Of a stretch of 35,119 nucleotides of DNA, positions 1 through 35,119 are shown in pieces. Source of the stretch: a virus. The number at the start of each line of letters is the position of its first letter. Position 1 is the stretch's first letter. The notes under the pieces are model-generated. The model made no database searches, was not told where the DNA came from, and saw only the letters and a program-made list of their open reading frames with translations. The translations under genes and the position numbers were made by a program. The stretch covers positions 1 to 35,119 of IMG/VR virus record IMGVR_UViG_3300031857_000660; one strand, written 5' to 3'.

Positions 1-3000
1 CACTACTTGTATTAAAATCAAACAATGAATATCTTTCAGTAAGATCTATATTCTCTATTGTATTACTAGTTGGATAATAATTTGATAAATCCTCTCCCTC
101 TATGGAGAAATAATCCATAAAATAATCTCTTACAGCTGGATTAGAATTTAATAATAAAGACTCATTAAGTTCACCCGATAGGTAGCTTTTATCTATATGC
201 AAAGGATCCTCAGGTAGTGAATATGGTGGTTTTTGTAAATGGTACCACTCATGTGTAAAATATTGGGGGTCTTGTGTTCTTCTAAAAAAACTGGGAGAAA
301 AATTAAGAGGATTAAATGCTAAATTATTATTTAGTCTATATCCGTTTCCTCTAACATCAGTTCCTCCTCTGTAAACCCATTTAGTAATATATGGGCTAAC
401 TCTACTATTTATAGCATAGTCAGGATTATAGTTATCTTGTGTATAATCGTATTCAGATTCTAACTTACCAAAATTTAATTGCTTATATTTAGTATCTAAT
501 CCTATTAGATCATTTATAAATTGTAATGATTGAACTCCGTAAAATCCAGGGAAAGAATCAAGATCTGGATAGAATGAATAATCAAAATTAGCTGTTGTTA
601 TACTTCCTGTTTCATTACCTCTAGATGATAGGGTAGGAAAAACATTAGATTCTGCAGTCGAAGAAGAAACTAGTAATTCGTACTCCTCCTCTCCTGGAAC
701 ACCTATGAAGAAATCCGGACCAGATATAGTAGATCCTGAAGTTGGGTATTTTATTGTTGCTCCAGAAGAAACATAATAAGTTTTTCCTGGAACTATTTTA
801 GTTGTTCCATCTGGTTGAGTGTCAAGATGTTTATAGTATTCTTTTGTTGGTGTATATCCATATTGGCTATACCAAAAATCCATATCTATTTCTCTTAGCC
901 CATAGAATGAGAATATTCCAAGAGGAATGTTGTATGTTTCAAAAGCAGATATACTTCCAGATGATCCAAATGCTATAGATTCAGTAAAGTTTCCTATCTC
1001 TATAGTTGCATGGGTTTCAAAATCCTTTAATCCTATAATATCCCCATTTTTATCCTTAGAATACTGATCTATAAATCTATATTTCCCTATTACAACTGAA
1101 GCTGATTTATTAGAATATTCTGGTATATTTGAGAATGAATCAGTTGAAGTATTCTTAATAGTTTCTATGTATGTAGAACCAATATTTATTTTATTCGCGT
1201 CCTCTATTTTTACTTTTACTCTAGTTCTCGAATAATTAGATCCTCCTATAAAAGATTGATTTCTGTTTATATCACATACATCTTTTTCGTTTATAAAAAC
1301 AGTACCTCTTTCAGAATCTGGCATTCTTTGTAAAGTGGTAAAATCTTTAAAAAAGTCTAGATGATATTTTTCATTCTCTTGTAATCCAGTAGCTTTAGTT
1401 CTTATAACTACCTCGTCGCCAGATTGAAATGCCTCAAAAGAATTATAGTTAAAGCTGTTAAAAATACCTGTAAGGGATTTAGCTATATCCTCATTAGTAC
1501 CAAAGGGATGATAATAATAAACATTATCCTGAGCATAAAAGCTTCCTGGACCCCACTCATCTATAGAAAATGAAAGATCCGATGCTTTTATTATATCGTA
1601 TTTACCTCCAGGCAATCCATAATAACCTAATGGGTTATAAAATACAAAAGCATTCTCTGATGAATTGTTTAATTCTTTTCCTATTCTAATAACTGAATAT
1701 CCCCTACCTTTTTCTCCAGTAGTAACCGCAGGATATTGCTTCTTTGTTCCTTCATCTTTTCCTGTAAGTATGGAAAGGTCTATTGAAGTATCCTGTATAA
1801 CTATTTCGTTTTCATATCCGTTTATACCATAGGCCGAATATATTGGTTTAGGAGACACGTTAGAATAATTAACATCTCTTTTTAATGAATGAAAATTATC
1901 CTTCTTGTCTTTTATCCAAAATAGCTTAGTGTTCTCACTTACATTTACATCGTCGGAATTAGGTATTACCCCGTTTACTTTATCATTATCAATAAATAAT
2001 CTTACACCGTTATCATTATATTGGAAGTAAGGTGTTTCTTCGTAGTAGTATCCTTTATTGTTTTTTTCAGGCACTGGAGTATTTCCGGAATTTCCTTGAT
2101 CTCTATATAAAGAATTACCGTCTAATTTAAAGCTAGCTAACTCCGGTGCATTAACATAAAGGCCAAAATATCTGTTTATAGTATAATTTTCCGAATCATT
2201 ATCATTAAATAAAAATTCAAGATTTAATAGCTTGTAGCTTATTATACCATTATTTCTAAATCCATTTGTTATGAAATCCTCAAATCCTATTTGAGTCTGT
2301 GGATCCTCATAATAATCTAATAAAAAATCCCCCTTCTTATCAAATATACCTACCGAATAATTTACTCCATTAAATGTAGTAAGCTGATTTTCCTCAAATC
2401 TTACATCTATAAGACTGTCAGTGTATCCAGGATTAGATTTTATTTTTCTTAAATATTTTCCTATTTTAGAATTCTCTGTTAGATCAAAACTAGCTACAAC
2501 TGTAGACTTTGGTAGTATCTTATCGTAGAAATGATCTGCAGTATTTTCTACATTATTTATGTTGTATGATGGATCGAGTAGTATAACATTTCCCTGCCCC
2601 TGTATAACATTGAATGTAAAAGCTGTTGCTGTAAATATATTACCGTCAGTAAATGTTTGTGATCCACTAGATACTTCATATGGAAGATAAAAAGGATCTT
2701 GTGTATTTACTGAAGGATCCTGTAGAACCTTATAGGTTTTTCCAGGTTCCAAAGATGATACAGGAATCTGATATGAATAATCTATAGGATCATTAACCTT
2801 AAATATAACAAAATGGTCCGGTATATCTTCGCCTAACCAAAGGGGTGCTAAATATGAAAAATCCTCATCATACCTATCAGATATTAAAGGAGATACACCA
2901 GAGCTATAAAAAAAGTTATAGCTACTTTCTAGATTTTTTATTTGATTTTGTACAGGATCTCCCTCGCCAACCATTCCAAAAACAAATTGCGGGGGGGTTT

Positions 3001-3220
3001 TTCCATCGTCAAAAAATCTATATAAATCCTTATCGTAAGTAGTATCAGGTGATATTCTAAAAGCTTTATATGAACTATTAGCCATCTCTTCATTAGAATC
3101 TATAGAATTAAGCCATATATCACTTTTAGAGTCAACTGTTAACTTAACATTCCCGGATATTCTTGGATTTGCTCTAAGAACCCCGAAAGACGAGTTCTGT
3201 TTAATTATCTTTCTTGCCAC
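1..3220 (-). CDS. Giant fibre/adhesin-like virion protein, partial (C-terminus beyond left edge)
   Basis: Reading the minus strand from a GTG at 3218-3220 gives an uninterrupted frame to base 1, at least 1073 codons with no stop. It begins MARKIIKQNSSFGVLRANPR, three bases after the stop of the preceding gene, so GTG is the natural start; no upstream in-frame ATG exists after that stop. The protein is rich in Asn, Asp, Tyr, Ser and Gly, has no evident signal peptide or membrane segment, and reads like a beta-rich phage surface protein. Motifs such as SPLISDRYDEDFSYLAPLWL near residues 115-135 are not assigned to a named family. An HEWYH sequence lies near residue 990. Its position at the end of a run of large fibre-like genes suggests a baseplate-attached fibre or adhesin. 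The coding call is secure; the function is inferred from context and composition. Confidence 0.85.
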   Translation of the reverse strand, partial: MARKIIKQNSSFGVLRANPRISGNVKLTVDSKSDIWLNSIDSNEEMANSSYKAFRISPDTTYDKDLYRFFDDGKTPPQFVFGMVGEGDPVQNQIKNLESSYNFFYSSGVSPLISDRYDEDFSYLAPLWLGEDIPDHFVIFKVNDPIDYSYQIPVSSLEPGKTYKVLQDPSVNTQDPFYLPYEVSSGSQTFTDGNIFTATAFTFNVIQGQGNVILLDPSYNINNVENTADHFYDKILPKSTVVASFDLTENSKIGKYLRKIKSNPGYTDSLIDVRFEENQLTTFNGVNYSVGIFDKKGDFLLDYYEDPQTQIGFEDFITNGFRNNGIISYKLLNLEFLFNDNDSENYTINRYFGLYVNAPELASFKLDGNSLYRDQGNSGNTPVPEKNNKGYYYEETPYFQYNDNGVRLFIDNDKVNGVIPNSDDVNVSENTKLFWIKDKKDNFHSLKRDVNYSNVSPKPIYSAYGINGYENEIVIQDTSIDLSILTGKDEGTKKQYPAVTTGEKGRGYSVIRIGKELNNSSENAFVFYNPLGYYGLPGGKYDIIKASDLSFSIDEWGPGSFYAQDNVYYYHPFGTNEDIAKSLTGIFNSFNYNSFEAFQSGDEVVIRTKATGLQENEKYHLDFFKDFTTLQRMPDSERGTVFINEKDVCDINRNQSFIGGSNYSRTRVKVKIEDANKINIGSTYIETIKNTSTDSFSNIPEYSNKSASVVIGKYRFIDQYSKDKNGDIIGLKDFETHATIEIGNFTESIAFGSSGSISAFETYNIPLGIFSFYGLREIDMDFWYSQYGYTPTKEYYKHLDTQPDGTTKIVPGKTYYVSSGATIKYPTSGSTISGPDFFIGVPGEEEYELLVSSSTAESNVFPTLSSRGNETGSITTANFDYSFYPDLDSFPGFYGVQSLQFINDLIGLDTKYKQLNFGKLESEYDYTQDNYNPDYAINSRVSPYITKWVYRGGTDVRGNGYRLNNNLAFNPLNFSPSFFRRTQDPQYFTHEWYHLQKPPYSLPEDPLHIDKSYLSGELNESLLLNSNPAVRDYFMDYFSIEGEDLSNYYPTSNTIENIDLTERYSLFDFNTSS

Positions 3221-3223
3221 TTA

Positions 3224-6200
3224 TTAAATAGTTTTCTTACTTTGAGAATAAGCAGGTGAAATTAAAGAGGTCTTAGTGTAACTTCCTGTTACTAGAACAT
3301 CGAAAGAGAAAAGATCCTCATTTTTTACCTGTATATCTATACCTATTTTTTTAGTATAGGTAATATTTTTCAAGTTACCTGCAGATCTCCAGCCTCCAAC
3401 AAATCCAAGCTTATCTTGAGCTCTCATTTGAAAAACTAAAGGAACTGTTATTGCATTCTCCTCTCCAAATTCTAATGTCTTTTTAGCTAATTGAGTAGAT
3501 CCTTCTATTTGTATAGCTGTGTGATTAGTCGGTGCTAAGAACAGATAAGATCCGCAAGAAAATTTACCACATAAAAACTCATCAGTATCTATAAATCCTA
3601 GTTTGTTCGGATATGCGTCATCATCAGTACCAAAAGATGAAGAGCTATTTGCTGGATAATATTGTAATTGCTGATATGATGCTGTCTGTGAACTTGTTAT
3701 TGATGATGTTATGTTAGTATCTGTTTCAAATCCTAAAGCATGTCTAAAAGATGGATAATCCATTGGTCCTGCAGGAAGAACTGGGGGTCTTATTAAAGTT
3801 GCAAAAGGACTACTTCCTCCATCGTTTATATCAGGGTGACTTATATGAATACAAAATTCATTAAGATTACCATTACCGGTTGGAGTTCCTGTAGAATAAT
3901 TTCCGTTCCATATATTAGCATTAACAGAGCCTAAAGGAGTTGTAGTAGGATCAAATGGCATAAGTATCCCATCATTATTTATAGGTAATCCTGAGGTACC
4001 ATTACTGATGTTCCATGATAAAGAAGTAGGTGGATCGAAATATAAATTCTCATCTAGACCCACACTCTTATATCTCGTATAAACAAATTGAGAATAGGCA
4101 TTAGCGCTCTGATATCCAGATGCTTGTATGAAAGATCCTGGAGAGGATACATTTACATCACCGTTAACTATACCTGATAATTGTACCGGTGTTTCTCCAT
4201 ACTTTCTATTATTATTGTAATCTGATTGTCCAACTATAGAGTTAGGTGCTTTTACTCCCTGTCCTCCTGGAATTAAAGAGGATAACTCGAGAGGAGTAGC
4301 AGCTTCATTTCTAAGCTCTAAATAATATACCACGGTAGATATTTTTCCTTTGTTGCTAGGATTAGATAAATCTATAAGTTGATCGTAATACCCTGCAAAT
4401 AAATTTATTGTACTTCCAGGATTTATCTTATTTGATGTGTTTCCACTTCTAACATAAACGCCAAGAGTTCCTTTAGCTTTAGCAATAAGTGCTCTAAGAG
4501 ATTGAAGTTCGTTGTCTATTTGTGTTATCTTTTGAAAAAGATCTAAAGCTTTACCTGTAGCATCGAAAAATCCTGATGCAATTACTGATGAGTTATGTGC
4601 AAAGAATTTATCTCCAGATGTAAATTGTGTAGATAAATGCTGATCTAATCCTTTTGCTTGTAAATCCTCTTGAACTTTAACTACTGCTTTATCAGTATTG
4701 TTCTGTGCTGCAAAAGATGTGTTATCAACCTGAACAACTAAATCTGGTGGGAATTCAACTACAGCAGATGTAGACCAATCAGATGTTAAAGGATTAGTTG
4801 GCCATCCTGCTTCGGATATCGACTGTACTTGTATTTCTACCTTCTCGCCTTTTGTTATAGCTATGTCTAATTGATTTATATTTACCGTATTAGCGTCGCT
4901 AACGTCCTCTATTTGCCAAATGTAGGTTCCAGTATCAGTGTCATATACTTTCTTTCTTACATCGCTTTTAAATTGAACCCAGTTTGTAAATTGGCCAGTT
5001 TTTTGTACACCGTTATTGTCTATATAATCGATTTGGTCTACGCCATTCGGGTTACCAGTTAATGAAAGATATCTGTATCTAACATTAAATTGTATTATAT
5101 TTTGCTCTCCAGTTTTAGCATCTATTATTGGCTCGGGTATTGGCCAAAATCCTCTTACTCTATATTTAGGTGCTTCTGTTAATTCTGGTATAGTTATAAC
5201 AAGATTGTTTATTTCTGTTATTGTTGTTGATAATAATCCAGTTTTTGTACCTTTATCTTTAGTTAAAGAAGCTATTTTGTCGTTTAATTTTTTAAACTCA
5301 GCATTAGGCGTTTTCTTTACAGATGTAGTTGTTAACTCTGATAGTTGTTTTCTAGTCTGATCTATTGCTCTATCTATAGAATCTATCTCATTCTTAAGAG
5401 AAGTTTTTATTTTAATCTTGTCTTTAAAAGATGTGCTTTCTTTAGAATCTGTTACCTGAGCATTTATTTTAACAACTTTAAAATTACCAGGGGAAACTAC
5501 TGGAGCAGAAGGTGTTTGACCATAAATAGAAGGAATAGTATTCTCCTTAGCTGAAGCAATAAATATTTTTCCAAAGTCGGATACTTGAGAATTGTAAAAG
5601 GATTCTAAATTTTTTACACCATCACTAGTTGTAATTTGTAATTCATTAGACCAAAAGCATATACCTGGACTATATTTACTAGAAGCAACATTAAAGTCTC
5701 CATCTATAGATTTAATAAAAATTCCCTGTCTTTCATCAAATCCAACATTTACTTCTACTTGTCTGTTAGATAATACATTAGAATATATTGTCAATGATGA
5801 ATCTCCTATTTGTACAGGTTCAAATCCAAATATTCTTTTTAATACAACAGTTTGATTTGTAACATCTATTGCAGATACCTCATACTTAGTACCTCCAGCA
5901 GTTATTAATAAATCTCCTTTTGATAATGTTCTTGAATTTTCTGTATCTGCTAAGGTATCGTTGTATCTTATTGTGTTCAACTTATACTTTCTTACTGTTA
6001 CAGTAGTTGTTGTACCACTCTCAGTATTTTGTACCTCTTCGTCGAATATTCTAAGAACTCCAAAAGATCCAGTATATCTTATAGTCCTTAATTCAAGGTT
6101 ATTTATTTGCTCGTCTATAAAATATTGTATTCCTTGGCTTTCTAAAGCTCCTATAAGATCAGCATCAGTTATATCGTTTCTTCCCTTTAGATTATTATCA

Positions 6201-6703
6201 AAGTACTGTTTTTGTACATCAGATTGTGTGTTTGCGATTATTCTTTTTACGTAAACATTTTCCGAATTTTCAGGTATTTGATTCTCTACGTCTATCTCAA
6301 CATAAAGAAGAGGGTTAAGAAACGATTCAAAAAACCAGTTATTCCTTGCCTGAAAAGTTGAAGGTACTTGTAAGCTAGACGGGGAAGAAGGATCCTTTAG
6401 AACTTTAGCCTGATATATTTTAGCAACAGTTCCATCCGCATTTCTTACGTTTGCTCTATTATCCTCAAGACCAGATAAAGATTTAATGTTTTGATCTAAT
6501 CTGTTTATCTCAGACTTTAAAAATCCGAAAGAAGGAACCTGTATATTTTCGGATGTGTTATCATCTTTTAAAAATTCTATCTCTACAGTATCCTTAGGGG
6601 ATGTTGTTAAGTCATTAAGTTTATTAATAATCTCTAGAGAGTTCTTTTGAAGTCTAAGAAATTGTGCTATTAAGGATGAAAATGAGTTTTTCGTATTCGA
6701 CAT
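3224..6703 (-). CDS. Large structural fibre/baseplate-associated protein with coiled coils and FN3-like region
   Basis: 1159 residues. The N-terminus (about 10-80) is heptad-like, with LIAQFLRLQKNSLEIINKLN followed by a conserved-looking PSFGFLKSEINRLDQNIKSL segment, suggesting an oligomerising attachment region. A second charged coiled coil lies at about 428-498. It is followed at about 508-655 by a region resembling a fibronectin type III fold, ending in an SEAGWPTNPLTSDWS-type strand. The C-terminal half is rich in Gly, Ser, Asn and Thr with aromatic strands and looks like a receptor-contact region. It starts four bases after the stop of the 727-residue gene, with AAGATAAAAAA just before ATG. 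I do not recognise a named family. A trimeric fibre or baseplate-to-fibre adaptor is the best reading from architecture and neighbours. Confidence 0.8.
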   Translation of the reverse strand: MSNTKNSFSSLIAQFLRLQKNSLEIINKLNDLTTSPKDTVEIEFLKDDNTSENIQVPSFGFLKSEINRLDQNIKSLSGLEDNRANVRNADGTVAKIYQAKVLKDPSSPSSLQVPSTFQARNNWFFESFLNPLLYVEIDVENQIPENSENVYVKRIIANTQSDVQKQYFDNNLKGRNDITDADLIGALESQGIQYFIDEQINNLELRTIRYTGSFGVLRIFDEEVQNTESGTTTTVTVRKYKLNTIRYNDTLADTENSRTLSKGDLLITAGGTKYEVSAIDVTNQTVVLKRIFGFEPVQIGDSSLTIYSNVLSNRQVEVNVGFDERQGIFIKSIDGDFNVASSKYSPGICFWSNELQITTSDGVKNLESFYNSQVSDFGKIFIASAKENTIPSIYGQTPSAPVVSPGNFKVVKINAQVTDSKESTSFKDKIKIKTSLKNEIDSIDRAIDQTRKQLSELTTTSVKKTPNAEFKKLNDKIASLTKDKGTKTGLLSTTITEINNLVITIPELTEAPKYRVRGFWPIPEPIIDAKTGEQNIIQFNVRYRYLSLTGNPNGVDQIDYIDNNGVQKTGQFTNWVQFKSDVRKKVYDTDTGTYIWQIEDVSDANTVNINQLDIAITKGEKVEIQVQSISEAGWPTNPLTSDWSTSAVVEFPPDLVVQVDNTSFAAQNNTDKAVVKVQEDLQAKGLDQHLSTQFTSGDKFFAHNSSVIASGFFDATGKALDLFQKITQIDNELQSLRALIAKAKGTLGVYVRSGNTSNKINPGSTINLFAGYYDQLIDLSNPSNKGKISTVVYYLELRNEAATPLELSSLIPGGQGVKAPNSIVGQSDYNNNRKYGETPVQLSGIVNGDVNVSSPGSFIQASGYQSANAYSQFVYTRYKSVGLDENLYFDPPTSLSWNISNGTSGLPINNDGILMPFDPTTTPLGSVNANIWNGNYSTGTPTGNGNLNEFCIHISHPDINDGGSSPFATLIRPPVLPAGPMDYPSFRHALGFETDTNITSSITSSQTASYQQLQYYPANSSSSFGTDDDAYPNKLGFIDTDEFLCGKFSCGSYLFLAPTNHTAIQIEGSTQLAKKTLEFGEENAITVPLVFQMRAQDKLGFVGGWRSAGNLKNITYTKKIGIDIQVKNEDLFSFDVLVTGSYTKTSLISPAYSQSKKTI

Positions 6704-6707
6704 TTTT

Positions 6708-8891
6708 TTATCTTATTTGATCTATTTCAAATATTAAATTTTTAGCATCTATACAAACTATATCAAATATAGGTTTATAATTAGAACTAGAGAATTGTAT
6801 ATTTAGGAATCCAGCTACAACGGAAGAGTAAGGAACTCCAGAAGGGTTAGATTTAGGATATTCACCTAGAGCATCGGTAAGAATAACTAAAGAATAATTA
6901 CCAAGATCTATATCGTCTCCTATAATAAATCTTAATACCTGACCTTTCTCCCATTTATTTATAGTGTCATCTATTCTTATAACTATATCATTATTAGCAG
7001 TTATAGATACTCCATTATTTTTATGTTTTAAATAATTAGTATAGATTGATAAAGGAACTGTATTACCTGCAACAGGATTTATAGTAAATAATGAACTTGT
7101 TCCTATATTATAATCCTGCTGAGTTACATTTACCTTTAATATATTAGGTACGCTCCTATCAACAGATGTACCGCTACCATCTTTTAAAAGATCTAGATTA
7201 TAAGATAGATTAACAGAAGTTTGATTTTGTAATATATTATTTATTGTATCAGTATTCTGTTCTATTAGATTTAATATGTCTTGAGTATTATCAAAAAGAG
7301 CTTGATTTGCTTGTAATGAAGATTCTATTACGTCTAATCTATTTTTTATCTCAGTGCTATCGTCAGTATTAATTATTAAATCTTTAAGTCCTGCAATTTC
7401 CTCCTGCATTGCAGCAATCTGTAATGTTCTATCATTTAGATTTTTGGCTGCATCTTGTAGAACTGTAGCTGCGTCCATGAAGATAGAAAGTGAAAACGAA
7501 GAATAATCGTTTATCGCTTGCTCTACTCCTGTACTCTCTACATCAGTATCAAACTTAAGATTTATTTTAAATCCGTAAGAATTACCATTTAATTTAGTAA
7601 TTGGGTCTGGTTTAAATTTCTTAAACGAAGGTAATTTAGCTGCATTGGTAGATACAGGCTCAGGATCATTTAAGAAAAGTATACCATAAAGATTCGTTTC
7701 AGAATCTGTTGGATTATTAGGATCATAAACATCATAATAAACCAAAACTGCATTAAAATCAAAAGAAGTTGTAGTGGGGGTTCCGTTCCATTCCTCTATT
7801 GTAGAAATACCAACATAATTCTGTATTGCCTTATAAGAAGATGGATCAAAATCTATTTGTACCCCATCAAGATTACTTCTTTTATAAGTAACAGTATATC
7901 CAGTAGGTCCAGAAGCAGCTAAATATTTTTCTAATGTATAATTAGTAGAATCAAAAAAAGTTGGGTCAGTAAAATATGAATTGGCCTCGTCTCTAGGGGA
8001 ATACCAATTATTAGAAAAAGATCCAGTAGCTGAAGTTCCACTAACTCCAGGATCTCCTAATGAATCCTGGTCAAATATAGCAAGTTTAGGTAAACCATTA
8101 GGGCCATATAGACCAGAAGCTGAATCTCTTCCTTGTAAATATTCAGTATCTGTTGGATCTGGAGGTAAATGAGTCCATGTTCTGTCTGGATAATAATTCT
8201 CATCTGCTACTGTCTTAAACAAGACATAAGGAGTTCCTCCATCTCCAGTTGGTACATGTATATAAACTTCAGAATATGCGTTCTCTGAATTTTGAACAGA
8301 GTTTACGACATCTATATCGCCAATATATTGTACTACTCTTTCGTATCTTGGATTTGGACTTCCGTTACCAGTGAGAAGAGTATCCTCCTCAACCCATCTT
8401 TTATCTGAGTATGGGTAACCGTCTTTAGTTGTTGTTGTTGATTGGTTTAAAGAAGCAACTACTTCATTAGTATTAGCAGCTCTATATCTTACACCACTTA
8501 ACTCTTTTATCCATTTCCAAAATATTCTTTCAGAAACATTTCTTTTAAGTTCTGGATTATAATTTGGATCAGATATAACGGTAGATTCTAGATTCAAACA
8601 ATAATTTTGAAAAGATATCTCAGGAGATGGACTTAAATTATTTGGGTTAGTAAGTATAAAATCTCCTTCTGCTGCGTCTAAAAATGTACTATCTATAGCA
8701 TTAAATCTTAAAGCATTTTCTCCGTAAATTGGACTACCAAACTCAGGAAGTTTTAAAAGTGCATATTTAGAGAACGTAAACTTCTTAAGAGAGTTATTAA
8801 AAGTTAAAGTTAAATCTTCTGCAGCAGAAGAAAAGGTATAAAAAGTACCTCCTTGAACTGATATGGGTCTTATATAGGGTGTCTTTGCCAT
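6708..8891 (-). CDS. Structural fibre-like protein with central coiled coil
   Basis: 727 residues starting MAKTPYIRPISVQGGTFYTF, with no signal peptide. The first 470 residues are beta-rich, with many Asn/Asp/Pro/Tyr and repeated Asp-Pro-Asn segments. A clear heptad-patterned stretch at about 474-555 (around LQIAAMQEEIAGLKDLI and IEQNTDTINNILQNQTS) predicts a coiled coil, usually a trimerisation stem in phage fibres. A compact C-terminal domain of about 170 residues follows. The gene lies between the 305-residue Gly/Ala/Ser-rich protein and the 1159-residue protein, with spacing of 15 and 4 bases, so the three are probably co-transcribed and assembled together. No named domain is recognised; the structural role is inferred. 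Confidence 0.8.
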   Translation of the reverse strand: MAKTPYIRPISVQGGTFYTFSSAAEDLTLTFNNSLKKFTFSKYALLKLPEFGSPIYGENALRFNAIDSTFLDAAEGDFILTNPNNLSPSPEISFQNYCLNLESTVISDPNYNPELKRNVSERIFWKWIKELSGVRYRAANTNEVVASLNQSTTTTKDGYPYSDKRWVEEDTLLTGNGSPNPRYERVVQYIGDIDVVNSVQNSENAYSEVYIHVPTGDGGTPYVLFKTVADENYYPDRTWTHLPPDPTDTEYLQGRDSASGLYGPNGLPKLAIFDQDSLGDPGVSGTSATGSFSNNWYSPRDEANSYFTDPTFFDSTNYTLEKYLAASGPTGYTVTYKRSNLDGVQIDFDPSSYKAIQNYVGISTIEEWNGTPTTTSFDFNAVLVYYDVYDPNNPTDSETNLYGILFLNDPEPVSTNAAKLPSFKKFKPDPITKLNGNSYGFKINLKFDTDVESTGVEQAINDYSSFSLSIFMDAATVLQDAAKNLNDRTLQIAAMQEEIAGLKDLIINTDDSTEIKNRLDVIESSLQANQALFDNTQDILNLIEQNTDTINNILQNQTSVNLSYNLDLLKDGSGTSVDRSVPNILKVNVTQQDYNIGTSSLFTINPVAGNTVPLSIYTNYLKHKNNGVSITANNDIVIRIDDTINKWEKGQVLRFIIGDDIDLGNYSLVILTDALGEYPKSNPSGVPYSSVVAGFLNIQFSSSNYKPIFDIVCIDAKNLIFEIDQIR

Positions 8892-8906
8892 TTATTTAAT
8901 ACTTAA

Positions 8907-9824
8907 TTAGTATGTGAATCCTTGTGTACAGTTTACAACGACCCAAGAACCTTTTTGAGTTGGCTGTCCTTGATCTATTCTAGGTTCCCACATAAGAGTA
9001 ACAGAAGACTTATATTGATCCCCTGGTGTTTGTATATTAGGATCTGAATAAGATCCGTCTCCTGTTGAAAATCCTGTATAATAGTAAGGCGAAGGTCCAG
9101 TTACTCCAGTAGAAATTATTCCAGGAGTTGTGGCAGTATCTATTAGCGTTACTGTATAGCCAGCAGGGATATCAGAAGCAGTTGCTCCAGAACCTGTTGT
9201 TGCATAAAAGAAAAATCCACTGGCAAATCCAGCATCAGCCGGCGCACTTGAAACATAGTCTGATTGTATATAGATAACATTTTCGGTTAAAGTTAATTGA
9301 TAAGGTGTGGAATATGTTCCAGTAACACCTGCTCCAGGAGCAGAAGGAAATGCTGTTGTCGAACCAACTGTTGCTTTTCTATTTGTATTAACAAAATTAC
9401 CAGAAGCCCCTATACTAACTCTTCCCTCTACATTAAGAACACTTTGGAATGTTGCAGTTGCTCCGAAAGTTGCTGATCCAGAAGCACCAAATGTATTGGA
9501 TTGTAAAACATTAGAAAAAATACCTGTAGCTCCTGCTATAGTATTGGAAGATATAATAGATCCTCCACTTGCTCCTGTTCCGTATATTTGTATAAGCGGT
9601 GATCCAGATGCTGGCATCACCAAGCTATTAGCCATTAACGATTTGGCTTTAATTTGCCCACTAGATGCAGAAGATACGTCTAACGATCCAGTTAATACGT
9701 TTATATTAAAAGAATTTTCTAAATCGTTATAAGCATTCTCAAGCAATAAAAAGTTAGCATTGATAGTTAACCTAGACCCGGATATAGAATCGGTTCCGAG
9801 AATTTCTGTAATTGTAATTGCCAT
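8907..9824 (-). CDS. Gly/Ala/Ser/Thr-rich fibre-like structural protein
   Basis: 305 residues. The N-terminal 40 residues contain a short helix-forming segment (NFLLLENAYNDLENSFNIN). The rest is low in charge and rich in Gly, Ala, Ser and Thr, with repeated ASG and ATG tripeptides, as in beta-structured fibre shafts or decoration proteins. The C-terminus (about 270-305) has a Trp-containing strand pattern, MWEPRIDQGQPTQKGSWVVV. The ATG is preceded by AAAAAAAGGAAAATCAA, one of the few starts here with a weak Shine-Dalgarno-like AGGA. It is the first gene of the fibre block and faces phoH across an 85-base divergent spacer, so it probably has its own promoter. No family is recognised; fibre or baseplate decoration is inferred. 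Confidence 0.78.
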   Translation of the reverse strand: MAITITEILGTDSISGSRLTINANFLLLENAYNDLENSFNINVLTGSLDVSSASSGQIKAKSLMANSLVMPASGSPLIQIYGTGASGGSIISSNTIAGATGIFSNVLQSNTFGASGSATFGATATFQSVLNVEGRVSIGASGNFVNTNRKATVGSTTAFPSAPGAGVTGTYSTPYQLTLTENVIYIQSDYVSSAPADAGFASGFFFYATTGSGATASDIPAGYTVTLIDTATTPGIISTGVTGPSPYYYTGFSTGDGSYSDPNIQTPGDQYKSSVTLMWEPRIDQGQPTQKGSWVVVNCTQGFTY

Positions 9825-9909
9825 TTGATTTTCCTTTTTTTGATATATATCCTGTATTTAATACTTTAAGAAAAGACAGGGTTAATTATTAAACCGAGAA
9901 ACATCGAAT
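9825..9909. promoter_or_regulatory. Divergent intergenic spacer, probable promoter region for phoH and the fibre block
   Basis: These 85 AT-rich bases are the only place in the window where genes are transcribed away from each other, so start signals for both strands should lie here. An 11-base interrupted palindrome, GTATTtAATAC, is centred at 9859. The minus-strand 12-mer AAGTATTAAATA (9855-9866) recurs exactly just before the start of the 727-residue gene and resembles the AT-rich -10 element of T4-type late promoters (TATAAATA). No convincing -35 element is visible on either strand. The promoter assignment follows from gene orientation and composition only. Confidence 0.4.
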
Positions 9910-10611
9910 ATGTTTCTCAAAATAAAAAAAAATCTTATGGTTACAGGAAGCAATTGGACTCAAAAAAGAAAACCCAAAAATCCCATCAAATTTAAAATCA
10001 ATTTAAATGAGGAGCAAAAGGATGCTAAAGCTATTATTTTAGAAAATCCGGTAAATGTTCTTAAGGGTGCAGCAGGATCAGGTAAAACCTTGCTAGCGGT
10101 ACAAATAGCTTTAGATATGCTATTTAATAGGGAGATTGAAAAGCTAGTTATTACTAGACCGACAGTAGCAAAAGAGGATATAGGATTCCTTCCAGGGGAT
10201 CTTAAAGAAAAGATGGATCCGTGGTTAGCTCCTATTTATGCAAATCTAGAAATGGTCTACGAAAAAACCAAGATTGAAAAATTACTAAGTGAAGGAATAA
10301 TAGAAATACTTCCATTTCCTTTCATGAGAGGTAGAACATTAGTTAATTCTTGTGTAATTGTTGACGAGGCACAAAACGTAACTATGAGTCAGATGGAAAT
10401 GGTACTAGGAAGACTTGGTATAGGTTCTAAAATAATAATATGTGGTGATACTTCACAGATAGATCTAAAGAACAAAAAGGAATCCGGACTAGATTTTATG
10501 AATACTCTTTCTGCAAGAGTTCCGGGGGTTAAAGTTATTACTCTTAAGAAAAATCACAGACACCCTATAGTTCCTGAAATATTAGATGTGTACAAGGAGT
10601 ATACAACATAG
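9910..10611 (+). CDS. phoH: PhoH-like P-loop ATPase
   Basis: 233 residues, matching the usual size of phage PhoH proteins, which consist of little more than the ATPase core. Walker A is GAAGSGKT at residues 53-60, the Walker B/DEAQ segment VIVDEAQN is at 149-156, a TRP motif is at 82-84, and GDTSQID is at 179-185. The conserved tail KKNHRHPIVPEI begins near 213. PhoH proteins are ATPases related to superfamily 1 helicases; phage copies are common in myoviruses and their role is unsettled, with RNA processing/degradation and phosphate stress both proposed. This is the only plus-strand gene in the window. Its stop lies 14 bases from the convergent stop of the 2258-residue gene, with no terminator visible. 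An alternative ATG at 9937 would remove nine residues. Confidence 0.95.
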   Translation: MFLKIKKNLMVTGSNWTQKRKPKNPIKFKINLNEEQKDAKAIILENPVNVLKGAAGSGKTLLAVQIALDMLFNREIEKLVITRPTVAKEDIGFLPGDLKEKMDPWLAPIYANLEMVYEKTKIEKLLSEGIIEILPFPFMRGRTLVNSCVIVDEAQNVTMSQMEMVLGRLGIGSKIIICGDTSQIDLKNKKESGLDFMNTLSARVPGVKVITLKKNHRHPIVPEILDVYKEYTT

Positions 10612-10625
10612 AAGATGAATAGGAA

Positions 10626-13600
10626 TTAATCTATATCGAACCTAGATAGAGGTGGAAACCCTAATTCTTTTCTATCGTAATATATTGTTCTTAGTAAGTA
10701 ATCATTAGGATTAACAACCTCTGGTTTAAGATCTCCAGCAAAAGCTTCCTTATGATCTATAACTCTTATTTTACCAGAATGTGATGTTTCGTAAATGTTA
10801 CCATTTGCATCCTGAAGTTCACAAGCGATAGAATAGAATCCAGGATTTAAGAATGTCCATATAAAATATGGGGACTTTCTTATTTTAACTATAACTTCAC
10901 CAGTTTCTGTATCGCTTAAAGTCCATATGTGGTCTTTCTTTCCAGGGATTAAAGAATCTATCGGATTTATAAATATAGTGGTTGCTAAAGGTATTTCAAA
11001 TTCATCTCTATAGAATTTTTCCTCCTTCCAAGACCATGCGTGAGACCCAAGCCAAGATTGTACTGATCCTATCTTATTACCACCTTTGAATCTTTCCTTT
11101 GGTATTTTTCCTAAGAAAGCATCTAGATTTCCTCCAGGTGGGGATAAAATAACATAAGGTGAAAATTCAGATTCCCCTTCAAAATAACCAGTTATATAAA
11201 TATTTTCTTCTTTATCCAAAACTAGATCAGCTCCTGAATCATTGTTAATACCTCCAGCTGTTACTATATCTACTAATAATCCATCCTTATTGAATTTAGT
11301 TAAATATATGTCTGTTCCCCCTCTTGATTCTATTTCCTCCGGAGAAAAATACGCTGGTGAAGTGTATGATCCTGTTATATAAACATTTTCCTCAGAATCA
11401 CTTTCTATATCGTGAGCAGTATCACCCCCCAATCCTCCGCACATTTTCATCCAAATCAATTTTCCAGTGGACAACAGTTTTATTACAAATATATCAGTTG
11501 TTCCAGGGAATGAAGATAATGTCTGGTCCTCTATTTTTATAGTTCCTTCATATGAACCACTAATTAATACGTGTCCATTAGGATCTAAACATATTGATGA
11601 GGAGCCAAAAGATGTGGAAGAATCGTATCCAATACTATTAGCCCATAAGCATTCCCCGTCTCCTGTATAGAATTTAGCTATAAACATATCAGGATTACCC
11701 ACACCGGTTAATTGTATAGGTCCTAAATCTATCTGAGAATCAAATACCCCAGTTAAATAAAGGTATTCTTCTTTTAGTATTCCTATCTCATATGCTTTAG
11801 AATACGTGGTATTCGTAAATTGCTTAGCCCAAACAAAAGTCATAGAAGGATCTAATTTAGCTAAGAATCCAGAATCTTGTCCGGTTGATATTAAAGATGA
11901 CGAGCCAAGGATTAGATTTCCTTGGAATCCTCCACATATATAAATATTTTCATACTTATCTACTTTAATATCGCCTATGTATTGATCTGGTGTAATAGGT
12001 ATATTCAAAGAATTTAATAAAACACCATCAAAATTAAACTTATCTATTTGTATAAATCCAGTAAGATTATTATCGCTAACTACATATATGTTTCCATTCG
12101 TATCTGTTATAACAGATCTAGCATAAATAGGGCCTTGAGGTGATGTTGATGCTATAGATCTAGCCCATTGTATAACTCCGCCTTTATTATATTTAGCTAT
12201 ATAAACTCCTTGGTCTAATGATGTTAGATATAGATCCTGAGTACCTATATTATTAACCTCACCCATAAATATAGTACCAGTAAAGTCTCCAATAGCTATT
12301 ATGTCACCCTCGTTGTCTACTGTAACCTTGACACCCTGGTCAGGATTGCTATTACCTAGTGTTATAACCCATTCGAAATTATCAAAAAGATCCCTAGATT
12401 TTTTCTTAGCTATTCTCTCTATTTGGGAGTTTTTCCAGTAAGGTTCTTTATTGGCTTTGCCGTTTAAAATATCTCTTAAGGGAGCGTATAAGAAGACATC
12501 GTCTATATTCAAAGATGGAAATTGGTCTTTCAATCGATCGATGCTGTAGCGCTGCCAAATAGGCTTATACCAAGAATATCTATCAACATTAGGCATGATA
12601 GGTCTGGTGTAATCTGAATTTAAAGTTATATTATCATAATAAGGGCCAACTATAAAGTTAAAACCTAATTGTGATGTGCCTATACCAGAATCAAAAATAT
12701 ATTCTACTGACGGAAGAGGACTAGAAGTATCATGATAAATAAAATCCCATCCATTAGTACCAGGATCCTTAGATGTCGCCTGTATATGAGGTATTATATA
12801 ATCTATTTTACCTATCTCTCCATCCTTTGTTAGAATTAAAAGATTCTTAGGGAAAGTTGTTTCCCCATTTTTAATAGTTTTCCATGGTGCGGATAATGAT
12901 ATCTTACCAAAATTACAATCAACAGGATTTATAAGAGTAGTTCCATCATTTCTATATAAAACTTTAGTAAAATAGTATCCATCGAAATAATAAAGCTCTG
13001 TATTAGAAGGGGAAGAACTAGAATCTATAGTAAACCATATATTACTGTTTCCTGTTTCTATTATGCTTTTTACAGATCCTAAATTTAGTTCAGGATTAGT
13101 AGCATTGTTCCAAACCGCCCATCTTATATCATCCCAATAAACTAAACCATCGGAAGTTCCTATCCATTTATGATTTAGCTTATCTAATTCAATAGAATAA
13201 ACATTATTTGAAGGAATACCTGAGTTACCTATATTATAGTTTTTAAAATTAACCCCATCAAATCTAGAAATTCCGTTATCTGTTGCTATCCATAAGTACC
13301 ACTTGTTTATCGAGTAATATTGTAATTTAAGATCTCTTATATTATCGGAAGGTATATCAGAATTAGAAGTTGTATAAAGATTCCAAGATTTTGCACTAGA
13401 ATCATAGAAAAGTAATCCGTCATAAGAAGGTGAAGAGTTGCAAGTAAATCCTGCAAATATGTCCCCTCTCTGCGGATTTATTTCTATACAATTTATACTA
13501 GAAGGTGTTATAGGAGATATTGGATTTCCTCCATTATCTACAAAATCATTAACAGAATATGCAAAACTATCTGATGGATCTTTCTCGTTTATTTTAACTA

Positions 13601-16600
13601 GAGGTACAAGATTGTTTTCTAATCCTATCCATTTTATATCATTTCTATCTATTTTTATACAATTAGTAAGAAGAGATACTCCAGGCATTACACTGTTACT
13701 TGAATCATAATTTGTGTAATTAACACCATCGAATTTTATGACATCCTCACCGGTTACCCATATATCACCATCAGCATCCCAAGCTATTCCTGTAGGTTCA
13801 AATAGTACAGGCGAATAAGTAGGAACTTTATAAAATTTAGATTGTATATTTTTAGGTCCTGGATTTGTACTAAGATCTGGAGATATGGGATTAGCGTTAG
13901 GATAAAAATTATTAGAAAGCTCTGAAAATCCTCTTACAACATAATCAAACCTTTTTATATTTTCGTCTATAGAATTGTTTAACTGATCCGCAGCTTCCTT
14001 AAGATCTAAATAATTATTTCCGGGAGAATCAGTCTCACCAAATACTAATCCATTAGAATCTTCAGTAACCTTAACCCTATCTCCATATTGTAATGAATAT
14101 AGATTAAACCCTCCTAGCCAATCATTATGATAATCGTACATATCCCAAGTATGGGCATAAGCTTTTTCGAAAGAAAAATCTTCAAAAGTTTCCCACGATA
14201 AGCTTTTAGTTCCCCAATATCTCATTTCCTTCTTAGGTAATAAATTGAAGTCATAATAAACATACTCCTCCCTTTCATTTAATCCGCCAGAGAAGGTGTT
14301 AATTGGAGTAGTTATTAAAAGAGATCCAGTTGTCTGAACTATAAATTGTTTACCGTTCCAAAGACTTCCAGAATTATTAGGTGCTTGAACTGTAAAAGTT
14401 TTATAATTAGTAGTAACAGAATCCACTAAATTTATAACCTTATACTTAGGATCTAGAGGAGACGAATTAATTATACTATATGCTAAGCTAGTAGTTGAGT
14501 TTAAATCTCCTTGGAAATTACAGTCTGCTATTAAAACAGCATCAGCATAAAATTTAATATTACCTGTTCCATAAACATATCCTCCAGTTATTGCTGTTAT
14601 AATAATCTCCGGTATTTGGAATGTGTTAGTTCCTGTTACTGTAATAGGATATTGACCTAATGAAGATCCTAAAGAATCATATATCCAAACAGTATTCCCC
14701 GACGAGTATCCATGGGGAGTTAATGTTGTAACTTCAGCTAAATCATATCCTCCTCCAATATAGTTACTAACTATTGTTGCTATGTCAATTTGTTGAACTC
14801 CGACATCAAACGTAACGGTAGATTTTACCTCTGGTAATTTGGTTAATACCTCACATTGCTGTCCCTCATTAAAATTATTAGAATACTCTGGGTAATTCTG
14901 TATAAAATCAGATATGCTTAGTATTTTATTTGTGTTTTCTACTGGGAATATCCATTGTGAAGGATAGCTTTCCCATTTCAAAGGCATATTATCCCAATCA
15001 TAACTTTCAGATTCCCTGAATCTAGTTAATGTATTTAATTCTATTCCTCTCTTATCTACTTTTACTACGCCCCTTTTTATACCTAATGATATAGAATTCA
15101 ATGTATCCCAAACCCTACATTTTATATTATATTCACCAGAGTAAGGTAAGAAATGAACTATAGTTTCCAATTCTGGTAATCCTCCTCTTGTTTGATAGTA
15201 GTAAGGCTTATCGTCATCGTCTTTATAAATAGTCCATTCTATCTCATAAAAATCTAAATAAGGTAATCTATTCCATGAATAGAATCCATTACTCTGTATA
15301 AAGTTCTCATAATAATCAAATACGTATGAACTGAACCCTAAATTAGTAGGACTCACTTTCCAATTTGAATATTCTCCAGCTCCTCTAGTATAAATCATCT
15401 GTATATAGAGGTTTCCTGTTAATGTATTATAGTCTCCAGCACTACAATATCCAAGAACTAAATTTCCTGGCGAATCTACTGACTCAACCCTTACAAAAAT
15501 AACATCTGGAAAAGTTGTGTCGAACCAATTATTTCCTGTGCCTATATTAATATTAATTCCCACAGGGAATGTGGTTGGCAAAGTAAATAATGAAGTGCTA
15601 TAAACTGTTTGTAAGCTACCCCCAGGATTAGGAGATGTAGTGCTTGAATAGCTAGCTATTTGTAAGTCTGTTCTAGTTATTGTTGGATCTAAAGAGTTCC
15701 AGCTTCCACTCAATTCTTCCCAAGATAGATTAAAGGTATCATTTTTTATAATAACTGGACATCCAGCGGGAAAAACATAATCACTACCATCAGAGAAAAG
15801 TTTATATCCAGGAGGATCATAATCTCCGTCACCTAAAAATTTAGGCATTTCTCCATTTGTAATGTCCTGATAGAAAAGATTTACTGCATTTTCTAATGAT
15901 GGTATAGTGGAGATAGGATATTCTTGAAAATATGAATAAGGATCTACTGTGTTTCCGTAATAGCTTATTCCCTCTTCTACTCCATTTATATTTGGATATA
16001 AAAGACCGCTCTGATTTGGTTTTGTATAGAAAGGTCTAAGATCTTCTACGTATCCTCTTTCGGGATAAACATTAAAACCTACTTTTATACCCCCTTTTAT
16101 TTCAGTGATATCTACAACATCAGTCCATCCTCTTGTTTTATATAAATTAAAATATACACCCTCTCCTGTAATATCTATTATCCTAGCATTTAAGGGAAGG
16201 TAGTCTCTTTTAAGTCTTTGCTTTAATCCAAAAAGTTTTATTAGTACCTCTTCTGGACTAAAAGCAAAAGCATCTTCAACTATTGGATATCCGTACTGAT
16301 CCTCCTCCTGATCTTCTACTACTCTATTTATATCATAGAATAATCCAAATAAAGCAGTTTTCTTATAAGACTTGGACGGGAAAAGACTTTCGAATTGTTT
16401 TTTTAAACCAAACGTACCGTCTTTTTTCTTACCGTATATTTCTACCTGCTTAAACTTTCCCTGGTTCTCATCCTTTATTAAACTACTTATTAGTTCCAAT
16501 TTATTAAGTCCCTCTATATTAGGCTGGCTTAATTGATTTAATATTTTTTGGTTTTGTTGTAGTGGGGTAAGGGTATCTGCTTCGTCAGTTTTTATATTAA

Positions 16601-17402
16601 GCCAATATTCTTTAACTCTTAGATCATAATAACCAAAGAATTTTATAGCATTAAAAAGAGATTTATATGATCCTAAATAAGGGAAAATGCTCTCTCCTGC
16701 TAATAAAAGCTCCTTTCTTTTTTTGTTTATTATTTCATAGTCAGGAAATTCTTCTTTTATATCACTTTCTCTTACTATTAAAGCATCATCTGGATTAAAA
16801 GATCTTCCGAAATTGGAGAGAGTAACAGACAATCTGCTATCTTCTCCTTCAACCTCACCATGTAGTTCTACTTTTAATATAGTTACTGGATTATTAGGAT
16901 CTGTATAATCCTCTATTATTAATCTCCTATCATATATTCCTTCGCTATCAGAATTTAAAGCTATGTTTATCTGCATAGAAGATGGACTGATATCACTACT
17001 AACAACCAATCCGCTAGGAGATGCTACAACGTCACCAGGAACTATCTCTGGGTAAAATTCTACGTTATTCGCTTTAACTAATACAGGAGCATCAAGATTT
17101 CCATCCACTCCCAATTCATATGTGTATATGATAGAAGAAACATTAGTACTTCCATCATAATCTGATTCCCATCTTGTTCTCCATACGGAAGGACCTGGAC
17201 TAACACCATATGAATGTGGAAAACCATATTTTATTTCAGATAGAGGGTTTAGAAATTTTTCTATTATAAATATATGTTGGACCTCAAAAAGCTTCTCAGA
17301 AACAATAGGGAAAAGTATTGCACCCTCCCAATAATTACCATTCCATACAAAATTATATTGATCACCTTTTTTATCAAAAAATAAAAGATTTTGAAAATTC
17401 AT
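10626..17402 (-). CDS. Giant gp7-position baseplate wedge protein with two beta-propeller regions and PKD-like domains
   Basis: 2258 residues. Encoded downstream of gp25 and gp6, it sits where T4-like phages have the wedge protein gp7, but is about twice as long as T4 gp7. The first 480 residues include GESIFPYLGSYKSLFNAIKF and LPLNARIIDITGEGVYFNLY and look like the wedge-anchoring part. A PKD/Ig-like segment lies at about 710-790. At about 1200-1485 there are about six repeats resembling two-component-regulator propeller blades (for example LWIATDNGISRFDGVNFKNY). At about 1690-2105 there are about seven SBBP-like blades (for example EENVYITGSY followed by GTDIYLTKFNKDG), enough for a closed seven-bladed propeller. 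A second PKD-like segment is at about 2134-2230. It starts one base after the 81-residue gene, with AAGATAAG before ATG. Domain calls are by eye; the wedge role is inferred from order. Confidence 0.85.
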   Translation of the reverse strand: MNFQNLLFFDKKGDQYNFVWNGNYWEGAILFPIVSEKLFEVQHIFIIEKFLNPLSEIKYGFPHSYGVSPGPSVWRTRWESDYDGSTNVSSIIYTYELGVDGNLDAPVLVKANNVEFYPEIVPGDVVASPSGLVVSSDISPSSMQINIALNSDSEGIYDRRLIIEDYTDPNNPVTILKVELHGEVEGEDSRLSVTLSNFGRSFNPDDALIVRESDIKEEFPDYEIINKKRKELLLAGESIFPYLGSYKSLFNAIKFFGYYDLRVKEYWLNIKTDEADTLTPLQQNQKILNQLSQPNIEGLNKLELISSLIKDENQGKFKQVEIYGKKKDGTFGLKKQFESLFPSKSYKKTALFGLFYDINRVVEDQEEDQYGYPIVEDAFAFSPEEVLIKLFGLKQRLKRDYLPLNARIIDITGEGVYFNLYKTRGWTDVVDITEIKGGIKVGFNVYPERGYVEDLRPFYTKPNQSGLLYPNINGVEEGISYYGNTVDPYSYFQEYPISTIPSLENAVNLFYQDITNGEMPKFLGDGDYDPPGYKLFSDGSDYVFPAGCPVIIKNDTFNLSWEELSGSWNSLDPTITRTDLQIASYSSTTSPNPGGSLQTVYSTSLFTLPTTFPVGININIGTGNNWFDTTFPDVIFVRVESVDSPGNLVLGYCSAGDYNTLTGNLYIQMIYTRGAGEYSNWKVSPTNLGFSSYVFDYYENFIQSNGFYSWNRLPYLDFYEIEWTIYKDDDDKPYYYQTRGGLPELETIVHFLPYSGEYNIKCRVWDTLNSISLGIKRGVVKVDKRGIELNTLTRFRESESYDWDNMPLKWESYPSQWIFPVENTNKILSISDFIQNYPEYSNNFNEGQQCEVLTKLPEVKSTVTFDVGVQQIDIATIVSNYIGGGYDLAEVTTLTPHGYSSGNTVWIYDSLGSSLGQYPITVTGTNTFQIPEIIITAITGGYVYGTGNIKFYADAVLIADCNFQGDLNSTTSLAYSIINSSPLDPKYKVINLVDSVTTNYKTFTVQAPNNSGSLWNGKQFIVQTTGSLLITTPINTFSGGLNEREEYVYYDFNLLPKKEMRYWGTKSLSWETFEDFSFEKAYAHTWDMYDYHNDWLGGFNLYSLQYGDRVKVTEDSNGLVFGETDSPGNNYLDLKEAADQLNNSIDENIKRFDYVVRGFSELSNNFYPNANPISPDLSTNPGPKNIQSKFYKVPTYSPVLFEPTGIAWDADGDIWVTGEDVIKFDGVNYTNYDSSNSVMPGVSLLTNCIKIDRNDIKWIGLENNLVPLVKINEKDPSDSFAYSVNDFVDNGGNPISPITPSSINCIEINPQRGDIFAGFTCNSSPSYDGLLFYDSSAKSWNLYTTSNSDIPSDNIRDLKLQYYSINKWYLWIATDNGISRFDGVNFKNYNIGNSGIPSNNVYSIELDKLNHKWIGTSDGLVYWDDIRWAVWNNATNPELNLGSVKSIIETGNSNIWFTIDSSSSPSNTELYYFDGYYFTKVLYRNDGTTLINPVDCNFGKISLSAPWKTIKNGETTFPKNLLILTKDGEIGKIDYIIPHIQATSKDPGTNGWDFIYHDTSSPLPSVEYIFDSGIGTSQLGFNFIVGPYYDNITLNSDYTRPIMPNVDRYSWYKPIWQRYSIDRLKDQFPSLNIDDVFLYAPLRDILNGKANKEPYWKNSQIERIAKKKSRDLFDNFEWVITLGNSNPDQGVKVTVDNEGDIIAIGDFTGTIFMGEVNNIGTQDLYLTSLDQGVYIAKYNKGGVIQWARSIASTSPQGPIYARSVITDTNGNIYVVSDNNLTGFIQIDKFNFDGVLLNSLNIPITPDQYIGDIKVDKYENIYICGGFQGNLILGSSSLISTGQDSGFLAKLDPSMTFVWAKQFTNTTYSKAYEIGILKEEYLYLTGVFDSQIDLGPIQLTGVGNPDMFIAKFYTGDGECLWANSIGYDSSTSFGSSSICLDPNGHVLISGSYEGTIKIEDQTLSSFPGTTDIFVIKLLSTGKLIWMKMCGGLGGDTAHDIESDSEENVYITGSYTSPAYFSPEEIESRGGTDIYLTKFNKDGLLVDIVTAGGINNDSGADLVLDKEENIYITGYFEGESEFSPYVILSPPGGNLDAFLGKIPKERFKGGNKIGSVQSWLGSHAWSWKEEKFYRDEFEIPLATTIFINPIDSLIPGKKDHIWTLSDTETGEVIVKIRKSPYFIWTFLNPGFYSIACELQDANGNIYETSHSGKIRVIDHKEAFAGDLKPEVVNPNDYLLRTIYYDRKELGFPPLSRFDID

Positions 17403-17403
17403 C

Positions 17404-17649
17404 TTATCTTACGTATTTATTATCTTTTGGAACGGTATAATTAAAATAGTTCTTTATATACTTAGCTGCTTCGAACCAGTTATAAACAACTTTTTCCATA
17501 CTAGCTAAAATATCCATCCTATTAGAATCTCCGTCTAATACAGGATTAGAAAGTGTTTTTTCGAATATTTTACCTTCATAATCAAATCCCAAATTAGATC
17601 TATCGTCGTTTTGGGTATTTATAAATTCGTACCAGCTTTTTTTATCCAT
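17404..17649 (-). CDS. Small conserved-looking baseplate-cluster protein, unknown
   Basis: 81 residues, MDKKSWYEFINTQNDDRSNL onward, soluble, with no signal peptide or membrane segment. The second half (about 45-75) is helical, with aromatic residues (SMEKVVYNWFEAAKYIKNYF). It lies between gp6 and the gp7-position giant with one-base gaps on both sides, so it is almost certainly translated with them. Its size and place suggest a small wedge component or assembly factor, but no family is recognised. The ATG is preceded by GGAAATTAAA, a weak Shine-Dalgarno-like match inside the end of gp6. Confidence 0.75.
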   Translation of the reverse strand: MDKKSWYEFINTQNDDRSNLGFDYEGKIFEKTLSNPVLDGDSNRMDILASMEKVVYNWFEAAKYIKNYFNYTVPKDNKYVR

Positions 17650-17650
17650 T

Positions 17651-19348
17651 TTAATTTCCTGTATTTAAAGAACTTTTTAATATGCTATTTACTTTGGAAT
17701 TATAAGTATTAGCTACTATAGATCTAATATCTATGTTTATAGAAGAAAGAGTTGTCATACCAGCTCCTAGATCATAATATATTCCATTCCTATCTTCCCA
17801 TCCCCCCGATATTATAACTATCTCATCTTTTCCTATAACTATATCACCAAATTCATCAAATCCTATCTCTGGTGAATTTGGACTTTGTGCTTTAGCTGCT
17901 TCGTTTTCTTCCCCTACAAAATATAAAGAAACTGAATCTACACCCTGTATAGCCTCAACAGCTGCAATTAAATCTGATCTAGGTATCTTATCCCTTCTTC
18001 TTATATTTAAGAAATAGTCACTCATAGTGTTTACTATCTGCGATTTTATGGTATCGGGATCATTACCTTCAAATATAGTAATAGCTATGTTTATTACATA
18101 TTTTTTTATTACAGGATCTAGTATTTTAACCTCAGTTGTAACTATTTTCTGTCCACTTTCGTCTAACAAAGCGTAAATACTATTTCTTTGTGCATTAGTT
18201 AATTTAAATCTTGATACTGGTATATCAAAATATGTTTCATTACTTTTTAGTGTTATCTGTATATCAGGAACTAAGATAAGGTATATTATATTGTCGTCAT
18301 CTATGTATTGATCATCAAAAGTTGTAAATGCTTCTATTATAGAAAACTGACCAAATTTTTCAAAATAAGTTATGTAATTAGTCGGATTGGCCAAGACAAA
18401 ACTTCTTGAAGTTTTAGGTGCTATTAATCTAGTTAAATCTATAGATTCTTGATTAGCTCCTAATTGTGGAATAACTGTACAGCTAACGCTTAAAACTTCA
18501 GAAAGAGTTACACCATTACCAAAAAGATCTGTACCCTCCGAATCGAAATTAAATATTATCTGTGAAGAATCCTCTACTATAATATTTCCACTAGATCCAG
18601 CAGATTCTAAATAATTTACTTGTATAATAGAGCCAGGTGCTGGAGGAAGACCAAAATTTGTATTACCAAAGAAAATGTCTATACCAGATATTATAGAGCT
18701 TCTGACTATATAGCCTCTACCATTTCTAGGTATGTCGTATAAAGATTCGTATCTTTTCCACTCCACTCCGTTTATTTTTACGTCAACCTCGAAGTTTTCT
18801 ATTCCAGAAGTACCTCTGGAAGATATATTAAAGCTCTGTAAAATATCTCCAGATCCAGTATATTGATTAGTACTTATTGTTCCTTCTATTATAGAACAAA
18901 GTAAATTGGAAGACCCATCTAAATTTAATCTAGTATATTCTTGTGGAAATTTCAATAGATATGTTTTTCCATTGTTGACACATTTTATTTCAGAGTTTTT
19001 TGGAATTAAAACCGCGCCACCTCCTATATTTTCTGCGCCCCTACCATTCCATTTTATAAGTACCTCTCCTTTTGCTGATATACTTCTTGTTGGATTATGG
19101 CCAGCAAGAGTAGCAAGACCGTATACGGATGATTCTCTAGTTGCGGTATTAATATTTAATTCCGTTATGGAATCTTCAATAAAAAATAAAACAAATTGTG
19201 AAAGATTGTCAAGTACAAATATTATCTGACCCCATACAGAAGCTACAGTAAATAATTGGTTAGACATCCCATATCTTGCCTGTATTAACTCAAAAGTTTG
19301 GGTTAGAAGGTCGGATATTTTAGCGTTACTTTTCGATAATAAATCCAT
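17651..19348 (-). CDS. gp6: Baseplate wedge protein, gp6/baseplate J-like
   Basis: 565 residues. The protein has the layout of T4 gp6 and baseplate J family proteins: a helical N-terminus, then ESSVYGLATLAGHNPTRSIS near residues 72-92, beta-rich middle domains, and a C-terminal module at about 400-485. In that module VKILDPVIKKYVINIAITIF leads into a helix and RRRDKIPRSDLIAAVEAIQG, typical of the gp6/J C-terminal domain. In contractile tails this protein dimerises to form the ring that links wedges and triggers sheath contraction. The immediately upstream gene is gp25, the partner expected in the wedge core, with a two-base gap. The family call rests on motifs plus synteny; T4 gp6 is somewhat longer (about 660 residues). 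Confidence 0.87.
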   Translation of the reverse strand: MDLLSKSNAKISDLLTQTFELIQARYGMSNQLFTVASVWGQIIFVLDNLSQFVLFFIEDSITELNINTATRESSVYGLATLAGHNPTRSISAKGEVLIKWNGRGAENIGGGAVLIPKNSEIKCVNNGKTYLLKFPQEYTRLNLDGSSNLLCSIIEGTISTNQYTGSGDILQSFNISSRGTSGIENFEVDVKINGVEWKRYESLYDIPRNGRGYIVRSSIISGIDIFFGNTNFGLPPAPGSIIQVNYLESAGSSGNIIVEDSSQIIFNFDSEGTDLFGNGVTLSEVLSVSCTVIPQLGANQESIDLTRLIAPKTSRSFVLANPTNYITYFEKFGQFSIIEAFTTFDDQYIDDDNIIYLILVPDIQITLKSNETYFDIPVSRFKLTNAQRNSIYALLDESGQKIVTTEVKILDPVIKKYVINIAITIFEGNDPDTIKSQIVNTMSDYFLNIRRRDKIPRSDLIAAVEAIQGVDSVSLYFVGEENEAAKAQSPNSPEIGFDEFGDIVIGKDEIVIISGGWEDRNGIYYDLGAGMTTLSSINIDIRSIVANTYNSKVNSILKSSLNTGN

Positions 19349-19350
19349 AT

Positions 19351-19722
19351 TTATAATATTTTAATTCCTAATATAGGATTACCCTTTATTGCAAAATCTA
19401 TTACACAGGCATCTCTTGTTTCTCCTCTTAAAAATCCTATTGTGTATTTCACGTCGAAAATACTAAAGGCCATAGGAACATATGTGGCTAAGTGAATATC
19501 TATTGCTCTTGATAGCGTTGATTCGTCAACCTCGAGATCAAATATTAATCCCTCTAGATCTATACCAAAATAAGGATCTCCTAAAACCTCACCTGGCCTC
19601 GAGAGCATACAATTTTTAATCATCCCTATCAAGATTTCCACATCATCATTAGTGTGAAGAAACCCTTCCTTATAATTAGGATCTTGAGGTCCCCTCGGAT
19701 AAATTTCACTTAATCTTGCCAT
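19351..19722 (-). CDS. gp25: Baseplate wedge protein gp25-like (sheath-initiator family)
   Basis: 123 residues, close to T4 gp25 (132). The family signature is visible: a helix (DVEILIGMIKNCML) followed by LSRPGEVLGDPYFGIDLEGL at about 54-73, then a helix and the typical strand-rich end (CVIDFAIKG). Proteins of this family join the wedge to the first sheath ring and are shared by phage tails, R-type pyocins and type VI secretion. Genes for gp25 and gp6 are adjacent in most contractile systems, as here. The ATG at 19722 follows a 108-base spacer, so this gene may open a new transcription unit. No Shine-Dalgarno sequence precedes it (ATATAGATCAAC). Confidence 0.9.
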   Translation of the reverse strand: MARLSEIYPRGPQDPNYKEGFLHTNDDVEILIGMIKNCMLSRPGEVLGDPYFGIDLEGLIFDLEVDESTLSRAIDIHLATYVPMAFSIFDVKYTIGFLRGETRDACVIDFAIKGNPILGIKIL

Positions 19723-19830
19723 GTTGATCTATATATTCCAATAAAAAAATACCCACTTATTTTACCGGATTTTATTATTTAATATTATAGACCGAAAATG
19801 GAAAATATATTCTACAGAATATTATTTTTT
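19723..19830. promoter_or_regulatory. 108-base spacer before gp25, candidate late promoter
   Basis: This is the longest non-coding gap in the window and precedes the wedge module. On the minus strand it holds TATAAT (19784-19789) running into TATTAAATAATAAAA, resembling both a -10 box and the AT-rich T4-type late element. No -35 match is seen at the proper distance. Near the 259-residue gene's stop there is an inverted repeat, ATATTCT-ac-AGAATAT on the plus strand (19807-19822), followed on that strand by a T run. Its effective stem is only six A/T-rich pairs, so it is a doubtful terminator. Confidence 0.35.
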
Positions 19831-20610
19831 TTAATTCCACTGTAAGAAGTATGAAGGAGTGTTCTCGTCTTTTATCATCTGAATTATTTCAGTTTTTTCA
19901 GTTGATCCTATAGTTTGAATATTATTATAGTTAACTCTAACACCACCAGGAAGATTATATTCAAAAGTACCTAACAATCTACCTATATTTATTTTAGCTT
20001 CAGCTAAGCAGAACCTTACAAATAATTCATCATCATATAAGCTTTCTTCTGGTATATCTATATAAGCCCTTATCCCCACATCAGTTCCGCTGTATAATGA
20101 ACTTGAGCTACCACCATCTGTTTGATATGTTCTATTAGGATCTCTACCGTTTATAGTTAGTTTTTTTGTGTTTTTGTTATAGTTAAAAGCATAAGTTTCT
20201 AATAAATATGCCTTTGCTAAATCGAAGAAAGAATATAAAACAGTTCTATACACTAAATTATCCCCTGCAAAAGGAGATAACATAAGTTCCGACCCTAGTA
20301 GTTTAGAATCACCAAAATCTTTATCAGGGGTTCCTATCAATCCAGCTCCGTTTACTTCTCTAACCTCGTAAATAGATCTAACACATTGAGGAAGCTGTAT
20401 TTGTCTAGTAGCTCTAAATGATGGCGTCGAGAATAATTCTCTTCCTAATACAAATATCCTATCCTCTACAGCATATTGATAATTATCATAAAAATAAGCT
20501 CTAGCTCTTTTTATTATCCTCTTAATTTCCTGCTCGTTTAGATTATAAGGCAAAGCACAAGAATGAGATATGTCATCCTTTATTTCTTGGATTAAGTCTG
20601 CTTCGGTCAT
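19831..20610 (-). CDS. Conserved-looking structural protein of the tail/neck or baseplate, unknown
   Basis: 259 residues, soluble. The N-terminus is helical (LNEQEIKRIIKRARAYFYDN), the middle mixed, and a Ser/Gly linker lies near residue 165. The C-terminal domain begins with YIDIPEESLYDDELFVRFCL and continues through a helix to LGTFEYNLPGGVRVNYNN. That last segment looks like a conserved phage structural motif, but I cannot name the family. It lies directly before gp25 and five bases after the amidoligase-like gene, so a connector, neck or baseplate-periphery role is possible. The start is an ATG without Shine-Dalgarno (AATTAATAGAT). Confidence 0.75.
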   Translation of the reverse strand: MTEADLIQEIKDDISHSCALPYNLNEQEIKRIIKRARAYFYDNYQYAVEDRIFVLGRELFSTPSFRATRQIQLPQCVRSIYEVREVNGAGLIGTPDKDFGDSKLLGSELMLSPFAGDNLVYRTVLYSFFDLAKAYLLETYAFNYNKNTKKLTINGRDPNRTYQTDGGSSSSLYSGTDVGIRAYIDIPEESLYDDELFVRFCLAEAKINIGRLLGTFEYNLPGGVRVNYNNIQTIGSTEKTEIIQMIKDENTPSYFLQWN

Positions 20611-20615
20611 ATCTA

Positions 20616-22058
20616 TTAATTATTTGATTTAAAGTTTACCCCAGGTATTCCTGAAGGTTTAGAATTATTATCAGAAAATCTAGCTGGAGTAGAAGGCGAA
20701 TCCCCTTCGTTTCTATTAGGGAAAGGTCTTTTCTTAGAACTTCCTTTTAATTTTTTATCGTCGTCTCCATCTTTAACTATTTCTGTCTCAGGAGATATAG
20801 TAGCAAGCTTACCTATAAATCCCGATCTAATTATTCCGCCGAAAACCTCACAATTAATTTCCTTGTCTTTATTATCTATATAGCTATCATGGACAGTGTT
20901 AGTAAAATAAAGATCCGAAGTCATAATCTTAGATCTACTTATTTCATTATTTGTTATTAAATCACAATCTTCTAGGGTTGAATCGTTTATTTTACAATTA
21001 AACAATCTACAATTAAATACATTACCAGCTATTTCCCCTTCTAATATGTCATAATCCTTTAAAAGATAGGCTCTAGTTGTTTTTACGTCTTTTAGCTGGA
21101 ATTTACCTAAGGAGCTATCATAATTAATTACTCCTTCTTTTATGCTATTCTCAACTATTAAATCGTAAAGTACTTCCCTTATATTTAGGAAAAAAGATCT
21201 AAGTATTTGTGGATCAGACCTTAAATCCACCATTATATTCATGTGTGGATAATTCTTCTGAAAAGCGTCCGGATCTATAAATGTAGATGAGTTTTTGTAT
21301 ATCTCATTAAGGAACATTTTAAGAGTCTTAAGATCGTTATCAGTAAATCCTGTATTGAATTGTAGTACTCCAACAGTATAGGTAATTATATAGTCTATTA
21401 TTTCCTTAATAGCAGAATATCTTTTCTGGTAATCTTTCCCACCAAGATATCTAACCTCGAAATATCCTTCGGGAAGTTTTAAGAAATTTATCCCCATATT
21501 TTTTTCAAGAGGAACTTCAAATAGATTTTTATCAATAAATCCAATATTGCTAGGATCTACGAACTTATTTGATGGAATAATTCTTTTTATAGATTTAGCA
21601 TATAAAGATCCCATTCTATCAGGGAATCTTTTATAGATAACATTCTCATCAAATCCAAGAATAAATTTAAGAATATTTAGTTCCGTCATTTTAGGAACTT
21701 CTGGATATATTGATGTATCTATGCTAACACCAAACTGAAAAGCACACTTCTTATCCGTATACCCATTCTCATCTATCCATTTTAAGGTTTTTATTAAAAT
21801 AACTATAGCCTCGAAATAAGGAAGAGGACCCGTGATGAATTCTACCATCTTGGATCCTCCTGAATAATCCGGCTCTAATTTAAAAATATCCTTGTTTGGT
21901 TTAAAATTAGAATGATACTTATTAAAAAGAAGTATTTTCTTTCCTAATACCTTTCCTAGGCCCTCGCATATTTCATTCCTATTTAAGTTACTATAAAACT
22001 CAAATTCGAAACCAAGCTTAACTGAGTAGAAAAAATCATTAGTAAGTAGATTAGCCAA
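20616..22058 (-). CDS. Amidoligase-like (GCS/GS-fold ATP-dependent ligase) protein with pentapeptide-like C-terminus
   Basis: 480 residues. Motifs of the amidoligase_2-type carboxylate-amine ligases appear in order: GFEFEF at 16-21 (acidic metal/ATP-binding strand), LEPDYSGGSKMVEFITGPLP at 61-80, CAFQFGVSID at 105-114 (the place of the usual G-x-H-V-H strand, but without its histidines), and FEVRYLGGKDYQKR at 200-213 (equivalent of the E-x-R strand). Members form amide or peptide bonds using ATP and are often linked to peptide tagging or cell-wall chemistry. Residues about 335-415 contain pentapeptide-like steps (NCRLFNCKIND, then EDCDL) suggesting a short beta-helix, and the last 60 residues are a disordered Lys/Pro/Ser/Asn tail. 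The start is TTG, three bases after the S1 gene's stop; no ATG precedes the first motif. Activity is uncertain because the histidines are missing. Confidence 0.72.
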   Translation of the reverse strand: MANLLTNDFFYSVKLGFEFEFYSNLNRNEICEGLGKVLGKKILLFNKYHSNFKPNKDIFKLEPDYSGGSKMVEFITGPLPYFEAIVILIKTLKWIDENGYTDKKCAFQFGVSIDTSIYPEVPKMTELNILKFILGFDENVIYKRFPDRMGSLYAKSIKRIIPSNKFVDPSNIGFIDKNLFEVPLEKNMGINFLKLPEGYFEVRYLGGKDYQKRYSAIKEIIDYIITYTVGVLQFNTGFTDNDLKTLKMFLNEIYKNSSTFIDPDAFQKNYPHMNIMVDLRSDPQILRSFFLNIREVLYDLIVENSIKEGVINYDSSLGKFQLKDVKTTRAYLLKDYDILEGEIAGNVFNCRLFNCKINDSTLEDCDLITNNEISRSKIMTSDLYFTNTVHDSYIDNKDKEINCEVFGGIIRSGFIGKLATISPETEIVKDGDDDKKLKGSSKKRPFPNRNEGDSPSTPARFSDNNSKPSGIPGVNFKSNN

Positions 22059-22061
22059 TTT

Positions 22062-23171
22062 TTATTTCTCTATTAATTGTATTTTAAGTGTGGAACTATC
22101 CACGCTTAAGATCGAAAAATCAACCGATTCTCCAACCTCGTATTCTTTAATAGAGTTTACTAATTTTTCTTTTTCGATAAGACCAGTTAGACCATTTTCC
22201 ATCTTTATGAAAATACCGAAAGTTTTAATTTTAGTAACCTCTCCTTTATATATTTTCAAATCGGTATTTTCCCCCAAAACTTCAGAAGAAGTATCCTTCA
22301 TTTCTTGGATATTTTTCATCTTCTCGTTTGGTTGGGTAACTGATAAATTTATTCTTTGTGGATTTTTAATATCCATTACATAAAATTCGATGCTATCACC
22401 AGCTTTATATTTTTCTAGATTTCCTCTGTTTGTATCGTCCATAGGTATGATTCCTGTATAGATATCATCCCATTCTACAAATACTCCATTACCTGATAGT
22501 CCTGTAACATTACCTTGATATTTATTAGAGAAAGAAAGATCTTGAACTGCACGATCTATAATTTTTCTTAAATATTTCTTAAATGATACAACAAAAATAT
22601 CTCTTTTCTGATCGTAGACTTCAACCATCACGTTTAGTTCTTTACCTACATAATCTGCAAAATTCATAATTCTGTTTGCTGCAGCTAGACTTCCAGGAAG
22701 GAAACATTCAATTCCAGATAGATCAACCATGAATCCTCCGTTACAAACATTCTTAACTTTAACCTTGAAAGCGCAGTCCTCTTCTTTTATTGATCTATGT
22801 AATTCTCTTTTAAGTGCTTTTTCATATCCAGCAGAAACAGATCCATTGAAAGATCCAGAAGAATCCTTAGTTATCACAACATCTAATACGTGACCTGGAT
22901 TCATCTCTATCGAAGGATATCCAAGCTTTCTCATATTCTTTTCTTCCTTCTTCGTGTCTATTACAATAGTTTGACCAAAAGTGGTCTCTCCTAAAGCTAT
23001 TCCTTTATCAGGATCAACAGATGTTACTGTAATTTTTTCTACTGAATTGTTTTGCAAATCTTTACCCGATATTTTCGCTGAGTCGTCAGGAAATGTATTT
23101 CCGTAAAGTGAAGCTAGTTTTTCCCTTTCTTCTGTGTCATATTCGAAAAAACTAAAATTTTTATTTTTCAT
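22062..23171 (-). CDS. S1-domain RNA-binding protein (ribosomal protein bS1-like)
   Basis: 369 residues with three clear S1/OB repeats at about 132-199 (CNGGFMVDLSGIECFLPGSL), 216-279 (YQGNVTGLSGNGVFVEWDDI) and 306-367 (YKGEVTKIKTFGIFIKMENG). Residues about 42-118 may form a fourth, degenerate domain. The layout resembles a shortened ribosomal protein bS1, which in bacteria binds mRNA and delivers it to the 30S subunit. No catalytic domain is attached, so RNase E/G, PNPase and RNase II are excluded. In a phage the natural guess is steering translation or protecting phage mRNA, possibly relevant because most starts here lack Shine-Dalgarno sequences. It follows a 56-base spacer and is three bases before the amidoligase-like gene. 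Family confidence is high; biological role is inferred. Confidence 0.88.
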   Translation of the reverse strand: MKNKNFSFFEYDTEEREKLASLYGNTFPDDSAKISGKDLQNNSVEKITVTSVDPDKGIALGETTFGQTIVIDTKKEEKNMRKLGYPSIEMNPGHVLDVVITKDSSGSFNGSVSAGYEKALKRELHRSIKEEDCAFKVKVKNVCNGGFMVDLSGIECFLPGSLAAANRIMNFADYVGKELNVMVEVYDQKRDIFVVSFKKYLRKIIDRAVQDLSFSNKYQGNVTGLSGNGVFVEWDDIYTGIIPMDDTNRGNLEKYKAGDSIEFYVMDIKNPQRINLSVTQPNEKMKNIQEMKDTSSEVLGENTDLKIYKGEVTKIKTFGIFIKMENGLTGLIEKEKLVNSIKEYEVGESVDFSILSVDSSTLKIQLIEK

Positions 23172-23227
23172 GTTATTTGGGTTTGTATTGGTTTATACTA
23201 TAAAATTGGATTAAAATTTCCAAGAAA
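23172..23227. promoter_or_regulatory. 56-base spacer before the S1-domain gene
   Basis: AT-rich gap between the 1696-residue gene and the S1-domain gene. The minus strand reads TTTTATAGTATAAACC about 30 bases before the ATG, a possible -10-like sequence with no recognisable -35. No hairpin or Shine-Dalgarno sequence is seen. The gap is longer than its neighbours, which is the main reason to suspect a start or processing site. Confidence 0.2.
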
Positions 23228-26200
23228 TTAATATTTTTTCAAATTAAAAGCTTTTTTTAATTCAGATGGCAATTCGGGGATAGGATACACAGGATCTGCA
23301 GAGCCTAAGAAAAATTTAAACAATCCTGAAACATCAGCTGCGCTTCTTAAGAATTCATCTATATAAACAACATAATAAGTGTTTCTTAAGCTCATTCTTC
23401 TCCAAGCAGGATGATCGTCGCTCATTATTATAGGATTTAAAATGTTTAATAAGTTTCTTCCTAATAGTACAGCTAATGGCCAAGGTATTTTTGAAAGTAG
23501 TTCTGCAGAAGCAGAAACCTTAGGGAATACTAATTTATCTCCCAGTGGAGTTTTAGGTAAACTTTTATAATATTCCCAGAATAAGCTATATACTATTCTA
23601 GCAGGAGGAGGAGCACCTAACCCTATTAGAGCCTGCTCTATCATATCAGTTGGTCTAGCAGGGGGAAATACTGGAATGTTTAAAATATTTAAGAATGCTG
23701 GAACTTCAGGAGATTCTGGATTTACTAGATCTAATACTAAATTTTTAGACATCTTTTGAATATCCTCAGGATTAAGATTTAAAAATTTAGGTGAATCAAC
23801 ATCTTTTATTTCAGGCATAGCTGCTTCCAATGAACCATTATCTAGACTTTTTATTAGAGCCTCTATTAGAAACGATTTTATTTTAGATCCTGGTATAGTT
23901 ACTTGTATAATTCCACCAAGGCCTGGGGTTTGTGTTAGTTGATCTTGCTTAAGTGGAAAAACCGTAGGCATTTCAAAAGCAGCAACAGCATTACCAAATC
24001 CTCCGTTAAGAGCACTTAAGCATGAAAGTGGTCCTTTAGGATACGGAAAATTAGAAATTAAAGGATCTTCCTCATCTAGTGGTCTAACTGGATCAAAAGG
24101 GCCTATTCTGCTAAGTCCAAGTTTTTTAGAAACCAATTTCTTTAAATCTTTTACTCTTATAACCAATATAGGATTTTCTCCTTCATATCTAACATATCTA
24201 GAAAAATCTTCTTTCCTATATTCTATTGTAGAAAGACCCTCCATTATTCTAAATTTAATAGCCTCTATAATGGGATTTTTTTTTCTTAAAAATTTTAATG
24301 TTCTAGGCGCAGAATTCGTTATCTTTATCTCTGGGAATTTAAAAATTCCTTCAAATTCACTACTTTCAACTATTGAAAATGCACCATCCCTTACTTTTTT
24401 AATAACAGAGAATCTATTACCCCATAAAATTATCTTGGTTATTATTAAAGACGCACCTCTTATCAGTTTAACAAGATCATTAAATTCGTCATCTGACATA
24501 AGTCTAGGATCCCTATCTCTTCTTAGGAATATCTTGCTTGAATTAGCAACTTCAAAATTTTCTAAGAAATATTTAGGTGGACAAACTATTTTCATAAGTT
24601 TAAGTACCTCTCTCATCTCATCTTTAAAGTTTATAAAGTTGGGGCAATCTATAGGAACTAAACTTGCTTTCATCTCCTTTAATATTCTAAGGGATCTTAT
24701 TATACCAGGTATATCAATTTTTAATTTATCCTTATCCTTAGGAAAGTATATAGATTTAGGATCTGGTATACTTTTATCTAGATAGTTTTTTATTACAGTT
24801 TTTAATGATTCCTTTCTTTGATTTACTAAAAGATCTAGCTGTTTTTTTTCTTCTGTTAAATCTGGCTTAGGAATATCAAGCAATGCGCTCTTGTTTTTAT
24901 AATCCCTCTCTTTATCCCTTATTGATTTTTTAAGTTCTCTTTCCTTTTGTTGTTGTTCTCTAATTTTCTGTATATCACCAGGAGGAGGAACACTATCAAA
25001 TATTTTTGATAAATTACTCCTTATCCCTTCTAAAACCCTTTGTTTAGAATCCTGGTTATCTAATCCAAATCCAGGAAGCGGTATCAATTTATCAGGTATA
25101 CCAAAAGATAGAGCTTGCTTAATTTTTTCAAAAGGATCTTTTATAACAGGATCAGATTTTCTAGGAATAAATCTGGGTCCTCTTAATCCGGTAAGGAAAA
25201 AAGAACTCCCCGTTAAAAACTCTTTTATGTAGACAAGCGGGGTTGGCATAAACCCTCCTATAAAAGGAATGAATATAACCAGCAATCCCAAATTAAAAGG
25301 AAGGGGTATTAATATAGGAGGTACTATAGTCCATATCATAGGAAGCGGTATCCTTATATAAGGATTTCCGTCTATAGGATTAGGAAAAGGTATAGGTATA
25401 AAAGATGGCGGAAGATATCCCACGGGCCAATATTTTAATCCCAATCTTACTGAAGGACCCTGGGATAAAAAGTATTTAGTATCTTCAATTGGAGGAAGAC
25501 CGTTAGGGTATGGCAAAAGACCAACTTTTGTTACATCCTTACAAAATTGTTTCCACCAGCACCTTTGAAAAATGGTTGGACAATCAGAGCTAGGAGGAGA
25601 TGATAATAAATAATTTTTTGTTTTAAAATCAGAACCAGGCTCGCCACAACAAATAGGGGGGCAATTCTCAGGATCATCCTCGTCTGGCTCATTATTTACT
25701 CCTGCACATTTAACATCAGAAAATCTTTTTTTAACATTCTCCGGGCTTACAGAATCGTTTATCTCACTAACCTTTTGTGAAGCAAGAAGCATAGTATCCC
25801 TTATCTGCTCGTACTTATTTTTTACATCTAAATAATTTTCATATATTCTAATACCTATTACATCAGAAGCAGGTAGTGTTTTTGCTAATCCCTCTCCAGC
25901 CTTTATTGCTTTATCTCTTATATCTTTTATAGCAGGGTCTATATACTGCGATTTGCTTTGTCTATATTTTTCATCCCACTTAGGTTTAAAATTACTATAG
26001 AAATCTGTAAAAACTGGTGTTGGTTCTCCGTCTTGTGTGAAACTTGAAGGTCTGTTTTTTGAAGGATCTCTAGCATCATTATCTCCTCTTTCTTCTGCGG
26101 TAAAGAAAAGCCAATTAGAAGAAGATTTTTCTATGAGTTGCCCGTATAATATTCCTCTATCCTCTACTATTTTATCTATTATAGATTGCTTAGAGTCATT

Positions 26201-28318
26201 TGTTTTAATTATTTTTTCTATAAAATCATAGAACTTAGCAACATCAGGAAATCCTGTCTTTATATTGTTTATCTTTATATACTGATATGATGTTAAATAG
26301 TCAGCTTTAGTACCTCCCAATATTCCACCATTGCCAGAATATTCATTTCCTATTTTTATTTTTTCAGCATCTGGTTCATCTACCTCTGATAAAGGCTCAG
26401 CAGATGATCCGGAGAAAGTAATCTTTCCCGGTTTTTTAACTTTTTTATAAGGTAAAGGAAAGCCGTAATCAGATACGAACGATAGCTCGAATTGTAATTC
26501 ACTTAGTGACTTTACGAATTTAGTTTGGTATCTTATTGAGAATTTTTTTAATGCTTCTAAAAAATCGTACCCATAGGAATCGTATGTGTAAGAAAGACCG
26601 GTAGCTAGATTTTGTGCACTGCTTTTAAATACTCTTTCGTTTATATCTAGTGATGAATTTCCTTGACCATATAAATCAGTTGTTGCAGTATTGGTTGGAA
26701 TAAAAGATTTTTCAACATCTCCTATGGTAACAGGAGCTTGCTTTCTTTCTTCCAGAGTAGAAATAGAGGCATTTAATAAATCCTCCGTTTCTTTTATTTT
26801 ATTTTCTAATATTCCTATAAAATTCCTTTCTATAATTATTATTCTTATATCCTCTACATTTTCCTTAAATTTTATTATTCCTTCGGAAACTGGCCAAGAT
26901 GCAGTGGACTCTTCGTAAGTTATAGGAGATTTGTTGGCATTTATTTGATTATTAAAAAGAATCTCTAAATCCGGATCGCTTAATTCTGTATCATAAACGT
27001 TCAATAAAAAAAGATCCTCTGTAAATATATTGTTGTTCTCTAAGAAGATCTTTTTGTCGTTACTATATTTAGTATTCTGATCGATTAATTCTTTCTTATA
27101 CGCTTTTATTTCATCGTTATAAGTTAATATTTCGATCCCTAAACCAAAATCGCTAGGATCACCACCATCATTTTTAGGAACTCTAGCAATCCAATTCTCA
27201 TATAAAGATTTCTGATATTCGTATATCCCCTCATAATGATATAAAATTTCCTCTAGACTTCTTTCTAAATTTTGCCATCTAGCTAATAATTTTATGTCCT
27301 CCTCAAGCTTTTTACTTTTATCTAGAGCTGATGATATACAAGAATCTATTGCATTAACATCTACCGGAGATGGTACTGGATCTGGTAAAGTTTCTCTATT
27401 GAATTCGTATGTTGGCGGATCACAAAATTCGTCTAATATATCTTCGAACGAAGACTTAGTTAATATAGGATCTCCAGTTATAGGATCTTCTGGTACTCCG
27501 GGTAAACAATCATCATCTATAATTGGATCATCACCATCAGGAAAAAAATTAGCATCAAATCCGTCTATCCTTTCAGAGCTTGAATTTTCAACTCCATCAC
27601 AAGGATTAGTATTTGCATTCTGGTCTTTTAATAAACCGTTTATTTTTTCTAATGCTCCGTCTATGCTTAGATCGTCTCCTCCTATCTTTACATGGACTAT
27701 TTGTGTTTTATTCATTATAAATTCTAGGGGTATATCAAAACCTAGAACTTTCATTTTTCTTTTCTTTCTTGAACCAGAGTTAGAAGGTTTTCCTAAGATT
27801 AGAGGATCTATATTATCAAATATTTTTTCATTTATTTTTTCTAATAAATCCTGGTTTTTTCCTTTCAGATATTTAGTTATTCCTGATGAAGGTATTTTTT
27901 TAGAAAAACCAAGATCCCTATTTCCTACACTTACTCCTAGATCCTTTTCTGTTACGGATATATTTTTCTTATACTCATCAGAATTTACAAGCTCCTCGTA
28001 TAATTTTTTATCCTCTTTTTTTATAGATTCTAAAATGATTCTACTATATAAATCGTCTCCCTCATATTTACAAGATAGGTCCTCTATTTTTTTTAATGAT
28101 ATAGGAGGACCTTGAGGTTTTAAGCTATCTATTATGTTATCTACTTCCTTTTGACTTTTTTCTAATTCCTTATTAAATCCCTCTTTAGATTGTAAATCCT
28201 CATAAGGTATATTAAAATCTTGTCCACCTGATATTATATTTAATATCTCATCAGTAGACATTTGAGAAAAATCCTTTCCTAATAATTCATCTATTCTAGA
28301 TCCTATTTCCTCTGCCAT
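23228..28318 (-). CDS. Very large hub-cluster protein with cysteine-rich and hydrophobic proline-rich core, unknown
   Basis: 1696 residues. The N-terminal 250 residues are helical and charged, then an Asp/Pro-rich linker (about 260-320) leads into a coiled coil at about 318-375. Near 885-925 is a cysteine cluster (CPPICCGEPG, then CPTIFQRCWWKQFCKD). At about 973-1027 there is an unusual stretch of alternating Pro, Ile, Leu and Phe (IPFPNPIDGN, IPLPMIWTIVPPILIPLPFN, LGLLVIFIPFIGGFMPTP), too proline-rich for ordinary transmembrane helices. A second charged coiled coil lies at about 1114-1182, followed by a globular C-terminus. It starts one base after the gp5-like gene, whose end supplies GGAG eight bases before the ATG. 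Position suggests a tail-tip or hub protein; a tape measure is less likely, since those are mostly helical and usually encoded upstream of the hub genes. No family is recognised. Confidence 0.8.
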   Translation of the reverse strand: MAEEIGSRIDELLGKDFSQMSTDEILNIISGGQDFNIPYEDLQSKEGFNKELEKSQKEVDNIIDSLKPQGPPISLKKIEDLSCKYEGDDLYSRIILESIKKEDKKLYEELVNSDEYKKNISVTEKDLGVSVGNRDLGFSKKIPSSGITKYLKGKNQDLLEKINEKIFDNIDPLILGKPSNSGSRKKRKMKVLGFDIPLEFIMNKTQIVHVKIGGDDLSIDGALEKINGLLKDQNANTNPCDGVENSSSERIDGFDANFFPDGDDPIIDDDCLPGVPEDPITGDPILTKSSFEDILDEFCDPPTYEFNRETLPDPVPSPVDVNAIDSCISSALDKSKKLEEDIKLLARWQNLERSLEEILYHYEGIYEYQKSLYENWIARVPKNDGGDPSDFGLGIEILTYNDEIKAYKKELIDQNTKYSNDKKIFLENNNIFTEDLFLLNVYDTELSDPDLEILFNNQINANKSPITYEESTASWPVSEGIIKFKENVEDIRIIIIERNFIGILENKIKETEDLLNASISTLEERKQAPVTIGDVEKSFIPTNTATTDLYGQGNSSLDINERVFKSSAQNLATGLSYTYDSYGYDFLEALKKFSIRYQTKFVKSLSELQFELSFVSDYGFPLPYKKVKKPGKITFSGSSAEPLSEVDEPDAEKIKIGNEYSGNGGILGGTKADYLTSYQYIKINNIKTGFPDVAKFYDFIEKIIKTNDSKQSIIDKIVEDRGILYGQLIEKSSSNWLFFTAEERGDNDARDPSKNRPSSFTQDGEPTPVFTDFYSNFKPKWDEKYRQSKSQYIDPAIKDIRDKAIKAGEGLAKTLPASDVIGIRIYENYLDVKNKYEQIRDTMLLASQKVSEINDSVSPENVKKRFSDVKCAGVNNEPDEDDPENCPPICCGEPGSDFKTKNYLLSSPPSSDCPTIFQRCWWKQFCKDVTKVGLLPYPNGLPPIEDTKYFLSQGPSVRLGLKYWPVGYLPPSFIPIPFPNPIDGNPYIRIPLPMIWTIVPPILIPLPFNLGLLVIFIPFIGGFMPTPLVYIKEFLTGSSFFLTGLRGPRFIPRKSDPVIKDPFEKIKQALSFGIPDKLIPLPGFGLDNQDSKQRVLEGIRSNLSKIFDSVPPPGDIQKIREQQQKERELKKSIRDKERDYKNKSALLDIPKPDLTEEKKQLDLLVNQRKESLKTVIKNYLDKSIPDPKSIYFPKDKDKLKIDIPGIIRSLRILKEMKASLVPIDCPNFINFKDEMREVLKLMKIVCPPKYFLENFEVANSSKIFLRRDRDPRLMSDDEFNDLVKLIRGASLIITKIILWGNRFSVIKKVRDGAFSIVESSEFEGIFKFPEIKITNSAPRTLKFLRKKNPIIEAIKFRIMEGLSTIEYRKEDFSRYVRYEGENPILVIRVKDLKKLVSKKLGLSRIGPFDPVRPLDEEDPLISNFPYPKGPLSCLSALNGGFGNAVAAFEMPTVFPLKQDQLTQTPGLGGIIQVTIPGSKIKSFLIEALIKSLDNGSLEAAMPEIKDVDSPKFLNLNPEDIQKMSKNLVLDLVNPESPEVPAFLNILNIPVFPPARPTDMIEQALIGLGAPPPARIVYSLFWEYYKSLPKTPLGDKLVFPKVSASAELLSKIPWPLAVLLGRNLLNILNPIIMSDDHPAWRRMSLRNTYYVVYIDEFLRSAADVSGLFKFFLGSADPVYPIPELPSELKKAFNLKKY

Positions 28319-28319
28319 A

Positions 28320-29246
28320 CTAAACTCCTGTTATTCCTGTAGCTCCAGTAGGTCCTGTAGCAGATCCTGTTACACCTGCTCCTGTTACACCTGCTCCTGT
28401 CGGATTAGGTATACCTACCGGAGAATCATTATTTATTGGAACAACAGGAAAATCAGGGGAATTTTCTCTTGTTACTCTAACAGTCTGACTTGTAGCAAGC
28501 TGTTCAAAGCTAGATGCTAAAGTTGAATTAACCCCTGGGGTAGCTGGAAGTTTACTGTCTATAGATATTGCTAATTTTTTAAGAAAGTCCCAAAGAGGTT
28601 CTGCACATACAGCAGAGAACAAAGGAGAATGACCCAAGTTGGTTGTTTTTCCGTCCATCCAAACTTCTTCAGAACTATGTTTAATTCTTGTTATAGCAGT
28701 ATTCTCTATTTCTTGATCCGCATACTTAGTTATCTTTCCGCCTTTTAATTCTATAGATGATGTGTCATCAGCATGAGTTATTAGTATAGAGTTATCATTT
28801 CTTATTATAATTTTAGATTCTTTTAAATCTATTACAAGACCTTTCTCTACAGTATAATACATTTTAAGTCTCTCTATCCCATCATAAATAATAGAATGAG
28901 CTCCATCATAACTAGCACTTATCTCTTCAATTAAATCTGGAGCAAGTTCCTGTACAGCTTTGTATTCTGGACTATAATAATTACCATTATTAAATTGAAC
29001 GTGAACTACCGATCCTAATTTAGGAACAGACATTCTACCAGATCCTCCTCCTAATCCATAACTCTGTTCAAATCTTTGATGTGCCCAAGGAAGATCCTCG
29101 TCTAGTATATCTGGATCAAAAACCCCAAAGACTCTAATCTTAGCTCTACCTTTGAATTCTGGATCCTTGTTATCTACAACAACACCTAAATAATGAGAGA
29201 TCTCAATATTAGGTCTTTCTAATTTATTTCTGTCTACTAATCCCAT
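28320..29246 (-). CDS. Central baseplate spike protein, gp5-like OB domain, no lysozyme domain
   Basis: 308 residues. Residues 16-98 form the gp5/VgrG-type OB fold (HYLGVVVDNKDPEFKGRAKI, then LPWAHQRF and the VPKLGSVVHVQFNNGN strand pair). Residues about 105-205 are short repeated strands consistent with a spike beta-helix (LKMYYTVEKGLVIDLKESKI, SIELKGGKITKYADQEI). A LGHSPLFSAVCAEPLWDFLK segment follows, resembling the region after the helix in other spikes. The last 27 residues are Gly-x-x repeats (GVTGAGVTG, GPTGATGITG). T4 gp5 has a lysozyme domain between OB fold and helix; none fits here. The protein should sit on the hub trimer encoded by the gp27-like gene and pierce the outer membrane. 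Confidence 0.85.
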   Translation of the reverse strand: MGLVDRNKLERPNIEISHYLGVVVDNKDPEFKGRAKIRVFGVFDPDILDEDLPWAHQRFEQSYGLGGGSGRMSVPKLGSVVHVQFNNGNYYSPEYKAVQELAPDLIEEISASYDGAHSIIYDGIERLKMYYTVEKGLVIDLKESKIIIRNDNSILITHADDTSSIELKGGKITKYADQEIENTAITRIKHSSEEVWMDGKTTNLGHSPLFSAVCAEPLWDFLKKLAISIDSKLPATPGVNSTLASSFEQLATSQTVRVTRENSPDFPVVPINNDSPVGIPNPTGAGVTGAGVTGSATGPTGATGITGV

Positions 29247-29268
29247 TTTTAATTATATAAGGATTACC

Positions 29269-31824
29269 TTAATTGTTTTCATTATTAGCCGAAGGATAAA
29301 TTCTACCTATTCTAGAAACATTAACTGGCGAGTTTTCTGTTTTATATTCGTCGCTATTTAAAGAATTGTAATTTCTCCCAGGAGCTCCTAGATCTCTACC
29401 AGGTACAGTTTTATAAACATCCTCATTTAATCCCTCTTTAAAAGAGCCAGAATCTTTGTATTCATCATCATTTATCTGTCCGTAAACAGCCTTATTCTTA
29501 TCATATACTTCGCCTAAAGGCGCACTTTCTAGATTAATCCTATCCTCGTACACCTTCTCGTTTATTTGTGAGTATTCATTTTTATCCTCTTCGTAAACAT
29601 CACCTATATTATTGACTTCAGTAGAAGATGGTATCTCATATTGATTTTCAGTAACTTCCGGATATTGATTATCTTCTCCTGAATAAACATCGCCTATATT
29701 CTGTGTATCCGGCTGTGGTGGAGTTGTATAAACATCATCAGATATTGTTGGATATTCTGGATTATTTTCAGGATAAACGTCATCGTTAAGTTCAGGATAA
29801 ACCCTATCAGGAACACCCAAGCTTGATCCTGGATTAGTTGTGTATTCATCTCCTCCTGGTTCTGGATATTGTCGGTCGGGTAATCCTAGTGATGTCCCAG
29901 GATTAGTAGGATATACATCTCCTTTAATTAAAGGATAAACCCTTCCAGGAACACCTAGATCAGATCCTGGTACATTCTTATATTCGTCACCTCCAGGCTT
30001 AGGATATTCCCTATCAGGAAGTCCTAAAGAAGTTCCAGGATTTGTTGGATAAACATCCTCGTCTAATCCTGGAGGGGTAGCGCTAGATCCATTATATGCA
30101 GTACCTAAGTTTTGTATGACAGTTACACTACCTTTATATTCATTTATATCTTCTGTTATGTTTCTATAAAGTCCCTTCTCTTCCCTTTCAATAGGACCTC
30201 CTAGTCCTCTAGCTTGTGGACTATTATCAGCAAAAGGGTTTGGTATTCCGTTTTCACTAAAATTTTGTATATTACTTACTACCGAATACGCACTCCTTAA
30301 TGCAGAAGCTGGGCTAATTCCACCGAATCCATAAATATTTCCAAGTAAAGCTCCTTGTAATGAAGTAGCACTTAGATTAACACCATTTATAGTAACACCC
30401 TGTTCTTTAAGATCTGCAACACTATTAGTTATAAAATTAGATGCAAGTTGTGTAAAATATTCCTTAGGATCCGCTTTGTCGTCAAATGTTGCCTTTTCTA
30501 TACCAGCTGATCCAGCATAATCATAATCATCATAAGGACTTTTTCTTGATCCCCAGACATCCGAAAGAACCATATTCTTTACATTGTCATCCTTTTGCAT
30601 TACATCAGCTAAAGCATTAAATTGAATTTTATAATCTTTAACCCTACCTACGTGAATTTTAAATTTACTGTTAACTGCCGATCCTCCTTTATTATCTAGG
30701 GTACCATAAGACGGATAAGAATCATCAAAATCAAATTCACATTGATCAAATTGATAAATGAAAGCGTATGGTCCTAATGTATATGATCCAAATTTATCTG
30801 ATGGATATAAATTAGAATCTTTTGAAGTACTTTTTTGTAAAAGTCCCTCCGTATTATTTAAAAGACCAGTTTGTGAATTGAAACTATCTAAAAAATTAGC
30901 CCCTTGCGCTACAGACGGAATAGAGAAAGGATTTAATATATCATTAATTCCATAAGATAGCTGTATATTTCTTATCTCAGATACTACAAGCCACATTCTA
31001 AACTTCCTTAAATTTTCAGGTAGCATTACTCTATGGTAAGTATAATCATATATAGCTTTCCTATAAAGTTCTGAAAGAGAAAACATTCTCATGTCTATGG
31101 ACTCTAAGCAATCTATTGTTAAAGTCCCCATTCTATAAGGCTTTCCTGCCTCCTTATGTAAATTTTTTATATCTATTTTAAGTAGAGTATCTAATCCGGT
31201 TACAGATTGAAAATAATATGGACATTTCTCGTTAACAAACTTTAGGCCTTTTTTAAATGCTTTTAGCATTTGTTTTCTTTTTACAGATCTCTGACCAAGA
31301 AATTCTTGAGCCCCCATATAACCTACTCCTCCTCCGTTCATATTAAAAGCTCCTTGCTCTGCCCTACTTTTTATAAAAAATTTACTACCATAAAAGAAAT
31401 CTGTACCTGTATAAAAATTACCCCTATTAGCAGCATCTATCATTAATAAAGATTGCTGGTATGCAGGATCCGTTATAATATTATAAGATTTTTCCTTGTC
31501 TCCTGGTTTCTCTCCTCTTATTCTTCCAGCTATATCAGTTATTTCTTGATTGTTTGATCCCCCCGGTTCGTCCTGAGCATTTCTAAAAAGAGGAGAAGGT
31601 GCTAAAAAAGTTTCCTCATCCAAAAATGATGTTTCACCAAAGTCGAATATAAATCTAAAATGAAGATATGTTGGATCTTCTTTTTTACCGTGCTTAGTAG
31701 TTGATATACCCTTTAACCAAGTTTCTCTCTGCGCGTCTATTTTTCTTTTTAAGGCATCACCATCAGGAAGAACTTGGTTACCTAATGCTCCTCCAAAACT
31801 ATCGCCACTAAAATAATCTGCCAT
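29269..31824 (-). CDS. Hub-cluster structural protein with tyrosine/acid-rich tandem-repeat tail
   Basis: 851 residues. The first 585 appear globular and include segments such as KCPYYFQSVTGLDTLLKIDI and PYRMGTLTIDCLESIDMRMF, as in tail/baseplate proteins of large phages, but no family is named. From residue 590 the chain becomes repetitive: four 23-residue units start DVY or DEY, contain PG-x-x-LG-x-P-x-R and end in a YP strand. They are followed by degenerate units that keep the DVY/DEY spacing but lose the loop (for example NIGDVYEEDKNEYSQINEKV). The tail is strongly acidic and likely extended. The gene lies between the gp27-like hub and the gp5-like spike. A hub sleeve, linker or assembly scaffold is possible. 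Confidence 0.8.
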   Translation of the reverse strand: MADYFSGDSFGGALGNQVLPDGDALKRKIDAQRETWLKGISTTKHGKKEDPTYLHFRFIFDFGETSFLDEETFLAPSPLFRNAQDEPGGSNNQEITDIAGRIRGEKPGDKEKSYNIITDPAYQQSLLMIDAANRGNFYTGTDFFYGSKFFIKSRAEQGAFNMNGGGVGYMGAQEFLGQRSVKRKQMLKAFKKGLKFVNEKCPYYFQSVTGLDTLLKIDIKNLHKEAGKPYRMGTLTIDCLESIDMRMFSLSELYRKAIYDYTYHRVMLPENLRKFRMWLVVSEIRNIQLSYGINDILNPFSIPSVAQGANFLDSFNSQTGLLNNTEGLLQKSTSKDSNLYPSDKFGSYTLGPYAFIYQFDQCEFDFDDSYPSYGTLDNKGGSAVNSKFKIHVGRVKDYKIQFNALADVMQKDDNVKNMVLSDVWGSRKSPYDDYDYAGSAGIEKATFDDKADPKEYFTQLASNFITNSVADLKEQGVTINGVNLSATSLQGALLGNIYGFGGISPASALRSAYSVVSNIQNFSENGIPNPFADNSPQARGLGGPIEREEKGLYRNITEDINEYKGSVTVIQNLGTAYNGSSATPPGLDEDVYPTNPGTSLGLPDREYPKPGGDEYKNVPGSDLGVPGRVYPLIKGDVYPTNPGTSLGLPDRQYPEPGGDEYTTNPGSSLGVPDRVYPELNDDVYPENNPEYPTISDDVYTTPPQPDTQNIGDVYSGEDNQYPEVTENQYEIPSSTEVNNIGDVYEEDKNEYSQINEKVYEDRINLESAPLGEVYDKNKAVYGQINDDEYKDSGSFKEGLNEDVYKTVPGRDLGAPGRNYNSLNSDEYKTENSPVNVSRIGRIYPSANNENN
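29782..30057 (-). repeat. Four tandem 69-base coding repeats (23-residue units)
   Basis: Within the 851-residue gene, units at residues 590-612, 613-635, 636-658 and 659-681 are the same length and align without gaps (units 1 and 3 share DVYPTNPGTSLGLPDR). At the DNA level the copies differ at many third codon positions, so the repeat is old enough to have diverged while the protein pattern was kept. Degenerate units continue downstream to about 29290. Confidence 0.85.
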
Positions 31825-31833
31825 TTTGTTTAA

Positions 31834-33450
31834 TTATTTACTATAGATATCATTTTTAATTATCTGGGTATTTTCTTGAACTATACTAGACACATTATCA
31901 ACGAAATCATCAAATTCTGCCTCAAATTCTTTTGTATTTAATGATAATGGTTCTGAAGCTAATCCTGGGTTTAATGCCCATTGTTTTTTACCAAGCATCA
32001 TAGTTTGATATATTCCACTCTCATCATATTCTATTGTAAATCCTAAAACAACATAATTACCCGAGAGAAACATATTTATATTTCTTTTCTCGCCTTTATT
32101 ACCAAGCATAGATTGCTCTCCTACTTTAGTGCTATAACTGGTGGATGCTCCAATACTAGGAGCACCTTCTGTTACAATATATACAGGAAAAGTTTGTCCT
32201 CTGTATAGAAATGGTGTCCATGCCCTATTTTTTACGTTCAATACTATTTTATAACTATCATTTCTGTTTAGTATATTCTGAACAGAAGCTTGTTGAAAAT
32301 TACCATGTACATTCTCAAAATACATAGTACCAACATAAGTCTTTTTTATCTCCTCTTTGTAAGAATTTTCACCAAGTCTACCTTTGTTTATTACGTCTCT
32401 AGAACCTAAATTTTTATTAGTAATAGATTCTATATCATATTCAACAAATTTGTTTTTAGGCTTATCTGAAACAAGTTTAGAATCGTAGAACTGGACCTTT
32501 TGAAAATATCCAAGATCTTTATTTATACTACCAGCATTTTGCTCTATTGATATATCTTTTATAAAAAGAGGGGATTTACTAAACTGAGTTGAGTTTGTTA
32601 GCATTAAAGGGAATTCAACCTCAACTGGTTTTGTTCCCCCAGGAAAAATGTCACCAAATGAATCTGATCCATAAGCAACCCTCATATTCTCTATTTTGGG
32701 ATTGTTTTCGTCGAATTGTTTTTTTAAATTAACTAGATTTATGTTATAATATTGATCTATCCAACAATCAAAATAATCTTCTTCACCAAGCCAAGAGCTA
32801 TTTACTATGTGTCTTATTAATGTTTCATAATCAAGATTGGGAGAAACCCAATTCATTGAATCATTCATTTTTACCTCATTAGAAGCATATCCTAATCCAA
32901 GGTCCTCAGCAACTTTTAATAAAGCGTCCGCGCTGCTTCCTTTGAATGTTTTAGAAACATGTTTATATAATTTAGGAATTCTAACCTCTGCCATTATAGT
33001 GTATGATTGATACTTACCACTAGATGGTGTGTAATCGATATAAGGTCCATTATTAAAAGGTGATATCACCTCATTTATTATAAAATCCATCCTAATTGGT
33101 TTAAACATTTCACCAAATGGTCTTATATAAACGGAAACTATATCTCCGTCTTTAGGAAAAGAAGTGAAAATAAACTTCTCATCTATTGTTTCAAATCTAA
33201 GTATAAGTGTTGGTTTAAATCCTGTTAGATCTAATTTAAAATATTTTATTCCATTTATTATCTCGGTGTTTATTCTTACTAAAGGTTTAACAGTACCAAA
33301 ATATTTTTTCTGGACATTATCTGCCTTCTGGTCATTTAGTTCTAGATCACCTTTTTGTGTAGAAGTATCGACCACAGCTAATTCATCCAAAAATATATTA
33401 GGGTCCCTATATTGAAGTATGGCTTTCCTTACGTTTATTTCTGCTGGCAT
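31834..33450 (-). CDS. Baseplate hub protein, gp27/late-control-D-like
   Basis: 538 residues. The N-terminal half is beta-rich with LKLDLTGFKPTLILRFETI-type strands and IVSVYIRPFGEMFKPIRMDF, fitting the tube-like domains of hub proteins. Residues about 168-242 (SSADALLKVAEDLGLGY, then NWVSPNLDYETLIRHIVNSS and EEDYFDCWIDQYYNINLV) match the characteristic segment of gp27 and the phage late-control D family, where a helix pair precedes a W-x-D strand. The product should form the trimeric hub carrying the gp5-like spike, whose gene lies one gene downstream. The ATG is preceded by AAGATAAGATAA. Family assignment is by eye from motif order and position. Confidence 0.75.
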   Translation of the reverse strand: MPAEINVRKAILQYRDPNIFLDELAVVDTSTQKGDLELNDQKADNVQKKYFGTVKPLVRINTEIINGIKYFKLDLTGFKPTLILRFETIDEKFIFTSFPKDGDIVSVYIRPFGEMFKPIRMDFIINEVISPFNNGPYIDYTPSSGKYQSYTIMAEVRIPKLYKHVSKTFKGSSADALLKVAEDLGLGYASNEVKMNDSMNWVSPNLDYETLIRHIVNSSWLGEEDYFDCWIDQYYNINLVNLKKQFDENNPKIENMRVAYGSDSFGDIFPGGTKPVEVEFPLMLTNSTQFSKSPLFIKDISIEQNAGSINKDLGYFQKVQFYDSKLVSDKPKNKFVEYDIESITNKNLGSRDVINKGRLGENSYKEEIKKTYVGTMYFENVHGNFQQASVQNILNRNDSYKIVLNVKNRAWTPFLYRGQTFPVYIVTEGAPSIGASTSYSTKVGEQSMLGNKGEKRNINMFLSGNYVVLGFTIEYDESGIYQTMMLGKKQWALNPGLASEPLSLNTKEFEAEFDDFVDNVSSIVQENTQIIKNDIYSK

Positions 33451-33455
33451 TTATC

Positions 33456-34061
33456 TTATCTTTTAAAAATATTTTTCTGTGCAAGTTTAGTTTTTATATC
33501 AGTAACAGATACATTCTTTTTTGATCTAGATTTACATTGCCCTATGTCAGGACCAAATATTAATTTCCCCTCAGTTACTAATATTTGTTGTTGTCCTTCT
33601 CTTAGAAGATTAGGAGGGAGAGGTGTTTCTGCAAGATTTGATATGTTTTTAGAATTTAAATATTCGAGTCTATCCTTGCTTACTTGTGAGATCTTTTCCT
33701 GAAGTTCTTTTCTAAAAGATCTGGCTTTTTGCTTTTGGTTTGTTATACTCTTACCACTATCAAATAGATCATTAATCATTTGTTCCCCTGGTATAAAGAG
33801 TATCTCTCCTAATTTAAGACTTAATGGATTAGATATATTATTCAATTTAAGCATAGTTCCCATACTAGATTGATCATAAAGATATAGCATAGATAATAAG
33901 TCAGCTCTAGCCTCAGTCTCTTCGTCTACAACTGCTATAGATTTTAGGGTATATCGTATATTTTTAGGAGACCAAGATGGAACTAAAAGATCTACAGATC
34001 TCTCCTGTGTATTAGGATTAGTAAAAAATGGTTTGCGTTCTATTACATCTATTCCTAACAT
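33456..34061 (-). CDS. Small LysM-like baseplate protein (gp53/gpX-like)
   Basis: 201 residues. A LysM-like segment lies at about 53-92: ADLLSMLYLYDQSSMGTMLK, then LNNISNPLSLKLGEILFIPG, with the usual N-x-I-x-x-P...L-x-x-G-x-x-L-x-I-P pattern. In contractile tails such small LysM proteins (T4 gp53, P2 gpX and relatives) bind baseplate partners rather than acting as enzymes. The C-terminal 100 residues are basic and helical. It is followed five bases later by the hub gene, a common arrangement. The segment pattern is good evidence for LysM; the exact equivalent (gp53 or gpX) is uncertain. Confidence 0.72.
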   Translation of the reverse strand: MLGIDVIERKPFFTNPNTQERSVDLLVPSWSPKNIRYTLKSIAVVDEETEARADLLSMLYLYDQSSMGTMLKLNNISNPLSLKLGEILFIPGEQMINDLFDSGKSITNQKQKARSFRKELQEKISQVSKDRLEYLNSKNISNLAETPLPPNLLREGQQQILVTEGKLIFGPDIGQCKSRSKKNVSVTDIKTKLAQKNIFKR

Positions 34062-34075
34062 ATCTTATTTTTATT

Positions 34076-35119
34076 TTATTGTATTGTACCTTCAGTACTT
34101 CTTCTTCCTGTTAAAGGATCTATATTATCGTTAACAATATCGTATATATTTTTACCATCTGTGTCGTTAGGGAATACACCTTGAGTATTAACCCAAGCAT
34201 TGGTACTTTCTTTACTAGAAACAAGCTGACCTAAATACAATCTTCCATTACCTCTGTTAAACATAGATTCCCAATCACCCCTGTGTCTCTGTCTTCCAGG
34301 CTCTAAAGTTACACTAGCTTTCATTTCTGTTGGAAAATCGTCAGGTCCTAATGTGTCGTTAAATTCTATCTTTACGTTTTTACACACCAAATTTCCCATC
34401 ATCGCAATAGGATTCAAAGGATTTCCTATTGTAACATGCCACTCTCCAGTTGGATAACCGCTTAGCATTAAAGGACTATAGTATATTTTTTTGAGAAATA
34501 AATCCGAGATCATTACTGACAAAGATTTATATAGCTTAGAATCTGCAGCAACACCTTTAGTTGGATCATTACCAAACTTTTTAAGATCGTTTACTACCTG
34601 CTCCATCTCTTCTTTTACGCTTTTTTCAGCATCTAGTCTTTTATTTACTTCACCCTCAGAAAGAAGCTGTCCTATTGCTTCCCTTATGTATTGCATAGGA
34701 TCTGTTATAGATTGAGCATATTTTTTTGGTCCTCCAGGGAATCCTAGACCTAAAGATGTCTGTTCTATTCTAATCTCTGGAGTTAAAAATTGTCCATAGT
34801 CCGCTCCCACAGATAATATATTAGACATTAAATCTAAAAACAAAAGCTTAGAATTTACTTGTCCTGCAGAATTTAATGTATAATGAAAATACAGAGTGAA
34901 GCCATTCGTTCCACCATTAAATCCTTGCTTTCTCGTATTTACCTGATTTACAGTATTTACATTAACAAATATTTTTTTAGATAATGGACCTTCCGCAGTT
35001 ACTGCTTCGTCTAGAAGAGCTCTTTCTAATTTATTTAATTGTTTATCTGGATTTAAAAGTGTTTGTACAAATTTATCATAAGATTCAATCTCAGTGTCAT
35101 TTATTTCGTTTCTTGATCC
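34076..35119 (-). CDS. Tail/baseplate structural protein, partial (N-terminus beyond right edge)
   Basis: The frame is open from the right edge with no stop or ATG for 92 codons before an internal TTG at 34843, so that TTG is not a credible start; the visible part is 347 residues. The extra part begins GSRNEINDTEIESYDKFVQT and runs smoothly into FLDLMSNILSVGADYG. The C-terminal half has a striking segment, SGYPTGEWHVTIGNPLNPIA followed by MMGNLVCKNVKIEFNDTLGP and DDFPTEMKASVTLEPG, typical of conserved tail proteins where the tube meets the baseplate. By position upstream of LysM and hub genes it may correspond to a tube initiator (gp48/gp54 role). The coding call and incompleteness are secure; the role is inferred. 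Confidence 0.8.
   Translation of the reverse strand, partial: GSRNEINDTEIESYDKFVQTLLNPDKQLNKLERALLDEAVTAEGPLSKKIFVNVNTVNQVNTRKQGFNGGTNGFTLYFHYTLNSAGQVNSKLLFLDLMSNILSVGADYGQFLTPEIRIEQTSLGLGFPGGPKKYAQSITDPMQYIREAIGQLLSEGEVNKRLDAEKSVKEEMEQVVNDLKKFGNDPTKGVAADSKLYKSLSVMISDLFLKKIYYSPLMLSGYPTGEWHVTIGNPLNPIAMMGNLVCKNVKIEFNDTLGPDDFPTEMKASVTLEPGRQRHRGDWESMFNRGNGRLYLGQLVSSKESTNAWVNTQGVFPNDTDGKNIYDIVNDNIDPLTGRRSTEGTIQ

Follow-up and report, generated by a model that had tools for sequence, protein, structure and literature searches.

Some receptor-binding proteins of phage baseplates are already known to carry beta-propellers, and the locus described here raises the question of what two of them might do when they are built into a protein that follows gp6, rather than into a separate receptor-binding protein. 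The window, that is, the whole stretch of DNA analysed, comprises 35,119 nucleotides of the IMG/VR virus record IMGVR_UViG_3300031857_000660. A preliminary description had placed a 2258-residue protein at 10626-17402, just after gp25 and gp6; the ORF coordinates proved exact, on the minus strand, and the gene and its neighbours are the following.

10626..17402, minus strand: gp7-position protein with tandem beta-propellers, 2258 aa (ORF; phrog_28177 at 9.6e-24)
17404..17649, minus strand: 81-aa ORF between the gp6-like gene and the 2258-aa gene (a homologue, either a whole ORF or part of one, immediately upstream in 7/7 loci compared)
17651..19348, minus strand: 565-aa gp6-like protein of the baseplate wedge (match at 2.4e-26 to phrog_219, baseplate wedge subunit)
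19351..19722, minus strand: 123-aa ORF in the gp25 position (phrog_261, baseplate wedge subunit, only 0.026; homologue upstream of the gp6-like gene in 7/7 loci compared)

The gp6 assignment of the 565-aa protein is good at the level of sequence similarity, whereas the naming of the 123-aa ORF as gp25, which draws on its position and the phrog_261 match, is marginal, and the 81-aa ORF intervenes before the 2258-aa gene. The order gp6-like gene, 81-aa ORF, gp7-position gene recurs in all seven loci compared; in the distant relative pT24 the order differs, the gp7-position homologue lying upstream of the gp6-like gene, and in MaF61 the two are about 30 kb apart. Large tail genes of 727, 1159 and 1696 aa, without assigned function, lie nearby and could be alternative candidates for receptor binding.

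In the T4 wedge, one gp7 and two gp6 make up a heterotrimer. Here the label gp7 is positional, since our comparisons detected no homology to the T4 protein: hhalign against seven T4-like gp7 proteins gave 0.2% both for the conserved core and for residues 1-1195, with shallow alignments; phrog_964 found no match in the 2258-aa protein, although T4 gp7 itself matches it; and a PDB search with the N-terminal profile returned no match. By eye only, core residues ~228-266 resemble a segment of T4 gp7 in the alignment. AlphaFold modelled residues 1-1195 poorly (mean pLDDT 58.9), and the N-terminal Foldseek list, including a weak phage-tail match (Sf11, 2.0e-3, probability 0.23), was set aside for this reason. 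The phrog_28177 match falls on the conserved core, and 30/30 members of an aligned set of relatives (A4) match this family too. Along the protein, from its N-terminus, we distinguished the following regions.

16845..17402, minus strand: N-terminal beta region, residues 1-186, common to a 998-aa protein of LR756500 (1.3e-38)
16092..16844, minus strand: conserved core, residues 187-437 (alignment; 20 class 1 sequences share a mean pairwise identity of 0.82)
15003..15302, minus strand: first PKD/Ig-like region, residues ~701-800 (profile matches to the LR756500 protein, 5.2e-30, and a MaF61 protein, 7.9e-14)
13938..14252, minus strand: conserved region preceding the propellers, residues 1051-1155 (profile match to the LR756500 protein, 780-860, domain E 1.2e-4)
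12798..13847, minus strand: propeller 1, of Reg_prop/HTCS type, residues ~1186-1535, to which we assign seven blades (PDB 4a2l, 2.1e-40; AlphaFold model; Foldseek 3v9f, 5.9e-22)
12396..12797, minus strand: connector, residues 1536-1669 (pLDDT mostly <50; homologous in 10/10 class 3 propeller ORFs tested)
11088..12395, minus strand: propeller 2, of SBBP/CylK type, residues ~1670-2105, to which we assign seven blades (SBBP 2.8e-6; CylK 7ron)
10698..11087, minus strand: C-terminal Ig/PKD-like region, residues 2106-2235 (hhalign 97.3%, 2.7e-11; reciprocal HMM matches)

A propeller of Reg_prop kind and one of SBBP kind had been proposed inside this one protein after the gp6-like gene, and both were recovered. 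In an AlphaFold model of residues 1140-2258 (mean pLDDT 65.3), two beta regions are mostly confident, with a poor connector. Blades were taken as four-stranded and assigned from the model together with the repeat motifs; this gives seven per propeller, so that the first count of about six Reg_prop-type repeats was probably one short, while the seven SBBP blades closing one propeller agree with this assignment. By sequence, the nearest PDB entries to propeller 1 are the ectodomains of the HTCS sensors BT4663 and BT3049 (profile matches at 2.1e-40 for 4a2l and 3.2e-36). The Pfam profile Reg_prop (PF07494) lies above its cut-off for residues 1195-2258 alone (3.7e-6, 26.9 vs 20.4 bits) and below it in the full-length scan (0.005, 17.3 bits), and in whole records it matches only 2/8 of the fused class (L112, L035) at E <=0.001, so for fused forms the case for propeller 1 leans on profile searches more than on Pfam. 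The rows of the VIA-align list cluster on propeller 2, and that list is thus uninformative about propeller 1. SBBP (PF06739) exceeds its curated cut-off in the whole protein (27.6 vs 20.5 bits), a search with a C-terminal-half profile recovers CylK (6.8e-29) across the propeller 2 positions, and propeller 2 superimposes on CylK 7ron with Z 38.3 and an rmsd of 2.6 over 366 residues.

The resemblance to CylK, an enzyme, bears on an improbable reading in which one propeller would degrade host surface polysaccharide or be otherwise catalytic. There is precedent for it, as PMC4901313 describes propeller-fold endosialidases in other phages. However, the CylK match covers the C-terminal propeller of that protein (~249-656) and not its N-terminal domain, the relatives of propeller 1 are sensors, and no enzyme family is among the Pfam matches of the 2258-aa protein.

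Relatives of this protein were found at 43 IMG/VR loci (53-100% identity; some loci are incomplete), and the class 1 ORFs are nearly constant in length, 2254-2266 aa from stop to stop. Relatives lacking propellers were sought among 80 IMG/VR loci resembling LR756500, which contain 70 complete gp7-position ORFs of 893-1807 aa: the propeller profiles found no match in the sequence available for any of these loci, complete ORFs included, while the C-terminal Ig domain is present in 70/70 complete ORFs by a short-type profile and in 68/70 by a window-type one. The window gene and that of LR756500 are syntenic and their proteins collinear on both sides of an extra stretch of about 900 residues, which in the window clade holds both propellers ahead of the terminal Ig domain, where the relative has about 67. 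The C-terminal Ig region is homologous to the C-terminus of relatives in which no propeller is detected; the profile of residues 1051-1155 gave no convincing match in short proteins other than that of LR756500. As to the PKD-like domains proposed earlier, PKD (PF00801) itself stays below its cut-off in the full protein (0.036, 14.5 vs 23.5 bits; best relative 19.9 bits), and the label is therefore kept as "PKD-like" only.

These flanks also bear on whether the propeller-propeller-Ig unit was captured whole from a host HTCS sensor. PMC3243724 gives HTCS ectodomains the same order, two seven-bladed propellers followed by a terminal YYY domain, and the Foldseek alignment of our model runs the full length of HTCS ectodomains. 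The TM-scores against 3v9f are only 0.27/0.36 (rmsd 20.7), the mutual placing of the propellers not being fixed by the model. Against such a capture, relatives with no detectable propeller already possess the terminal Ig domain, Y_Y_Y does not match this domain, and propeller 2 is of SBBP/CylK type, not Reg_prop. We consider this origin very improbable and dropped it.

In a sister group, class 3, the part from propeller 1 to the Ig domain is a gene of its own in 10/14 loci, the other 4/14 being incomplete; 1-3 ORFs of >250 aa separate it from the gp7-position gene in 8/10 loci, whereas L135 and L137 have no such ORF in between. The connector is homologous in these propeller ORFs, with full-sequence E-values from 4e-22 to 1e-17. 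Within class 3, the class 1/2 profile of propeller 2 finds nothing (best E 0.038) and SBBP matches 0/15 records, and the second propeller may have been replaced or merely have diverged. Further modules occur around propeller 1: an F5/8 type C module in L112 and in 2/16 members of an alignment of relatives (A6); a DUF5122 propeller nested within propeller 1 of L135 (2.1e-71) and L137 (8.9e-77); and CBM5/12, whose matches are mostly sub-threshold: the LR756502 protein barely passes the cut-off (26.5 vs 26.2 bits), and L099 and L107 stay below it.

Propellers are often protein-binding folds, and those of the window might be adaptors that hold long fibres, whiskers or the neighbouring wedge, with no contact to the host. 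We regard such docking as possible, though tentatively. It would suit the near-constant length of class 1, which is unlike a freely exchanged receptor-binding tip, and the separate propeller gene of class 3, usually with ORFs in between, as a wedge-fibre adaptor could be. The short forms without a detectable propeller argue against it, and the carbohydrate-binding-type modules and the whole extra propeller around propeller 1 in relatives suit a binding surface better.

Among the regions measured, the core is the most conserved, and the propellers (0.67 each, vs 0.65 for residues 438-700 and 801-1050) are not the fastest changing. In both propellers the top-face loops are less conserved than the bottom-face loops (0.58 vs 0.70, p 0.0019, in propeller 1; 0.59 vs 0.73, p 0.0003, in propeller 2); in propellers generally, the top loops usually vary more. 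The receptor or glycan binding suggested at the outset thus gains indirect support from these loops, from the carbohydrate-binding-type modules of some relatives and from the oligosaccharide signals that HTCS periplasmic domains bind (PMC3243724).

The two propellers and their place, the homology of the flanks to syntenic relatives with no detectable propeller, the split sister form and the modules around propeller 1 are established from sequence and prediction. Our preferred reading, to which we give a probability of about 0.55, is that of a gp7-position baseplate wedge protein with a built-in modular adhesion arm of putative binding function. The older wedge protein would correspond to everything up to residue ~1155, with the N-terminal beta region, the core and the first Ig-like region, plus the terminal Ig-like domain, and the arm to the ~900 residues placed ahead of that domain, namely a sugar-sensor-type propeller, the conserved connector and the SBBP propeller. 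The core would anchor the protein to gp6, the propellers would point outward, and their top faces may bind a host-surface glycan or receptor, which could hold tail tip and cell together or help trigger contraction. Weighing against this reading are the usual variability of top loops in propellers, the propellers not being the fastest-changing part, the near-constant length of class 1, the loose mutual placing of the two propellers, the unassigned large tail genes nearby and the mostly sub-threshold CBM5/12 matches. On this analysis the propellers probably assist the phage in keeping hold of the host cell. As the two propellers are flanked by the wedge body and the terminal Ig domain, in the domain order of HTCS sugar sensors, glycan binding might also shift the propellers against the Ig domain and pass a signal straight to the wedge. 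This ligand-gated trigger is unlikely; if true, a single polypeptide would unite sensing and baseplate switching, and that step would need no fibre of its own.

These observations also suggest that a domain type of bacterial sugar sensors has found a second use on a virion. Scanning genome contigs for the core yielded only 2 MAG contigs and is uninformative on host origin; Flavobacteriia serve as hosts for some relatives. At one syntenic place, one gene occurs in forms with no detectable propeller, in fused forms and in split forms, some with carbohydrate-binding-type modules; this offers a natural comparison, and it makes the basis of host recognition testable with single-domain proteins in this group of uncultivated phages.

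In searches of one open-access library we found no report pairing the two component regulator propeller with a phage and, in the excerpts available on propellers and baseplate wedges, none of propellers in a gp6-following protein. Propeller-like matches are widespread among predicted viral structures (giant viruses, Bacillus phage G, Synechococcus phage S-ShM2). The closest known systems are the HTCS periplasmic sensors (BT4663, 4a2l/4a2m; BT3049, 3v9f; BT4673, 3ott/3va6; propeller 1 profile E from 2.1e-40 to 2.1e-9), which share a Reg_prop-type propeller, tandem propellers and a terminal beta domain; the phage protein differs in its SBBP-type second propeller and its fusion to a baseplate-position protein, and Pfam finds no Y_Y_Y, kinase, receiver or HTH domain in its 2258 aa. 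Propeller 2 resembles the seven-bladed, SBBP-like C-terminal propeller of CylK (7ron, 7fh6), and the match indicates no enzyme role for the phage protein. Four phrog_28177 proteins (PAU gp21, pT24 BPT24_246, PTm1 ORF-177 and the LR756500 998-aa ORF) have the same core and a related C-terminal Ig domain but are 903-1016 aa long, without a Reg_prop or SBBP match. For phiKZ gp131, likened here by description, PMC4901313 reports a C-terminal seven-bladed propeller (4GBF) on the outer rim of the baseplate of a contractile tail, with receptor binding proposed and unproven; the protein is presented there as a putative receptor-binding protein, not as a gp7-position wedge protein. The same source places a propeller on the baseplate of phi11, in Gp45; like 80alpha gp61, this is a receptor-binding protein, and the two differ from ours in having five blades, a trimer with a coiled-coil stem and the form of a separate protein (phi11 being a siphovirus). 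As judged from predicted structure and gene neighbourhood only, the 2258-aa protein would share with phi11 Gp45 and phiKZ gp131 the presence of a propeller in a baseplate protein.

The gp7-position protein of the window carries two beta-propellers; this finding is real, and the preliminary description was sound in proposing it. The gene and its neighbours are as follows.

10626-17402, minus strand: gp7-position protein with two propellers, 2258 aa
upstream of this gene: 123-aa ORF in the gp25 position (phrog_261, 0.026)
upstream of this gene: gp6-like wedge protein (phrog_219, 2.4e-26)
between the gp6-like gene and this gene: 81-aa ORF
9910-10611, plus strand: PhoH-like gene (phrog_170, 2.9e-67)

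In a Pfam scan of the whole protein from this virus record of 35,119 bases, SBBP was above cut-off, and Reg_prop and PKD were under theirs; the PKD-like domains proposed earlier are present as Ig-like domains but do not hold as Pfam PKD. Scanning residues 1195-2258 separately brought both SBBP (4.4e-7) and Reg_prop (3.7e-6) above cut-off, as the earlier reading had anticipated for the two repeat families. A PDB sequence search with the whole protein as a single sequence gave no match at E up to 1. The profile of propeller 1 (residues ~1186-1535) matched the ectodomains of the HTCS sugar sensors BT4663 (4a2l, 2.1e-40) and BT3049 (3v9f, 3.2e-36), then BT4673 (2.0e-9 and 2.1e-9) and PorZ (5m11, 2.2e-6), and that of the C-terminal half matched 4a2l (2.3e-33) and, across the positions of propeller 2 (~1670-2105), CylK (6.8e-29). 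These matches establish the domains.

An AlphaFold model of residues 1140-2258, built from ten sequences (mean pLDDT 65.3, pTM 0.44), showed two all-beta regions, for the most part with good confidence, and modelled the connector poorly. Foldseek against the PDB ranked HTCS ectodomains first (3v9f, 5.9e-22), followed by CylK and PorZ; since the match to 3v9f had low TM-scores (0.27/0.36) and a high rmsd (20.7), the model supports the single propellers only and not their relative arrangement. VIA-align, whose rows were concentrated on propeller 2, placed it on CylK with Z 38.3 and rmsd 2.6 over 366 residues. By our assignment from strands and motifs, not coordinates, each propeller would consist of seven four-stranded blades, with an N-terminal strand closing each. 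This agrees with the earlier proposal that seven SBBP blades form one propeller; for propeller 1 the predicted fold agrees too, and the earlier count of about six repeats probably becomes seven blades.

The position just after gp25 and gp6 was correct as to order, except that the 81-aa ORF intervenes and the gp25 match reaches 0.026 only. The order 123-aa ORF, gp6-like gene, 81-aa ORF, gp7-position gene was established in all seven loci compared (L120, L113, L135, L107, L112, L047 and L035), and a homologue of the 259-aa ORF lies upstream in all seven, about 8 kb off in L047 (LR756500). Downstream, genes of 305, 727 and 1159 aa are also conserved in order in L047; in the window the PhoH-like gene, encoded on the other strand, sits directly downstream and separates the propeller gene from the conserved 305-aa gene. 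More distant relatives have other surroundings: in phage pT24 the gene is upstream of the gp6-like gene, unlike in the window, and in MaF61 the two are ~30 kb apart. The protein is gp7-like through position and gene company; an hhalign comparison with seven gp7 proteins of T4-like phages, based on shallow alignments, gave 0.2% for the core (residues 187-437) and 0.2% for residues 1-1195, and the N-terminal profile had no match in the PDB.

Elsewhere in the tail cluster, a 369-aa protein (22062-23171, minus strand) matches the S1 RNA-binding domain in three stretches (PF00575, 8e-21), which is odd amid baseplate genes; homologues occur in five of the seven loci, with none found in the stretches covered of L135 and L047. 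A gp5-like hub protein with an OB domain lies at 28320-29246, minus strand (phrog_430, 2e-14; Phage_base_V, 3.3e-4, under cut-off).

Matches to the window protein occur in 43 IMG/VR loci, with identities of 53-100%. A search with the core alignment A1 confirmed 448 loci; the best 80 were taken, and 79 of them were new, L040 being already in the set. Among these 79, with lengths of complete ORFs counted stop to stop, were two fused forms, class 1 (32 loci; 2254-2266 aa) and class 2 (10 loci; 2510-2662 aa), and a split form, class 3 (20 loci; 1331-1841 aa); in 17 the ORF runs past the locus end. Support in the core tree was 99/96 for class 1, 93/90 for class 2, weak (76/74) for class 3 and 86/92 for short forms, whose long branches make their placement unsure.

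Relatives of 853-1016 aa occur in six phage records (LR756500, MaF61, PAU, MA9V-2, PTm1 and pT24). Pfam detected Reg_prop in none of 11 whole phage records and SBBP in one, MaF61, in an ORF other than the gp7-position relative: hypothetical ORF172 (L147; open frame 1255 aa, weak SBBP 9.3e-4), near genes annotated leucine-rich repeat. A second scan, built around the core of LR756500, confirmed 543 loci, of which the best 80 were taken; these were picked for likeness to LR756500 and are not an unbiased sample. Profiles of propeller 1, connector and propeller 2 (E 0.001) had no match in ORFs of at least 100 aa in the stretches covered of these 80 loci. The relatives without detectable propellers that had been sought were found, as 70 complete gp7-position ORFs (893-1807 aa) in this best-80 set, with the C-terminal Ig domain matched by the short-type profile in 70/70 and the window-type profile in 68/70, and a median core-to-Ig distance of 453 residues (range 413-1019, n=68). 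The longest distance, 1019 residues, belongs to an 1807-aa gp7-position ORF with no propeller matches (L191:8597-14017).

The proteins of LR756500 and the window are collinear. The N-terminus (1.3e-38) and the first Ig-like region (5.2e-30) are shared; window region 1050-1160 matches residues 780-860 of the LR756500 protein (domain E 1.2e-4) and, about as weakly, residues 481-543, and the C-terminal Ig of that protein lies at 928-994 (1.3e-7). The C-terminal domains of window and short forms are homologous (hhalign 97.3%, 2.7e-11; reciprocal HMM search agrees). Between the flanking parts LR756500 has ~67 residues and the window protein roughly 970, so the latter is roughly 900 residues longer there, and this extra stretch is established. 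Two other relatives, L055 (LR756502, 1891 aa) and L051 (LR756504, 1777 aa), have ~1400 aa between the N-terminal strands and the core.

The split is established as well. Of 20 complete class 3 loci, 14 were checked, and ten have a separate ORF that starts with the opening strands of propeller 1; L117, L119, L132 and L133 end too early to show one. This ORF directly follows the gp7-position ORF in L135 and L137, and one to three ORFs >250 aa intervene in the other eight. All ten match propeller 1 and connector, propeller 2 was not detected among them by profile (best E 0.038), and the terminal Ig domain is retained in all six complete ones. Reg_prop was present in 13/15 whole class 3 records, missing in L117 and L132 only, and Pfam SBBP in 0/15, against 8/8 class 1/2 records. 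At 11 loci searched, no class 3 gp7-position ORF matched the window-type Ig profile, and the short-type profile gave one weak internal match (L128, domain E 0.0054). The simplest history, whose order we infer, would be insertion into an older protein, then fission in class 3.

Module exchange is also established. F5/8 type C, matched by 2/16 members of alignment A6, directly precedes propeller 1 in L112:8164-15753 (residues 1337-1449; 2.3e-8, above cut-off). A CBM5/12-like segment in a loop of blade 3 (L099, 0.0032; L107, 0.33; both under cut-off) is visible in the alignment also for L103 and L105; 2/16 A6 members reach E 0.01 or better, and the LR756502 protein is slightly above cut-off (6.7e-6). 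The split propeller genes L135:12678-17708 (2.1e-71) and L137:9218-14446 (8.9e-77) carry a DUF5122 beta-propeller. Relative to the L120 ORF its insertion point falls between positions 71 and 87, which by our placement nests it within blade 2 of propeller 1.

Among 20 non-redundant class 1 sequences (from 34), mean pairwise identity was 0.82 in the core, 0.79 in the C-terminal Ig region, 0.67 in each propeller and lowest, 0.65, in both residues 438-700 and 801-1050. In each propeller, conservation was lower in the top-face loops than in those of the bottom face (p 0.0019 and p 0.00031); more variable top-face loops are expected in most propellers, and we consider this variation weak functional evidence. 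The propellers may be exposed on the surface, bind a ligand and affect the baseplate. We consider adhesion, with a glycan or receptor on the host surface as the target, the most likely role, at a probability of roughly 55%; docking of other tail parts ranks next and is less likely. Consistent with adhesion as the preferred role, PMC3243724 describes binding of oligosaccharide signals by HTCS periplasmic domains.

The literature searched contained neither tandem sensor-type and SBBP propellers within the protein after gp6, nor propeller-less, fused and split forms of the gp7-position protein at one syntenic place. In phage CBB, Kelch domains occur in a virion protein (PMC5259590). Baseplate proteins with propellers are already known: phi11 Gp45 and phiKZ gp131, the role of gp131 being unproven (PMC4901313), and the 80alpha RBP, which is similar (PMC7048315).
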